Shown here piece after piece: positions 1-64,000 of a DNA stretch of 64,000 nt. The number at the start of each line of letters is the position of its first letter. The first letter of the stretch is position 1. A program made the translations under genes and the position numbers. Below the pieces are notes generated by a model. That model saw only the letters and a list, made by a program, of their open reading frames with translations, had not been told where the DNA came from and made no database searches. The DNA is from Phenylobacterium haematophilum (GTDB taxonomy: Bacteria; Pseudomonadota; Alphaproteobacteria; Caulobacterales; Caulobacteraceae), in contig NZ_JACIDK010000003.1 of assembly GCF_014196295.1 (NCBI RefSeq), positions 248,001-312,000 on the forward strand, read 5' to 3'.

Positions 1-158
1 GACCTCTAGGACACCCTTCGCCTTTTTGCGGCGTGACACTGGCCGGGGACGGCTCTTCTGCAGAAATTGATGCGGCGCGCGTGATCGCTACCCTCACATC
101 AGCGCAGAAGGTATCATAAAAATCAGCCGAAAGAAAGGCTTGCCCCCTTAGCGGGCGC
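1..158. other. Intergenic region downstream of fdxA
   Basis: No coding region can be supported here. It lies just beyond the 3' end of the ferredoxin gene. In related genomes a CarD/CdnL-type regulator gene often lies next to fdxA; if that holds here, this stretch would carry its promoter, but the gene itself would lie outside the window. No convincing terminator hairpin with a T-run was seen. Confidence 0.4.
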
Positions 159-500
159 CTAGGAGCCGCGGCCGGGCTTTTCGCTGAAGTACTTTTCAAA
201 CTTGCCGGTCTCGCGCTCGAACTCCTCGCGGTCGGCGGGCGGTTCGCCCTTCACCGTGATGTTCGGCCAGACCTTGGCGTAGTCGGTGTTGATCTTCAGC
301 CACTTGGAGTCCGCATCGTCCTCGGTGTCCGGCTTGATGGCGTCCACCGGGCATTCCGGCTCGCAGACGCCGCAGTCGATGCACTCGTCCGGATTGATGA
401 CCAGGAAGTTCTCGCCCTCATAGAAGCAGTCGACCGGACACACCTCCACGCAGTCCATGAACTTACATTTGATGCAAGGATCCATGACGATGTAGGTCAT
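159..500 (-). CDS. fdxA: FdxA-type 7Fe ferredoxin
   Basis: Small soluble electron carrier of 113 residues, the usual FdxA size. The start at the [13 protein letters not shown] methionine fits the family; an upstream in-frame extension of nine residues is unlikely to be native. Cysteines 9, 12, 17 and 21 ([15 protein letters not shown]) and 40, 43, 46 and 50 ([13 protein letters not shown]) form two cluster-binding groups; in this family one set binds a 3Fe-4S and the other a 4Fe-4S cluster. The acidic C-terminal extension is typical. A GGAG lies about 12 bases before the start. It runs away from the penicillin-acylase gene's 3' end by about 85 bases. The redox partner cannot be told from sequence. 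Confidence 0.93.
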
Positions 501-584
501 CGCGGGGTACAGCTCCGGCCGGTCCAATCGGGCGGCGGTTTTTCCGGCTCCAGGCGCCCAAAGTCAATGCCCGGGGTCCGCAAC

Positions 585-2975
585 TTATCTGGAAGGGGCT
601 TTAGCCGCCCCCGACGGACGCAGACTTATCACCGTTTCGGTGACCGCCTCGACCGCTTGGCGCGAATAGGTCAGCGGCACATACTGCCCCTTGGCCCACA
701 ACGGAAACAGGTCGCGGAAATGCGGGCTGGCCGGGTCGCCGGACTGGCCGGGCGTGTTGATCGCCATGCTGTTGTCCCAGGCGCCGACGTCCAGCACCAT
801 CCGGAACGAGGCCCCGGCGACGACCCGGTAGTCGTTCGGCCGCCAGGTCGCGGCCAGCGGCGAAAGCGCCGTGCCGGCCATGGGCGCGGTCCCGCTGGAC
901 CAGGCTTCGCGGTCGGCGGCCGGGACCTTGGGCGTCAGCGCATGGTCGAACCGCGCCTGATGGAGCTTGCCCCAGGCCCAGGTTTTTGGATCGGGGCCGA
1001 GTTGGCCGGCGACCTCGTCATAAGCGGCCAGCAGACTTTCGGAGAGGATGGCTTCGCGCGCGGCTGCCGGATCGGCGCCGAGGCTGGCGTCCGGCGCCTC
1101 GAGCAGCGCCATGACCGCCGCGATGTCGCCATTGCCGACCGCCGCGCGGGCGGCCTGCGGCACGGCGCGGGCGACGGCCGCCTTGCCCAGGTGCTTGGTG
1201 ATCCAGACCTCGTAGAGCGCAGCGCCCGCGCTGTCGGCGCTGGTCTTCTGGTCCCAGCCGGCCAGCAGCGCAATGGCGGCGGCGAGCTTGGCGTCGCTGG
1301 TCTTCACGCCGGCCAGCAGGGCGTTCATCCGACGGGCGGTGACGTCGGTCGGATCGGTCTGCAGCGCCATGGCGTCGGCCAGGGTCAGCTTGTCGCTGGC
1401 GGCAAGCACCTCCTCGATCCGCTGCATGCGCGCGGCGTTCGACCATTCGAACCCGACCTTGCGCTCAGCGTAGGGATAGTCTTTGGGCAGGTTCAGCTGG
1501 TTGGCCGAGGCGAACCAGCCCGACGCCGGGTTGTGGGTGCTGGGCAGTTCGTCGAGCTTCAGGAAGCCGGTCCACTCGTAGCGGCCGTCGCCAGGGACCG
1601 GCGTCAGGCCGTCCCAGTTGGCGCGCCGGGGGACCTTGCCGGCCGCGACCCAGCCGATGTCGCCCTTAGTGTCTGCGAACACCTGGTTCTCGGACGGCGC
1701 CCCCCAGTCTGAAAGGGCGTCCCGGAAGCTTGGCCAGTCCTTGGCGGTCATGTAGCCCATCGAGCCGAAATAGGCCGACGTTCCCGGCTCGGCCCAGACG
1801 CTGCGGACCGCGAAGGCGCGCGACTTGGCGCCGTCGGCGTAAACCACGGGGCCGTGGCGGGTGAAGTGCAGCTCGACCTTGCGCGGGGCCTGCCCCTTGA
1901 CCTCGATGGTCTCGGCGACCGTGGTCATGTCGGCCCAGCCGTCGCCGTAGCGGTACTTCAGCGGCGCGCCGGCCTGCGTCTCGTAGACGTAGAGATCCTC
2001 CTGGTCGGCCGGGAAGATCGTCAGGCCGAAGGCGACCGTGCCGTTATGTCCGATGGAGACACCGGGCAGGGCCGGTTCGCCGGCCCCGATCACCGAGAAG
2101 CCGGGCGCTTCCATGTGCACGATGTAGCGCAGCGACGGGGCCGAATGCTCCCGGTGCGGGTCGTTGGCCAGGATCGGCCGACCGGTGGCGGTGCGGCTGC
2201 CGGCCACGGTCCAGTTGTTCGAGCCGATCGCCTCGGGCGGGATCTCAAGCATGGCGAGCTTGGCCTGCGAGCCGGTGAAGCGCACGCCGCGGGTGGCCAG
2301 TTCGTAGTCGCCCAGCACCGCCTCGGGGATGTCGCAGGGATCGAGCCCGGCCGGCAGCTTGGGCGTCCATTTCGGCTCGATGTGCCTGTAGAGCCGCGCG
2401 GCGTCGATGCCGGCGGCGCAGGCGATGCGGGCGCGGCCGACCTCGTTGGGGACGTTGCGGGTCAGGCCGTGGCTGCGAATGCGCACGACGTCGTCGGCGC
2501 TCCAGCGGTCGGGTTTGGTCCCGGCCACCTGGAATTCCTGGGGCAGCGGCCGTTGGCCGGCGGCGATCTCGTCGACGAAGGCGTTGAGGCCGGCGACGAA
2601 GGCCTCGGTGTTGTCCTTGGCCCCGGCGCCATAGGCGTTCCACTCGCGGACCATGTCGCCGCGATAGAGGAACAGGCGCGCGGCGCGGTCCTGGGCGACG
2701 TAGTCGGGGCCGAAGTCCTTGGCCAGCAGGCCGAGGCCCCGCTTGCGCCAGAGGTCGACCTGCCAGAGCCGGTCGCGGGCGACATTGTAGCCCTGCAGGA
2801 AGAAGGCGTCGCGGGTGTCCGCGGCATAGATGTGGGCGATGCCCCAGCGGTCGATGCGGATCTCCGCCGGCTGGGCCAGGCCGGCGACGCTCAGCGTCTC
2901 CTGCTTGGGCGCGGCGACCGCGGCGGTGGAGCTGAACAGGGCGGCGAGCAGGGCGGCGGACACAAGGCGTTGCAT
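585..2975 (-). CDS. Penicillin acylase family (Ntn) amidohydrolase, secreted
   Basis: 796-residue precursor of an N-terminal-nucleophile hydrolase that would cleave amides such as acyl-homoserine lactones, cyclic imides or beta-lactam side chains; the substrate is not shown. Residues 1-21 are a Sec signal peptide ending AAVAA|P. The alpha-subunit region (RWGIAHIYA, QGYNVARDRLWQ) is followed by the GSNNW motif, where Ser252 is the predicted new N-terminus of the beta chain after self-cleavage; the conserved LANDPH follows. The region before Ser252 would be the spacer plus alpha chain. It sits between fdxA and a pseudouridine synthase gene, convergent with neither. Family assignment is firm, substrate unknown; quorum-signal acylases and aculeacin-type acylases are alternatives. 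Confidence 0.9.
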   Translation of the reverse strand: MQRLVSAALLAALFSSTAAVAAPKQETLSVAGLAQPAEIRIDRWGIAHIYAADTRDAFFLQGYNVARDRLWQVDLWRKRGLGLLAKDFGPDYVAQDRAARLFLYRGDMVREWNAYGAGAKDNTEAFVAGLNAFVDEIAAGQRPLPQEFQVAGTKPDRWSADDVVRIRSHGLTRNVPNEVGRARIACAAGIDAARLYRHIEPKWTPKLPAGLDPCDIPEAVLGDYELATRGVRFTGSQAKLAMLEIPPEAIGSNNWTVAGSRTATGRPILANDPHREHSAPSLRYIVHMEAPGFSVIGAGEPALPGVSIGHNGTVAFGLTIFPADQEDLYVYETQAGAPLKYRYGDGWADMTTVAETIEVKGQAPRKVELHFTRHGPVVYADGAKSRAFAVRSVWAEPGTSAYFGSMGYMTAKDWPSFRDALSDWGAPSENQVFADTKGDIGWVAAGKVPRRANWDGLTPVPGDGRYEWTGFLKLDELPSTHNPASGWFASANQLNLPKDYPYAERKVGFEWSNAARMQRIEEVLAASDKLTLADAMALQTDPTDVTARRMNALLAGVKTSDAKLAAAIALLAGWDQKTSADSAGAALYEVWITKHLGKAAVARAVPQAARAAVGNGDIAAVMALLEAPDASLGADPAAAREAILSESLLAAYDEVAGQLGPDPKTWAWGKLHQARFDHALTPKVPAADREAWSSGTAPMAGTALSPLAATWRPNDYRVVAGASFRMVLDVGAWDNSMAINTPGQSGDPASPHFRDLFPLWAKGQYVPLTYSRQAVEAVTETVISLRPSGAAKAPSR

Positions 2976-3007
2976 AAGGCCAAGCTAGGCTGCGCGGTCG
3001 CCGGCGA

Positions 3008-3781
3008 CTAGCCCTTGGAGGCGGTGATCAGGGCGGCGCGTTCCTCGGCGCTCAGCGGCCGCCACTTGCCCTCGGGCAGATCGCCGAGCTTCAGCGGGCC
3101 GACCCGAACGCGCATCAGGTCGACGACGCGCAGTTCGACCAGCTCGGCCATCCGGCGGATCTGACGGTTGCGGCCTTCCTTGAGGACGATGTTGAGCTTC
3201 TGCTCGGTCACCTGGGTGACCTTGGCGGGGCGCAGCTTGCGGCCGTCGAGTTCAAGCCCGTGGCGCAGCAGGGCGATCTTCTGAGGCGTGATCACGCCGG
3301 TGAGGAGCACGTTGTACTCCTTGTCCATCTCCGACTCGGGCCCGATCAGGGCCTTGGCCAGCACGCCGTCCTCGGAGAGCACCAGCAGGCCGCGGGACTC
3401 GCGGTCCAGCCGGCCGAGCGGGGCCAGGTTGTTGGCGGCGGTCGGGATGGTCGCCGGCGCGTCGCCCCACAGCGCTTGGCGGGTCAGCAGCGTGACGGCC
3501 TCGACCTGATCGTCCTGCGGCAGCGACGAGACTATGCCGATCGGCTTGTGCAGCACGATCGAGAGGCTGCTGCTGAGCTTCTCCTGGGCGCTGTCGTTCA
3601 GCACCAGGGTCTGGCCCTGCAGGATCTTGCGGCCGGCGTCGTCCACCCGCTCGCCGTCGATGAACACCAGCCCCTGGGCGATCAGGCCCTCGGCCTCGCG
3701 CCGCGAGCAGACGCCGCTCTGCGCCAGCCACTTGTTGACGCGTTGGGGTTCAGGGTCGTCGTAGCGCCGGGTCCAAGCCAT
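3008..3781 (-). CDS. 23S rRNA pseudouridine synthase, RluB/RluF (RsuA) family
   Basis: 257-residue enzyme converting a uridine in rRNA to pseudouridine. An S4 RNA-binding domain (about residues 14-60, VNKWLAQSGVCSRREAEGLI) precedes the catalytic domain; the signature GRLDRESRGLL puts the catalytic aspartate at position 126. The HKPIGIVSS segment and GRNRQIRRM near the end are also family marks. The start lies 9 bases after the stop of the S4-protein gene, so the two are probably co-transcribed with the helicase. The exact target uridine (RluF-like 2604 or RluB-like 2605) cannot be decided without a tree. Confidence 0.9.
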   Translation of the reverse strand: MAWTRRYDDPEPQRVNKWLAQSGVCSRREAEGLIAQGLVFIDGERVDDAGRKILQGQTLVLNDSAQEKLSSSLSIVLHKPIGIVSSLPQDDQVEAVTLLTRQALWGDAPATIPTAANNLAPLGRLDRESRGLLVLSEDGVLAKALIGPESEMDKEYNVLLTGVITPQKIALLRHGLELDGRKLRPAKVTQVTEQKLNIVLKEGRNRQIRRMAELVELRVVDLMRVRVGPLKLGDLPEGKWRPLSAEERAALITASKG

Positions 3782-3790
3782 GGGGTCTCT

Positions 3791-4084
3791 CTAGGGCGCG
3801 GCCTGACCGGCGTCCATCGGGGCGTAGAGCGTCCGGGCCTCCTCGGCCGGTCCACGGCGTTCGCCCAGCGCGGCCACCTCGACGGCGATCAGGCGCCCGC
3901 CGAGGGCGAAGACCAGCCGGTCGCCGACCTTCAGCGGCCGGGCGCACTTGTCGATACGGGTCTCGCTTCCGCCGCGGGTAAGGCGCACCTTGCCCTCGTC
4001 GAGAAACTTGGCGGCCAGCGAGCGGGTCTTGAAGAACCGCGCGCGCCACAGCCAGACGTCCGCGCGGCAGGCGTCCTCGCTCAC
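3791..4084 (-). CDS. S4-domain RNA-binding protein (HslR-like)
   Basis: 97-residue basic protein consisting of one S4 domain (CRADVWLWRARFFKTRSLAA, then KVRLTRGG). The family (Hsp15/HslR) binds rRNA, in E. coli on stalled 50S subunits carrying nascent chain. The GTG start shares GTGA with the stop of the helicase gene (4-nt overlap), so translation is coupled. The C-terminal part (about residues 65-97) is Ala/Arg/Glu rich and less typical. Helicase plus S4 protein is a common pair in alphaproteobacteria. Confidence 0.9.
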   Translation of the reverse strand: MSEDACRADVWLWRARFFKTRSLAAKFLDEGKVRLTRGGSETRIDKCARPLKVGDRLVFALGGRLIAVEVAALGERRGPAEEARTLYAPMDAGQAAP

Positions 4085-6615
4085 GACGCCTGGCTCCGCG
4101 CCGCCTTGGGTTTGCGCCGCCGGCGCGGGCGGCGGGCGGGCGGCGGCGCTTCCTTCAGAGCGGCGAGGGCGGCGAACGGCGAGTTGACGGGCGGCGCCGC
4201 GGCGACCTGCGGTATCGGCTTCTCCCCGCGGCGGCGCCAGACCAGCGGCTCGCCGTCCTTGGGTCTGGTGGTCGGCGCGAAGCCGAGGGTGCGCATGATC
4301 TCGCGGGCGTCGGCCTCGCTCCAGCCGAGCTCCTCGCGAGCCTGGTCCGATAGGAGGCCGGCCTTGGGCGCGGCGCGCAGCAGAGCGTCGAGCCGCTCCA
4401 GGGCTTCGACCGGGACGGCGTGGCGGCCGATGGCGCGCAGGCCGAAGGCGGCGAGGACTCTCGGCTCGGGAACCGGGCCGACGAGGCGTCCGGCGGAGGG
4501 CCGGACCTCGAGCGGGACGAAGCCCTGGGCGAAGGCCAGGGCCTGCGGCCGCAGCAGCGCCGGGAGGTAGAGACTGAACGCCCCCAGCCGCACGCCCAGC
4601 GATTTCAGGGTGCGTCGCTCGACCTGGCTCAGAGCTTTGGCGTCGGCCCGGACCGGGGCGCGATCCAGCACGCCGCCGGCCTCGATCAGCCGGTAGGCGA
4701 GTCCGCGGGCCAGGCCCTTGACCTTGCCGGTGGCTACCGCGCTCTCCAGCCTGCGCAGCGGGGCCAGCCGGCGGGCGGCCTCGGCGGCGAGGAACGCTTC
4801 CAACCGACGGGCCGCGCGTTCGCGGGCCTGTGTCGGGCCAAGCTCGCCGTAGAGCCGCACGCGCGGGGTGAACGGCGTGCCGCCAGCGAAGGCGCCGGCC
4901 GCCTCGCCGCGCCAGAGCACGACGCCGTGGGGCGTGAAGGAAAAGGCCTCGTCCGGGTCGGCCGACAGTTGGCCCAGCCGCTTGGCGATCTCGGGTGAGA
5001 CGGCCGCGACGGCAGCGGCGCGCAGGGCCTTTTCCTCGATCACCGAGGCCCCCTGAGCGGGCTCGAAGGCGACGCCGCTCAGCTTGCCGACATACTGCCC
5101 TTCGACCGTCACCGCGCCGTCGGCCGCGACGCCGGCCAGCACGTCGCCGCGCACGTGCAGCGCGCGCATCAGCACGCTGGTGCGGCGGTCGACGAACCGC
5201 GCCATCAGCTTCTCGTGCAGGGTGTCGGAGAGCCGGTCTTCCAGCAGCCGGGTCTTGCCCTGCCAGCCGCCGGGATCGGCGAGCCAGTCGGGGCGGTTGG
5301 CGACATAGGCCAGGGTGCGGACGCCGGCGAGCCTGGCCGCCAGCGTGTCGATCTCGCCGTCGGTGCGGTCCAGGTGCTTATACTGACCGGCGATCCAGTC
5401 CTCCGGGACCTTGCGATTTCGGCTGGTCAACCAGCCGAAGAACTCGCGCACCAGCCGGATGTGCTCTTCGCCGGAGGTCTTGCGGAAATCGGGCGTCTGG
5501 CAGACGTCCCACAGCCGGGTCATGGCCGAGCGGTCGCGCAGCGTACGGTCGATGACCTCCGGCTCATCGGCCAGGGCGCGCAGGGTCTTCTCGTCCAGCG
5601 CCTCTGCCGACAGCTTCAGGCCCGGTTGGGCCGGCGGCGCCGAGAGCGAGCGCTGCAGGGCCGTGAGCGAGGAGAAGTCGAGGGCGGCGTTGCGCCACTC
5701 AGCGGCGGCCACGGCTTCGAAGTGGTGCTGCTCGACCGCCTCGATGAGGTCTGCGTCCATGTCCTCGCATTCGCCCGTGACGCCGAAGGTGCCGTCGCGG
5801 GTGAAGCGGCCGGCGCGGCCGGCGATCTGGCCGACCTCGGGCGGGTGCAGGAAGCGGGTGCGCTTACCGTCGAACTTTCGCAGGCCGGCGAAGGCCACAT
5901 GGTCGACGTCCATGTTCAGGCCCATGCCGATGGCGTCGGTGGCGACCAGGAAGTCGACCTCGCCGGACTGGTAGAGCGCGACCTGGGCGTTGCGGGTGCG
6001 GGGGCTCAATGACCCCATGACCACCGCCGCGCCGCCGCGCTGGCGGCGGATCAGCTCGGCGATCGCATAGACCTGGTCGGCCGAGAACGCGACGACGGCC
6101 GAGCGGCGGGGCAGGCGGGTCAGCTTCTTGGGGCCGGAATAGGTCAGGCGCGAGAACCGCTCACGGGTGACGATCTCGGCGTCGGGCAGCAGCCGCCGGA
6201 TCAGCGGGGCCATGGTTCCGGCGCCCATGAACATGGTCTCGAACCGGCCGCGGGCGTGCAGCAGGCGGTGGGTGAAGATGTGGCCGCGCTCGGGGTCGGC
6301 GCAGAGCTGGATTTCGTCGACGGCCAGGAACTCGACCTGGCGGCTCAGCGGCATCGCCTCGACGGTGCAGACGAAGTACTGCGCGCGGGCGGGGACGATC
6401 TTCTCCTCGCCGGTGATCAGGGCCACGCAGGAGGGGCCGCGCAGCTTGACGATGCGGTCGTAGATCTCCCGCGCCAGCAGACGCAGGGGCAGGCCGATCA
6501 TGCCGCTGGCATGGCCGAGCATCCGCTCGACGGCCAGGTGGGTCTTGCCGGTATTGGTCGGTCCGAGCACCGCCACCAACTTGGGCGGGCCGAAGTCCGA
6601 CAGACGCGCGCTCAT
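4081..6615 (-). CDS. SUV3-like ATP-dependent RNA helicase
   Basis: 844-residue superfamily 2 helicase of the group related to mitochondrial SUV3. Walker A is LGPTNTGKTH (residues 17-26), motif II is DEIQ at about 100-103, and the second RecA-like domain contains the family motif QIAGRAGRF. A C-terminal extension of about 400 residues includes a lysine/arginine-rich tail. In mitochondria SUV3 unwinds RNA for degradation; the bacterial role is less defined. It is the first gene of a likely operon with the S4 protein and the pseudouridine synthase, which suggests work on RNA or ribosomes. The window offers no direct evidence for its substrate. Confidence 0.92.
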   Translation of the reverse strand: MSARLSDFGPPKLVAVLGPTNTGKTHLAVERMLGHASGMIGLPLRLLAREIYDRIVKLRGPSCVALITGEEKIVPARAQYFVCTVEAMPLSRQVEFLAVDEIQLCADPERGHIFTHRLLHARGRFETMFMGAGTMAPLIRRLLPDAEIVTRERFSRLTYSGPKKLTRLPRRSAVVAFSADQVYAIAELIRRQRGGAAVVMGSLSPRTRNAQVALYQSGEVDFLVATDAIGMGLNMDVDHVAFAGLRKFDGKRTRFLHPPEVGQIAGRAGRFTRDGTFGVTGECEDMDADLIEAVEQHHFEAVAAAEWRNAALDFSSLTALQRSLSAPPAQPGLKLSAEALDEKTLRALADEPEVIDRTLRDRSAMTRLWDVCQTPDFRKTSGEEHIRLVREFFGWLTSRNRKVPEDWIAGQYKHLDRTDGEIDTLAARLAGVRTLAYVANRPDWLADPGGWQGKTRLLEDRLSDTLHEKLMARFVDRRTSVLMRALHVRGDVLAGVAADGAVTVEGQYVGKLSGVAFEPAQGASVIEEKALRAAAVAAVSPEIAKRLGQLSADPDEAFSFTPHGVVLWRGEAAGAFAGGTPFTPRVRLYGELGPTQARERAARRLEAFLAAEAARRLAPLRRLESAVATGKVKGLARGLAYRLIEAGGVLDRAPVRADAKALSQVERRTLKSLGVRLGAFSLYLPALLRPQALAFAQGFVPLEVRPSAGRLVGPVPEPRVLAAFGLRAIGRHAVPVEALERLDALLRAAPKAGLLSDQAREELGWSEADAREIMRTLGFAPTTRPKDGEPLVWRRRGEKPIPQVAAAPPVNSPFAALAALKEAPPPARRPRRRRKPKAARSQAS

Positions 6616-6680
6616 GACCAGAAGGTGGGGCGGGAATCGCCGCGCGGCAAGCGGGGCTTGGCGGAGGCCGTCTGAGTTGC

Positions 6681-6793
6681 TCCCCCTGCGGGCCAGCTGT
6701 CGGCCGAATGGCCGACTGAGGGGGACGCTGACTCAGCAGGCCCCCTCCGTCTCGATGCTGCGCATCGATCCACCTCCCCCAGCGGGGGAGGAA
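6681..6793. repeat. Compound hairpin repeat after the DUF885 gene
   Basis: Non-coding block of nested inverted repeats: TCCCCCT paired with AGGGGGA around a GTCGGCC/GGCCGAC stem, then TCGATGCTGCGCATCGA, then CTCCCCCAGCGGGGGAG. It begins 11 bases after the DUF885 stop, as read on the minus strand. It resembles dispersed GC-rich palindromes of this lineage and could protect mRNA 3' ends or help termination. There is no T-run. Confidence 0.6.
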
Positions 6794-6803
6794 CTAGCGG
6801 TCG

Positions 6804-8627
6804 CTACTTCGCCGCGGCGATATAGTTGTCGATCACCTGGTCGAGGACCGTCAGCGGCGTGCCGCCCGAGAGCAGGCCCGCGTCGTGGAACTTGCGGATG
6901 TCGAACTTGCGGCCGAGCGCCTTCCTGGCCCGTTCGCGCGCGTTCATCCAGGTGATCTTGCCGACCATATAGCTACACGCCTGGCCCGGCCAGACGCAGT
7001 AGCGCTCGACCTCAGTGATGGCGCTGGCCTCGGCGTCGCCGATGTTGTCGACGAAGTACTTCACCGCCTGCTCGCGGCTCCAGCGCTTGTGGTGCATGCC
7101 CGAGTCGACCACTAGGCGGACGGCCCGGAACATGGCGTCGTGGATCATGCCGATGTGGCCCAGCACGTCGTTGTCGTACATGCCCATCTCGACCGCCAGT
7201 TGCTCGGCATAGAGCGCCCAGCCTTCGCTGTAGCCCGAGAAGCCGATCACCTTGCGGATCAGCGGCAGGTCGCCGGCCTCGTTGTTGAGCGCCAGCTGCA
7301 GATGGTGGCCCGGCAAACCCTCGTGATAGGTCAGGGTCGGCAGGGTCCAGGCCGGCACCTCGGCGGTGTCGCGCAGGTTGATCCAGTAGATGCCTGGCCG
7401 CGTGCCATCGAGGCTGGGCGAGAAGTAGTATCCGCCCGGAGCGCCGGCCTCGGTGGCCGGGGGAACGCGGCGGATTTCCAGCGGCGCCTTGGGCAGCTGG
7501 CCGAACCATTGCGGCAGCTTGCCCTGTATGATCTTCACCTGCTCGTTGAGCTTGGCCAGCAGCTCTTCCTTGCCGGCGTCGGTGTTCGGGTAGACCTGCT
7601 TGGGATCTTCGGCCATCGCGCGGTAGCGCTCGCCGACCGTGCCCTTGGTGTAGCCGGCCTTCTTCATGAGGGCGTCGGCCTCGGCGCCCAGGCTGGCGAC
7701 CAGGTCGAGGCCGGTCTTGTGCACCTCGTCCGGGGTGATGTTCGAGGTCGTGTAGTTGCGCAGGCCCAGGCGGTAGTATTCGTCGCCGTCAGGCAGGCGC
7801 CAGCAGCCCGCATCGTGCACGGCCTTGGGCCGCAGGCCTTCCAGCAGGGCCAACTGGCGGGCGAGGGCGGGGCGGACCTTCTCGGCGTATAGGCCCTGCG
7901 CCTGACCGGCCCAGTCGCCCTCGATGTTCTTCTCCTTGGTCCGGCGCACGAGGCTGGCGACCAGCGGAGCCTTCTCGGGCTCGTAGGCCAGGAACGCCTT
8001 GAGCTGGGTGATGGACTTGTCGATCACGAAGTCCGGCGGCGTGACGCCCAGCGCCACGTCGTGGCGGACGACGTCGGCCTCCTGGTCGAGCAGGCGGCCG
8101 AAGGCCTCCATCCGGGCGACGTAGGCGTCGGCGTCTTCCTTGGCCTCGATCCGGTGCTGGGTGTCGAGGAAGTCCGGCATCTGTTGATAGGCGCCGGTCA
8201 GCTGCGAGATCACATAGGGCGAGTTCACGCCCTGGCCGCCGTACTGGAAGCGGCGGTTGGCTTCGTCCTGAACCGACAACACGAACTCGACGGTGTCGTA
8301 GTTGACCGCGTCCATGCCCTTCAGCTGCTTGCGGTCGAGGCTGCGCAGGTTCTGCAGGTCGCGGGTGGTGTTGGCCTTGTTCTCCGCCAGGGCGGTCAGC
8401 GAGAAGTCGGACAGTTCCGACTTGGTCCAGGCCAGGTCGCCCTTGTCGATGCCGAGTGCGGTGGGAAGTTCCGGCGAGCGCCGGAACGTCTGGGCCATCG
8501 CCTTGTCGAAGAAGGCGTACATCTTGGCCGCTTCGCCGGTGGGCGCGGCGGCGAGGGCGAGCTTGGGCGCGGCGGCGGCGGCGCCGAACGCGGCGGCGCT
8601 CGCCAGGAGCTGGCGACGGTTATGCAT
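6804..8627 (-). CDS. DUF885 family exported protein
   Basis: 607-residue protein beginning MHNRRQLLASAAAFGAAAAA, a twin-arginine-like or Sec signal ending near ALAAA. The body is a DUF885 domain; the family has a conserved TYHEGLPGHHLQ segment (about residue 435-447), an HExxxxHH pattern that hints at a metallopeptidase-like active site, although the biochemical function of DUF885 is not settled. Gene stands alone between the helicase and the efflux operon, both on the same strand. A GTAACTG/CAGTTAC inverted repeat lies just upstream of the start. Confidence 0.88.
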   Translation of the reverse strand: MHNRRQLLASAAAFGAAAAAPKLALAAAPTGEAAKMYAFFDKAMAQTFRRSPELPTALGIDKGDLAWTKSELSDFSLTALAENKANTTRDLQNLRSLDRKQLKGMDAVNYDTVEFVLSVQDEANRRFQYGGQGVNSPYVISQLTGAYQQMPDFLDTQHRIEAKEDADAYVARMEAFGRLLDQEADVVRHDVALGVTPPDFVIDKSITQLKAFLAYEPEKAPLVASLVRRTKEKNIEGDWAGQAQGLYAEKVRPALARQLALLEGLRPKAVHDAGCWRLPDGDEYYRLGLRNYTTSNITPDEVHKTGLDLVASLGAEADALMKKAGYTKGTVGERYRAMAEDPKQVYPNTDAGKEELLAKLNEQVKIIQGKLPQWFGQLPKAPLEIRRVPPATEAGAPGGYYFSPSLDGTRPGIYWINLRDTAEVPAWTLPTLTYHEGLPGHHLQLALNNEAGDLPLIRKVIGFSGYSEGWALYAEQLAVEMGMYDNDVLGHIGMIHDAMFRAVRLVVDSGMHHKRWSREQAVKYFVDNIGDAEASAITEVERYCVWPGQACSYMVGKITWMNARERARKALGRKFDIRKFHDAGLLSGGTPLTVLDQVIDNYIAAAK

Positions 8628-8637
8628 GGGATCCCCC

Positions 8638-8665
8638 GTAACTGTAACTTTGCAAAAGCAGTTAC
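8638..8665. promoter_or_regulatory. Inverted repeat before the DUF885 gene
   Basis: GTAACTG at 8638-8644 and CAGTTAC at 8659-8665 are perfect inverted copies separated by 14 bases, 11 bases before the DUF885 start. It may be a repressor site or an RNA hairpin over the 5' leader. No regulator is identified. Confidence 0.35.
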
Positions 8666-8724
8666 ACCGCCGCTGGCGGGGGCTCTCATTAAATCGCGCT
8701 AATCTGGCGCCGTGGCGCGGCCGC

Positions 8725-9858
8725 TCAATCCAGGGTGCGGCGATAGCGGGCCATGGCCAGGGCCGTGACCACGCAGACGAAGGCGGTCAGGGCCAGCAGT
8801 TCGCGCCACATGTCCTCGATGCCTTGGCCCTTCAGCAGCGCGCCGCGCACCACGCGCAGGAAGTGTGTGACGGGCACCACCTCGCCGATCGCCTGGGCCC
8901 AGGCCGGCATGCCGCGGAACGGGAACATGAAGCCCGAGAGAAGGATCGAGGGCAGGATGTAGAACACGCTCATCTGCATGGCCTGCAGCTGGGTCCTGGC
9001 GACGGTGGACATCAGGAAGCCGAGCGCCAGCGAACCGACGATAAACAGGGCCACCCCCAGCGACAGTCCGAACCAGCCGCCCATCATCGGCACGTCGAAC
9101 AGGAACCGCGCCAGCAGCAGGATGATCGCCGTCTGGACCAGGCCGACGAAGACATAGGGGGCGAGCTTGCCGGCCATCACCTCGATCGGCTCGACCGGGG
9201 TGGCCAGCAGGCTCTCCATCGTCCCGCGCTCGACCTCGCGGGTCACGGACAGGGCCGTCATCATCACCAGGGTCATCGAAAGGATGATGCCCAGCAGGCC
9301 GGGGACGATGTTGTAGGCGGTGATGGCCTCGGGGTTGTAGCGGCGGTGGACGATCACCTCGAATGGCGGGGCCGACTGGCCACGGGCGGCGAGCGCGCCC
9401 TTCAGGTCGTTGACCAGCGCCTGCTGCGGCAGGGCGGCGAGGGCGGCGACCGCCGCGCCTGTCGCCGACGGGTCGGTGGCGTCGACGTCGACCAGGATCT
9501 GGGCCCGGTCGCCGCGGGCGACGCGACGGGTGAAGTCGCCGGGGATGGTGATCGCGAACTGCACCTCGCCGCGCCGGACCATCTCGTCCAGCTCGGTCGG
9601 AGTTCGCGCCTGGGCCACGAGGTCGAAATAGGCGCTGTTCTTCAGGGCGGCGGTCATCGAGCGGGCGAAGACACTGTCTTCCTGCACCAGCAAGGCGGTC
9701 GGCAGGTGCCGCGGCTCGGAATTGATGGCGTAGCCGAACAGCAGCAGCTGGACGACCGGAATGGCCAGCATCATCGCGTACGTCAGCCGGTCGCGGGTGA
9801 GCTGCTTGAACTCCTTGATCATCACCGCCAGCACGCGGGTCATCGAGAAGCCGTTCAT
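8725..9858 (-). CDS. ABC-2 type transporter permease
   Basis: 377-residue membrane subunit of an efflux ABC transporter of the YbhS/YbhR type. One membrane segment at about residues 24-45 precedes a large periplasmic loop (about 50-170), followed by five hydrophobic segments from about 175 to 370. It is the last gene of the TetR-HlyD-ATPase-permease operon; its ATG overlaps the ATPase stop by 4 nt. Only one permease gene is present where E. coli ybhSR has two, so it probably works as a homodimer. Exported compound unknown. Confidence 0.92.
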   Translation of the reverse strand: MNGFSMTRVLAVMIKEFKQLTRDRLTYAMMLAIPVVQLLLFGYAINSEPRHLPTALLVQEDSVFARSMTAALKNSAYFDLVAQARTPTELDEMVRRGEVQFAITIPGDFTRRVARGDRAQILVDVDATDPSATGAAVAALAALPQQALVNDLKGALAARGQSAPPFEVIVHRRYNPEAITAYNIVPGLLGIILSMTLVMMTALSVTREVERGTMESLLATPVEPIEVMAGKLAPYVFVGLVQTAIILLLARFLFDVPMMGGWFGLSLGVALFIVGSLALGFLMSTVARTQLQAMQMSVFYILPSILLSGFMFPFRGMPAWAQAIGEVVPVTHFLRVVRGALLKGQGIEDMWRELLALTAFVCVVTALAMARYRRTLD

Positions 9859-10772
9859 TTGAAGTTGTCCTCAGACGTCTCCATCAGCCGGATGAAGACG
9901 TCCTCGAGGCTGGGCTCGACCTGCCTCCACATGAACGGCGCGCGGCGGTAGGGGGCGAGCGCGGCCTCCAGCGCGGCGCGGTCAGTCCCGGAGACGTGCA
10001 GCGACTGGCCGAACGGCGCGGCCATGTCGACGCCGGGCAGTTTGCCGATCTCCACCGACAGCCGGTCGATGCCGGGGCCCTCGCCGTTCAAGGTGATCAG
10101 GTGGGTGCTTGCGATCACCTGGTCGGCCGTCCCGCGGGCGATCAGCCGGCCATAGCTGATGTAGGCGATCTCGTGACAGCGCTCGGCCTCGTCCATGTAA
10201 TGGGTCGAGACCAGGACGGTCAGGCCCTCGGCCGAGAGGGCGTGGATCTCGTCCCAGAAGGTGCGCCGCGCCTTTGGATCGACCCCGGCGGTGGGTTCGT
10301 CGAGCAGCAGCAGCTTGGGTTCGTGCAGGGTGGCGGTGGCCAGCGCCAGACGCTGTTTCCAGCCGCCCGACAGCGAGCCGGCCAGCTGGCCGCGGCGCTC
10401 GATCAGGCCCAGCCGCTCCAGCGCCTGGTCGACCCGCTGCTTGCGGCGATCGAGGCTGTGGATGCGGGCGGAGAACTGAAGGTTCTCCTCGATGGTCAGG
10501 TCCTCGTAGAGCGAGAACTTCTGGGTCATGTAGCCGGCGCGGCGCTTGATCAGGTTGGCCTGGGTGATGATGTCGAGGCCAAGCGCCGTGCCCTCGCCGC
10601 TGTCGGGGGTCAGCAGGCCGCAGAGCATCCGCAGGGTCGTTGTCTTGCCCGAGCCGTTGGGGCCCAGGAAACCGCAGATCCTGCCTGCCTCGACCTGCAG
10701 CGAGACGTCCTGGACGACATGCTTGTCGCCGAAGCTCTTGTTCAGCCCGCGGACGTCGATCGCCAGCGTCAC
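9855..10772 (-). CDS. ABC transporter ATP-binding protein (YbhF-like)
   Basis: 305-residue cytoplasmic ATPase. Walker A GPNGSGKTT (about 38-46), signature LSGGWKQR, Walker B LLLLDEPT followed by AGVDPKARR, and the H-loop STHYMDEAERC. The signature has Trp where Gln or Met is usual, which is also seen in drug-exporting ABC-2 systems. One nucleotide-binding domain plus a C-terminal regulatory tail of about 90 residues. It overlaps both neighbours by 4 nt, showing tight coupling with the adaptor and the permease. Confidence 0.94.
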   Translation of the reverse strand: MTLAIDVRGLNKSFGDKHVVQDVSLQVEAGRICGFLGPNGSGKTTTLRMLCGLLTPDSGEGTALGLDIITQANLIKRRAGYMTQKFSLYEDLTIEENLQFSARIHSLDRRKQRVDQALERLGLIERRGQLAGSLSGGWKQRLALATATLHEPKLLLLDEPTAGVDPKARRTFWDEIHALSAEGLTVLVSTHYMDEAERCHEIAYISYGRLIARGTADQVIASTHLITLNGEGPGIDRLSVEIGKLPGVDMAAPFGQSLHVSGTDRAALEAALAPYRRAPFMWRQVEPSLEDVFIRLMETSEDNFK

Positions 10773-11740
10773 TTCGCGGGCTCCAGCGGCTGGACGTCGA
10801 CGGGCTGGCCGGGGTTCAGCCGGGCCGAAGGAACCGCCTCGACCAGGAACACCATGCGGTCGCGGGCCTCGCGGCTGTAGATCACCGGCGGGGTGAATTC
10901 GGGCCGCGGGCTGATGAAGTTGACCTTGGCGCTCAGGCCGGACGGGCAGCCGTCACAGGCGAACCTGACCACCGAGCCGACCTTGTAGGCCGAGACGTCG
11001 GCCTGCGGCACGAAGAAGCGGACCTTGATGCGGTCGTCCGGCAGCAGCGCCAGGATCGGCTGGTTGGCCGCCGCCCACTCGCCGGTCTGGAAGAAGACGT
11101 CCTCGACCCGCGCGGCGCTGGGCGCCAGGGGGGCGATGTCCGCCAGCTGCGCCTGGGCGGCGGTCAGCGCGGCGTCGGCCTGGGCGACACGGCTGTCGGC
11201 GGCGCGGATCTGGTCCTCGCGCGCGCCGAGGGCGGCGGCCTGTCGCTGTTTGCGGGTGGCGGCGACCTGGGCGGCGGCGGCGTCGCGGGCGGCCTGGGCG
11301 TCGTCCAGCTGAGCCTTGGCGTAGAAGCCCTTTTCGGCCAGTGGTCGGACCCGGCGGAGGGTCGCCTCGGCGTCGCGCAGGGTCGCCTCGGCGGCGGCGA
11401 CGTTGGCGTCGAACACGGCCAGCTCCACGGGGCGCTGGCCCTTGCGGGCGTCGGCGGCCTGGGCCTGTGCGGCCGAGACCTCGGCGCTGGCCTGGTCGCG
11501 CGCGCCCTGCAGCTGCGAGGGGTCGACCACGAACAGCTTCTGGCCGGCGGCGACCTCATCGCCGCGCTGGACGAGCATCTGGTCGACGCGGCCGGCCACC
11601 GGCGAGGCCAAGTACAGCGCCTCGCCTTCGACGTAGCCGGACAGCACTGGTGAGCGGTGCAGGCGCGGGAAGACCCACAGCACCGCCACCAGCACGGCGG
11701 CGACGAGCAGCAGGCCGATGACCAGAAGGCGTTGCCTCAT
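10769..11740 (-). CDS. HlyD/YbhG-family periplasmic adaptor
   Basis: 323 residues starting MRQRLLVIGLLLVAAVLVAV, an N-terminal membrane anchor. A lipoyl-type segment (YVEGEALYLASPVAGRVDQM) is followed by an Ala/Gln/Arg-rich coiled-coil hairpin (about 85-200) and the second lipoyl half with beta-barrel. Such adaptors bridge an inner-membrane exporter and the outer-membrane channel. The chosen ATG overlaps the tetR stop as ATGA; a longer reading would only extend into tetR. No outer-membrane channel gene is nearby, so a TolC-like partner must lie elsewhere. Confidence 0.92.
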   Translation of the reverse strand: MRQRLLVIGLLLVAAVLVAVLWVFPRLHRSPVLSGYVEGEALYLASPVAGRVDQMLVQRGDEVAAGQKLFVVDPSQLQGARDQASAEVSAAQAQAADARKGQRPVELAVFDANVAAAEATLRDAEATLRRVRPLAEKGFYAKAQLDDAQAARDAAAAQVAATRKQRQAAALGAREDQIRAADSRVAQADAALTAAQAQLADIAPLAPSAARVEDVFFQTGEWAAANQPILALLPDDRIKVRFFVPQADVSAYKVGSVVRFACDGCPSGLSAKVNFISPRPEFTPPVIYSREARDRMVFLVEAVPSARLNPGQPVDVQPLEPAK

Positions 11741-12381
11741 GAGGCGGCTCCTGTGTCCGGGCGCATGCCGCGCAGCCACAGCTCCACGTGCTGCTGCGCC
11801 AGGGACGGAATGTCGAGCGGCTCGGCGCCGACGGGAACGAAAGTCTCGCGCCAGATCACCCCGAGCAGCATCGGCGAGACCAGCGAGATCGCGTAGCAGC
11901 GCGGATCGCCGGCGCGCAGTTCGCCACGGGCCTGCGCGGCGGCGATCGCGCCACTCATCGCGCCCAGCGCCGGTTCCACCAGCCGTTCGCGCCAGGTGCG
12001 GGCGAGTTCCGGAAAGTTCCGTGACTCCCCGATCACCATCTTGATGATCCCGCCGACCGGCGAGTCCGTGGCGATGCCCGCGACGATCGCCGCGAAGGCG
12101 CGCAGCAGTTCGGGGAACGAGCCCTGATCATGGGCCAGCGCCGTCTGGATGCGGCCGAGATTGGGGGCGACGCCGTGCTCGATCACGGCCCGGAAGATGT
12201 CCTCCTTGGTCGCGAAGTAGAGGTAGAGCGCGCCCTTGGAGACCCCGGCGCGGGCGGCGATGTCGTCCAGCCGCGCGGCGGCGAAGCCCTTTTCGGCGAA
12301 CGCCGCCATCGCTGCGGCGATGATCTCGTCGGGCCGGTCGGTCTTGCGACGTTTGAACTTCGGCTGTCTGGCGGGGGGCAT
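11737..12381 (-). CDS. TetR-family repressor of the efflux operon
   Basis: 214-residue regulator with an N-terminal helix-turn-helix (about residues 20-65: IIAAAMAAFAEKGF, then VSKGALYLYFATKEDIF) and a ligand-binding C-terminal domain. It is the first gene of the operon, as in E. coli cecR-ybhGFSR, and its own operator-like palindrome is 15 bases upstream. ATG at 12381 is preferred; a TTG four codons earlier would place the start almost inside the operator. It most likely represses the whole operon until an exported compound binds. The inducer is not known. Confidence 0.92.
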   Translation of the reverse strand: MPPARQPKFKRRKTDRPDEIIAAAMAAFAEKGFAAARLDDIAARAGVSKGALYLYFATKEDIFRAVIEHGVAPNLGRIQTALAHDQGSFPELLRAFAAIVAGIATDSPVGGIIKMVIGESRNFPELARTWRERLVEPALGAMSGAIAAAQARGELRAGDPRCYAISLVSPMLLGVIWRETFVPVGAEPLDIPSLAQQHVELWLRGMRPDTGAAS

Positions 12382-12395
12382 CGGTCTCGCCAATA

Positions 12396-12417
12396 AATAA
12401 CTGACCAGTCAGTTATT
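12396..12417. promoter_or_regulatory. Perfect palindromic operator of the TetR efflux operon
   Basis: AATAACTGAC and GTCAGTTATT are exact inverted 10-bp copies separated by CA. Position directly before tetR, size and AT-rich flanks match known TetR-family operators bound by two dimers or one. Autoregulation of tetR-hlyD-ATPase-permease is the natural reading. Confidence 0.85.
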
Positions 12418-12779
12418 AACCTCGTGCGGCCGGTTCTACAATCCTGCGGCGCCTGCACGCCCAAGACGCCCGCTCGGCGCGGGTTCCCAATCGGGCGATA
12501 ATTTTTTTCCGACGGGCGTGATCGCGCGCTTTCCCAATGCGGGCTTGGGATTTTCAGCCCTAAGGCCCGGCTCGGGTAAGATCCTGAGAGGCCCTAACCC
12601 TGGCCAGTTGGCCAGGGTGCGACGGAACGTCGCCGCAACCTGTTGGCAACCATGCGCCAGGAGGACCGTTACGGACGCCGAAGTCTGCCCGTTTCATGCG
12701 GGGAAACCCTTGGCTCACCAGGGCGTGTTCGAAAGCGTCCAGACTTAAACGAAGAAACGACGGGAGAGGTCGTAAGAAA
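12418..12779. other. Intergenic region between tetR and the OmpA lipoprotein gene
   Basis: No gene is supported in these 362 bases. They must hold the promoters of both divergent units. One strong palindrome is present at 12598-12617 and a smaller GACG/CGTC dyad just after it. A ribosome binding site (GGGAGAGG) precedes the lipoprotein start. The length suggests a long 5' leader for the lipoprotein mRNA. Confidence 0.5.
12598..12617. promoter_or_regulatory. 20-bp palindrome in the ompA-lipoprotein leader
   Basis: CCCTGGCCA and TGGCCAGGG are perfect inverted 9-bp copies around GT, about 160 bases before the start codon. It could be an operator or an mRNA hairpin. There is no T-run after it, so a simple terminator is unlikely. 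Confidence 0.45.
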
Positions 12780-13349
12780 ATGATCGGTACCAAAACTCGC
12801 GCCGCGGTGTTGAGCGCGCTCGCCATCGGCACGCTCGGCCTCGGCGGCTGCGCCACCAAGAAGTACGTCAACGAGCAGGTCGCCGTGGTCGACGGCAAGG
12901 TCGCTAACCACGAGACCCGCCTGGGCGAACTGGACCGCACTTCGCGCGAAGCGCTGGACCGCGCCACCGCGGCCGGCAAGCTGGCCGAAGGCAAATTCAT
13001 GTACTCGGTGGTGATGTCGGACGACGCGCTGAAGTTCCCGCTGGGCAAGGCGACGCTGTCGCCGGAAGCCGAGTCGCGGCTGTCGGCCTTCGCCGAACGC
13101 CTGAAGGGCGAGAACAAGAACGTCTACGTCGAAGTGCAAGGCCACACCGACGCCACCGGTTCGCCGGAAGGCAACATGCGCCTGGCCCAAGAGCGCGCCG
13201 AGACCGTTCGCCGCTACCTGAACAAGCAGGGCGTGGCCCTGAACCGGATCGCCACCATCGCCTATGGCGAAGACGAGCCGGTCGCCCCGAACGACACCCG
13301 CGAAGGCCGCATGGCCAACCGCCGCGTCGTGCTGGTCGTCCTGTCCTAA
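12780..13349 (+). CDS. OmpA-family outer-membrane lipoprotein
   Basis: 189-residue precursor. Signal peptide with lipobox LGGC (about residues 21-24 of MIGTKTRAAVLSALAIGTLG...), so the mature protein begins with a lipidated Cys. A short coiled coil (about 30-65, KKYVNEQVAVVDGKVANHETR) leads into a C-terminal OmpA domain of about 110 residues with QGHTDATG and NRRVVLVV, which binds peptidoglycan. It probably ties the outer membrane to the wall. The start is chosen because the signal sequence begins there and a GGGAGAGG motif lies before it. A terminator hairpin follows. Confidence 0.92.
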   Translation: MIGTKTRAAVLSALAIGTLGLGGCATKKYVNEQVAVVDGKVANHETRLGELDRTSREALDRATAAGKLAEGKFMYSVVMSDDALKFPLGKATLSPEAESRLSAFAERLKGENKNVYVEVQGHTDATGSPEGNMRLAQERAETVRRYLNKQGVALNRIATIAYGEDEPVAPNDTREGRMANRRVVLVVLS

Positions 13350-13373
13350 CGGGCAGGCCGCACCGCAGAATCG

Positions 13374-13405
13374 AAAGCCCCGCGCGCTTGCGTGCGGGGC
13401 TTTTG
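13374..13405 (+). terminator. Rho-independent terminator after the OmpA lipoprotein gene
   Basis: Stem AAAGCCCCGC / GCGGGGCTTT with a 10-base loop followed by TTTT. It begins 24 bases after the stop codon and is a classic intrinsic terminator. Confidence 0.9.
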
Positions 13406-13616
13406 TCTTATTCAGCGAACGACGTTCGAGGGTTGGCCCGGCGTGGGAACACGGGCGAAACGAAGGGTGACCGAATCGGAGACTCCGCGCGATTCAGTTT
13501 TTGTTCCCTACAAGCTATTGTATCTGAAGGTCATTGGGCCACAACGCGGCCGGGCCGTCGTTAGCGGCGAGAGTCGCTTTTCTGAAGATCTGGGGCAGGC
13601 AAATGTCGGCTCCGCC
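13406..13616. other. Intergenic region upstream of rpmB
   Basis: Nothing recognisable as a gene is seen between the terminator of the OmpA lipoprotein gene and the rpmB promoter. The whole gap to rpmB is about 360 bases. Confidence 0.5.
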
Positions 13617-13646
13617 TTGACGCCGCCGGGGGCCTTCGACTATATC
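13617..13646 (+). promoter_or_regulatory. Housekeeping-type promoter of rpmB
   Basis: TTGACG at 13617-13622 and CTATATC at 13640-13646 match the Caulobacter vegetative consensus (TTGACGS and GCTANAWC) well, with a spacer near the usual length. It lies about 60 bases before the L28 start. Confidence 0.65.
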
Positions 13647-13707
13647 GCCCGCTCCTTGGCGCGGGTCCGCCCGCCGTCCATCCCTTTCTCGCGTAGGTCA
13701 TACAGCC

Positions 13708-14010
13708 ATGTCGCGTCGTTGCGAACTCACCGGTGTCGGTCCCATGGTCGGCCACAACGTCAGCCACTCGAACATCAAGACGAAGCGCCGCTTCCTGCCG
13801 GCCCTGTCGCCCGCCACGCTCCAGTCCGACGCGCTGGGCCAGTCGTTCAAGCTGCGCGTCAGCAACGCTGCGCTGCGCACCCTGGACTACAAGGGCGGCC
13901 TGGACGTGTTCCTCGCCGGCGCCCGTGACGAGCAGCTGTCGCCGCGCGCTCTGAAGATCAAGCGCCAGGTCAAGGCCAAGCTGGCCGCCGCGCAGACCGC
14001 CGCCGCCTAA
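13708..14010 (+). CDS. rpmB: 50S ribosomal protein L28
   Basis: 100-residue basic protein with the typical L28 opening [20 protein letters not shown] and [13 protein letters not shown]. Structural component of the large subunit. It is a single-gene unit with its own promoter and terminator. A few extra residues at the C-terminus (Ala-rich) are normal for alphaproteobacteria. Certain assignment. Confidence 0.98.
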
Positions 14011-14038
14011 GTCTACGAGCTCTCTCCAGAGTTCTAAG

Positions 14039-14064
14039 GGCCGCCCTCCGGGGCGGCCTTTTTC
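14039..14064 (+). terminator. Rho-independent terminator of rpmB
   Basis: Perfect stem GGCCGCCC / GGGCGGCC with loop TCCG, followed by TTTTT. Starts 28 bases after the rpmB stop. Confidence 0.95.
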
Positions 14065-14153
14065 GTTTCGGCGCTACGCGAAGAGCCCGTATTCGGCCTA
14101 ACGTCGCCTGGCTTCCAGCGGCCAGCTAGGCGATCGGCATGGCGATCGGCGAA

Positions 14154-14233
14154 CCTGCCGGTAGGGCCGGTTCTTGGGCCATCTACCTGCCGATAGGGCT
14201 TCATAGCTTGCCGATAGGCCGCCTAGCGGCAGG
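14154..14233. repeat. Four-copy array of the dyad CCTNNCGNNAGG
   Basis: Three direct copies start at 14154 (CCTGCCGGTAGGG), 14186 (CCTGCCGATAGGG) and 14207 (CTTGCCGATAGGC), and an inverted copy lies at 14222-14233 (CCTAGCGGCAGG). Start distances of 32 and 21 bp are close to three and two helical turns. The array fills the space between the rpmB terminator and the 3' end of the convergent phytase-like gene, so it is not an obvious promoter element. Confidence 0.6.
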
Positions 14234-14263
14234 TTTCGGCTGCGAGCCTCCAGAAAGCGGCCG

Positions 14264-15229
14264 CTACCGCGCCGGCTTCCAGTCGAAGGCCAGCAGCAGG
14301 GTGCGCTGGCTGCTTTGAAAGTTGTCGTCCGACAAGAGGTAGAACCGCACGGAGCCGTCCTTGGCTGGGACCGCGGCGATGGCCTCGAAATTGTCGATGG
14401 TCAGGGGACGGGCCATGTCCATGCGGGCGATCTCGCCGCCGGCGTCGTGGATGGTCAGGGCGATCCGGTTGCCGCGCACCGGGTCCCAGGCCCGCAGCAG
14501 CCAGGCGGTGCGGCCCTGGGGCAGGCGGGTGACGGCGACGAGGCCGAACTCCGGCGGCTTGGCGATGGTCGGGCCGGGCGTGCAGCCGCCCGAGAGCCTG
14601 CAAGTCCAGGTCTGGCCGCTCTCCTCGCCGCCGGCGACGTAGGCGTCGGGGCCGAGCTCAGGGGCTGGTCCGAGAGCCTCCATGCCGCCGTTGGGAGGAA
14701 ACGTCGCGTCGGGGGCCGGCGCCTCGCGCGGCGGAGAGCCGTCGGCCGGGTAGAGCCAGATGCGGTGGCGCTGCTCGAAGCTGATCAGCATGTCGCCGTT
14801 CGCCAGCAGGGCCATGCCCTCGGAATCGGACTCCAGCTTGCCTTGCAGCGGCTTGCCGTCGAGGCCGGCGAGGGCGCTGACGCGGCCTCCCTCCAGGCCG
14901 ACCAGGCGGCCGGCCTTGTCGAGCACGAGGCTCGCCTTGACCAGGTCGCCTTCGTCGCTGACCGCGGTCAGGTCGACGCCGCCCCGCACGGCCATGTCCG
15001 AGAGGCCGTGGAAGCGGGCCGTGTCGGCCGAGGACAGCACCAGGCCTCCGGCGTAGTGGAAGTCGCCGATGCGGTCCTGGGACGGGTCGGCGGGGTTCAA
15101 CGGGACCGGCGTCGCGGCGATGGCGATGGTCGGGCCGGCCGGCAGCGGCGCGGCGGGCAGGGCCGGGGTCTGCTGGGCGCAGGCGGCGAGGGCCAGCGCG
15201 GCGAGCGCGGTCAGCGTGAAACGTCGCAT
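14264..15229 (-). CDS. Esterase/phytase-like lipoprotein (phytase-like domain)
   Basis: 321-residue precursor with a lipoprotein signal (MRRFTLTALAALALAACAQQ, lipobox LAAC). The rest matches the phytase-like/esterase-like beta-propeller family: repeated strands around ARFHGLSDMAV, ESDSEGMALL, GGMEALGP and TIDNFEAIA. Predicted to sit in the outer or inner membrane facing the periplasm; substrate unknown. The ATG at 15229 is chosen because GAGGGG lies nine bases before it; a GTG two codons earlier would leave only three bases. It is convergent with rpmB. Confidence 0.8.
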   Translation of the reverse strand: MRRFTLTALAALALAACAQQTPALPAAPLPAGPTIAIAATPVPLNPADPSQDRIGDFHYAGGLVLSSADTARFHGLSDMAVRGGVDLTAVSDEGDLVKASLVLDKAGRLVGLEGGRVSALAGLDGKPLQGKLESDSEGMALLANGDMLISFEQRHRIWLYPADGSPPREAPAPDATFPPNGGMEALGPAPELGPDAYVAGGEESGQTWTCRLSGGCTPGPTIAKPPEFGLVAVTRLPQGRTAWLLRAWDPVRGNRIALTIHDAGGEIARMDMARPLTIDNFEAIAAVPAKDGSVRFYLLSDDNFQSSQRTLLLAFDWKPAR

Positions 15230-15340
15230 GGTCACTATCCCCCTCGGTCGCGGCGTGCGCGCAGTGAGAGGGGAAGTCCGACGCGGGTCAAGCCGCGGCG
15301 GCGTGCTTTTGCGGCGGAGGCGGTGGCCCCCTCACCCCGA

Positions 15341-15362
15341 CCCTCTCCCCAAGGGGCGAGGG
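15341..15362. repeat. GC-rich hairpin after cobT
   Basis: CCCTCTCCCC and GGGGCGAGGG form a 10-bp stem with one mismatch and a two-base centre, 17 bases beyond the cobT stop. A common dispersed hairpin type in proteobacteria; may stabilise or end the cobT transcript. Confidence 0.55.
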
Positions 15363-15379
15363 AGTGGGCGATGCGGCGG

Positions 15380-17341
15380 CTAAGCGACCGCCCGGCGGAC
15401 TTCCTTGAAGGTCGAGCGGCGGGCGGGGCCGCCTTGGGGGCCTTGGGTGCTTGGCGGCGGGGCCAGGAGGCCGGCGGTCTTTCGGGTGACCTTGCGGATC
15501 TCCTCGTCGAACAGCTCGGCCAGCTGGTCGACGATGACGCCGGCCAGTTGCTCCACGTCGACGATGGTGACGGCCCGGCGGTAGTAGCGGGTGACGTCGT
15601 GGCCGATGCCGATGGCGATCAACTGCACCGGGCTCTTGTTCTCGATCTCGCCGATCACGTCCCGCAGGTGGCGCTCAAGGTAGTGGCCCGAGTTCACCGA
15701 CAGGGTCGAGTCGTCGACGGGCGCGCCGTCGGAGATCACCATCAGGATGCGGCGCGCCTCGGGACGGCCGATCAGTCGCTGGTGCGCCCACATCAGCGCC
15801 TCGCCGTCGATGTTCTCCTTGAGCAGACCCTCGCGCATCATCAGGCCGAGGTTGCGGCGGGCTCGCCGCCAGGGCGCGTCGGCGGCCTTGTAGATGATGT
15901 GGCGCAGGTCGTTCAGGCGGCCCGGCTGGGCCGGCTTGCCGGCCTTCAGCCAGTCCTCGCGCGAGGAGCCGCCCTTCCAGGCGCGGGTGGTGAAGCCGAG
16001 GATCTCGGTCTTGACGCCGCAGCGCTCGAGCGTGCGGGCCAGGATGTCGGCGCAGACGGCGGCGACCATGATCGGACGGCCGCGCATCGAGCCGGAATTG
16101 TCGATCAGGATGGTGACCACCGTGTCGCGGAACTCGGTGTCTTCTTCTTCCTTGAAGGCCAGCGAGGCGGTCGGGTCGGTGATCACCCGGGTCAGGCGGG
16201 CGGTGTCGAGGATGCCCTCTTCGAGGTCGAAGCTCCACGAGCGGTTCTGCTGGGCCATCAGCTTGCGCTGCAGCTTGTTGGCCAGGCGCGAGACGACGCT
16301 GGAGAGGCTGGCCAACTGCTGGTCGAGATAGGCGCGCAGGCGCGTCAGCTCCTCGGCGTCGCAGAGCTCCTCGGCGGCCACGACCTCGTCATGGGCGGTG
16401 GTGAACACCTTGTAGGTGGCGACCTTGGCGTCGCCCTTGAGGTCGGGTCGGGCCGGCTGCTCGCCTTCGCCCATCTCCGGCGGCTCGTCGGTGTCCTCGG
16501 CGTTGGGATCGTCCTCCGCCTGCATCATCTGGCTGTCGGCGTCCTCGCTCTCGCGATGGGTCGCCTCGTTCTCGTCCATCGAGGTCTGCTGGGGCGAAGC
16601 GCCTTCGCCTTCGCCCTCGTCGCCATCGTCCTGGCTCTCGGCCTCGCCGTCCTCGCTGTCACCCTCCTCGTCGTCGGCCTGGTCCGGCGCGTCGGTGAGG
16701 TCGTCGCCCATCGAAAGGTCGCGCAAGATGGTGCGGGCGATCTTGGCGAAGGCCTTCTGGTCGTCGGCGGCCTCGGCCAGCCGATCGAGATCGGCGCCGG
16801 CCTTGGACTCCACCTCGGCGCGGAACAGGTCGACCAGCGGCTTGGCCATCGAGGGCGGCGGCTCGCCGGTCATCCGCTCGCGCGCCAGCAGGGCGACGAC
16901 GTCGGCCATCGGCGGATTGGCCAGGGCTTCGAGCTGGTTCAGCGGCTTCTTGGCCCAGGCGTGCTCGTGGACCGCGCGCAGGTTGGCCTTCACGCCGCCA
17001 AGGGCGTTGGCGCCGATCGCCTCGATGCGGGCCTGTTCCAACGCGTCGTAGACCGGGGCGCCGAGCGCCGAGGCCGGGCGGCCCTTGGCATGGGCGGCGG
17101 TGTCGTGGTGGGCGAGCCGCAGAGCCATCTGGTCTGCCAGGCCGCGAATGCGGGCGGCGTCGGCCGGAGTCAGGTCGCGGGGCGGATGCGGCAGCACGGC
17201 GCGGTTGCCGGCCAGCTGCGGGCCTTCGCCCGAATAGACGATTTCCAGGTCCGGCTTCTCAGCCAGGGAGCGCGCGGCATGGGCCAGGGCGCGCTTGAAG
17301 GGCTCGACAGGGCTTTCCGGGTTCTTAGCCATGCCAGTCAT
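15380..17341 (-). CDS. cobT: CobT, cobaltochelatase-type subunit
   Basis: 653 residues, near the usual length. The middle (about 225-305) is a long acidic Asp/Glu-rich stretch, followed by a von Willebrand A domain with MIDAS motif DNSGSMRG (about 440). CobT forms with the AAA+ protein CobS the chaperone-like complex that powers cobalt insertion by CobN in aerobic B12 synthesis. Here cobS lies 5.8 kb away, not adjacent, and no other cobalamin gene is in the window. Two ATG codons (17341 and 17332) are possible starts; neither has a clear ribosome binding site. It may serve another metal-insertion or remodelling role. Confidence 0.92.
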
Positions 17342-17411
17342 TTAGAACGACGGTCCGCGTCGCCCAAGGGGAAAGAAACGCTGACGCTTGGGAAGGGCGC
17401 GTATGGCGGCG

Positions 17412-18638
17412 CTACCATCCCAGCGCGGCCTGGATCAGCCAGCCCAGCCATGCGGCGGCGGTGACCAGGACCAGACCCGGGATGACCCGCCAGGCGAACG
17501 CGCGCTGACCGCCGGAGAAGGCGAAGATCAGCTTGGTCGCGGTATTGCTGGTCAGGCCGACCAGGATAGGGACCACCGCGCCATCGGGGGCCATGTGGCC
17601 GGAGGCGACGAGCGAGGCGATCGAGATTCCCGCCGCGTGGGCGTCGACCAGCCCGCCGGCCGCCGCCCCGACCGCCGCGCCGGCTTGGCCGAACTGGGCG
17701 CTCAGGGCCGCCGAAACCACCAGGATGACGGCCAGCGTGCCGGCGAAGATCAAGGCGCTGGCGAGGCTGAAGGCCTCTCCGGCGTCGGCGGGGTCCTCGG
17801 GCGGCGGCTGGCGGAAGGCCCGAACCGTGAAAGCCGCGCCATAGGCGACCGCAGCCAGGCCGCCGCCGATGAGGGGGCCGGCCATGGCGTGCAGCGTCGG
17901 GGGGCTGATGACGGCGAGCAGGGCGGCCAGCTGGAGGATGGTCGCCACGGTCGAGAGCACCGCCCCGGCGACCGCCCCGGCCAGCAGGCTCGGCGTCTTG
18001 CCGGCGCGCGCCGACATCGCCCCTATGGTCGCGGTGCTGGATACGAAGCCGCCGGCGAGCCCGGCCAGCGGCAGGCCGAACCGCACGCCGAGGGTGCGGA
18101 TCGCCACGTGGCCGCCCGCGCTGATCGCCAGCAGCATGACGACCACCAGCCAGATCGAGCGCGGGTTCAGCGCCTCGTAGGGGCCCATGGCGCGGTCGGG
18201 CAACAGCGGCAGCACGACCAGGGTGGCGCCGGCCAGCAGCAGGCCGCTGCGCACTTCGTCGGTGGTGAGCACCGAGCCCACGAAGTGGTGCAGCGGCGTG
18301 CGCGCGGCCAGGATGATCGCGACCACCACCCCGACCCCGGCGGCGAGCATCGGTTCAGGGACGGCCAGCGCGCCGACCAGTACGGCCAGCACCAGGGCGA
18401 TCTCGGTCGTGAGGCCGGGATCGTCCTCGCCCTCGGCCCGCCAGTAGCCGAGCGCGGCGAATGCGGCGACGGCGGCGGCGACCACGGCCAGCACCAGCAC
18501 GCCGCCGACCAGCAGGGCGACCGCGCCGGCCAGGGCCGCAACCGTGAAGGTGCGGATTCCCGCGGCGGAGGGGGAGGGGCGTTCCTGCTTGCGGCGTTCG
18601 CGCTCGGCCCCGATCAGCAGCCCGACGCCCAGCGCCAC
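17412..18638 (-). CDS. DUF4010/MgtC-like integral membrane protein
   Basis: Very hydrophobic protein of 408 residues as written, with about ten to twelve membrane segments. The N-terminus (ALGVGLLIGAERERR) is the MgtC/SapB motif; the rest fits DUF4010 (GGFVSSTATIGAMSARAG). The GTG start given has no ribosome binding site. Eight codons earlier an ATC at 18662 lies seven bases after a perfect GGAGG and would give the expected N-terminus (ATC)EPILNLAVALGVG; see the finding. Function unproven; MgtC relatives act in magnesium stress and membrane energetics. Confidence 0.8.
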   Translation of the reverse strand: MALGVGLLIGAERERRKQERPSPSAAGIRTFTVAALAGAVALLVGGVLVLAVVAAAVAAFAALGYWRAEGEDDPGLTTEIALVLAVLVGALAVPEPMLAAGVGVVVAIILAARTPLHHFVGSVLTTDEVRSGLLLAGATLVVLPLLPDRAMGPYEALNPRSIWLVVVMLLAISAGGHVAIRTLGVRFGLPLAGLAGGFVSSTATIGAMSARAGKTPSLLAGAVAGAVLSTVATILQLAALLAVISPPTLHAMAGPLIGGGLAAVAYGAAFTVRAFRQPPPEDPADAGEAFSLASALIFAGTLAVILVVSAALSAQFGQAGAAVGAAAGGLVDAHAAGISIASLVASGHMAPDGAVVPILVGLTSNTATKLIFAFSGGQRAFAWRVIPGLVLVTAAAWLGWLIQAALGW

Positions 18639-18830
18639 GGCGAGGTTGAGGATCGGTTCGATTGGCGCGCCTCCAGACGTCCGCCCGAGGGACGGCGGAC
18701 GGCCAGATTATCGCGTGCGGCGGAGGTTCGAAGGAAAATTCCGCCGGCTGCCTTTCCGACTGTCGGTTGCCGCGATCCTGGCTCGTCCTAGGCTCTATCG
18801 GGCCGAAGGCCCAAACGGAGGAGATCGACG

Positions 18831-19253
18831 ATGCGCGTGATGGTTCTGGTGAAGGCGACGGCCGATAGCGAAGCCGGCGCTATGCCGTCGAGCGACCTGC
18901 TGGAGGCGATGGGCCGCTACAACGAACTGCTGGTCGAGGCCGGCGTCATGAAGGGCGGCGACGGGCTGCAGCCGTCGTCCAAGGGCAAGCGGGTGGCGTT
19001 CGACGGCGACAAACGCGCGGTGATCGACGGTCCGTTCACCGAGACCAAGGAGATCGTCGCCGGCTACTGGCTGTGGGAGGTCAAGGACATGGACGAGGCG
19101 GTGGCCTGGGTGAAGCGCTGCCCCAATCCGATGCCCGGCCCGAGCGAGATCGAGATCCGGCCCGTCTACGAGATCGAAGACTTCGGCGAGGCCCTGACCC
19201 CGGCCGCGGCCGAGATCCACGACCGGGTCCGCGACAAGCTGGAGTCGAACTAG
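18831..19253 (+). CDS. YCII-related (DGPF) protein
   Basis: 140 residues with the DGPFTETKE motif at about residue 66 that defines the DGPF/YciI-like family. The fold is a dimeric ferredoxin-like alpha/beta barrel; YciI relatives may bind or transform small molecules, and many are encoded beside ECF sigma factors, which is not the case here. A GGAGGAG precedes the ATG by about seven bases. Divergent from the DUF4010 gene. Confidence 0.88.
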   Translation: MRVMVLVKATADSEAGAMPSSDLLEAMGRYNELLVEAGVMKGGDGLQPSSKGKRVAFDGDKRAVIDGPFTETKEIVAGYWLWEVKDMDEAVAWVKRCPNPMPGPSEIEIRPVYEIEDFGEALTPAAAEIHDRVRDKLESN

Positions 19254-19313
19254 TCGGCGTCGGAACGGCCGGTGGACACGGGCGTTGCCCTCCACAGTCA
19301 AGGAGGCGTTCCG

Positions 19314-19493
19314 ATGCTTAAGTGGGCTTTGATTTTTGCGGTGGTGGCGCTGATCGCCGGCGCCCTGGGATTTGGCGGTATCGCCGGCGCAGCGGCCGGC
19401 ATCGCCAAGATCCTGTTCTTCATCTTCCTGGTCGGCTTCGTGGTGTTCCTGGTTCTCGGCTTCATGGCCGGGCGGAAGATCACCGGCGGATAG
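19314..19493 (+). CDS. DUF1328 small membrane protein
   Basis: 59 residues, almost entirely hydrophobic ([23 protein letters not shown], then [15 protein letters not shown]), giving two membrane helices with a small loop. DUF1328 (YtjA-like) proteins are widespread in proteobacteria and of unknown function. The start is set by an AAGGAGG seven bases upstream; an in-frame start 14 codons earlier lacks one. Follows the YciI-like gene by 60 bases on the same strand. Confidence 0.9.
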
Positions 19494-19504
19494 CCTGAAG
19501 CGGT

Positions 19505-19532
19505 CTCCTCTCCCCCGTGCGGGGGAGAGGAG
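19505..19532. terminator. Bidirectional hairpin between convergent genes
   Basis: Perfect 12-bp stem CTCCTCTCCCCC / GGGGGAGAGGAG with a GTGC loop. It sits in the 48-bp gap between the DUF1328 gene and the convergent DUF3089 gene. No T-run, but the symmetry and position suggest it ends or protects both transcripts. Confidence 0.6.
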
Positions 19533-19541
19533 CGCAGCGCT

Positions 19542-20726
19542 CTACTTCTTGGCCAGATAGGCCTGCGACTGGCTGCCGACGAGGTCGACGAGGTCGCCCA
19601 TGGCCAGGTTCACGTCGATCAGGTGCAGGCCCCAATCCTTGAGGACGATCGGGCCGACCTTCACGTCGCCGGCGATGTCGTCCGTACGCGGATCGTTCGG
19701 ATCAGCGTTGATCCCTACCGACAAGTATTCGAAGCCGTCCTTGGAGACGCACTCGCCGGTCAGCAGGCCGGGGACCGAGACGAACGGCGTCGTCACCTTG
19801 GCGCCGTCCTTGGTCCAGGCCGGGGGCGGAGCGGCCTCGGCGGCGATCATCGCGCCCGAGGACAGGTAGGCGTGCAGCGGCGCCTTGCCGCCGCCGAGCG
19901 CGGCCGGGTTGACGCAGGCCGCCTGCATGGCCGGGTTCGGTTCGCGCGGGACGCCGAAGCGGCTGCCCTTGGGCGGCGGCGAGGTCTCGCGGAAGCTGAC
20001 ATAGGCCACAGCGCAGCCGGTCTGGGTCCTGCTCTTGCAGAGCGGGATCGACTTGAAGGTTCCCGTGTCCTGGCCCTTGAGCACCGGCAGGTTGGTTCCG
20101 AGCAGCAGGGCTGAGACCAACTGCTTCTGGGCCGGCTTGCCGTCGATCTCCTTGGCGATCAGCTCGGTCAGCAGACCCGCGCCCTGGGAGTGGCCGATCA
20201 GCACGACGCCGCGGCCCTTGTTCTCGTGCTTGAGGTAGTCGTTCCAGGCGTCGGCGACGTCGTCGTAGTTGGTGGTCGGGATCGGCCCGGCCGGCGGCTT
20301 GGCGCCCGGCGCCATGCGCGCGCGCAGGGTGGTCAGGGTCACTTGCCGGTACATCGGCGCGTAGATCCGGCACTTGGAGCCGAAGCGGGCCAGCTGCTGT
20401 TCGACGACGCGGCGCTCCTCGGCGTTCGGGGTCATATCGGAGAACACGCCCGGATCGTTGGAGACGGTCGGATAGACGTAGAAGCAGTCGACCGGCGCGG
20501 CGGGGTCCGGCTTCCAGGTTTCCTGGGCCATCGACCCGTCGGCCTGGATCACCGTCGTGGTGTTGTCGATGGCGCAGGCGTCGGCGCGGCCCGGCCAGCA
20601 CAGCCAGTTCTCGGTCTTCGAGTAGTCGTTACGGGCCGCAGCGGCCGGCGCCTGGGCGGCGGCCGGGACGGCGAAAGCGCTGAAAAGCAGGCCGGCGGCA
20701 GCGGCCGCTAGCGTGATCCTGGACAT
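19542..20726 (-). CDS. DUF3089 (alpha/beta-hydrolase-like) secreted protein
   Basis: 394-residue precursor with signal peptide MSRITLAAAAAGLLFSAFAV...AAAQA. The mature part has the DUF3089 features: VDCFYVYPTVS, RIYAPMYRQ and the nucleophile elbow GHSQGAG (about residue 185), pointing to a serine hydrolase of the lipase/thioesterase kind. Probably periplasmic or cell-surface. Start chosen for the signal peptide and GGTGGGGAAAC just before it. Substrate unknown. Confidence 0.85.
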   Translation of the reverse strand: MSRITLAAAAAGLLFSAFAVPAAAQAPAAAARNDYSKTENWLCWPGRADACAIDNTTTVIQADGSMAQETWKPDPAAPVDCFYVYPTVSNDPGVFSDMTPNAEERRVVEQQLARFGSKCRIYAPMYRQVTLTTLRARMAPGAKPPAGPIPTTNYDDVADAWNDYLKHENKGRGVVLIGHSQGAGLLTELIAKEIDGKPAQKQLVSALLLGTNLPVLKGQDTGTFKSIPLCKSRTQTGCAVAYVSFRETSPPPKGSRFGVPREPNPAMQAACVNPAALGGGKAPLHAYLSSGAMIAAEAAPPPAWTKDGAKVTTPFVSVPGLLTGECVSKDGFEYLSVGINADPNDPRTDDIAGDVKVGPIVLKDWGLHLIDVNLAMGDLVDLVGSQSQAYLAKK

Positions 20727-20809
20727 GTTTCCCCACCTGAAAATCTGGTCTTCGTAATGCGGCGGAGAATGCGCAGAACGCCGGTCGGGGTCCAGACGCA
20801 TCCTTGAGT

Positions 20810-20941
20810 GTCATCCCGGAAGTCGCGCAGCGGCTGTCCGGGATCCATTCGCGCCGTGTCGGCGGAGGGGGCGCCGCCGAGCCGCATCCTGATCCCTCTG
20901 GTGTTCATGGATCCCGGTCTTGCTGCGCAAACCGGGATGAC
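20810..20941. repeat. Long palindromic intergenic element, copy 1
   Basis: Ends are GTCATCCCGG and CCGGGATGAC, an exact inverted pair; inner GGGATCCAT and ATGGATCCC are also inverted copies, around a variable middle of about 50 bases. It starts 10 bases after the stop of the hybrid kinase gene (minus strand). Other copies at 40062, 61025 and, degenerate, 29833. Confidence 0.85.
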
Positions 20942-20951
20942 ACGGGTGAAA

Positions 20952-23153
<2,202 letters not shown>

Positions 23154-23177
23154 CCCGCCTCAGCCGGTGACGCCACG

Positions 23178-24182
23178 TCAGGCCACGCGGACGCGGGCGG
23201 TGCTTTCCGGCAGGTCCTGGCCGAACGCGCGCTGGAAGAACTCGGCCACGGTGCCGCGCTCAAGCTCGTCGCACTTGTTCAGGAAGGTCAGGCGGAAGGC
23301 GAAGGCCAGGTCGCCGCCGAAGATCTCGGCGTTCTGGGCCCAGGTGATCACGGTCCGCGGGCTCATGACGGTCGAGATGTCGCCGTTCATGAAGGCGTTG
23401 CGGGTCATGTCGGCGACGCGGACCATCGCGGCGATGGTCCGCTTGCCCTCGGCGGTGTCGTAGTGCGGCGACTTGGCCAGCACGATCTCGGCTTCGACGT
23501 CGTGCGGCAGGTAGTTCAGCGTGGTGACGATCGACCAGCGGTCCATCTGACCTTGGTTGATCTGCTGGGTGCCGTGATAGAGGCCGGTGGTGTCGCCCAG
23601 ACCGATGGTGTTGGTCGTCGAGAACAGCCGGAAGAACGGGTTCGGGCGGATGACGCGGTTCTGGTCGAGCAGGGTCAGCTTGCCCTGCGCTTCCAGGATG
23701 CGCTGGATCACGAACATCACGTCCGGGCGGCCGGCGTCGTATTCGTCGAACACCAGCGCCACCGGGCGCTGGATCGCCCAGGGCAGGATGCCCTCGCGGA
23801 ATTCGGTGACCTGCTTGCCGTCCTTCAGGACGATGGCGTCCTTGCCGACCAGGTCGATACGCGAGACGTGGCTGTCGAGGTTGACGCGGATTAGCGGCCA
23901 GTTGAGGCGCGCGGCGACCTGTTCGATGTGGGTCGACTTGCCGGTGCCGTGATAGCCCTGGACCATCACCCGGCGGTCGAAGGCGAAGCCGGCGCATATA
24001 GCCTTGGTCGTCTCGGCGTCGAACTTGTAGGCCGGGTCGATGTCCGGGACGTGAGCGTCACGTTCGGAGAACGCGGGGACGGTCATGTCGACGTCGACGC
24101 CGAAGGTCTCGCGAACCGAGACCTTCTTGTCCGGCACCAGGGCGATGAGCTTGTCTTCTTGCGTATTGGCGAAAGAGGTCAT
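23178..24182 (-). CDS. cobS: CobS, AAA+ cobaltochelatase-type subunit
   Basis: 334 residues, typical size. Walker A is [10 protein letters not shown] (about 75-84), Walker [12 protein letters not shown], and a sensor motif FSTTNTIG. CobS hydrolyses ATP in a hexameric ring with CobT. In many alphaproteobacteria the order is bolA, J-domain gene, cobS, cobT; here these four lie at 36.0, 35.3, 23.2 and 15.4 kb, so the block is opened by other genes. Expression may be shared with the kinase gene downstream. The divergent dioxygenase gene is 227 bases away. Confidence 0.95.
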
Positions 24183-24409
24183 GGCGCGGTTCGATTACAA
24201 GGTTACGGGGCCGATGCAAACGGCTGTTTGCGCATGACGTCGCGTCGGCCTGGACAGGGAAACGTCTTTAGCCGGATTCCGCGCGGACGGGCAGTCCGAT
24301 CGCCCGATCGAGGCCAGCCCGGTCCAGCATGGCGCGTAATGTCAAATCTTCGGCGCGCGAGGTCAATTGTTCGGGGGTAGGCTGCGCCCAAACAGGAGGG
24401 AACGAGACC

Positions 24410-25273
24410 ATGGGCCAGATGCTCGCCGACGCTATCGCCGTCACCCCGCAGCCAAGCGGCTTCGGCGCGCTGATCACGGGCGTGGACCTGTCGGCCCCGC
24501 TCGCGCCGGAGACGCTGAAGCAGGTCAAGGACGCCTGGGCCAAGCACGCGGTGGTGGCCTTTCCCGACCAGCCGCTGAGCCTGGAGGCGCTGGAGGCCTT
24601 CACCCTGCAGATCGGGCCGTTCGGGGTCGACCCGTTCATCAAGCCGATGGCCGGCCATCCGAACGTGCTGGAGCTGCGCCGCGAGCCGGACGAGAAGGCC
24701 AAGAACTTCGGGGCCGGCTGGCACTCGGACTGGAGCTTCCAGAAGGAGCCGCCGGCCGCGACCCTGCTGCGCTCGGAAGTCACCCCGCCGGTCGGCGGCG
24801 ACACCCTGTTCGCCGACTGCGCGCGGGCTTACGACGCGCTCTCGGACGGGATGAAAGCGCTGCTGGCGCCGCTGAAGGCGGTGCACTCGGCGACCCGCGC
24901 CTATGGGACCGAAGGGGTCTTCGCCAAGGAGACCGAGGCGCGGACGATGGAGATCATCGTCTCGGCCGAGGCCGATAAGACCCTGACCCATCCGCTGGTC
25001 CGCACCCATCCGGTGACCGGCCGCAAGGCGCTGTTCGTCAGCCCGACCTACACGGTCGGCATCGAGGGCCTGACCTTCCAGGAGAGCCACGCGATCCTTG
25101 GCTATCTCTACCAGCACATGACCCAGGAGCAGTTCATCTACCGCCACAAATGGAAGCAGGGGATGCTGCTGATGTGGGACAACCGCTGCACGGTGCACTT
25201 CGCCGAGGGCGGCTATGACGGCCACCTGCGGGTCATGCACCGCACGACGGTGGCGGGCGACGCGCCGGTCTAG
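24410..25273 (+). CDS. TauD/TfdA-family 2-oxoglutarate dioxygenase
   Basis: 287 residues. The Fe(II) triad is visible: HSD at 105-107 and a distal His in RVMHRTTV (about 279), with Arg nearby for 2-oxoglutarate. The family hydroxylates sulfonates such as taurine, aryloxyalkanoates or related compounds; alkylsulfatases are also members. The substrate cannot be named, because no transporter or sulfonate gene is adjacent. CAGGAGGG before the ATG fixes the start. Confidence 0.9.
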   Translation: MGQMLADAIAVTPQPSGFGALITGVDLSAPLAPETLKQVKDAWAKHAVVAFPDQPLSLEALEAFTLQIGPFGVDPFIKPMAGHPNVLELRREPDEKAKNFGAGWHSDWSFQKEPPAATLLRSEVTPPVGGDTLFADCARAYDALSDGMKALLAPLKAVHSATRAYGTEGVFAKETEARTMEIIVSAEADKTLTHPLVRTHPVTGRKALFVSPTYTVGIEGLTFQESHAILGYLYQHMTQEQFIYRHKWKQGMLLMWDNRCTVHFAEGGYDGHLRVMHRTTVAGDAPV

Positions 25274-25331
25274 GGGCCCAAGCAGCGCCTTGACCACGCT
25301 GGAGCGCCGACGGCTTGTTGGCGCCTCGGCT

Positions 25332-25356
25332 TGGGTCCCGGCCTTCGCCGGGATGA
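25332..25356. repeat. Half-size hairpin related to the palindromic element
   Basis: TGGGTCCCGGCCTTCGCCGG and the following GATGA match one arm of the long element (GGTCCCGG ... CCGGGATGA). A single hairpin between the dioxygenase and VOC genes. Confidence 0.55.
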
Positions 25357-25376
25357 GCGGTGTAGGTGAGGGCGCG

Positions 25377-25754
25377 ATGCTGAAACTTGGCCCAGCGCTG
25401 GTGATGACGCCCGACCTGGACGCGGCGCTGACGTTCTATCGCGACGTCCTGGGGTTGAGCCTCAGCGCGCGGTTCGAGACCCAGCTGGTGTTCGATCTTG
25501 GCGGGCGGGCGCTGCACGTCTTCGCCTGCGCGCGGCCGGCGCCGAAGGCCGAGCACGGCGCGGACGGCGCCGGCGTGATTAGTTTCGAGGTCGAGGCGAT
25601 CGAGCCGGCGATGGCGGAGCTGGCCGCCAAGGGCGTCGAGTTCCTGCATGTGCGGCCGGCCTGGAACGCCGATGCGGGGCTGGCCTATGCGGCGTTCCGC
25701 GCGCCGGGCGGGATCGTGCATGAACTGGTCGAGCGGCGGCGGGCGGCGCGATGA
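25377..25754 (+). CDS. Glyoxalase/VOC-fold protein
   Basis: 125 residues, a two-module VOC protein: LVMTPDLDAALTFYRDVLGL at the N-terminus and GAGVISFEVEAIEPAMAEL in the second half, ending FRAPGGIVHELVE. Members bind a divalent metal and act in isomerisation, ring cleavage or resistance. Its gene follows the dioxygenase by about 100 bases and overlaps the next gene by 4 nt. No specific substrate suggested. Confidence 0.85.
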   Translation: MLKLGPALVMTPDLDAALTFYRDVLGLSLSARFETQLVFDLGGRALHVFACARPAPKAEHGADGAGVISFEVEAIEPAMAELAAKGVEFLHVRPAWNADAGLAYAAFRAPGGIVHELVERRRAAR

Positions 25755-26053
25755 ACGCCGATTCCGAACGGACGCCGTCGTGGCCGTGTGCTTGCTGCGG
25801 CTACGTGACCCTGAAGTTCCCCCCTTGGGAGGACGGCTATGAGGGTTGCCCAGTCTGCTGCTGGACTGACGATCAGGTGCAGACCCGCGATCCGGACTTT
25901 CGCGGTGGTGCGAACGACGTCTCGCTGACCGAGGCGAGGGAGAACTATCGCCGGATTGGCGTAAGCGATCCTCAATGGGCGACGTACGCTCACCCGCCGC
26001 GCCACGAGGAACTGGAGGCGGCCGTCAGTCGTCTTCCTCGGCCCAAACGATGA
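25751..26053 (+). CDS. Small cysteine-rich CPCC-family protein
   Basis: 100 residues with two Cys groups, PCACCGY and GCPVCCW, matching the CPCC cysteine-rich domain, a likely zinc- or redox-binding fold. The first group reads CACC instead of CPCC. The ATG is part of ATGA shared with the VOC stop. The 3' end overlaps the 3' end of the convergent gene by 29 bases. Family function unknown; members often occur in polymorphic-toxin or immunity neighbourhoods, but nothing here supports that. Confidence 0.75.
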   Translation: MNADSERTPSWPCACCGYVTLKFPPWEDGYEGCPVCCWTDDQVQTRDPDFRGGANDVSLTEARENYRRIGVSDPQWATYAHPPRHEELEAAVSRLPRPKR

Positions 26054-26483
26054 AGGCGACCTCGCCGTTCGTGCCGATCAAGCCGCCGTCGAAGGTGGCG
26101 TTGGAAATGGCGTAGCTGCTGAACGCGCTGGACTTCGCGTACTCGTGCCAGCGCCCGTTCGAAAAGAACCGCGCCTGGGGGCCAAGACGCTCGATCCCCT
26201 TGGCTAATGCTTGAACCGCCTCGGCCGAAGCGGGCCGGCCGCGCGGCATGACCATGTTATCGGCGGCGAAGAAGGCGAGCGCGTCGCGGGCCTCGTCGGC
26301 GGACAGTTCGATAAAGGCGTCCGGGGCTTCCAGGGCGTACCCCGCCATCTGCGCGATCGCCCGCAACTCGTCGTCCTGCGATGATGCGTAAGGCGCCACG
26401 CCGAACCAGGTGCGCAGGGCGCCGAAGCCGCCGCGTCCGCGGGCGACCTCGACCAGCATCGCTCCGACGAGTTCCCAACTCAT
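26025..26483 (-). CDS. Hypothetical protein
   Basis: 152 residues (MSWELVGAMLVEVARGRGGF...), soluble, rich in Ala, Trp and acidic C-terminus (WAEEDD). Not recognised. The start at 26483 is preferred because GGGGAA lies six bases before it; an ATG eight codons upstream has none. Its 3' end overlaps the convergent CPCC gene by 29 bases, which suggests the pair is old or tightly packed. Possibly an NTF2- or KTSC-like small domain, but I cannot support a family. Confidence 0.6.
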   Translation of the reverse strand: MSWELVGAMLVEVARGRGGFGALRTWFGVAPYASSQDDELRAIAQMAGYALEAPDAFIELSADEARDALAFFAADNMVMPRGRPASAEAVQALAKGIERLGPQARFFSNGRWHEYAKSSAFSSYAISNATFDGGLIGTNGEVAFIVWAEEDD

Positions 26484-26517
26484 CCAATTCCCCGTGCGCT
26501 CTGGCATCCGGCACCGC

Positions 26518-27051
26518 CTACGCGCCGCGGATCGTCATCCCGTGGTCCCTACCCGCGGAGGCCGCAGCTTCGACCCGGCGGATTGTGACCCAAAGTTTCC
26601 AAACTCCAATGTAAGCGACCCACATCAGGCCTGCGGAGGTTGCAATTCGCCCGACGGGAGCGATGCGGCTCGCCGCGTCGGCGTTCTCCAGCGCCTGAGC
26701 TGCGCACCAGGCCGACAGAAAATAGAGCCCGAGATAGGTGATGGCCGCGGGGCTGTTATAGGTCGGCCACTCAGCCACGCCCGCGAAGAACGCAAATGCA
26801 GGCGGTGCTGCAAACAGCCAGCTCCATCGCGCTGGCGCGGGCCCAGTTACGGCCTGGGCCATAGTGTAGATCGCCCAGTGCCAGAAACTCGTGATCGCCG
26901 TGGAAACGCACAACAGCGCTCCGCGCATCAAGGGTGTGATGTCTGGCGCATATTGCGCGCTGAGAGAAGCGAACCCGCCGGCCAGGAATGCGATGGTCAG
27001 AAGGGCGGGATGCGTCCGTGCCGTTCGGCGGGCGATCTCGGGTGGGGTCAC
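26518..27051 (-). CDS. Hypothetical four-helix membrane protein
   Basis: 177 residues beginning GTG (VTPPEIARRTARTHPALLTI), with GTGA overlap to the upstream CDP-alcohol phosphatidyltransferase stop. Four hydrophobic segments at about 17-37, 44-64, 78-98 and 108-128, plus one near 150. Not recognised. Translational coupling to the lipid enzyme suggests it works with it, perhaps in the same membrane process. A longer reading with an Arg/Pro-rich N-terminus lies inside the upstream gene and is rejected. Confidence 0.65.
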   Translation of the reverse strand: MTPPEIARRTARTHPALLTIAFLAGGFASLSAQYAPDITPLMRGALLCVSTAITSFWHWAIYTMAQAVTGPAPARWSWLFAAPPAFAFFAGVAEWPTYNSPAAITYLGLYFLSAWCAAQALENADAASRIAPVGRIATSAGLMWVAYIGVWKLWVTIRRVEAAASAGRDHGMTIRGA

Positions 27052-27725
27052 GCCCCCTCCCGCCCCGCCAGCCGGGCGGCCAGGGTGCGGGTGCGTCGCA
27101 GGACGGTCCAGGCCGCGCCGGCGACGATGAGCAGCAGGCCGAGGATCAGGCTCTGGCCGTCCCAACCCCACATCGGCTCGAAGGCGGCGACGGCGCAGGT
27201 GAGGGTCAGCGCGGCCATGCGGTGCGGCTTGGCCATGGGCCCGGAGAAGTCGGCCGGGAAGCCGAGGCCGCGGCCCAGTTCGCGGACATAGGCGGTGAGC
27301 ACCGCCAGCACGGCGGCGGCCCAGCCCAGCGGCGCGCCGAGGGTAAAGCCGGCGAGGCTCGCGAAGTAGCCCGCGCCGACCAGGAACAGGGCGTCGGCGA
27401 TGCGGTCGGGCAGCTCGTTCCAGATCGGCCCGGAGGGGCCGCCCTTGCCGTGTTCCACCGCCACCATGCCGTCGAGCAGGTTGCAGAGCAGGCGCAGCTG
27501 GATGCAGACGCCGGCCCCGATCAGCAGCGCCCCGCGATTGAACGGCGTCTGGTCGCCGCCGGCCGCGTAGAGGAACAGCAGCAGGCCGATCAGGGCGAAG
27601 ATGATGCTGCCCGCCGAGATCATGTCCGGGCTGGCGCCGGCCTTGGCCAGGCCTGAGGCAAGGCCCTGGGCCCAGCCGGTCCCGCGTGACTTCAGCGGGC
27701 GGCGGTTCTCGGGGGTTTCGGTCAT
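27048..27725 (-). CDS. CDP-alcohol phosphatidyltransferase family protein
   Basis: 225 residues, five to six membrane helices. The family motif DxxDGxxARxxxxxxxxGxxxDxxxD is only partly kept: NLLDGMVAVE ... NELPDRIAD. The first Asp is Asn and the Ala-Arg is Ala-Val, while DG and the last two Asp remain. It may use another headgroup, or be inactive. Start overlaps the preceding small membrane gene by ATGA. Divergent neighbours encode CdsA-like and PlsC-like enzymes, which together form a lipid module. Confidence 0.82.
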   Translation of the reverse strand: MTETPENRRPLKSRGTGWAQGLASGLAKAGASPDMISAGSIIFALIGLLLFLYAAGGDQTPFNRGALLIGAGVCIQLRLLCNLLDGMVAVEHGKGGPSGPIWNELPDRIADALFLVGAGYFASLAGFTLGAPLGWAAAVLAVLTAYVRELGRGLGFPADFSGPMAKPHRMAALTLTCAVAAFEPMWGWDGQSLILGLLLIVAGAAWTVLRRTRTLAARLAGREGA

Positions 27726-28117
27726 TTGGGAGCCTTGGCTTGGCCGCGCGCCAGGGTCGCGGCGTAGACGACCGCGTAGAAGGTCGAGACCGACCACGGC
27801 ACGGCGATGGTGCGGATGACCTCGGGCGTGCCGATCAGCTTGTGCACTGTGAGCAGCAGGGCGAGCACGGCGCCGGCGGTGATCGCCGGCGGGACGATAT
27901 AGGCCAGGGCGCCCGGAAAGCGCGGGCTCATCGCCTCGAGCGCGCGCTTGAGCACCAGGGTGATCAGGCCCGAGAGCACGCCTTGCGAGACAGCGGGCAG
28001 GGCGGCGGCGGCCAGACCGTGGCCGGCGTTGGCGAAGAGCGCCCAGCCGCCCATGGCCAGGAACGCGAATCCGACATGGGCGAAGGTGGTGCCGGCGAAG
28101 GTGCGGAGCGCGCTCAA
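27722..28117 (-). CDS. Small four-helix membrane protein
   Basis: 131 residues with four hydrophobic segments (for example TFAHVGFAFLAMGGWALF and VLALLLTVHKLIG). Not recognised. It starts with TTG at 28117, since a later Met at position 22 would cut the first helix. It is the first gene of the minus-strand lipid unit and divergent from the CdsA-like gene, with about 95 bases between. Its job is probably linked to lipid synthesis. Confidence 0.55.
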   Translation of the reverse strand: MSALRTFAGTTFAHVGFAFLAMGGWALFANAGHGLAAAALPAVSQGVLSGLITLVLKRALEAMSPRFPGALAYIVPPAITAGAVLALLLTVHKLIGTPEVIRTIAVPWSVSTFYAVVYAATLARGQAKAPK

Positions 28118-28212
28118 AGGTGGCAGGACGAGGCTTTGCTGCTGGGGGATGGAATCTGCGCCGCCATCGGCTGTACGGTCAAGCCAGCGAACCAGCGGGG
28201 AGCAGCGAACAG

Positions 28213-29178
28213 ATGGATGCGGTCACGGGCTTTTTCGCCCAGCAGTCGCCGGTGGTGCTGTGGGGTCTTGGCGGGGTGCTGGCGGTGCTGACCCTGGCGG
28301 TGGGGATCACGGCGCTGCTGCCGGTGCTCAAGCCGGCCAGCGACTTCACCAACCTGCGCCAGCGGATCGCCTCGTGGTGGGTGATGATCGCGCTGCTGGC
28401 CGGGGCGCTGCTGCTGGGCTGGCAGGCGTTCACGGCGCTGATGATCGTGATCTCGTTCATCGCCCTGCGCGAGTTCCTGTCGCTGGCGCCGGTGCGGCGC
28501 GAGGACCGGCTGATCGTGCTGGCCGCGTTCGTGGCGATGGGGATCAACTACCTCTTCATCATCCTCGACGACTACGGCCTCTATCGGGTGTTCATCCCGA
28601 CCTACGTGTTCCTGATCATCCCGTTCCTGATGGCCTGCATCGGCCAGACGCGCGCGTTCCTGTCGACCACGGCGACGTTCCACTGGGCCATCGTCACCTG
28701 CGTCTACAACCTCGGCTACATCGCCTTCCTGATGCGCACGCCGGCCGCCGAGGCGCAGCCGGCCGGGGCGGCGGGACTGGTGTTCTTCCTGCTGGTGGTC
28801 ACCGAGGCCAACGACGTGGCGCAGTACGTCTGGGGCAAGCTGTTCGGCAAGCGCAAGATCGTGCCCAAGGTCAGCCCCAACAAGACCTGGGAGGGCTTCA
28901 TCGGCGGCTGGGCGACGACCAGCGCGCTGATCTGGTTCCTGGGCCCCGTGTTCACGCCGCTGAGCGGGATCGGGCTGGCCTGCCTGGCCCTCTTCCTGCC
29001 GCTGGCGGGCTTTGCCGGCGACGTGACCATGAGCGCCATCAAGCGCGACATTGGGGTCAAGGACACCAGCGCGCTGATCCCTGGCCATGGCGGGCTGCTG
29101 GACCGGGCCGACAGCCTGACCTTCACCGCGCCGCTCTACTTCCACATCCTCGCCTACTTCGCCCTGGATCACTTCTGA
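28213..29178 (+). CDS. Phosphatidate cytidylyltransferase (CdsA-like)
   Basis: 321 residues, eight or so membrane helices. The C-terminal family signature is intact: SAIKRDIGVKDTSALIPGHG followed by GLLDRADS (about 270-300). The enzyme makes CDP-diacylglycerol or a CDP-activated lipid. It shares TGATG with the PlsC-like gene. This is probably not the housekeeping CdsA: its neighbours and genomic setting resemble the accessory YnbB-like group. Start set by GGGGAG before the ATG. Confidence 0.88.
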   Translation: MDAVTGFFAQQSPVVLWGLGGVLAVLTLAVGITALLPVLKPASDFTNLRQRIASWWVMIALLAGALLLGWQAFTALMIVISFIALREFLSLAPVRREDRLIVLAAFVAMGINYLFIILDDYGLYRVFIPTYVFLIIPFLMACIGQTRAFLSTTATFHWAIVTCVYNLGYIAFLMRTPAAEAQPAGAAGLVFFLLVVTEANDVAQYVWGKLFGKRKIVPKVSPNKTWEGFIGGWATTSALIWFLGPVFTPLSGIGLACLALFLPLAGFAGDVTMSAIKRDIGVKDTSALIPGHGGLLDRADSLTFTAPLYFHILAYFALDHF

Positions 29179-29816
29179 TGCGCTGGTTCCGCCGCCTCGT
29201 CCTGGTGCTGATCGGGCGTCCCATCGCGCGGGTGTTCACCGGGGCCGACATCATCGGGCGCGAGAAGCTGCCGCTGAAGGGGCCGGCGATCCTGGCGGCG
29301 AACCACGCCAGCCACGTCGACACCATCCTGATGCTGACGCTCTATCCGTCGAAGGGACTGGACCGGGTGCGGCCGGCGGCGGCGGCCGACTATTTCCTGC
29401 GCGGCGGGCTGATCAGCTGGCTGTCGAACACCATCATCGGCATCGTGCCGGTGGCGCGCGACAAGGCCGGGAGCGGGGTCGACGTGCTGGCCCCGGTGCG
29501 CGCGGCGCTGGAGGCCGGCGACATCGTGCTGATCTTCCCCGAAGGCACGCGCGGCGACGGCGAGGAGATGGCGCAGCTGAAGAGCGGCGTGGCGCGGCTG
29601 GCGGAGGACGTTCCGCAGGCGCCGGTCTATCCGATCTGGCTGCAGGGCGCGGGGCGGGTGCTGCCCAAGGGCGAGGCGGTGCCGGTGCCGATGAACTGCA
29701 CGGTGCTGGTCGGCGACCCGCTGCACTGGCAGGGCGACCGCAAGGCGTTCCTGGAGGAACTGCGCGCGCGGCTGGAGGACCTGAAGGCCAAGGCGCCGCC
29801 GCAGCGGTGGGCTTGA
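29178..29816 (+). CDS. PlsC-type lysophospholipid acyltransferase
   Basis: 212 residues. The catalytic HX4D motif is NHASHVDT (about 41-48); FPEGTRGDG is the second family block. One N-terminal hydrophobic segment anchors it in the inner membrane. It acylates lysophosphatidate or a related lysolipid. The ATG overlaps the cdsA stop by one base (TGATG), so translation is coupled. A degenerate palindromic element follows. Confidence 0.9.
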   Translation: MRWFRRLVLVLIGRPIARVFTGADIIGREKLPLKGPAILAANHASHVDTILMLTLYPSKGLDRVRPAAAADYFLRGGLISWLSNTIIGIVPVARDKAGSGVDVLAPVRAALEAGDIVLIFPEGTRGDGEEMAQLKSGVARLAEDVPQAPVYPIWLQGAGRVLPKGEAVPVPMNCTVLVGDPLHWQGDRKAFLEELRARLEDLKAKAPPQRWA

Positions 29817-29832
29817 GGCTCTGGACCCAAGT

Positions 29833-29954
29833 GTCTTCCCGGTTTGCGAAGCAAGACCGGGACCCATTGCCGCCGTGTTGCTCCAGTTCGAGCGAGCCTT
29901 GCGTGATCCGGTGTTCATGGGTCCCAGTCTTCGGCTGCGCCGAAACCGGATGAC
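29833..29954. repeat. Palindromic intergenic element, copy 4 (degenerate)
   Basis: Starts GTCTTCCCGG and ends CCGGATGAC, close to the GTCATCCCGG/CCGGGATGAC pair of the other copies. The inner arms GGGACCCAT and ATGGGTCCC are inverted copies. Between the convergent PlsC-like and acyl-CoA dehydrogenase genes, 17 bases after the PlsC stop. Confidence 0.7.
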
Positions 29955-29960
29955 ACTTCG

Positions 29961-31733
29961 CTAGAACCCTTCGACGTCGAGGGTCGTGGCGATGTCCGAG
30001 CCGGCGGCGAGATCCAGCCAGAGACCGACGCGGGGCATCTCCTGTTCGAAGAAGAACCGGCAGGCGGCGACCTTGCCGGCGGTGAAGGCGTCGGCGGGCA
30101 GAGCCTTGGCGGCCAGCGCCATGTCGAGCCACAGCCAGCCGACGACCGCATGACCGAAAGCGCGCAGAGCGCTGGTGGCGCCGGCCAGGGCGTGCGGGGT
30201 CAGCGGCGCGGCGATGGCGACGGCGAAGGCGGCGATCTGCTCCCAGGCGGCGAGCAGGGCCTGGGCGTTTTCGGCGAGATCGGCATGGGTCTGCGCCGCG
30301 GCGGCGGTGACCTCGATGCGGGCGCGCAGTTCCGCGAGCGCGGCCGGATCGCGGGCCAACTTGCGGCCGACCAGGTCGATGCCCTGGACGCCGGTCGTGC
30401 CCTCGTGGATCGGGTTGAGGCGGTTGTCGCGGTAGATCTGCTCGACGTCGAAGTCGCGGGTGTAGCCGTAGCCGCCGTGGATCTGGATCGCGAGGTCGTT
30501 GGCGGCCAGGCCCATTTCCGAGGGCCAGGTCTTGGCGGCGGGGGTCAGCAGGTCGAGCAGCCGGCGGGCGGTGTCGGGGGCCTGCCCGGTCTGCTCCTCG
30601 TCCAGCAAGCGCGCGCAGTAGAAGATCAGCGCCATGGCGCCTTCGGCATAGGCTTTCTGGGCCAGCAGCATGTTCCGCACGTCGGGGTGGCCGATGATGG
30701 GCGCGGGCGCATCGGCGCCGGCCGGGCGGCCCTGCAGCCGCTCCTGGGCGTAGGCCAGCGACTGGCGGTAGCCGCGATAGCCGAGCATCGCGGCCCCGAG
30801 GCCGACATTGATGCGGGCCTCGTTCATCATCTGGAACATCTGCGCCAGGCCCTGGCCGACCTCGCCGACGAGGTAGCCGACCGCGCCGGCGCGGCCGCCG
30901 GGCGCGTAGGCGCCGTCGCCGAACGCGAGCACGGTGTTGGGGATGCCGCGATAGCCCATCTTGTGATTGAGGCCGGTGACGACGACGTCGTTGCGCTCCC
31001 CGTCCAGCCGCTTGGGCACGATGAACAGCGAGATGCCCTTCACGCCCGCCAGCGGCTTGCCGTCCGGCCCCGGGGTCTTGGCCAGCACCAGGTGGACGAT
31101 GTCGCCGGTGATGTCGTGGTCGGCGCCGGAAATCCACATCTTGCCGCCGCGCAGCCGGTAGCGGGCGCCAAGCGCGTCGTCGCCGTCGGGCGTGGCCAGG
31201 GTGGTGATGTCGGCCAGGGAGGAGCCGGCCTGCGGCTCGGACAGGCACATGGTGCCGAGCGCCTCGCCGGCGATCTGCGGCCGGGCGAAGGCGGCGACCT
31301 GGGCCGGCGTGCCGAACGCGGCGATCAGCCGGGCGTTGGCCATGGTCAGCATCGGAAAGGCCGAGGCCGAGATGTTGGCGGCCATGAACGCGGCCATCGA
31401 GGCGCTGGCCGTCACGATCGGCAGCTGCAGGCCGCCGAGCTCGGCCTCGAATGTCCCGGCCATCAGCCCCGCGGCGGCGTACTGGCGCACGGCGTCGGCG
31501 ATCTCGGGGATGACGTGGACACCGTCCGCGTCAAGCCAGGGCTCGCGCTGGTCGGCGGGCTTGTAGGCGGGCACGAAGACGTCGGCGGCCAGGCCCTCGC
31601 TGAGGTCGAGCACCGCGTCGAGCGTCTCGCGCGAATGGTCGGCGAAGCGCGGCCGGGCGAGCAGATCCTCGACCCTCAGCCAGTCGAACAGCAGGAAGTC
31701 GAGATCACGCCGGTTCAGATGGTAGCTGCTCAT
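29961..31733 (-). CDS. Acyl-CoA dehydrogenase
   Basis: 590 residues, the longer FadE/AidB-related class. Visible blocks are MCLSEPQAGSSLADI, GGKMWISGADHDITGD, MGYRGIPNT and the flavin/helical IHGGYGYTRDFDVE with the later EGTTGVQGIDL. FAD-dependent alpha,beta-oxidation of acyl-CoA; the chain length preference is not readable. The start at 31733 is preferred (GAGGACG six bases upstream) over one seven codons earlier. Single gene, divergent from the GFA gene. Confidence 0.93.
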   Translation of the reverse strand: MSSYHLNRRDLDFLLFDWLRVEDLLARPRFADHSRETLDAVLDLSEGLAADVFVPAYKPADQREPWLDADGVHVIPEIADAVRQYAAAGLMAGTFEAELGGLQLPIVTASASMAAFMAANISASAFPMLTMANARLIAAFGTPAQVAAFARPQIAGEALGTMCLSEPQAGSSLADITTLATPDGDDALGARYRLRGGKMWISGADHDITGDIVHLVLAKTPGPDGKPLAGVKGISLFIVPKRLDGERNDVVVTGLNHKMGYRGIPNTVLAFGDGAYAPGGRAGAVGYLVGEVGQGLAQMFQMMNEARINVGLGAAMLGYRGYRQSLAYAQERLQGRPAGADAPAPIIGHPDVRNMLLAQKAYAEGAMALIFYCARLLDEEQTGQAPDTARRLLDLLTPAAKTWPSEMGLAANDLAIQIHGGYGYTRDFDVEQIYRDNRLNPIHEGTTGVQGIDLVGRKLARDPAALAELRARIEVTAAAAQTHADLAENAQALLAAWEQIAAFAVAIAAPLTPHALAGATSALRAFGHAVVGWLWLDMALAAKALPADAFTAGKVAACRFFFEQEMPRVGLWLDLAAGSDIATTLDVEGF

Positions 31734-31880
31734 CGATACGTCCTCGCGGCGCACCCGCGCGCCGGGGCGCGTGCTAGCAGACGCGCATTAACTTGCAAAT
31801 TAGAACTTATTGAGCGCGGCGGCTGCTGACACGTTCTTGGCGCAGGGGGAGCATGCTCGGCGCCTGGCATGGAGGCGAGG

Positions 31881-32273
31881 ATGATCCGGGGAAGCTGCAA
31901 TTGCGGGATGGTCAGGTTCGAGCTGACCGCCCCGCCGACCATGATGGGCACGTGCCACTGCTCGCGCTGCCGCAAGGCCGCGGCCGGGACGTTCGTGCTC
32001 GTCGCCCGCGAGAGCCTGCGCTGGATTGCGGGCCGCGAGGCGGTGGCGAGTTATCTGCCCGAGCCGCCGTTCAAGTACGCCCGCTGCTTTTGCCGCCATT
32101 GCGGGACGGGGCTGGGCGAGATCGCCTCGGACGCCGAGACCTTCCCGATCGCCGCCCACTGCCTGGACGATGACCCGCAGGTGCGCAACCGCTTCCACGA
32201 GTGGGTGTCGGTCAAGCCGGCCTGGTACGAGATCTGCGACGCCGCCAAGCAGTTTCCGGAGAACCCGGGGTAG
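31881..32273 (+). CDS. GFA-family (CENP-V/GFA) zinc protein
   Basis: 130 residues with the family's cysteine pattern: GSCNCG, CHCSRC and CFCRHCGTG. These bind two zinc ions. The best-known member, Gfa, speeds glutathione and formaldehyde condensation, but most members are uncharacterised. GGAGGCGAGG directly precedes the chosen ATG; an ATG four codons earlier overlaps this motif and is unlikely. Confidence 0.9.
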   Translation: MIRGSCNCGMVRFELTAPPTMMGTCHCSRCRKAAAGTFVLVARESLRWIAGREAVASYLPEPPFKYARCFCRHCGTGLGEIASDAETFPIAAHCLDDDPQVRNRFHEWVSVKPAWYEICDAAKQFPENPG

Positions 32274-32279
32274 GGCGCT

Positions 32280-34157
32280 TCAGCCGACCCAGGGTTCGGC
32301 GAGGATCTCGGCGATGAGGTCGGGCCGCTGCAGATGGACAAGGCGGCCGGCGTCGGCGAGAGTCACGACCCGGCATCCTGGCCAGGCGTCCTGCAGCGGC
32401 GGCAGCGAGTCGGCAGGGCTGTAGAGCGGATCCTGGAGGCCGCAGACGATGGTGATGGCGCCGCCGTCCTCGAGTATGTCGACCGCCTCAGCCGGTTCGG
32501 TCCTGGCCACGGCGATGAAGCCGGCCCCGCCTTGCATGGCGCTGAGCTGGGAGGAGCGGACGTAGGCGGCGCGGACCTCGGGATCGGCCAGCGTGGCGCG
32601 GTCCACGGCGCTGGCCTGAAGCGACTTCAGGGCGAGGCGCTCGACGATGGCGGCCGAGGCGTTTCGGCTGAGATAGCGGGCGAGGCCTTCGATCAGCCAT
32701 GGGGTCGCGTAGACCAGTCCCTTGATCTGGCCGACCAGACCGCCGCGGCGGCGGTCGGCGCTGGCCGGCGGTTCAGGATTGAGGATGACCGCGCCGCGGA
32801 CCCTGTTGGCGTGGCGCGCGAGCAGCCGGGAGACCACCAGCCCGGCGTTGCGCGCCAGAACGGACGCCGTGGGCAGATTCAGCGCGTCCATGACATCGAC
32901 CAGATCCTGGGCCGACTGGACCAGGTAGTCGCCCTCGACCATGTCGGTCAGCCCAAAGCCGGGGCGATCCAAGGCGATCGGCCGCAGCCCCCTGGCCTGC
33001 AAGGCGCGCACGAAGGTTTGCGGATTGTGGCGGCCCGTGGCGGCGGTGTGCAGGATCAGCACCGGCGCGGCGCCGGGAGGGCCGTGGTCGGCGATGGCGA
33101 TGCGGCCCCGCCGCCCTTGGCGCGCGATCAGCTTCAGCGGTTCGCCGACGTCGCGGGCGAAGCCGATCTCGGTGGCGCAGACCATGGCGTTGAGCAGGCG
33201 CAGTTCGCCGACCAGCCCAGCCAGTGCGGCGGCGCTGGCTACGGCGCAACTGCCGAAGACCGTCTTCAGCTCAGCCTTGACGAGGTGCTGCGAGATCCGC
33301 AGTCGTCGGCCGACATCGACTCTCTCCAGGCCCTCGGCGAGCAGGATGGCGGTCCGGGCCTGCCTGGGCGTCAGGCCGAACAGCTCGATCAGCCAGTGAT
33401 CGACGTCGCCCTGGGGCATCGTCTGGCCGGCGTGAACGGCGACGCAGAGGGCGACGAACTCCCCCTGCCTGCGCACGCCAGCCTTGCGCATCGCCGACTT
33501 GAGCGACTTGCGCGCGGTCTCATAGGCGACGCCGGCGGTCTTTGCGGCCAGCCGCAGGTCGCCGGTGCGAACCAGGCCGCTGGTCACGCGAGCCTCGAGG
33601 CCGGTCAGGCCCAGGCGCTGAGTGAAGGCCGTGCTGCCGGCGCCGAGCCGTCCGGCCGGCGCGCAGGCGACGACTACGTGGCTGACGGCGCCGGTCTCGA
33701 TGCGGCGGCGCACCGACCCGGAGATGGGCCAGCCGCGGGCCTGGTCGGCCGGCGCGACGGCGACAGGGAAGACCCGGCCGTCGGCGTCGGCCGCCAGGCA
33801 GATCCGCGCCGCGCCCGACGGCCTCGGCGTCAAGGCGTCACCAGGTCCGGCGAGCTTCCAGGCCTGAAAACGGTCGTCCACGAGGCCGAGCGTCCCGTCG
33901 CGGCCGCAGGTCGCCGAGGCGAAGGTCTCAGGGTCTATGACGACCGGGCCGCCGAGCGCCTTGGTCGGCGCATCGCCCGGGCGGCTCTCGACCGTGCTGA
34001 GCAGGTCCGCCGGAAGATCCTGCTCGGCTGCCGGGCGTGCGGTGAGCGGGTTCAAGAATCCAGACGCCTTCGATGTGCGGCGCCCATGTCGCCAAGTCCT
34101 ACCGCCCGACCGTCGCACAACACCGATCGCCGAGCCAAGCGGCGCGATCGCCCCCAA
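32280..34157 (-). CDS. Tandem LuxR-like HTH / degenerate alpha/beta-hydrolase fusion (module copy A)
   Basis: 625 residues as written. Layout: a variable N-terminal sensor-like region (about 70-170), first HTH (about 180-240, LTGLEARVTSGL ... AYETARKSLKSAMRKAGV), second HTH (about 258-320, LTPRQARTAILLAEG ... ISQHLVKAELKTVF), then an alpha/beta-hydrolase fold (about 340-620). The elbow reads LARNAG, so Ser is replaced by Asn437; the catalytic His position in ADAGRLVH is Arg605; the acid Asp576 (GLQDP) remains. It is likely a DNA-binding protein with a non-catalytic ligand pocket. TTG start at 34157 lacks a ribosome binding site; the true start may be downstream. It is divergent from the secreted protein gene and shares its architecture with 56081-57856. 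Confidence 0.75.
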   Translation of the reverse strand: MGAIAPLGSAIGVVRRSGGRTWRHGRRTSKASGFLNPLTARPAAEQDLPADLLSTVESRPGDAPTKALGGPVVIDPETFASATCGRDGTLGLVDDRFQAWKLAGPGDALTPRPSGAARICLAADADGRVFPVAVAPADQARGWPISGSVRRRIETGAVSHVVVACAPAGRLGAGSTAFTQRLGLTGLEARVTSGLVRTGDLRLAAKTAGVAYETARKSLKSAMRKAGVRRQGEFVALCVAVHAGQTMPQGDVDHWLIELFGLTPRQARTAILLAEGLERVDVGRRLRISQHLVKAELKTVFGSCAVASAAALAGLVGELRLLNAMVCATEIGFARDVGEPLKLIARQGRRGRIAIADHGPPGAAPVLILHTAATGRHNPQTFVRALQARGLRPIALDRPGFGLTDMVEGDYLVQSAQDLVDVMDALNLPTASVLARNAGLVVSRLLARHANRVRGAVILNPEPPASADRRRGGLVGQIKGLVYATPWLIEGLARYLSRNASAAIVERLALKSLQASAVDRATLADPEVRAAYVRSSQLSAMQGGAGFIAVARTEPAEAVDILEDGGAITIVCGLQDPLYSPADSLPPLQDAWPGCRVVTLADAGRLVHLQRPDLIAEILAEPWVG

Positions 34158-34240
34158 ATGGGGAGGGGCGCCACGGAGGGTTGCGCCTAGTCGTCACGGT
34201 GCGGCTTTCGATCGGCCGCGCTTCAGGGGGGGCGACTGGC

Positions 34241-35224
34241 ATGGTTCAACTCAATCGGCGCAGAATTTCGTTCGGGCTGATCGCCTCGGGGCTGGCGCCG
34301 CCGGCCGCCGCGCGGGCGCAGAGCGTCAAGTCGCAGCAAGCCGCAGCGATGGCGGGGGTCAACAACGTCGCCGTCGGCAGCTTCACCATCGCCTTCCTGA
34401 CCGACCGGACCGACACCGCCCGCGCCGGCGGCGGGCTTATGGGCGGCGGCTTCGGGGGACGATCCACGGCCCGCAGCGCCCTGGAGGGCGTCAGCGACGC
34501 CGATTTCCAGCGGGTGACGGACGCCGCCTACGAGGACTTCCTGGGACAGCTGCGAAAGTCCGGCTACGCGCCTGGCGACCGAGCGGCGGTGGTGGAGGCG
34601 TTCGGACGCAGCAACGCCGCGCCGCTGGAGAACGGGCTGGAGCGCGACGTCATTCTGGCCAGAGACTCTCGGGCCAAGGCGAAGGTTTTTTCGCCAAGCT
34701 CGATCGGCGGCGTCTGGCTGCCGAGAGAAGTGCTTGGCCAGATCAGCGCGCCCGGCTTCGCCGGCAACCGCAGCGCCATCGGCATCAGCATGGGCGGCGC
34801 CAGCTATGCGCGTTCGAGCGGGCAGGCGGTGGTCAACGCCTTCTACATCGTCGACTTCGCCAATGCCGAGACCTATGGCGGCTGGTTCCGGAACAGCTCG
34901 GCCGTCTCGGTAAAGGCAGGCCTGGCGATCGTCCCGGAAGTGTCGAAGGTGTTCGCCTATGCGCCCAGCGGCCGCATCGCGATGGCGACGCTGTCGGAGC
35001 CCGTGGCGGTGGGCGGCGATTTCGGCACCTTCGACGACAGCACCACCGGCGGACACAAGGCCGCGGAGTTCGCGGCGAACGCCATCGGGGTGCTTGGCGG
35101 CGTCGGCACCAGCTCCACTCGCCGGTACACGATGCGGGCGGAGCCGGAACGCTGGTCGGCCGGGGCCGTCGAACTGTCCAGTTCGGCGAGCAAGGTCCTG
35201 ATCCAGGGCATGGGCGGCCGCTGA
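34241..35224 (+). CDS. Secreted protein of unknown family (module copy A)
   Basis: 327 residues starting MVQLNRRRISFGLIASGLAP, a signal peptide with an RRR run (Tat-like) ending AARA|Q. Mature part is rich in Ala, Gly and Ser with alternating beta-like stretches. It resembles the 55010-56002 product in length and in VTDAAYEDFLGQLRKSGYAP (there ITDRAYADFVERLTAAGFTV) and in the end region. I do not recognise the family. GGGGGG lies about ten bases before the ATG. Divergent from the fusion regulator, which probably controls it. Confidence 0.7.
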   Translation: MVQLNRRRISFGLIASGLAPPAAARAQSVKSQQAAAMAGVNNVAVGSFTIAFLTDRTDTARAGGGLMGGGFGGRSTARSALEGVSDADFQRVTDAAYEDFLGQLRKSGYAPGDRAAVVEAFGRSNAAPLENGLERDVILARDSRAKAKVFSPSSIGGVWLPREVLGQISAPGFAGNRSAIGISMGGASYARSSGQAVVNAFYIVDFANAETYGGWFRNSSAVSVKAGLAIVPEVSKVFAYAPSGRIAMATLSEPVAVGGDFGTFDDSTTGGHKAAEFAANAIGVLGGVGTSSTRRYTMRAEPERWSAGAVELSSSASKVLIQGMGGR

Positions 35225-35262
35225 TCGCGGCGCCGGGCGGGAGCGAACCTCCTGCCCGGCCC

Positions 35263-35913
35263 TCAGGCCATCTTGGCTTTCTTCAGCATCTGGTAGGCCT
35301 TGATCACCCGCTGGAGCTTGTGCTCGGCCGAGCGGTCGCCGCCGTTGGAGTCGGGGTGGGTGCGCTTGACCAGCTCGATGTAGCGGGCGCGGATGGTCGG
35401 GCCGTCGGCGTCCTCGTCGAGGTCGAGGTCGGCCAGGGCGTTGCGCTCGAGCTTGCCGAGGCGGCGGGCCGGCTCGGCCTTGGCCTGCGGCCGCGAGCTG
35501 GCGCCGAACAGGCTGAACGGGTCGGCATAGCCCTCACCCTTGCCGAAGCCATGGGCGGCCCCGGCGGCCTCACGCGAGAACTTGCTGGCCTTGAACTGCC
35601 AGGTCGGGCGGTCCCCGACCGCGCTCTGAGCCTGGCGCTTGCGGATCTCGCCCTCGCTCATGCCGGCGAAGAAGTCCCACTGCTTGTTGTACTCGGCCGC
35701 GTGCGGCTGGCAGAACCAGTAGTGCTCGTTGAGCATGTCGCGGGATTTCGGCGCGCGCGCCGTCGCCGCCGTCCGGCAGCCCGGATGTTCGCAAGCCCGT
35801 TCGCCGGGCTTGAGCGCATAAACATCGTCATTCCGCTTGGCCTCCTCCTCGGAACCGGGGGGACGCACACGGATATCGACGAACTTAGGCTTGTATTGAA
35901 ACGCGCCGGCCAT
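35263..35913 (-). CDS. J-domain (DnaJ-like) protein
   Basis: 216 residues. The C-terminal 60 residues form a J-domain with HPD (KRTHPDSNGG). The N-terminal part has CEHPGCRTAATARAP and HYWFCQPHAAEYNK, a Cys/His set that may bind zinc. This is the J-domain gene usually found between bolA and cobS in alphaproteobacteria; here it is still next to bolA (divergent) but 11 kb from cobS. It would stimulate DnaK on specific clients. Confidence 0.92.
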   Translation of the reverse strand: MAGAFQYKPKFVDIRVRPPGSEEEAKRNDDVYALKPGERACEHPGCRTAATARAPKSRDMLNEHYWFCQPHAAEYNKQWDFFAGMSEGEIRKRQAQSAVGDRPTWQFKASKFSREAAGAAHGFGKGEGYADPFSLFGASSRPQAKAEPARRLGKLERNALADLDLDEDADGPTIRARYIELVKRTHPDSNGGDRSAEHKLQRVIKAYQMLKKAKMA

Positions 35914-35965
35914 GGCCCAAGTATGAAGCTCCCTGAGTCCCTTTCAAGAATTGAACATCGATACG

Positions 35966-36241
35966 ATGGGCGCCATATTTGAGGCCATCCACCACAAGCT
36001 TGACGCGGCGTTTTCGCCCACCCGCCTGGAAGTCGTCGACGACTCCGACCGGCATGCCGGTCATAGCGGCGCTCGGGAGGGCGGCGAAAGCCACTTCAAT
36101 GTGTTGATCGAGTCCGCGGCCTTCGCCGGGGTGTCGAAGGTGGTGCGCCAGCGGCTGGTCTACAAGGCCCTGGCGGACGAACTGGCCGGTCCGGTGCACG
36201 CGCTTTCGGTAAAGGCGCTGGCGCCCGGAGAGGCGGCCTAA
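35966..36241 (+). CDS. BolA-family protein
   Basis: 91 residues (MGAIFEAIHHKLDAAFSPTR), class-typical BolA fold with the conserved HFNVLIESAAF and RQRLVYKALADEL. BolA proteins pair with monothiol glutaredoxins in Fe-S cluster handling. The ATG at 35966 is preferred over a TTG five codons earlier. Divergent from the J-domain gene by about 50 bases; the molybdenum-enzyme operon follows about 100 bases downstream. Confidence 0.9.
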   Translation: MGAIFEAIHHKLDAAFSPTRLEVVDDSDRHAGHSGAREGGESHFNVLIESAAFAGVSKVVRQRLVYKALADELAGPVHALSVKALAPGEAA

Positions 36242-36261
36242 AAAACAATACCGGGGACCAG

Positions 36262-36283
36262 AACGAGCGTTTGAACGTTCGTT
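36262..36283. promoter_or_regulatory. Imperfect palindrome over the -35 region of the molybdenum-enzyme operon
   Basis: AACGAGCGTT and AACGTTCGTT are inverted copies with one mismatched pair, separated by TG. The site covers the probable -35 (TTGAAC). The shape fits a TetR-type operator. No regulator gene is adjacent. Confidence 0.55.
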
Positions 36284-36299
36284 GCTGGGCCCGCATAAT
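36271..36299 (+). promoter_or_regulatory. Probable promoter of the paoABC-like operon
   Basis: TTGAAC at 36271-36276 and CATAAT at 36294-36299 with a 17-base spacer, a good sigma70-type match, about 40 bases before the first ATG. The two palindromes flank it. Confidence 0.6.
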
Positions 36300-36307
36300 A
36301 GCAGTGT

Positions 36308-36323
36308 ATGTGAGCGCTCACAT
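36308..36323. promoter_or_regulatory. Perfect 16-bp palindrome at the transcription start region
   Basis: ATGTGAGCGCTCACAT is its own reverse complement. It lies just downstream of the -10 element, where LacI/GntR-type or similar repressors often bind. Confidence 0.6.
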
Positions 36324-36337
36324 CAGGGGAGGTGGGG

Positions 36338-36844
36338 ATGCAAACGACGATCACGGTCAATGGGACGGCGCAAACGCTCGACGTCGATCCGCGGACCACC
36401 CTGCTTGACGCCCTGCGCGAGCATCTGGGGCTTACCGGATCGAAGAAGGGCTGCGACCACGGCCAATGCGGCGCGTGCACCGTGCTTGTGAACGGGGTGC
36501 GAATCAACTCCTGCCTCTCGATCCTGGCGATGCACGACGGCGACCAGGTCACCACCATCGAGGGCCTGGGCCAGCCGGGCGCGCTGCATCCGGTGCAGCA
36601 GGCGTTCCTGGAGAACGACGCCCTGCAGTGCGGCTACTGCACCCCCGGGCAGATCTGCTCGACGGTCGGCATGCTGCAGGAGGCGGCGGACGGCTGGGCC
36701 AGCCGTGAGACCGCCGACCTGACCGCGCCGACGGCGCTGACCGACGCTGAGATCCGTGAGCGGATGAGCGGCAACATCTGTCGCTGCTCGGCCTATCCGC
36801 AGATCCTGGCGGCGATCCGCGACCTGGCCGGAGAGGTCGCATGA
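36338..36844 (+). CDS. PaoA-like [2Fe-2S] subunit of a molybdenum hydroxylase
   Basis: 168 residues. Plant-type cluster cysteines C39, C44, C47 and C59 and second-cluster cysteines C98, C101, C148 and C150 are all present. It carries electrons between the molybdenum site and FAD. E. coli PaoA has a Tat signal; this protein does not, so the complex is probably cytoplasmic. The ATG at 36338 is chosen, with AGGGGAGG just before; a GTG two codons earlier is unlikely. First gene of a three-gene operon with 4-nt overlaps. Confidence 0.93.
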
Positions 36845-37788
36845 AGCCGTTCACCTACGAGCGGGCCAGCAACGCCCAGGCCGCAGTGAAGGCGGTGGCC
36901 GAGACCCCCGGCGCGAAGTTCCTCGCCGGCGGCACCAACCTGCTGGACCTGATGAAGCTGGAGATCGAGCGGCCGACCCACCTGGTCGACGTCGGACGGC
37001 TGCCGTTCGCCGGCATCGAGGCGACCGCCGAGGGCGGCCTGCGGATCGGCGGGGCGATGACCAACGCCAGACTGGCGGCGCATCCGAAGGTGCGCGAGCT
37101 CTATCCGGTGCTGGCGCGGGCGATCCTGGCCGGGGCCTCGGGCCAGCTGCGCAACAAGGCGACGACGGCCGGCAACCTGCTGCAGCGGACGCGCTGCGAC
37201 TATTTCTACGACACGGCCAAGCCTTGCAATAAGCGCGAGCCCGGCTCGGGCTGCAGCGCGATCGGCGGGCCGGGCGGCTATGGCGCGATCTTCGGCGCCA
37301 GCGAGGCCTGCATCGCGACACACACCTCGGACATGGCGGTGGCGCTGACCGCGCTCGACGCCAGCGTCGAGACCATGACCCCGGATGGCGGGACGCGGAC
37401 GATCAAGGTCGAGGCGTTGCACCGGCTGCCCGGCGCGACGCCGCAGGTGGAGACGGACCTGGCGGCCGGCGAACTGATCACCACGGTGGTGCTGCCGCCG
37501 CCGCCGGCCGGCGGCCAGGCCTACGCCAAGGTCCGCGACCGGGCGTCCTACGCCCACGGCCTGGCCATGGTGGCGGTGGCCGGGGGACGGGTGGCGTTCG
37601 GCGCCGTGGCCGCCAAGCCCTGGCGCGCCGAGCAGGCCGAGGCCGCGCTGGCCGCCGGCGCGAGCCCGGCCGAGGCTGCGACCGCCGAAATGGCCCGCGC
37701 GGGAGCCGACGACCGCCGCACGCACAAGATCGCCCTGGTCCGCCGGCTGGCGGCCGCGACCATCGAAGACGCCGGGAGCGCCCGATGA
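36841..37788 (+). CDS. PaoB-like FAD/[4Fe-4S] subunit
   Basis: 315 residues of the CO-dehydrogenase medium-chain fold. The N-terminus [13 protein letters not shown] binds FAD. Cys119, 129, 138 and 157 in a loop after LLQRTRC are the extra [4Fe-4S] ligands that distinguish the PaoB/YagS type from plain xanthine dehydrogenases. It overlaps its neighbours by 4 nt on each side. No paoD-like insertion chaperone is next to the operon. Confidence 0.92.
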
Positions 37789-40049
37789 CCTCTGTCCGCG
37801 ACTGGGCCGAGCCCAACCCCGTCACCGAGAACCGCGGCGGCGTGATCGGCAAGGGCGTCGACCGCTACGAAGGGGCGCTCAAGGTCACCGGGACCGCGCC
37901 CTATGCCTATGACACCGTGGCCCCCTCTCCGCCGGCCATCGGCGTGCTGGTCACCGCGACGATCCCGCGCGGAAAGGTGACGTCGGTGGATACGGCCGCC
38001 GCCGAAGCCGCGCCGGGCGTGCAACTGGTCTGGACGCACCTGAACGTTCCGACCCAGGCGCCGCGCGGGACGCGGGCCAATCCGCGCAGCCAGCGGGCCT
38101 CGAACCCGGCGCTCGGGAGCGATCGGGTCGAATACTACGGCCAGAGCGTCGCCTTCGTGGTGGCCGACACCTTCGAGAACGCCAGGGCTGCGGCCGAGCT
38201 GGTCAAGGTCGAGTATGCGGCCGAGCCGGCGGTGGTCGACTTCCTGGCCAGCTTCGACCAGGCGACCCTGCCGCCGGACGAGGAGGACGTGCATATCGGC
38301 GACTTCCACGGCGCCTACGCCGCGGCGCCGGTGACCGTCGACGAGACCTATTTCAGCCCGGTCCAGAACCACGTGCAGATGGAGCCTTGCGCCACCATCG
38401 CCTGGTGGGAGGGCGACAAGGTCACGGTCCACACCTCGATCCAGATGGTGAAGGGCGGCCAGCACGCCCTTGCCGAGACCCTGGCGATCCCCTCGAGCGA
38501 CGTGCACCTGCTGACCCGCTACATCGGCGGCGGGTTCGGCGGGAAGGGCCAGCCCTATGACGACCTGATCCTGTCCGCGCTGGCGGCGCGGGCCCTGAAG
38601 CGGCCGGTCAAGGTCGCCTACACGCGCCAGCAGATGTTCCACGGCACCATTCACCGCCCGGCGGTGAACATGCGGGTTCGGCTGGGCGCCGAGCCGGACG
38701 GACGGCTGACCGCCTTCGCCGTCGAGGCGACGACGCACTGCGCGCGGGAGGCGACCTTCACCGAGCACGCGGCTAATTTCTCGCGCAACCTCTATGCGGC
38801 GCCCAATCGGCTGACCGGCCACCGGCTGGTGCGAATGGACCTGCCGCACGCCGGGCCGATGCGCGCGCCGGGCGAGGCGCCGGGCATGCTCAGCCTGGAA
38901 TGCGCGATGGACGAGTTGGCCGAGAAGCTGGGCCTCGACCCGATCGAACTGCGCATCCGCAACGAGCCGGAGATCGACCCGGAGACCGGCAAGCCGTTCT
39001 CGATCCGCCAACTCGTGCGCTGCATGACCGAGGGCGCGCAGCGGTTCGGCTGGGAGCGCCGCAACCCGGTCCCCGGCCAGGTGCGCGACGGGCGCTGGAT
39101 GGTCGGCATGGGCATGGCCGCGGCGATCCGCGGAAACTTCCTGCTGCCGGCCAAGGCCGGGGTGCGGATCGACGCCGGCGGGATCATCACCCTGCGCCAG
39201 GGCATGACCGACATCGGCACCGGCACCTATACGATTCTGCAGCAGATCACCGCAGAGACCCTGGGGGTCCCGCTGGGCCATGTGCGGGTCGAGATCGGCG
39301 ATAGCGACTTCCCGCCGGCCCCCGGGTCAGGCGGCCAGTTCGGGGCGGCGACGGCGGGCTCGGCGGCGTTCGAGGCTGGGATGAACCTGCGCCGGGCGTT
39401 GACCGAACTGGCGGTCGGCGATCCGAACTCGCCGCTCTACGGCGGACCGGCCGAGTACGTGACGTTCGAGAACGGCAACATCGCCATCGAGAACCGCAGC
39501 GAGACGCTGGCGGCGCTGGTGCGGCGGGCCGCGCCGGAGGGCGTCTATGTCGAGGGCTCGATCGCTCCGGCGGCCGACGCGCGGGACTATTCACAGCACA
39601 CCTACGGCGCGCACTTCGCCGAGGTGGGGGTGAATCAGATCACCGGCGAGGTGCGGCTGCGCAAGATGTTCGGCGTGTTCGCCGCCGGGCGGATCCTCAA
39701 CGCCAAGACCGCCAAGAGCCAGATCACCGGCGGGATGATCTGGGGCGTCGGCACGGCGCTGACCGAGGTCAACGCCGTGGATCCGCGCTTCGGCTCGTTC
39801 GTGAACCAGGACATGGCCGAGTACCTGGCGCCGGTGCACGCCGACATCGTCGACCTGGATTCGATGTTCCTAGACGAGGCCGACGACAAGGCCAACCCGA
39901 TGGGCATCAAGGGGGTCGGAGAGCTGGGCATCGCCGGGGCCGGGGCGGCGATCGCCAACGCCATCTACAACGCCACCGGCGTGCGGCTGCGCGACTATCC
40001 GATGACCCCGGACAAGGTGCTGGCCGGGCTGATGGCGAAGGGGCTGTAA
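37785..40049 (+). CDS. PaoC-like molybdopterin subunit (aldehyde/xanthine oxidoreductase family)
   Basis: 754 residues. The small N-terminal domain is followed by the molybdopterin-binding core with [13 protein letters not shown], and the C-terminal [12 protein letters not shown] carries the catalytic Glu. The enzyme would oxidise an aldehyde or an aromatic nitrogen heterocycle, passing electrons through subunits A and B. Substrate is uncertain; aldehydes are the best guess by similarity to PaoABC. A palindromic element follows its stop by 12 bases. Confidence 0.92.
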
Positions 40050-40061
40050 CGATTTGAGAAT

Positions 40062-40194
40062 GTCATCCCGGAAGCCGCCCAGCGGCTGTCCGGGACCCAT
40101 TCGCGCCGTGGCGGCGGAAGAGGGCGCGGCCGCGCCATAGCTTTCGAGATCTGGTGTCTATGGGGCCCGGTCTTGCTGCGCAAACCGGGATGAC
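40062..40194. repeat. Long palindromic intergenic element, copy 2
   Basis: GTCATCCCGG at the left and CCGGGATGAC at the right end, inner arms GGGACCCAT and ATGGGGCCC. Between two convergent genes; begins 12 bases after the molybdenum-subunit stop and ends 11 bases before the response-regulator stop. Confidence 0.85.
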
Positions 40195-40205
40195 AGCTGT
40201 GGGCG

Positions 40206-40583
40206 CTACCCCACCCTCGGCAGGAGTTCGCCGAGGATGCGGGCGAGGTCGCCTTCGCGGAAGGGCTTCTGGAGGACGGGCGAGCCCTTGTCGGCGTCGC
40301 GCAGGCCGGCGTCGCCGTAGCCGGTGGCGAAGGCGAAAGGGGCGCCTTTTTCGCGCAGCAGGTCGGCCAGCGGGAAGATCGGCTGGCCGCCGAGGTTCAC
40401 GTCCAGCACCGCGCAGTCGAGTTCTTCGTTATTGGCCAGCTCGATGGCCTCTTCGAGCCGGGAGGCTGGCCCGACCACCTTGCAGCCGAGGTCTTGAAGC
40501 ATGTCCTCGATCAGCATCGAGACCATCATCTCATCTTCGACCACTAAGACCCGCAGGCCGGCCAGATCGCTAAGTCCGGTCAT
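40206..40583 (-). CDS. Single-domain response regulator
   Basis: 125 residues, one receiver domain. VEDEMMVS at the start holds the acidic pocket, the phospho-acceptor Asp lies in CAVLDVNLGG (about residue 61), and LQKPF has the conserved Lys. No output domain. It overlaps the HWE kinase by 4 nt and is surely its partner; single-domain regulators with such kinases are common in Caulobacter relatives, in stress and light responses. An N-terminal extension in the same frame is not native. Confidence 0.9.
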   Translation of the reverse strand: MTGLSDLAGLRVLVVEDEMMVSMLIEDMLQDLGCKVVGPASRLEEAIELANNEELDCAVLDVNLGGQPIFPLADLLREKGAPFAFATGYGDAGLRDADKGSPVLQKPFREGDLARILGELLPRVG

Positions 40584-41830
40584 TCGGAGGGCTCCAAGAC
40601 GTGAAGGGGAAGGTCCATCCGGCAGGACAACCCGGTCGGATGATAGTCCAGTCGAACGCGGCCAGCCAATTCTCCCGCAAGTCCGCGTTCGAGAAGTCGG
40701 CTGCCGAAGCCCTGGCGGTCCGGCTTGACCACTGCGGGTCCGCCGGACTCGGTCCACTCGATCATCAGGCGGCGGTCCGACGGCTGGTCGTCGAGGCGCA
40801 GGCGCAACGCGACGTGGCCGGCCGGCGTCGACAGCGCGCCGTATTTGACGGCGTTGGTCGCCAACTCGTGGAAAGCCATGCCGAGCGCCACCGCAGCCTT
40901 GGGCCGCAGGCGCACGTCCTGCTCGCCCTGGATGGTGAACCGCGCGCCGCCGCCCTGGCGTCCGCCGCTGTAGGGGCGCAGCTCGGCGGCCAGGATGTCG
41001 AACAGGCTGGCGCCTTCCCAGTTCTGGGCGGTGAGCAGGTTGTGGGTCTGGGACAGGGCCATAAGCCGGGCTTCGAACGCCTTGTAATAGGTGTCGATAT
41101 CCTTGGCGTTAACCAAGCTCTGGCGGGCCAGGGATTGCACCGAGGCCAGGGTGTTTTTGACCCGATGGTTCAGCTCGTTGAGCAGCAGTCGTTGGCGCTC
41201 CTCGGCCAGCACGCGCTCGCGGACCTCGGCGCGCGCGGCCTGGTGCAGGCGGACATTGTCGATGGCGACGGCGGCCTGGGCCCCGACCCCAGCCATCAGG
41301 TGCTCCAGACGTTCGGAGAAGCGGCCCGGTTCGGGATGGCCGAACAGCAGCGCGCCCAGCACCTCGCCCGAACGGGAGATCACCGGCACGCCCATATAGC
41401 TGCGCACCGGCAAATGGCCCTTAGGCATGCCGTGGAACGGGGCGTTGCGGCCGTAGCGTGGGTCGGTGGTGATGTCGTCGCTGCGCAGGATGCCTTCACC
41501 GTCGAAGGTCGGGGCGAAAACCGCGGTCCTGCGGACCATCGGGAAGTGGTCGAAGGCCGAGCGCGGCGCGCCCGACAGCGAGTAGAGGGTCAGCGTATCG
41601 CCGTTGTCGTCGAAGGCCGTATAGAAAAAGGCGCCGAAGGCGGCGCCGGTCAGCTCCACGCCGCCGTCGACGACGATCTGCACGACCTGATCAAGATCGC
41701 CGCCGGCCCCGATGGCCGCAGCGATGCGGTTGAGAGCGTCGGCGCGGACGGTCTCTTCGGCGAGGGCCGCGCGAGCGCTCGCCAGGCGCGCTTCCAGCGC
41801 CTCGATCCTGGCGGACGTCGTCTCAGTCAT
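40580..41830 (-). CDS. GAF / HWE-family sensor histidine kinase
   Basis: 416 residues. An N-terminal coiled stretch precedes a GAF domain (about 30-190). The HWE/HisKA_2 block has LLNELNHRVKNTLASVQS with the phospho-His. The ATPase part contains FHELATNAVKYGAL and SGGPAV. No membrane segment, so it senses inside the cell, perhaps a bound chromophore or small molecule. ATG at 41830 is favoured over a TTG upstream. Partner is the response regulator just downstream. Confidence 0.9.
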   Translation of the reverse strand: MTETTSARIEALEARLASARAALAEETVRADALNRIAAAIGAGGDLDQVVQIVVDGGVELTGAAFGAFFYTAFDDNGDTLTLYSLSGAPRSAFDHFPMVRRTAVFAPTFDGEGILRSDDITTDPRYGRNAPFHGMPKGHLPVRSYMGVPVISRSGEVLGALLFGHPEPGRFSERLEHLMAGVGAQAAVAIDNVRLHQAARAEVRERVLAEERQRLLLNELNHRVKNTLASVQSLARQSLVNAKDIDTYYKAFEARLMALSQTHNLLTAQNWEGASLFDILAAELRPYSGGRQGGGARFTIQGEQDVRLRPKAAVALGMAFHELATNAVKYGALSTPAGHVALRLRLDDQPSDRRLMIEWTESGGPAVVKPDRQGFGSRLLERGLAGELAGRVRLDYHPTGLSCRMDLPLHVLEPSE

Positions 41831-41923
41831 GCTCACGGTATCGCACGGCGCCCCAGACTGTGCCGAGTTGGGCAGCAAACGAAGGTTGTTTTACCAGCTA
41901 GGTCAAGAGGCTAACCAAACCGA

Positions 41924-43207
41924 CTAGTCCGGCTCGCGTGGCGGGGTCGGCCAGATCTTCATGGAGGTGATCTGATTGCGTTCACGCCGGACGATCTGGA
42001 AGCGGTGACCGTAGAAGGTCCAGGTCTGGCCCACCTTGGGAATGGTCTGGGCCTCGTGAATGACCAGGCCGGCGACGGTGACAGCGTCGTCGTCGGGCAG
42101 GTCCCAGTCGAGGGCGCGATTGAGGTCGCGGATCGCCACCCAGCCATCGACGACCACCGAGCCGTCGGTCTGACGGCGCACGCCGTCGAGGGCGCTGTCG
42201 TGCTCATCCTCGATCTCGCCGACGATCTCCTCAAGGATGTCCTCGAGCGTGATCAGGCCCTGCAGGGCCCCGTACTCGTCGACGACCAGGGCGAAATGGT
42301 TCTGGCGTTTGAGGAAGGCGGCAAGCTGGTCCTTGAGCGAAGTGGTCTCGGGGATGAACCACGGCTCGCGGGCGAGGGCCGGCAGGTCGATGCTTTCGAG
42401 CGGCGCGGCGGCCAGGGCGGTCAGCACGTCCTTAGCGTGCAGCACGCCGACGATGTTCTCCGGGTCGTCGCGGTAGAGCGGAACGCGGCTGTGGCCGGTC
42501 TCCAAGAGCTCGCCCAGCAACTGCTTGGGCGACAGGGCCGCGTCGATCATCGAGATCGAGCGCCGGTGGACCATGACCTGGGTCACGTCCATCTCCGACA
42601 GGTCGAGCACGCCGCCGAGCATGTGGCGGTCGCTGGCTTCCACCAGGCCTTCGGAGTGGTGGTACTCGACCGCGCCGCGGATCTCCTCGTGGGCGGCCAG
42701 CACGTCGGTCTCCATCGACAGCTTGATGCCGAACGGGCGCAGGGTCAGGCGAACGATCCACTGGGCGCCGTTGGCGAGGGGGCCGAAGATCCGCACCACC
42801 CACCAGGTGGGGATCGACAGGAAGCGGGCGACGTCGTCGGCGCGGGCGATGGCCAGGGTCTTGGGCAGGATCTCGCTGAACACGACGATCAGCACTGTCA
42901 TCACCACGGTGGCGAGCAGCGCGCCGACCGGGCCCGGGAAGGCGGCGGACAGCGCCAGGGTGGTGAGCGCCGAGGCGCCGATGTTGATCACGTTGTTCGA
43001 AAGCAGAATGGCCCCGATCATCTTCTCCTGATCGGCCATCATGCGATTGATGCGCTTGGCGGCGCGGTCGCCCTCCCGCTCCAACTGATGCATCCGCGCC
43101 CGGCTGGCGGCGGTCATCGAGGTTTCGGCGGCGGAGATGAGGCCGGAGAGCGAGAGCAGGATGACCAGCGCGGGGGCCAGACCCGCGAGGACGGCGACGA
43201 TCGTCAC
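41924..43207 (-). CDS. CorC/HlyC-family (CNNM, CBS) membrane protein
   Basis: 427 residues. N-terminal CNNM domain with about four membrane segments ([20 protein letters not shown] to about 170), then a CBS pair (about 210-330) and a CorC_HlyC C-terminal domain. These proteins are linked to magnesium or cobalt efflux. GTG start overlaps the aroB stop as GTGA, so it is translationally coupled to aroB; an Arg-rich extension upstream lies in aroB and is rejected. Confidence 0.92.
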
Positions 43208-44316
43208 GGATGCGCGCCTTCGGCGACCAGAAACTGGCGCACCGCTTCGCCATCGACGTTCTTGGCGACGAAGGCGTCGCCCAGAGCACGCGCGAGGATG
43301 AAGGTCAGGCGCCCGCCCTCGGCCTTCTTGTCCTGAGCCATGTGGCGCACGAGCTTGCGCGCGTCGAAGGCGCCTGAGCCGACCTGGTCGAGGCGCGTGG
43401 GCAGGCCGGCGGCGGCGATGGCGGTCTCGGCGCGCTGGGCGTCCTGGGCCGAGCACAGGCCTTGCGCGGCCGAGAAGCGGAAGGCGATGGCGCTGCCGGC
43501 GGCCACGGCCTCGCCGTGCAGCAGGGCCTCGCCGTAGCCGGTCTCGGCCTCCAGCGCGTGGCCGAAGGTGTGGCCGAGGTTGAGCAGGGCGCGGCGGCCG
43601 GCTTCCTTTTCGTCGGCTTCGACGATCTCGGCCTTCATCTCGACCGAGCGGGCGACGGCGTAGGCGAGCGCGTCAGGATCGCGCGCGAGCACGGCCGCGC
43701 CGTTGGCCTCCAGCCACTCGAAGAAGGCGAAGTCTCCGAGTAGGCCGTACTTGATGATCTCGGCGTAGCCGGCGCGCATCTCGCGGTCGGGCAGGGTGGC
43801 CAGCAGGTCGAGGTCGGCCAGGACCAGCCGGGGCTGGTGGAAGGCGCCGATCAGGTTCTTGCCGCGCGGAGTGTCGATGGCGGTCTTGCCGCCGACCGAC
43901 GAGTCCACCTGGGCCAGCAGGGTGGTCGGGATCTGGATGAAGTCGACGCCGCGCTTGTAGATCGCAGCTGCGAAGCCCGCGAGGTCCCCGACCACGCCGC
44001 CGCCGAAGGCGATGATCAGGTCGCCGCGGTCCAGTTCCAGCTCCAGAAGTCGGTCGCAGACGTCCGAAAGCCCGTCCCAGCTCTTGGTCGGTTCGCCGGG
44101 CGGGACGACGATGGACTGGGACGAAATCCCGGCCGCGGCGAGGGCGTCGGTAAGGGCTTGGCCATGCAGCTTCCACACCGTCTCGTCGCTGACGATGGCG
44201 GTGCGGCCCTGCTTGAGCAGCGGGGCGAGCAGCACGCCGGCCCGGCCGAGCAGGTCCCCGCCAACCACGACGTCGTAGGCCCGATCGCCGAGGCCAACGC
44301 GGACGGTGCGGCTCAT
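43204..44316 (-). CDS. aroB: 3-dehydroquinate synthase
   Basis: 370 residues. Second step of the shikimate pathway: DAHP to 3-dehydroquinate, NAD+ and Zn2+ dependent. Visible motifs: [41 protein letters not shown] with zinc-binding His. Located between aroK and the CorC gene with 4-nt overlaps, the usual aroKB arrangement. Standard size. Confidence 0.97.
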
Positions 44317-44861
44317 GGGGCTTGTTCCTCGAGGTGGCGGGTCAGGGCGCGGATCACCTGGTCGACGGTGACGTGATGGGCCGTGTCGCCGGTTTCGACA
44401 GTGATGTCGGCCTCGGCGTAGACAGGATAGCGTTTCTCGGCGAGCTCGGTGAGCACGGCCAGCGGGTCCTTGCCCGAGAGCAGCGGGCGGCTGTCCTTGC
44501 GCGAGACCCGACGGACCAGCACTTCGAGGTCCGCCTTCAGCCAGACCGAGATCGAGCGTTCCTTGATCAGCGCGCGGGTCTCGTCGTTCATGAAGGCCCC
44601 GCCGCCGGTGGCCAGCACGTGCGGCGGGTTTTCCAGCAGCCGGGCGATCACCCGGCGTTCGCCTTCGCGGAAGGCGGGCTCGCCCATCTCGGCGAAGATA
44701 TCGGGAATGGAGCGGCCGGCGGCGGCCTCGATCTCGACGTCGGCGTCCTTGAACGGCAGGTCGAGCGCGTTGGCGAGGCGGCGGCCGACGCTTGATTTGC
44801 CGACCCCCATCAGGCCCACGAGGGTGATGGTGCGGGCGCGCAGCGGTGTGTAACGGTCCAT
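44313..44861 (-). CDS. aroK: Shikimate kinase
   Basis: 182 residues. Walker [10 protein letters not shown] (about 16-24), the shikimate-binding DADVEIE and GGGAF motifs, and RPLL in the lid. Phosphorylates shikimate. It overlaps aroB by 4 nt. The ATG at 44861 gives the usual N-terminus; the longer reading starts in the divergent promoter region. Confidence 0.96.
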
Positions 44862-44929
44862 GAACGGCCAGGGTCTTACACGAGCATGTGCCTCGACGCC
44901 AAGTTGACCGTACTGCAAAGCTGGCAGGG

Positions 44930-46240
44930 ATGAGCCGTAAGCTTACTGTCCTGACGCTCGGCGCCCTTCTGATCGGCGCCGATCCCGCCCTTGCTCAGCC
45001 AGCCGTGGAAGTGACGCCGCTGGCGGCGCCCGACTTCTTCGCCAACGGCGCGCGCGACACCGGACTGCCCGCCGACCTGTGGCGCGGCGCTTCGGTCGAG
45101 ACGGCCCGCACGGTGCTGCCGCTGATCGCGGTCAAGCCGCTGTCGCCGGCCGCCGCAGCGCTGGCCCGGCGGGTGCTGGCGACCGGCGCCAACGGCCCGG
45201 AGGGCGCAGGTCAGGACCGCGACCTGGCCGGTGTGCGGATCGCCGCGCTGGTCGCCCAGGGCGGGGTCAAGGACGCCGGGACGATCCTGTCGCGGACCTC
45301 GGGCCTGGAAAGCAATCCGGCGATGGCGCAGGCCGGCGCCGAGGCGGCGCTGCTGGCCGGCCAGGACGAGCGCGCCTGCGACATCGGGGAGCGCCTGGCG
45401 AGCGGCCGCGAGGAGATCTACTGGCTGCGGCTGCGAGCCTATTGCCTGGCGCGCGACGGCCAGTCCGACGCGGCGCGTGTGACCTTCGATCTGGCCCAGG
45501 GCGTGGCGCGCGACGCTGTGTACGGGCGGCTGATGGGCGCCAAGCTGGCCGGGACCGGGAATCCGGGCGCGGCTTCGCTGCGGGGCGGACTGGACTACGC
45601 TCTGTCGCGCAGCCTGGGGCTGGACCTCGCCGCCGCGACGCCGGCGCCGGCGGTGGCCGCGGCCCTGGCGGCGGAAGAGCCAGGGGCGGCGACCTGGAGC
45701 ATCGAAAGCGGGCCGGGGCCGTTGCAGGCGGCGATGGCGGCGGTGGCCGTCGGCGACCTGGCCGGGGCCCAGACCCTGCGCGCCGGGCTGACGGCCGACG
45801 CCACGCCGGTGAACGAGCTGGCGCTGCTGGACGGCCTGATCGCAGCAGCGGGCGGCAAGGCGGACGGCCCGACCTTGGACCGGCTGGTCGAGCGCGGCGC
45901 GGTCGCCGACGCCAAGACCCGCGGCAAGATGCAGAACGCGGCGATCCTGCTGGCGGCACTGGGCGCGCCGATGACGCCGCAGGCGCGCGGAGAGTTCGCC
46001 AAGTTCGCCGGCGCCGAGGCCGGTAAGGCGACGGTGGCGCGGGGCCTGGCTCTGGACCTGGCCGGCGAGGCCAGGCTGATGGGCGAGACCGCGTTGCTGG
46101 CGCTGTGGATCAGCGCCGACGCGGGAGCAGCCGGACCTGCGACCGGCGACCGCGCGCGGATCGTCCGCGCCCTGCGGGCCGCGGGGCTGGAAGCCGATGC
46201 GCGGGCCTTCGCCGTGGAAGGGTTGCTGGCGCAGAGATGA
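44930..46240 (+). CDS. Secreted helical protein, conserved hypothetical
   Basis: 436 residues with signal peptide [23 protein letters not shown]. The rest is Ala/Leu/Gly-rich and almost all helical, with repeated units that look like a TPR-like solenoid ([39 protein letters not shown]). Function unknown. Its stop overlaps the xerD start as ATGA. In relatives a protein of this kind often precedes xerD, so the link may be historical. Periplasmic. Confidence 0.75.
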
Positions 46241-47145
46241 ACGGCGCCGGCTGGATCGAAGCCTTCCTGGAGATGATGGCCGGCGAGCGGGCCAGCGCCC
46301 GCAACACGCTGACCGCCTATGGGAAGGATCTGGCCGATGCGCAGGCGTTTCTCAAAGGGCGCGGCGTTGATCTGAGCACCGCGGGAGCCGAGCAGATCGA
46401 GGCTTATTTCGCCGCGCTGAGCGACCGCGGCATGTCGCCGGCGACGGCGGCGCGGCGGCGCTCGGCCGTGCGGCAGTTCTATCGGTTCGTGCTGGGCGAG
46501 GGCTGGCGGAGCGATGATCCCTCGCGGCGGGTCGACGCCCCCAAGAAGGGCCGGCCGCTGCCCAAGGTGCTGAGCCGCTCGGAGGTCGACGCGATCATCG
46601 CGGCGGCCGGCGCGCGCGATGGCGGGCAGGGGCTGCGGCTGGCCTGCATGATCGAGCTGGCCTACGCCTCGGGCCTGCGGATCTCGGAGCTGACGGGGCT
46701 GCCGCTGTCGGTGCTGGCGCGCGATCCGGCCTACCTGATCGTCAAGGGCAAGGGCGGCAAGGAGCGGCTGGCGCCGCTGAACGACGCCGCGCGGGCGGCG
46801 GTGAAGGCCTATCTGGAGGTCCGCGAGGACTTCCTGCCGAAAGGCGACGGCGCCAATCCCTGGCTGTTCCCCTCACGCAGCAAGGCGGGGCGGCTGACGC
46901 CGCGGCGCTTCGCCCAGCTGCTGGACGAGGCGGCGGCCGACGCCGGGATCGATCCGGCGCGGGTCAGCCCGCACGTCCTGCGCCACGCCTTCGCGACCCA
47001 CCTGCTGGAAGGCGGGGCGGACTTGCGGGTGGTGCAGAAGCTGCTGGGCCATGCCGACATCGCCACCACACAGATCTACACCCACGTCGCCGGCGAGCGG
47101 CTGCGCGAGGTGGTGCAAAGCAAGCACCCGTTGGCGAAGAAGTAG
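46237..47145 (+). CDS. xerD: Tyrosine recombinase XerD
   Basis: 302 residues, standard length. Catalytic residues are Arg148 (SGLRISEL), Lys172 (GKGGKER), His246/Arg249 (HVLRH), His272 (LGHADIATTQ) and Tyr281 (IYTHV). It resolves chromosome dimers at dif with XerC. Housekeeping member rather than a phage integrase: no att-like repeats or phage genes nearby. Confidence 0.95.
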   Translation: MNGAGWIEAFLEMMAGERASARNTLTAYGKDLADAQAFLKGRGVDLSTAGAEQIEAYFAALSDRGMSPATAARRRSAVRQFYRFVLGEGWRSDDPSRRVDAPKKGRPLPKVLSRSEVDAIIAAAGARDGGQGLRLACMIELAYASGLRISELTGLPLSVLARDPAYLIVKGKGGKERLAPLNDAARAAVKAYLEVREDFLPKGDGANPWLFPSRSKAGRLTPRRFAQLLDEAAADAGIDPARVSPHVLRHAFATHLLEGGADLRVVQKLLGHADIATTQIYTHVAGERLREVVQSKHPLAKK

Positions 47146-47156
47146 GGCGCATGGCC

Positions 47157-47179
47157 CCTTCTCCCGCGGGGGGAGAAGG
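47157..47179. terminator. Hairpin after xerD
   Basis: CCTTCTCCC and GGGAGAAGG form a perfect 9-bp stem with a 5-base loop, 11 bases after the xerD stop and before the convergent glycine-zipper gene. No T-run; possibly bidirectional. Confidence 0.6.
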
Positions 47180-47197
47180 ACGACCTGGCCGCGCGCC

Positions 47198-48142
47198 TCA
47201 ACCGGTGATCCGGTATCGGCCCGTGCCGTCGGGGCAGACCCGGACGTAGCGCTGCTCGCTGCTGGAGACCTGGGCTGGGGCCAGGCGGCACTGCATGCGG
47301 TCGTAGTCGTTGTAGCCGTACTGGCCTGACCGGCGGGAGCGGTCGAAGTCGCTCTCTCGATACGGGATGGTCTGGTCGTAGCTGTAGTAGTAGCCGCGCT
47401 CGTCGCACTTGGCCGAGGCGCGGCCGACCCCGAGGCCGATGCCGCCGCCGACCAGGGCGCCCAGAACCGCGCCTTCGGTCCGCACGCCGCTGGCCGCGAC
47501 GTTGGAGCCGAGCGCACTGCCGAGCAGGGCGCCGATCAGAGCACCGCCGATGGAGCGGTTGGTCTTGCTGTTGGTGCAGGACGGATCGTTGCTGATGTAG
47601 GCGGTGGTCGATGCGTCCTGGGCGTAGCTGTCGGCGCTCCACACCGGGGGAGGGCCATAGGCGCGCTGATAGGCGCCGGCGCCCCAGCGACGATCGTAGT
47701 CGGCCCGCGCGCGGTCGTAGGCGGCCAGGCGCTGTTCGTAGTCGAAGCGGCTCTGGCTGGTGGACGGCGCGCCGGTCGCCGGCTGGTAGCTGGGCGCCCT
47801 CCAGGTGGGGGCCGGGCCGTAGGCGCGGGCATAGGCGCCGTAGCCGTAGCGTCGGTCGTACTGTTCGCGCGAGCGCTCCCAGTTGGCGCGGGCGACCTCG
47901 TAGTCCTGGCGGGACTGTTCGTATGCGGCGCGGTCGGCCTGATAGCGGCTCTGGTCGTACTGGTACTGCGGCGTCGGCCGCGGGTCGGAGTACGGATTGG
48001 CCGCGGGCGGCGGATATTGGTTCTGATACTGACCTTGGTACTGGCCCTGATATTGGCCCTGGTACGGGTACTGGGCGAGGGCGGGCGAGGCGGCGGCCGC
48101 GAGAAGCGCGGCGGCGGCGACGGCGGTTCTGGTGACGTGCAT
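47198..48142 (-). CDS. Secreted glycine-zipper protein with QGQY repeats
   Basis: 314 residues. Signal peptide MHVTRTAVAAAALLAAAASPALA|Q. Residues 25-42 are repeats of YQGQ (YPYQGQYQGQYQGQYQNQY). The centre is rich in Tyr, Arg and Ala with two similar stretches (YGAYARAYGPAPTW and WGAGAYQRAYGPPPVW). A glycine-zipper segment GGALIGALLGSALGSNVA and GAVLGALVGGGIGLGVG follows, a membrane-inserting type, and C-terminal cysteines. Probably outer-membrane or envelope associated. CAGGAG before the ATG fixes the start. Function unknown. Confidence 0.8.
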   Translation of the reverse strand: MHVTRTAVAAAALLAAAASPALAQYPYQGQYQGQYQGQYQNQYPPPAANPYSDPRPTPQYQYDQSRYQADRAAYEQSRQDYEVARANWERSREQYDRRYGYGAYARAYGPAPTWRAPSYQPATGAPSTSQSRFDYEQRLAAYDRARADYDRRWGAGAYQRAYGPPPVWSADSYAQDASTTAYISNDPSCTNSKTNRSIGGALIGALLGSALGSNVAASGVRTEGAVLGALVGGGIGLGVGRASAKCDERGYYYSYDQTIPYRESDFDRSRRSGQYGYNDYDRMQCRLAPAQVSSSEQRYVRVCPDGTGRYRITG

Positions 48143-48311
48143 GGTCGATCTCCTGGACCGCAACAAAACGTGAGCGGGGCAGGGCAGTTGCAGCGGAGCG
48201 GCGGTGGCGGCTTGACGCCGGGGGCCCGATGGCTGTTCCTCGGGGTTGTGAGGCGGGCGCTTCGAGCCTAGTTTCCGCCGCTTCCGCAAACGGAAAGAGA
48301 AGATTCCTCGA

Positions 48312-50349
<2,038 letters not shown>

Positions 50350-50377
50350 CTGCGGCACATCGCAAACGCGCTGGACG

Positions 50378-51385
50378 TCAGACGATGGCTCTGAGCGTCG
50401 CGCCGAGTTCCTCGACGCTGTCCGGGGTGACGGCCCAGGAACACATGAAGCGCACGGAGCCGTCGAGGAAGCGATAGGCGAACCAGCCTGCGGCGTGGAG
50501 GCGGCCGAGCGTCGCATCGTCCATGTCGACGAAGACGGCGTTGGCCTCGACGGGATGGCGCAGCGGGAAGGGCGAGAGTTCGGCCAGCCGTCGGGCCATG
50601 GCGTTGGCGTGGGCGGCGCGGGCGACGAAGGCGCCGCTTTCCAGCATGCCGATGAACGGCGCGGCGTAGAAGCGGCCCTTGGACGGCAATTGGCCCGACT
50701 GCTTCAACCTGGCGTCAAAGCGCCGGGCGAGGGCGCGGTCGAAGATCACCACCGCCTCGGTGGCGGTCATGCCGGCCTTGGTCCCGCCGACCACCAGGAT
50801 GTCGACCCCGAGCGAGCCGATCGCCTTGAGGTCGAAGCCGGCGGCCGCGGCGTTGGCCAGCCGCGCGCCGTCGAGGTGGACGCCGAGTCCCTTGGCCTTG
50901 GCAGGGGCGGTGAGGGCGGCGAGCTCCTCGACCGAATAGACCGTGCCGTACTCGGTGGCGTTGGTCAGCGAGAGGGCGACGGGGAACTGGCGGTGAGCCA
51001 CGTCGGGCCGAGTCAGCTGCGCGGCGAGGGCGGCCGGGTCGATGCGGCCCGAGGCGCCGGGCAGACCGACCAGGCCGAGCCCGTGGCCGAAGAAGCCGGG
51101 AGCGCCGGTCTCGTCGGTGCAGACGTGGGCGTGCTCGTGGGCCAGCACCGCTTCGAACGGGCGGCAGAGCGCGGCTAGGGCGATGGCGTTGGCGGCGGTG
51201 CCGGAGGCGACGAAGCGGACCTCGGCGTCGGCGTCGAGCAGGGCGCGGACGGCGTCGGCCGCGCGCGCGCTGACGGCGTCAGTTCCGTAGCCGGAGGTGA
51301 AACCGGTGTTGGCGGCGACGAGCGCCTCGATCGCTTCAGGCGCGGCGGGGGCGGTGTTGTCGGAGGCGAAATCGTAGCGGGCCAT
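50378..51385 (-). CDS. Low-specificity threonine aldolase
   Basis: 335 residues, fold type I PLP enzyme. PLP Lys203 in VGGTKAGM, with HLDGARLANAA before it. Splits threonine or allo-threonine into glycine and acetaldehyde; other beta-hydroxy amino acids are possible. Convergent to the nitronate monooxygenase, 28 bases apart. Confidence 0.92.
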   Translation of the reverse strand: MARYDFASDNTAPAAPEAIEALVAANTGFTSGYGTDAVSARAADAVRALLDADAEVRFVASGTAANAIALAALCRPFEAVLAHEHAHVCTDETGAPGFFGHGLGLVGLPGASGRIDPAALAAQLTRPDVAHRQFPVALSLTNATEYGTVYSVEELAALTAPAKAKGLGVHLDGARLANAAAAGFDLKAIGSLGVDILVVGGTKAGMTATEAVVIFDRALARRFDARLKQSGQLPSKGRFYAAPFIGMLESGAFVARAAHANAMARRLAELSPFPLRHPVEANAVFVDMDDATLGRLHAAGWFAYRFLDGSVRFMCSWAVTPDSVEELGATLRAIV

Positions 51386-51484
51386 GAACGACTTGGTAGC
51401 GCGGCCCCACGCGACGGCGAAAGCGGGCGTTTTCTGTTTTTTTCATAGACGTCCGGCATGGTGCCGCCAGGGGGAGCGTAGCGT

Positions 51485-53793
<2,309 letters not shown>

Positions 53794-53797
<4 letters not shown>

Positions 53798-54936
53798 GCC
53801 TCCCGGCCCCAGGCCTGGACATCGGCGACGAAGAGGTCGGGCTCCTCCATGGCGGCGAAATGGCCGCCGCGCGGCTGGTCGCTCCAGCGGACGATATTGT
53901 AAGCGCGCTCGGCCCAGCCGCGCGGCGGGGCGGTGTAGAGCGGTTCGCCCGGGAAGTTGGCGAAGGCGGTCGGGGTCTCGCAGCGCTGGCCTTCGGCGAG
54001 GGCCACGCCGCCCTCTTCGAGGAAGCCGCGATAGTACCAGGCCCCCGTCGTGAAGCTGCCGGTCATCACGTAGAGCATGATGTTGGTCAGCAGCTTGTCC
54101 TTGGGGTGGACCACGTCGAAGGGCTTTTCGCGCAGGTCCGACCAGTCGTGAAACCGCTCGGCGATCCAGGCGGCCTGGCCGACCGGGTTGCCCGCCCCCA
54201 TCCAGGCCAGCGACTGCGGCTTGGAGGCCTGGAGCCGGAAGTAGGCGCCCATCAGCTCCATCATCTGGCCCTGGCGGGTCAGCCAGGCGACCTCGGCCTC
54301 GTCCTTGGGCCCGCCGAACGGGCGCAGGGCCATCATGTTGAGGTGGATGGCGCGGACGTGGGCGCCGTGTTCGTGGCCGAGCCAGGAGGTGACCATTGCC
54401 CCCCAGTCGCCGCCCTGGGCGAGGTAGCGGTCATAGCCGAGCACCTGGGTCATCAGGGTGTTGAACAGCCGGGCGGTTGTGCGCTGGCCGATCGGGCGGA
54501 CCGGCTTGGACGAGAAGCCGAAGCCCGGCAACGACGGGATCACCAGGTCGAAGGCGTCCTTCGCGTCGCCGCCGAAGCGGCTGGGGAAGGCGAGCTTCTC
54601 GATCGAGCCCCAGAACTCATAGTGCGAGCCCGGCCAGCCGTGGGTGAGCAGAAGCGGCCGCTGGCCGCCAGCCTCGCCGACCACGTGCAGGAAATGCAGG
54701 TCGTAGTCTTCGACCCGCGCCGTGAACTGCGGGAAGCGGTTGAGGTCCGCCACGGCCGCGCGCCAGTCATAGGCTCCGGTCCAGTGGGCGCAGAGGTCCT
54801 TGAGATAGGCTCCGTCGCAGCCGTAGGCCCAGCCGTCGGGAACCTCCGGGGCGGGCGGCCAGGGATAGGCGCGGACCAGGTCGAGCACCGTCTGCACGGC
54901 CTGGTCGCTCCATGCGACCTCGAACGGTTGGACCAT
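53794..54936 (-). CDS. Epoxide hydrolase
   Basis: 380 residues. An N-terminal EHN domain (about 3-90) is followed by an alpha/beta-hydrolase. HGWPGS holds the oxyanion region; Asp177 in QGGDWGA is the nucleophile; the catalytic His is in RGGHFAAMEEP (about 362). Hydrates epoxides to diols, as the EHN group does. Contrast with the degenerate hydrolase domains nearby: this one is intact. Confidence 0.93.
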
Positions 54937-55009
54937 CTGACGCTCCCTCTCCCTTATCGTTGATCAGGAAGATGGCGCGGTTGTCGCAAGGGGCGTCAAG
55001 AGGCTGCGA

Positions 55010-56002
55010 TCAGCGCCGGGCCTTGCGCAGTTCATCGACCGCGACCTGGTTCTGAAGCGCCAAGGCTTGGAGCGCCAGCCGGGTGTAGGCCTCCGGATCG
55101 ACTTCGAACCGGCCGATGGCTTGGGCCTGGCTGACATAGCCGAGCCGGCTTTCCCAGGTATCCACCGACTGTCCGCCTGTGGAGGTGGAACGGGCCGGGC
55201 CGCGGTCGCCCTGGACCAGGCCGAACTCGCCCGGCGCTTCCAGAGAGCCGTCGACCTTGTACTCGAAGAATCCGCCGTGCTGGCCGACGCGAACGCGCCA
55301 GGGTTCCATCGAGAAGCCTCCGATCACAGGACCTCCGTGCACCATCGGCCGGTAGGAGGCCTGGGCGCCGCGGGCGAGGATGGCCATCGGACCGCCTCCG
55401 GACGCCTGAACATAGGCGTAGTTCACGGTGAAGCGTGGGGCGACCATGGTGGCGTCGAGGTCGCGGGTCATGGCCCGCACAGCGCCAAGGTTGACGGGCA
55501 TGGCGCTCTCCGGCCACGAGCCGAGCCCGGTCGGATGAACCAGGGCGTAGGACTGGCGGGCGCCGAGGTTGCTCATGGTCTGAATTTCGATTTGACCCGC
55601 GCCCGCCTTGAGCTGGCCTGCTCCGGGCGTGGCTCGCCAGGCGTCGGGCGTGATCACTGTAAAGCCGGCGGCGGTGAGGCGCTCGACGAAGTCGGCATAG
55701 GCACGGTCCGTGATGGCCTGGATCAGCTCGGGCTCGGCCCCGCTCAGCACCGTCTCGGCGGTGGCGCGGGTGTCGGTGGTGCTGGCCGTCGCACGGGCGC
55801 TGACCATGAACGAGACACGGTAAGACGGCACGAAGATGCTGGCGCGCACCTTGTCGCCGGCCAGGACGTTGCGGGTGAATTTTTGCGGCGGGGCCGAGGG
55901 CAGCTCGATCGGCGCGTCGAGGGCGGCAGGCCGCTCAAGGCCGCGCGCCTCGCCCGTGGTCAAGGCCAACGCCGCCGTCGCACACGCTAACAGTCTGAAC
56001 AT
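55010..56002 (-). CDS. Secreted protein of unknown family (module copy B)
   Basis: 330 residues starting MFRLLACATAALALTTGEARG, a Sec signal. It resembles the 34241-35224 product in length, in ITDRAYADFVERLTAAGF and in a C-terminal helix (FEVDPEAYTRLALQALALQ). The middle has long beta-like stretches (SYRVSFMVSARATASTTDT, FTVNYAYVQASGGG). Family not recognised. GGGGGAG lies nine bases before the start. It lies 78 bases downstream of the fusion regulator on the same strand. Confidence 0.7.
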   Translation of the reverse strand: MFRLLACATAALALTTGEARGLERPAALDAPIELPSAPPQKFTRNVLAGDKVRASIFVPSYRVSFMVSARATASTTDTRATAETVLSGAEPELIQAITDRAYADFVERLTAAGFTVITPDAWRATPGAGQLKAGAGQIEIQTMSNLGARQSYALVHPTGLGSWPESAMPVNLGAVRAMTRDLDATMVAPRFTVNYAYVQASGGGPMAILARGAQASYRPMVHGGPVIGGFSMEPWRVRVGQHGGFFEYKVDGSLEAPGEFGLVQGDRGPARSTSTGGQSVDTWESRLGYVSQAQAIGRFEVDPEAYTRLALQALALQNQVAVDELRKARR

Positions 56003-56080
56003 CTCAAGGCTCCCCCCATAGGTCGGAACCGAGGATTTCACGCGTACGGCGCGGCTCGCATCCCCGCTTTGGATACCTCC

Positions 56081-57856
56081 TCAGAGCAGGGCGGCGATCT
56101 CGTGGGCGTGGGTGTCCTGCAGGAAGCGCCCGGCCTCGGCGAAGCGGACGTGGCGCAGGCCGGGCAGGGCGCGCCAGGGATCGTCCTGAGCCGCGCCCCA
56201 CAGCGGATCGGCGCCGCCGGTCACGACCGTCCAGGGCGCGCCGCCGGCGAGAAGCGGAGGGCGCCAGACCGGATAGGCGGTCTGTTCGGCGGCCAGCCCT
56301 GCGGCTGTGCGCGCGCCGCAGGTCAGAAGTTCGGCCACCGCCGCATGGCGCCAGACCGGATCCTCGATGAGGGCCGCGTCGGCGGGATGGGCGCCGAACA
56401 GGCGCCGGATCAGCGTCTCGGTCAGCCGCACGCCGGCCTTGCGGCGCAACAAGGCGTAGGTCGAGATGATCGCGCCTGGATGTTGCGCGCCGAGGCGGAT
56501 CCATCCGTCGATGAGCTGCAGACCGGGAAGGGGCGCTTGGGGCGGGCGCGGTGAAATCAGCACTCCGGCCTGCACGCGGCCAGGATGGAGCGCGGCGAAG
56601 GCGAGCGCCGCCGGCGCGCCGCCGTCCCTGGCCAGCAGCCGCACGCGCTCGATGCCCAGTGCGTCGAGCAGCGCCGCCATGTCCGCGGCCGCGGCGACGA
56701 ACGGATCGCCGGCGGCGGGGTCGGTAAGGCCGAAACCTGGCCGGTCGACGCCCAGAGGCCGATAGCCGTGGGCCTGGAGCGCCGTGCACAGGCGGGTCGC
56801 CACGCGGCGCGATCCCATGCCGCCATGCACGAACAGCACCGGTTCGCCGTCCGGGGAGCCGAAGTCGGCGGCGGCGATCTGGCGCCTGGCCAGGTGAAAG
56901 ATCCGGGTGGCGCCGAGCAACCCCTCGCGATCGGAAGGGGCTGTCTCGTCGGCCTCGGCGAACGCCACCAGGGCGCGGGCTTCAGCCAGGAAGCGCGGCA
57001 GCTCGGCCAAGCGCGTCTGGCCGGCCTTGGCGAGGACGCCCCGCGCCTGGTCGCGGACCGTATGGGCGCTGAGGCCCAGCGCGGCGGCGGCCTGCGGCAG
57101 CGACGCGCCTTCGGCCAGAAGGTGGCTGAGCCGCATCTGTGCGGGCGTGGCGCGCAGGGCTTGCTTCAACCCGACGTCGCGCGCCCAGTCGCAGACGCTT
57201 TCGTCGGCCAGCAGGCGCGTCAGCCGCGCGAACAACGCCCCGCGTCGATCGGTTCCGGTGCTCTTCAGCAACCGCCGAACGCGCTTGCGGATCGCGGCCT
57301 CCGAAAGCGCCAGCCGCTGGGCGATGGCGGCGAGGTCGTCGGCCTGCATCAGTTGGTCCAGAAGGTCGCGCTCGGACCGGGTCAGGCGGTAGACGCGCGC
57401 GGCGAAGTCAGCGAAGCCGGGCATACGGCTCGGCGCGAACACCATGGCCACAAGGGCGCTGTCGGACGACGCCTTGGCGAGCGCGCCAACGACGGGCCAC
57501 GCGGCCGCATGACGTCGCGCCGCCAGCGCCGCCAACACGGCCTGGCCGCGGCGGTCCTGGAGGACGACGTAGGTGCGTCCGGACCGGGCGGCGCGAGCGG
57601 CCGCGGGCGAAATCGCCGGCGCGTGTGGGCCGAAGATGTTAGTCCAGCCGCCGCCCGCCCAGTCGAGCTTTCCGCCGTGGAGAACGGCTGCGGCGAAGCC
57701 CCAATCCGGGGCGGCCGGCCGGCAGGCGAAGGGTTCGTTCTCCGCGTCGCGCAAGCCGTCCAACTGCGGCGGCCGGTCGCTGGCGACGTCGCGCTCCAGC
57801 TCCGCCCAGAGCGCGAAGAACCGATCGGCCTCGAACTCGCGCGCGGGCGGCTCCAA
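56081..57856 (-). CDS. Tandem LuxR-like HTH / degenerate alpha/beta-hydrolase fusion (module copy B)
   Basis: 591 residues. Layout as in copy A: sensor-like N-terminus (about 1-150), HTH one (about 157-215, LTRSERDLLDQLM ... LSEAAIRKRVRRLLKSTG), HTH two (about 235-290, TPAQMRLSHLLAEG ... LSAHTVRDQARGVLAKAG), hydrolase fold (about 325-591). Oxyanion HGGMGSR and DRPGFGLTD are shared with copy A. Nucleophile elbow is LLARDGG (Asp411 for Ser), acid Asp550 (GGADPLWG) is kept, and the His position in EAGRFLQ is Arg577. A TTG start is used, with GGAGAG before it; it begins one base after the tetR stop, so it is probably co-transcribed with tetR and the secreted protein gene. Confidence 0.75.
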   Translation of the reverse strand: MEPPAREFEADRFFALWAELERDVASDRPPQLDGLRDAENEPFACRPAAPDWGFAAAVLHGGKLDWAGGGWTNIFGPHAPAISPAAARAARSGRTYVVLQDRRGQAVLAALAARRHAAAWPVVGALAKASSDSALVAMVFAPSRMPGFADFAARVYRLTRSERDLLDQLMQADDLAAIAQRLALSEAAIRKRVRRLLKSTGTDRRGALFARLTRLLADESVCDWARDVGLKQALRATPAQMRLSHLLAEGASLPQAAAALGLSAHTVRDQARGVLAKAGQTRLAELPRFLAEARALVAFAEADETAPSDREGLLGATRIFHLARRQIAAADFGSPDGEPVLFVHGGMGSRRVATRLCTALQAHGYRPLGVDRPGFGLTDPAAGDPFVAAAADMAALLDALGIERVRLLARDGGAPAALAFAALHPGRVQAGVLISPRPPQAPLPGLQLIDGWIRLGAQHPGAIISTYALLRRKAGVRLTETLIRRLFGAHPADAALIEDPVWRHAAVAELLTCGARTAAGLAAEQTAYPVWRPPLLAGGAPWTVVTGGADPLWGAAQDDPWRALPGLRHVRFAEAGRFLQDTHAHEIAALL

Positions 57857-57857
57857 G

Positions 57858-58460
57858 TCAGCTCTCCGGGCGCAGGCCTTTGGCCAGGGCGTGGCCGAGC
57901 TGGCGGTTGAGGATGCGTGCCATGCCCTTGGGCAGCTTGCCGGCTAGTTCGAGAGTCACCGCGCCGTGGGTGGCGGCCCAGAACATGCGGCCGATCTCCT
58001 CGGGGTCGCCTTCCATGACGCCGGCCTCGACTAGGCCCTTGATGTAGGCCGACTGCATGGCGTTGGCGCGGGCGGCGGCGGCGACGAGCTCGGGGTAGTC
58101 CTTCTCGTGCGGCTGGTTGAGGTCGAACATCAGCTTGTAGGTCTGCGGATGTTCGAAGGCGAAGTTCAGATAGGCCTCGCCGACCGCCGAGCTCTTGGCC
58201 TTGGCGCTGCCCTGGGTGTTCGAGAGCGCGCTCTCCAGGGCCTCGGCGAAGCGGTTGAAGCCGTTGGTGCGCACCGCCGCCAGGATGTCTTCCTTGTCGG
58301 TGAAGTAGCGGTAGGGGGTCATAGGGCTGACACCCAGCTCCGCCGCCAGCTGGCGCATGGTCACCGCGTCCGGTCCCTTGTCGGCGAACAGCTTTTCAGC
58401 CGCGTCGCACAGGCGTTCGCGGAAGTCGGCGACATCGGACTCGGAGAGGACGCGGGGCAT
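57858..58460 (-). CDS. TetR-family regulator
   Basis: 200 residues. HTH at about 15-60 (AAEKLFADKGPDAVTMRQL ... VSPMTPYRYFTDKEDIL). The remaining helices form a ligand domain. Divergent from the DUF2855/carotenoid-oxygenase genes with an operator-like dyad in between, and followed by the fusion regulator after one base. Likely repressor of the divergent pair and perhaps of its own operon. Inducer may be an isoprenoid or aromatic compound, which is inference. Confidence 0.9.
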   Translation of the reverse strand: MPRVLSESDVADFRERLCDAAEKLFADKGPDAVTMRQLAAELGVSPMTPYRYFTDKEDILAAVRTNGFNRFAEALESALSNTQGSAKAKSSAVGEAYLNFAFEHPQTYKLMFDLNQPHEKDYPELVAAAARANAMQSAYIKGLVEAGVMEGDPEEIGRMFWAATHGAVTLELAGKLPKGMARILNRQLGHALAKGLRPES

Positions 58461-58503
58461 CGGTAAACTCGACCCAAAGAAAGTGCTTGTCCTGGGTTAG
58501 CTC

Positions 58504-58527
58504 TTACGTAATAAATTTACAACGTAA
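58504..58527. promoter_or_regulatory. Operator-like dyad between tetR and DUF2855
   Basis: TTACGT at 58504-58509 and ACGTAA at 58522-58527 are exact inverted copies with an AT-rich 12-base centre. It sits in the divergent 82-bp gap, where one TetR dimer could cover both promoters. Confidence 0.6.
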
Positions 58528-58542
58528 AAAGGCGAGGAAGCG

Positions 58543-59592
58543 ATGTCGGACTGGGATGTGCTCGTCGCGAAGGACGATCTGCGCAAAATCGAAGTGCGGG
58601 AGGCCGCGCCGCGAGCGCCCCTGGCCGACGGCGAGGTCCGGCTGGAGGTCGAGCGCTTTTCGCTGACCGCCAACAACATCACCTACGGCCTGATCGGCGA
58701 GGCCTTCGGCTACTGGAAGTTCTTCCCGGCCGGCGAAGGGCTGGGCCGGATCCCGGTCTGGGGCTTTGCGAAGGTGGTGGAGTCCAATGCCGCCGACGCG
58801 CCGGTCGGCCTGCGGGTGTTCGGCTATCTGCCGATGTCGAGCAGTTTCGTCGCGAGGCTGGCGCGCAAGGGCGGCGGCTATGTCGACACCTCGGCGCACC
58901 GGGCCGAGCTGCCGCCGACCTACAACGCCTATGCCGAAGCGCCGCAGGACGCGATGGACGATCACCGGGCGCTGCTGCGGCCGCTGTTCATGACCTCGTG
59001 GCTGCTGGACGACTTCCTGTCGGAAGACGGCGCGTTGAAGACCCTGGTGCTGTCGAGCGCCTCGAGCAAGACGGCGATGGGCCTGGCCTGGTTCGCGCGG
59101 CGGCGCGGGATGCCGGTGGCGGGGCTGACCTCGCCGGGCAATGCGCAGACGCTGGCGGGGCTGGGTCTCTACGACCGCATCGTTCCGTATGACGAGGCGG
59201 GATCGCTGAAGGTCGAGGGGCCGGCGGTCTATGTCGATTTCGCCGGCGACGCGCGGGTCAATGAGACAGTCCACGCGGCCCTGGGCGGCGACCTGGCGCG
59301 CAGCATCATCGTCGGCGGGACGCACTGGAGCGGCGATCGCGCGCCGCGCGCTCTGGCCGGGCCGCAGCCGGTGCTGTTCTTCGCCCCCGACCAGATCCGC
59401 AAGCGGGCGGCCGAGTGGCCCCAGCAGGAGCTGGATGCGCGGTTCACGGCGGCGCTGGGCGAGTTCGTGGCCGACGCCGGCTGGCTGAAGCTGAAGCAAT
59501 CGACGGGTCCCGAGGGGCTTCTGGCCGCCTATCGCGAGGTGCTGGAAGGCCGCGCGCGGCCCGACGAAGGACACATCATTCGACCGGTCTGA
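58543..59592 (+). CDS. DUF2855 (MDR-like oxidoreductase) protein
   Basis: 349 residues. Overall pattern of the medium-chain dehydrogenase superfamily: an N-terminal GroES-like part (FSLTANNITYGLIGEAFGYW) and a Rossmann-like half (LVLSSASSKTAMGLAWFARR). DUF2855 function is unknown. Encoded directly before the carotenoid oxygenase, 24 bases apart, so likely an enzyme of the same pathway, perhaps reducing an aldehyde product. GGCGAGGAAG precedes the ATG. Confidence 0.88.
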   Translation: MSDWDVLVAKDDLRKIEVREAAPRAPLADGEVRLEVERFSLTANNITYGLIGEAFGYWKFFPAGEGLGRIPVWGFAKVVESNAADAPVGLRVFGYLPMSSSFVARLARKGGGYVDTSAHRAELPPTYNAYAEAPQDAMDDHRALLRPLFMTSWLLDDFLSEDGALKTLVLSSASSKTAMGLAWFARRRGMPVAGLTSPGNAQTLAGLGLYDRIVPYDEAGSLKVEGPAVYVDFAGDARVNETVHAALGGDLARSIIVGGTHWSGDRAPRALAGPQPVLFFAPDQIRKRAAEWPQQELDARFTAALGEFVADAGWLKLKQSTGPEGLLAAYREVLEGRARPDEGHIIRPV

Positions 59593-59616
59593 AGCCGGCC
59601 TAAGAGGAGGAAGACC

Positions 59617-61008
59617 ATGGACGGCGATGTTCGCATCAACCCCTACCTGTCCGGTAACTTCGCGCCGGTCCGCAGCGAGGACGACTACGAGCTGACGGTG
59701 ACCGGGGAGATCCCCAAGGGCCTGCGCGGCACCCTCTATCGCACCGGCCCCAATCCGCAGTTCGAGCCGCGCGGCGAGTACCACTGGTTCTCAGGCGACG
59801 GCATGATCCACGCCTTCCATGTCGAGGACGGCAAGGTCAGCTACCGCAACCGCTATGTGCGCACGCCGAAATGGGAGGCCGAGAACGCGGCCGGCCGGGC
59901 GCTGTGGGGCGCGTTCGGCAATCCAGCGACGACCGATCCCAGCGTGTTGGGTAAGGACAGCGGCGGGGTGGCCAACACCAACATCGTCTTCCATGCCGGC
60001 AAGCTGCTGGCGCTGGAGGAGGGACATTTGCCCTTCGAGATGCAGCCGCGGACGCTGGAGTCCAAGGGCCCGGTCGAACAGTACAGGGGGCGCGTCACCG
60101 CCCACCCGAAGATCGATCCGAAGACCGGCGAGATGGTCTGGTTCGGCTATGGGATCGGACCGATGCCGTTCGGCACGGGGATCAGCTACGGCGTCACCGA
60201 CGCGACCGGCAAGGTCGTGCGGCGCGACGACTTCGAGGCGCCCTATTCGTCTATGATCCACGACTTCCTGGTCACCGACAATTACGTGCTGTTCCCGGTG
60301 CTGCCGCTGACCGGCAGCCTGCAGCGGGCGATGAGCGGTCTGCCGGCCTTCGCCTGGGAGCCCGACAAGGGCAGCCACGTGGCGGTGATGCGCCGCGACG
60401 CCGACGTCTCGACCATCCGCTGGTTCAACGCCCCGCCGTCGTACGTCTTCCACCCGATGAACGCCTGGGAACAGGACGGCAAGATCATCGCCGACGTGTT
60501 CCGCTATGACAGCGCGCCGCTTTTCCCGAACGCCGACGGATCGCCGGGCGCCAAGGCTGCGGCCCGGCTGGTGCGCTGGACCTTCGACCTGAACGGCGAC
60601 TCGGACGCCATCAGGGAAGAGGCGATCGACGACCTGGACGGCGAGTTCCCGCGCTTCGACGAACGTCACGCGGGCCTGGCCTATCGTCACGGCTGGTATG
60701 CAGCCGACCCGTCGGGCGCCAAGACCATCAAGCAGACGGCGATCGCGCACCTGGACCTGAAGACCGGCAAGCGCCAGGTCTATGAGCTGAGCGGCGGCGA
60801 CATGACGTCGGAGCCGGTGTTCACGCCGCGCTCGGACAGCGCCGACGAGGGCGACGGCTGGGTGACGGCGGTGGTCTGGCGGGCGGCCGAGAACCGCAGC
60901 GACTTCCTGGTCTTCGACGCCCAGGACATCGCCAAGGGCCCGATCGGAACCGCGCACCTGCCGCGCCGCGTGCCGTTCGGGTTCCACGGGAACTGGGTGG
61001 CCGAGTAG
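59617..61008 (+). CDS. Carotenoid cleavage oxygenase (RPE65 family)
   Basis: 463 residues, seven-bladed propeller enzyme. The four iron-binding histidines are His163 (TAHPKID), His215 (MIHDFLVT), His279 (VFHPMNAW) and His457 (GFHGNW). It cleaves a C=C bond of carotenoids, apocarotenoids or stilbene-like compounds. The neighbour DUF2855 and divergent TetR suggest an inducible catabolic unit. AAGAGGAGG sits before the ATG. Confidence 0.92.
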   Translation: MDGDVRINPYLSGNFAPVRSEDDYELTVTGEIPKGLRGTLYRTGPNPQFEPRGEYHWFSGDGMIHAFHVEDGKVSYRNRYVRTPKWEAENAAGRALWGAFGNPATTDPSVLGKDSGGVANTNIVFHAGKLLALEEGHLPFEMQPRTLESKGPVEQYRGRVTAHPKIDPKTGEMVWFGYGIGPMPFGTGISYGVTDATGKVVRRDDFEAPYSSMIHDFLVTDNYVLFPVLPLTGSLQRAMSGLPAFAWEPDKGSHVAVMRRDADVSTIRWFNAPPSYVFHPMNAWEQDGKIIADVFRYDSAPLFPNADGSPGAKAAARLVRWTFDLNGDSDAIREEAIDDLDGEFPRFDERHAGLAYRHGWYAADPSGAKTIKQTAIAHLDLKTGKRQVYELSGGDMTSEPVFTPRSDSADEGDGWVTAVVWRAAENRSDFLVFDAQDIAKGPIGTAHLPRRVPFGFHGNWVAE

Positions 61009-61024
61009 CGGGCTGCCTTCGAGT

Positions 61025-61161
61025 GTCATCCCGGAAAGCGCGAAGCGCTTGTCCGGGATCCATTCGCGCGGAGCATGGAGCGCTTGGCGCGGCTGAGCCG
61101 CTTCCTGCACTGTCTGGCGTTCATGGGTCCCGGTCTTCGGCTGCGCTGAAACCGGGATGAC
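61025..61161. repeat. Long palindromic intergenic element, copy 3
   Basis: Outer arms GTCATCCCGG and CCGGGATGAC; inner GGGATCCAT and ATGGGTCCC. Begins 16 bases after the carotenoid oxygenase stop, before the quinone oxidoreductase gene. Confidence 0.85.
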
Positions 61162-61232
61162 ATCAATGCGACGCCCTTCTTTTCCGCTTGAAGCTCCCCT
61201 AGACCTGTCGCCCTGAACAATCGGGAGGGGCC

Positions 61233-62209
61233 ATGCGGGCGATCTGGTACGACCGGACGGGACCGGCGCGCGAGGTGCTGGAGCTGGGCGAGCGGCCGAC
61301 GCCGCAGGCCGGGCAGGGCCAGGCGCTGATCCGGGTGCGGGCCTCGGGGGTCAATCCGTCCGACGCCGGGATGCGGGCGGGGCCTGCGCCGATGGCCTAC
61401 CCGCGCATCACCCCCAACAGCGACGGGGCCGGGGTGGTCGAGGCGGTCGGGCCGGGCGTCGCGCAGAGCTGGGTCGGCAAGCGGGTCTGGTTCTACAACG
61501 GCCAGCGCAACGGCCGGGCGTTCGGCTCGGCGGCCGAGTACATCGAGCTCGACGTCGATCTGCTGAGCGAACTGCCGGACGCGGTGTCGTTCGCGCAAGG
61601 CGCGACCCTTGGCATCCCCTGCATGACCGCGCATCGCAGCCTGTTCCTGGCCGGACCTGTGCAGGGGCGCACGGTGCTGGTCACCGGCGGAGCCGGCGCG
61701 GTCGGGCACTATGCCGTGCAGCTGGCCGCCTGGGCCGGGGCCACGGTGATCGCCACGGTCAGCTCGGAGGAAAAGGCGCAGCGGGCCCGCGAGGGCGGCG
61801 CGCACCACGTCATCGACTATCGCCGCGAGGACGTCGCTGCGCGGGTGCGCGAACTGACCGATGGGCAGGGCGTGCATCACGTGGTCGAGGTCGACTTCGG
61901 CGGCAACCTGGCCTCGACCCTGGCCAGCGTGAGGCTGAACGGCTCGATCGCCTACTACGCCACCAAGGGGTCGCGGGAGCCGGTCTTTGCGGCGGGGGCG
62001 GCCATGGGCCTGAACCTGCAGATCAACAGCGTCTACCTGCCGGTCTCGCCGCACGAGGCGCGGCGGCGCGCGCAGGCCGACATCACCCGCTGGATCGGGA
62101 CCGGCGAGCGCATGCTGTCGGTGGCCGGGCGCTTCCCGCTGGAGGACTGCGCCCGGGCGCACGAGCTGGTCGAGAGCGGCGGCAAGGTCGGCACCGTGGT
62201 GGTCGAGCC

Positions 62210-62213
<4 letters not shown>
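61233..62213 (+). CDS. NADPH:quinone oxidoreductase (zinc-independent MDR)
   Basis: 326 residues. GroES-like start and Rossmann motif VTGGAGAVGHYAVQLA (about 150), typical of QOR/zeta-crystallin enzymes. Reduces quinones or enones with NADPH. GGGAGGGG precedes the ATG. Its stop overlaps the next gene's GTG by 4 nt. Substrate unknown. Confidence 0.9.

Positions 62214-64000
<1,787 letters not shown>

Follow-up and report, generated by a model that had tools for sequence, protein, structure and literature searches.

What does a bacterial gene do that joins two LuxR-like helix-turn-helix (HTH) motifs to an alpha/beta-hydrolase domain with a degenerate catalytic center? The question is raised by a reverse-strand gene in the window, by which we mean the whole 64,000-nucleotide stretch of DNA analyzed here, part of the 4.43-Mb genome of an environmental bacterium. 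The open reading frame proposed in the earlier note, 32280–34157 (−), is real: in its longest form it begins with the TTG at 34157 and encodes 625 amino acids, inside a 637–amino acid open frame. Residue numbers below follow the 625-residue version. The true start is probably the TTG at 34055 (gene at 32280–34055, −; 591-residue product), since codon changes relative to L005, a 93%-identical relative used for codon comparison, look coding-like only from the block at residue 39, and since a codon-usage gene caller also chooses 34055. Codons −11 to 13 carry no changes, codons 14 to 38 carry four amino acid changes and no silent ones, and from residue 39 onward third-position changes prevail in most blocks. 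The 591-residue product would have the same length as a second copy encoded in the window, PAR. Gene calls and signal-peptide calls throughout this work are home-made heuristics. Because the likely start is at 34055, the DNA of interest upstream of the gene is a divergent intergenic region at about 34056–34240, a candidate operator region, rather than 34158–34240, which the earlier note had singled out for a DNA binding assay. Within it, the 75 bases at 34119–34193 do not differ from L005. A repeat of CGATCGCC, 21 bp apart at 34124–34152, was considered as an operator and set aside as chance-sized by our own rough estimate.

The architecture described in the earlier note was borne out by family profiles, by a Pfam match and by the letters at the triad positions. 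Abhydrolase_1 matched residues 365 to 612 over the Pfam cut-off (E = 2.2e-11), within a hydrolase domain that spans residues 345 to 623 (32289–33125, −). Pfam did not detect an HTH in the window protein sequence alone, and the LuxR-type assignment is made by family profile, not by the single sequence. Profile A5 (28 rows), which covers HTH1 (residues 176 to 245; 33423–33632, −), matched GerE (1fse) at E = 8e-6; k-cTRP5, listed at the top for this profile, has no stretch passing on its own. Profile A6 (28 rows), covering HTH2 (residues 254 to 330; 33168–33398, −), matched EL222, VpsT, and NarL at E values from 5e-12, the value for EL222, to 1e-7. The two HTHs align with each other at 98% probability, and region 170–330 thus contains both, as the note had predicted. 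When the 30 rows of family profile A3 (28 double-HTH and 2 single-HTH) were scanned with Pfam, GerE was found in 14 and Abhydrolase_1 in all 30.

The N-terminal domain (residues 75 to 176; 33630–33935, −) gave no match to the Protein Data Bank (PDB) with its own profile, A7 (best E = 0.21). A PAS-like reading of this domain was rejected given that value and a Pfam scan without PAS. Pfam scans of the window protein and the 30 A3 rows found no PAS/LOV, receiver, or sigma-54 interaction domain, the last two being features of PrsR-type regulators, and no autoinducer-binding domain (E up to 1 for the window protein and up to 0.01 for the 30 rows).

Structure prediction and structural search agreed with this layout in part. 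An AlphaFold model built from a three-row alignment (mean pLDDT 54, pTM 0.39) places helices at both HTHs, where 10-residue blocks reach pLDDT 85 and some fall below 50, and recovers, with low confidence, the expected order of hydrolase elements; a second prediction, also from a three-row alignment, had a mean pLDDT of 45. Foldseek matched hydrolases at E of about 1e-9, with low TM-scores of 0.24 to 0.29 on the query. Since AlphaFold confidence was low, we relied on the profiles rather than on the models.

The triad letters reported earlier were confirmed by alignment: Asn437, in LARNAG, at the nucleophile position (codon 32847–32849, −), Asp576, the acid, kept (32430–32432, −), and Arg605 at the position of the catalytic His (32343–32345, −). 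Triads were counted over four columns (nucleophile, +2 glycine, acid, and His positions), and a triad was called complete when Ser or Asp as nucleophile was accompanied by the +2 glycine, the acid, and His; L132b, L123b, and L027b were left out. None of the 57 double-HTH rows has a complete triad, compared with 24 of 25 stand-alone relatives, 15 of which form one haloalkane dehalogenase–like tree group and are therefore not independent. The stand-alone relatives carry Ser or Asp at the position of Asn437, the +2 glycine, and His at the position of Arg605 in 25/25 cases each, and Asp at the position of Asp576 in 24/25. The double-HTH rows show D in 26, G in 23, S in 4, N in 2, H in 1, and A in 1 at the nucleophile position; D in 35 at the acid position; and R in 31, H in 4, and V, L, I, M, or F in 22 at the His position. 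Asn437 is thus not fixed, being found only in the window protein and its 93%-identical orthologue (2/57), and Arg is the commonest letter at position 605 (31/57). The acid is present in 35/35 rows with Arg or His at the His position and absent from 22/22 with a hydrophobic residue there. Since these 22 rows come from a single region of the tree, the loss of the acid may have been a single event.

Beyond the double-HTH rows, triad loss is graded across the wider group of sequences compared, and in the surveyed double-HTH rows it is complete. Among single-HTH fusions to the hydrolase domain, a complete triad occurs in 0/11 of those we call class 2 and in 2/11 of the others (L124 with Ser and L126 with Asp). 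In single-HTH fusions from the wider phylum (L209 to L218), Ser is kept in 9/10, and L212 and L213 show Ser-Asp-His. The earlier expectation that homologues would lack this triad therefore holds for the double-HTH form and fails for the distant single-HTH proteins L124, L212, and L213. These three are possible active enzyme-regulators, and the presence of Ser-Asp-His in some distant single-HTH fusions suggests enzyme-like sensors turned receptors.

These distributions bear on whether some chemistry is left. Haloalkane dehalogenases and epoxide hydrolases use Asp as the nucleophile, and Asp occupies this position in almost half of the double-HTH rows (the 26 counted above). Two double-HTH proteins, L015 and L039, have the letters S, D, and H, in an STF elbow in place of SxG and without the +2 glycine, and the full triad of L124, L212, and L213 is found in distant fusions. 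An enzyme-regulator that modifies or slowly hydrolyzes its ligand with another set of residues would account for these cases. However, the window protein carries Asn and Arg at two key positions, and the 26 Asp rows all lack His at the His position, and we regard residual chemistry as unlikely.

Although catalytic residues are lost, the fold is kept: His370, Arg398, Gly400, Gly402, Asp418, Asp519, Gly546, and Gly604 are invariant in 28/28 double-HTH rows, which, with 0/57 complete triads, argues for a fold maintained without catalysis. A dead domain of this kind could serve as a platform for dimerization or protein-protein contacts, for instance by recruiting an anti-activator or a partner in the membrane; the protein would then regulate DNA constitutively or through the docked partner. 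An interaction role is described for another inactive alpha/beta-hydrolase domain, Arb2, in a recent classification (PMC11878206). Two features look as if the pocket were unimportant: free variation at the nucleophile position outside the Asp groups (G, S, N, H, A), and absence of the acid wherever the His position is hydrophobic (22/57). In contrast, His370 and the R-x-G-[FY]-G turn are nearly invariant, and Asp occupies the nucleophile position in 4/4 rows of the PAR clade and 22/22 of the QRPGFG clade; both suggest a constrained pocket. We consider the platform possible, though doubtful, and prefer a pocket that senses a small ligand.

The low detectability of the window HTHs, which lie below the Pfam threshold, could also be taken as decay of a gene fusion that has no function. 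A His at position 611 (motif S/T-H-P) is found in 27/28 double-HTH rows, the exception being the window protein, which has Arg, and this loss points the same way; by eye, this His is missing from most stand-alone controls. However, L005 keeps the frame open, its changes falling mainly at third positions through most of the coding sequence, and 27 of the other 29 A3 rows are double-HTH relatives of the same layout at about 27 to 39% identity, which makes decay very improbable.

The double-HTH family is expanded in the genus; among named relatives, the nearest one found, Phenylobacterium sp. Root1290, has a protein 93% identical to the window protein. Matches to the window protein occur in 128/149 genomes (its own and those of relatives), many only through the hydrolase domains of other proteins. 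Profile A3 matches at E = 1e-80 or better in 45/90 genomes of the genus, and the double-HTH form, read from the list of A3 matches, is present in 31/90, including one genome (G013) in which the gene is split over contigs. In the same taxonomic family outside the genus, G760 has three full-length double-HTH copies. Further full-length copies occur in G122, G146, and G099, which belong to other families of the order, and in two other families of the class (G839 and G374, the latter a genome with 10% contamination). Since three candidates per genome were scored in the class and phylum scans and 15 in the genus scan, these counts are lower bounds. A tree of the hydrolase domain without the catalytic columns, built by a quick method and with long branches flagged, unites its 56 double-HTH rows in a single clade (SH-aLRT 99). 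At L098, two double-HTH regulators lie in tandem on one strand (1772–5329), and in L082, L085, and L087 to L090 a group of regulators lies near GST-like genes, as judged by eye from the protein starts.

PAR (56081–57856, −), the second double-HTH regulator of the window, has Asp at the nucleophile position and Arg at the His position. Downstream of it, on the same strand, come EXP2, a predicted exported protein (55010–56002, −), and a predicted epoxide hydrolase (EHN plus Abhydrolase_1); a TetR gene precedes it. The region 53797–61005 contains this same-strand run (−), TetR–PAR–EXP2–predicted epoxide hydrolase. Past the TetR gene, on the + strand, lie genes for a DUF2855 protein and an RPE65-type carotenoid oxygenase. 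An EXP2 homologue adjoins PAR in 4/4 PAR loci (W2, L108, L109, and L110), in two arrangements. That PAR shares a gene run with a predicted epoxide hydrolase would be in keeping with an epoxide or a related ligand. HaloTag is a haloalkane dehalogenase whose His has been replaced, and the Asp-without-His state of double-HTH members resembles, by analogy, this engineered state. One could therefore imagine that the Asp-bearing members are natural covalent one-component sensors, which would capture an electrophilic ligand, keep the switched state and control exported or exosortase-sorted proteins. The wider group would then represent an enzyme turning into a receptor, with Ser-Asp-His or Ser-without-His states in distant single-HTH fusions and the Asp-without-His state in part of the double-HTH family, and the first window copy, with Asn, would be a noncovalent relative. 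We think it quite improbable that this picture is correct.

The window regulator is divergent to EXP1, a predicted exported protein (34241–35224, +) that has no Pfam or NCBIfam match and whose start we read as twin-arginine–like. EXP1 and EXP2 have a short region in common (BLAST E = 3e-5; hhalign 64.8%); their homology is likely but not firm, and EXP1 joins the EXP family weakly. A genome search with the EXP profile, A4, yielded 11 strong places, 9 of them directly beside a double-HTH regulator, 1 about 3 kb from one, and 1 without. Eight of the 11 are not evidence of association, because A4 was built from them and the loci had been chosen around regulators. Of the three new places, G071 (an EXP1 orthologue) and G069 adjoin a double-HTH regulator and G123 does not. 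Among 18 weak EXP homologues examined, 15 have no HTH-hydrolase regulator adjacent, and 3 (L179, L184, and L192) adjoin a single-HTH fusion, which in L179 and L184 lies just upstream of EXP. At L177, L178, L181, L182, L187, L188, L189, and L194, an EXP-family gene stands beside a small exported gene and there is no regulator; judging from this arrangement, loss of the regulator is possible.

Exported neighbors are not confined to the EXP family. It is a new observation that double-HTH regulator genes adjoin genes for exported proteins. Neighbors were counted at 37 of 42 loci, chosen as the most similar to the window protein and not drawn at random; L093, L111, and L112 (no regulator gene call) and L116 and L117 (one HTH) were dropped. 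At 11/37 loci, an immediate neighbor ends in a PEPxxWA-CTERM tail, and all 11 tails score over the NCBI cut-off. By chance, 0.76 would be expected, a value calculated from per-genome PEP-CTERM counts and rounded genome sizes with an assumed 950 genes per Mb (the counts had a ceiling of 83 scored candidates, the value used for G040, for which another scan gave 103). The corresponding probability is about 9e-11 if loci are independent, which they are not fully. The tail occurs in 11/73 immediate neighbors, 2/69 second neighbors, and 2/222 genes farther away (Fisher P = 6e-6 for immediate versus far genes, the loci being related). No PEP-CTERM neighbor is found at 26/37 loci, those of both window regulators included. 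A crude signal-peptide rule marks 31/73 immediate neighbors compared to 46/222 far genes (P = 4e-4), and at 25/37 loci a neighbor is marked by this rule or by a PEP-CTERM tail.

The association extends to whole genomes. In the genus sample, in which genomes are related, PEPxxWA-CTERM proteins occur in 27/31 double-HTH genomes and 16/59 others; 4 of the 31 have none. Among genomes of at least 4.0 Mb, the figures are 25/26 and 10/20. An exosortase gene is present in 33/90 genomes, including the one that carries the window. The gene neighborhood suggests that the dead enzyme acts as a sensor and that the cell surface is under its control.

A further exported neighbor marks a subclade of 16 rows in which QRPGFG replaces DRPGFG. 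A small exported protein of about 150 residues (SEP) is encoded directly downstream of the regulator, on the same strand, at 15/15 loci; the sixteenth row, L054, lies at a contig start and was left out of this count. A SEP profile built from 4 loci picks up the remaining 11, each with E = 6e-45 or lower. SEP is absent beside three other QRPGFG members that were checked (L113, L114, and L115). The small exported protein of L179 and L184 was dropped as a SEP relative, as the SEP profile does not find it. Several SEP-subclade loci face an RcnB-like exported protein (PF11776, checked in L107 only). TGAACC-N5-TGAACC-N15-GGTTCA lies upstream of the RcnB-like gene in L095, L099, L100, L101, L105, and L107, and the core motif occurs once or twice in five of six genomes searched. 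This motif was rejected as the operator of the regulator: the motif of L100 is found at the RcnB-like gene, at a distance of over 1 kb from the regulator. Within 400 bp upstream in 15 subclade rows, among which L204 is a second copy of L103, there are 23 TGAACC sites compared to a mean of 1.8 after shuffling, and 5/15 rows have none.

At the level of sequence, three things are clear: the domain architecture, the absence of a complete triad throughout the double-HTH family, and the association with exported-protein genes. The first two are the parts of the earlier dead-pocket sensor proposal that stand; DNA binding and ligand sensing, like the direction of regulation and the identity of ligand and target, are what we infer. 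Our preferred reading, to which we assign a probability of about 0.57, is a one-component regulator that senses a small ligand through a dead hydrolase pocket and controls neighboring exported-protein genes through tandem HTHs. The protein would be a cytoplasmic transcription regulator that binds DNA through its two tandem LuxR-type HTHs, and its C-terminal alpha/beta-hydrolase domain, having lost catalysis, would serve as the sensor. A small molecule, probably hydrophobic or ester-like, would bind the pocket and alter DNA binding. The divergent EXP1 gene is the most likely target, and the regulator would probably control its own gene too. In this genus, many family members may switch exported and exosortase-sorted surface proteins locally. 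If this is right, a sizeable bacterial family has turned a dead enzyme fold into the sensor of a one-component transcription factor, and states from full triad to none are still extant in different lineages.

A literature search that mostly excluded subscription journals found no description of the family or of its tandem HTHs, loss of the triad, or connection with exported or PEP-CTERM proteins. The architecture is not described in the accessible parts of PMC9601222, PMC2447327, PMC11878206, PMC1569441, PMC3466318, and PMC5882156, and the section on additional domains in the recent alpha/beta-hydrolase classification names no HTH fusion (PMC11878206). We compare the family, which by sequence is best described as a LuxR-type one-component regulator whose putative sensor domain is a pseudo-hydrolase, with the systems closest to its parts. 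LuxR/NarL-type (GerE) regulators have the same kind of HTH, EL222 being the best match of HTH2, but in the double-HTH protein a single chain carries two in tandem, ahead of the putative sensor. The single-HTH fusions (class 2; L121 to L127 and L132; L209 to L218) also have a LuxR-type HTH followed by a hydrolase domain; in these, the profile match begins at HTH2, leaving one HTH, and L124, L212, and L213 keep Ser-Asp-His. BioH-like esterases, arylesterases, haloalkane dehalogenases, and epoxide hydrolases have the fold and core motifs in common with the family, whereas the 57 double-HTH rows lack the complete triad of active enzymes.

D14/KAI2 and RsbQ keep Ser-His-Asp and act through protein partners. 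They use an alpha/beta-hydrolase as a receptor, a likeness that applies only if the window protein does sense a ligand, and in contrast to them the window protein is fused to DNA binding domains and has Asn437/Asp576/Arg605 in place of the triad. The similarity to D14/KAI2 drawn in the earlier note is at most an analogy; neither protein is named among the PDB matches listed (60 of 284). PrsK/PrsR, as described in PMC1569441, places PEP-CTERM genes under sigma-54 control through a two-component enhancer-binding protein. Regulation of exosortase-cargo genes would be common to that system and ours, if our reading is correct, but the double-HTH family would achieve it with LuxR-type HTHs and a hydrolase fold. 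The original PEP-CTERM/exosortase authors wrote that further regulatory proteins were still to be found (PMC1569441), and the double-HTH proteins would be candidate regulators for such PEP-CTERM/exosortase cargo.
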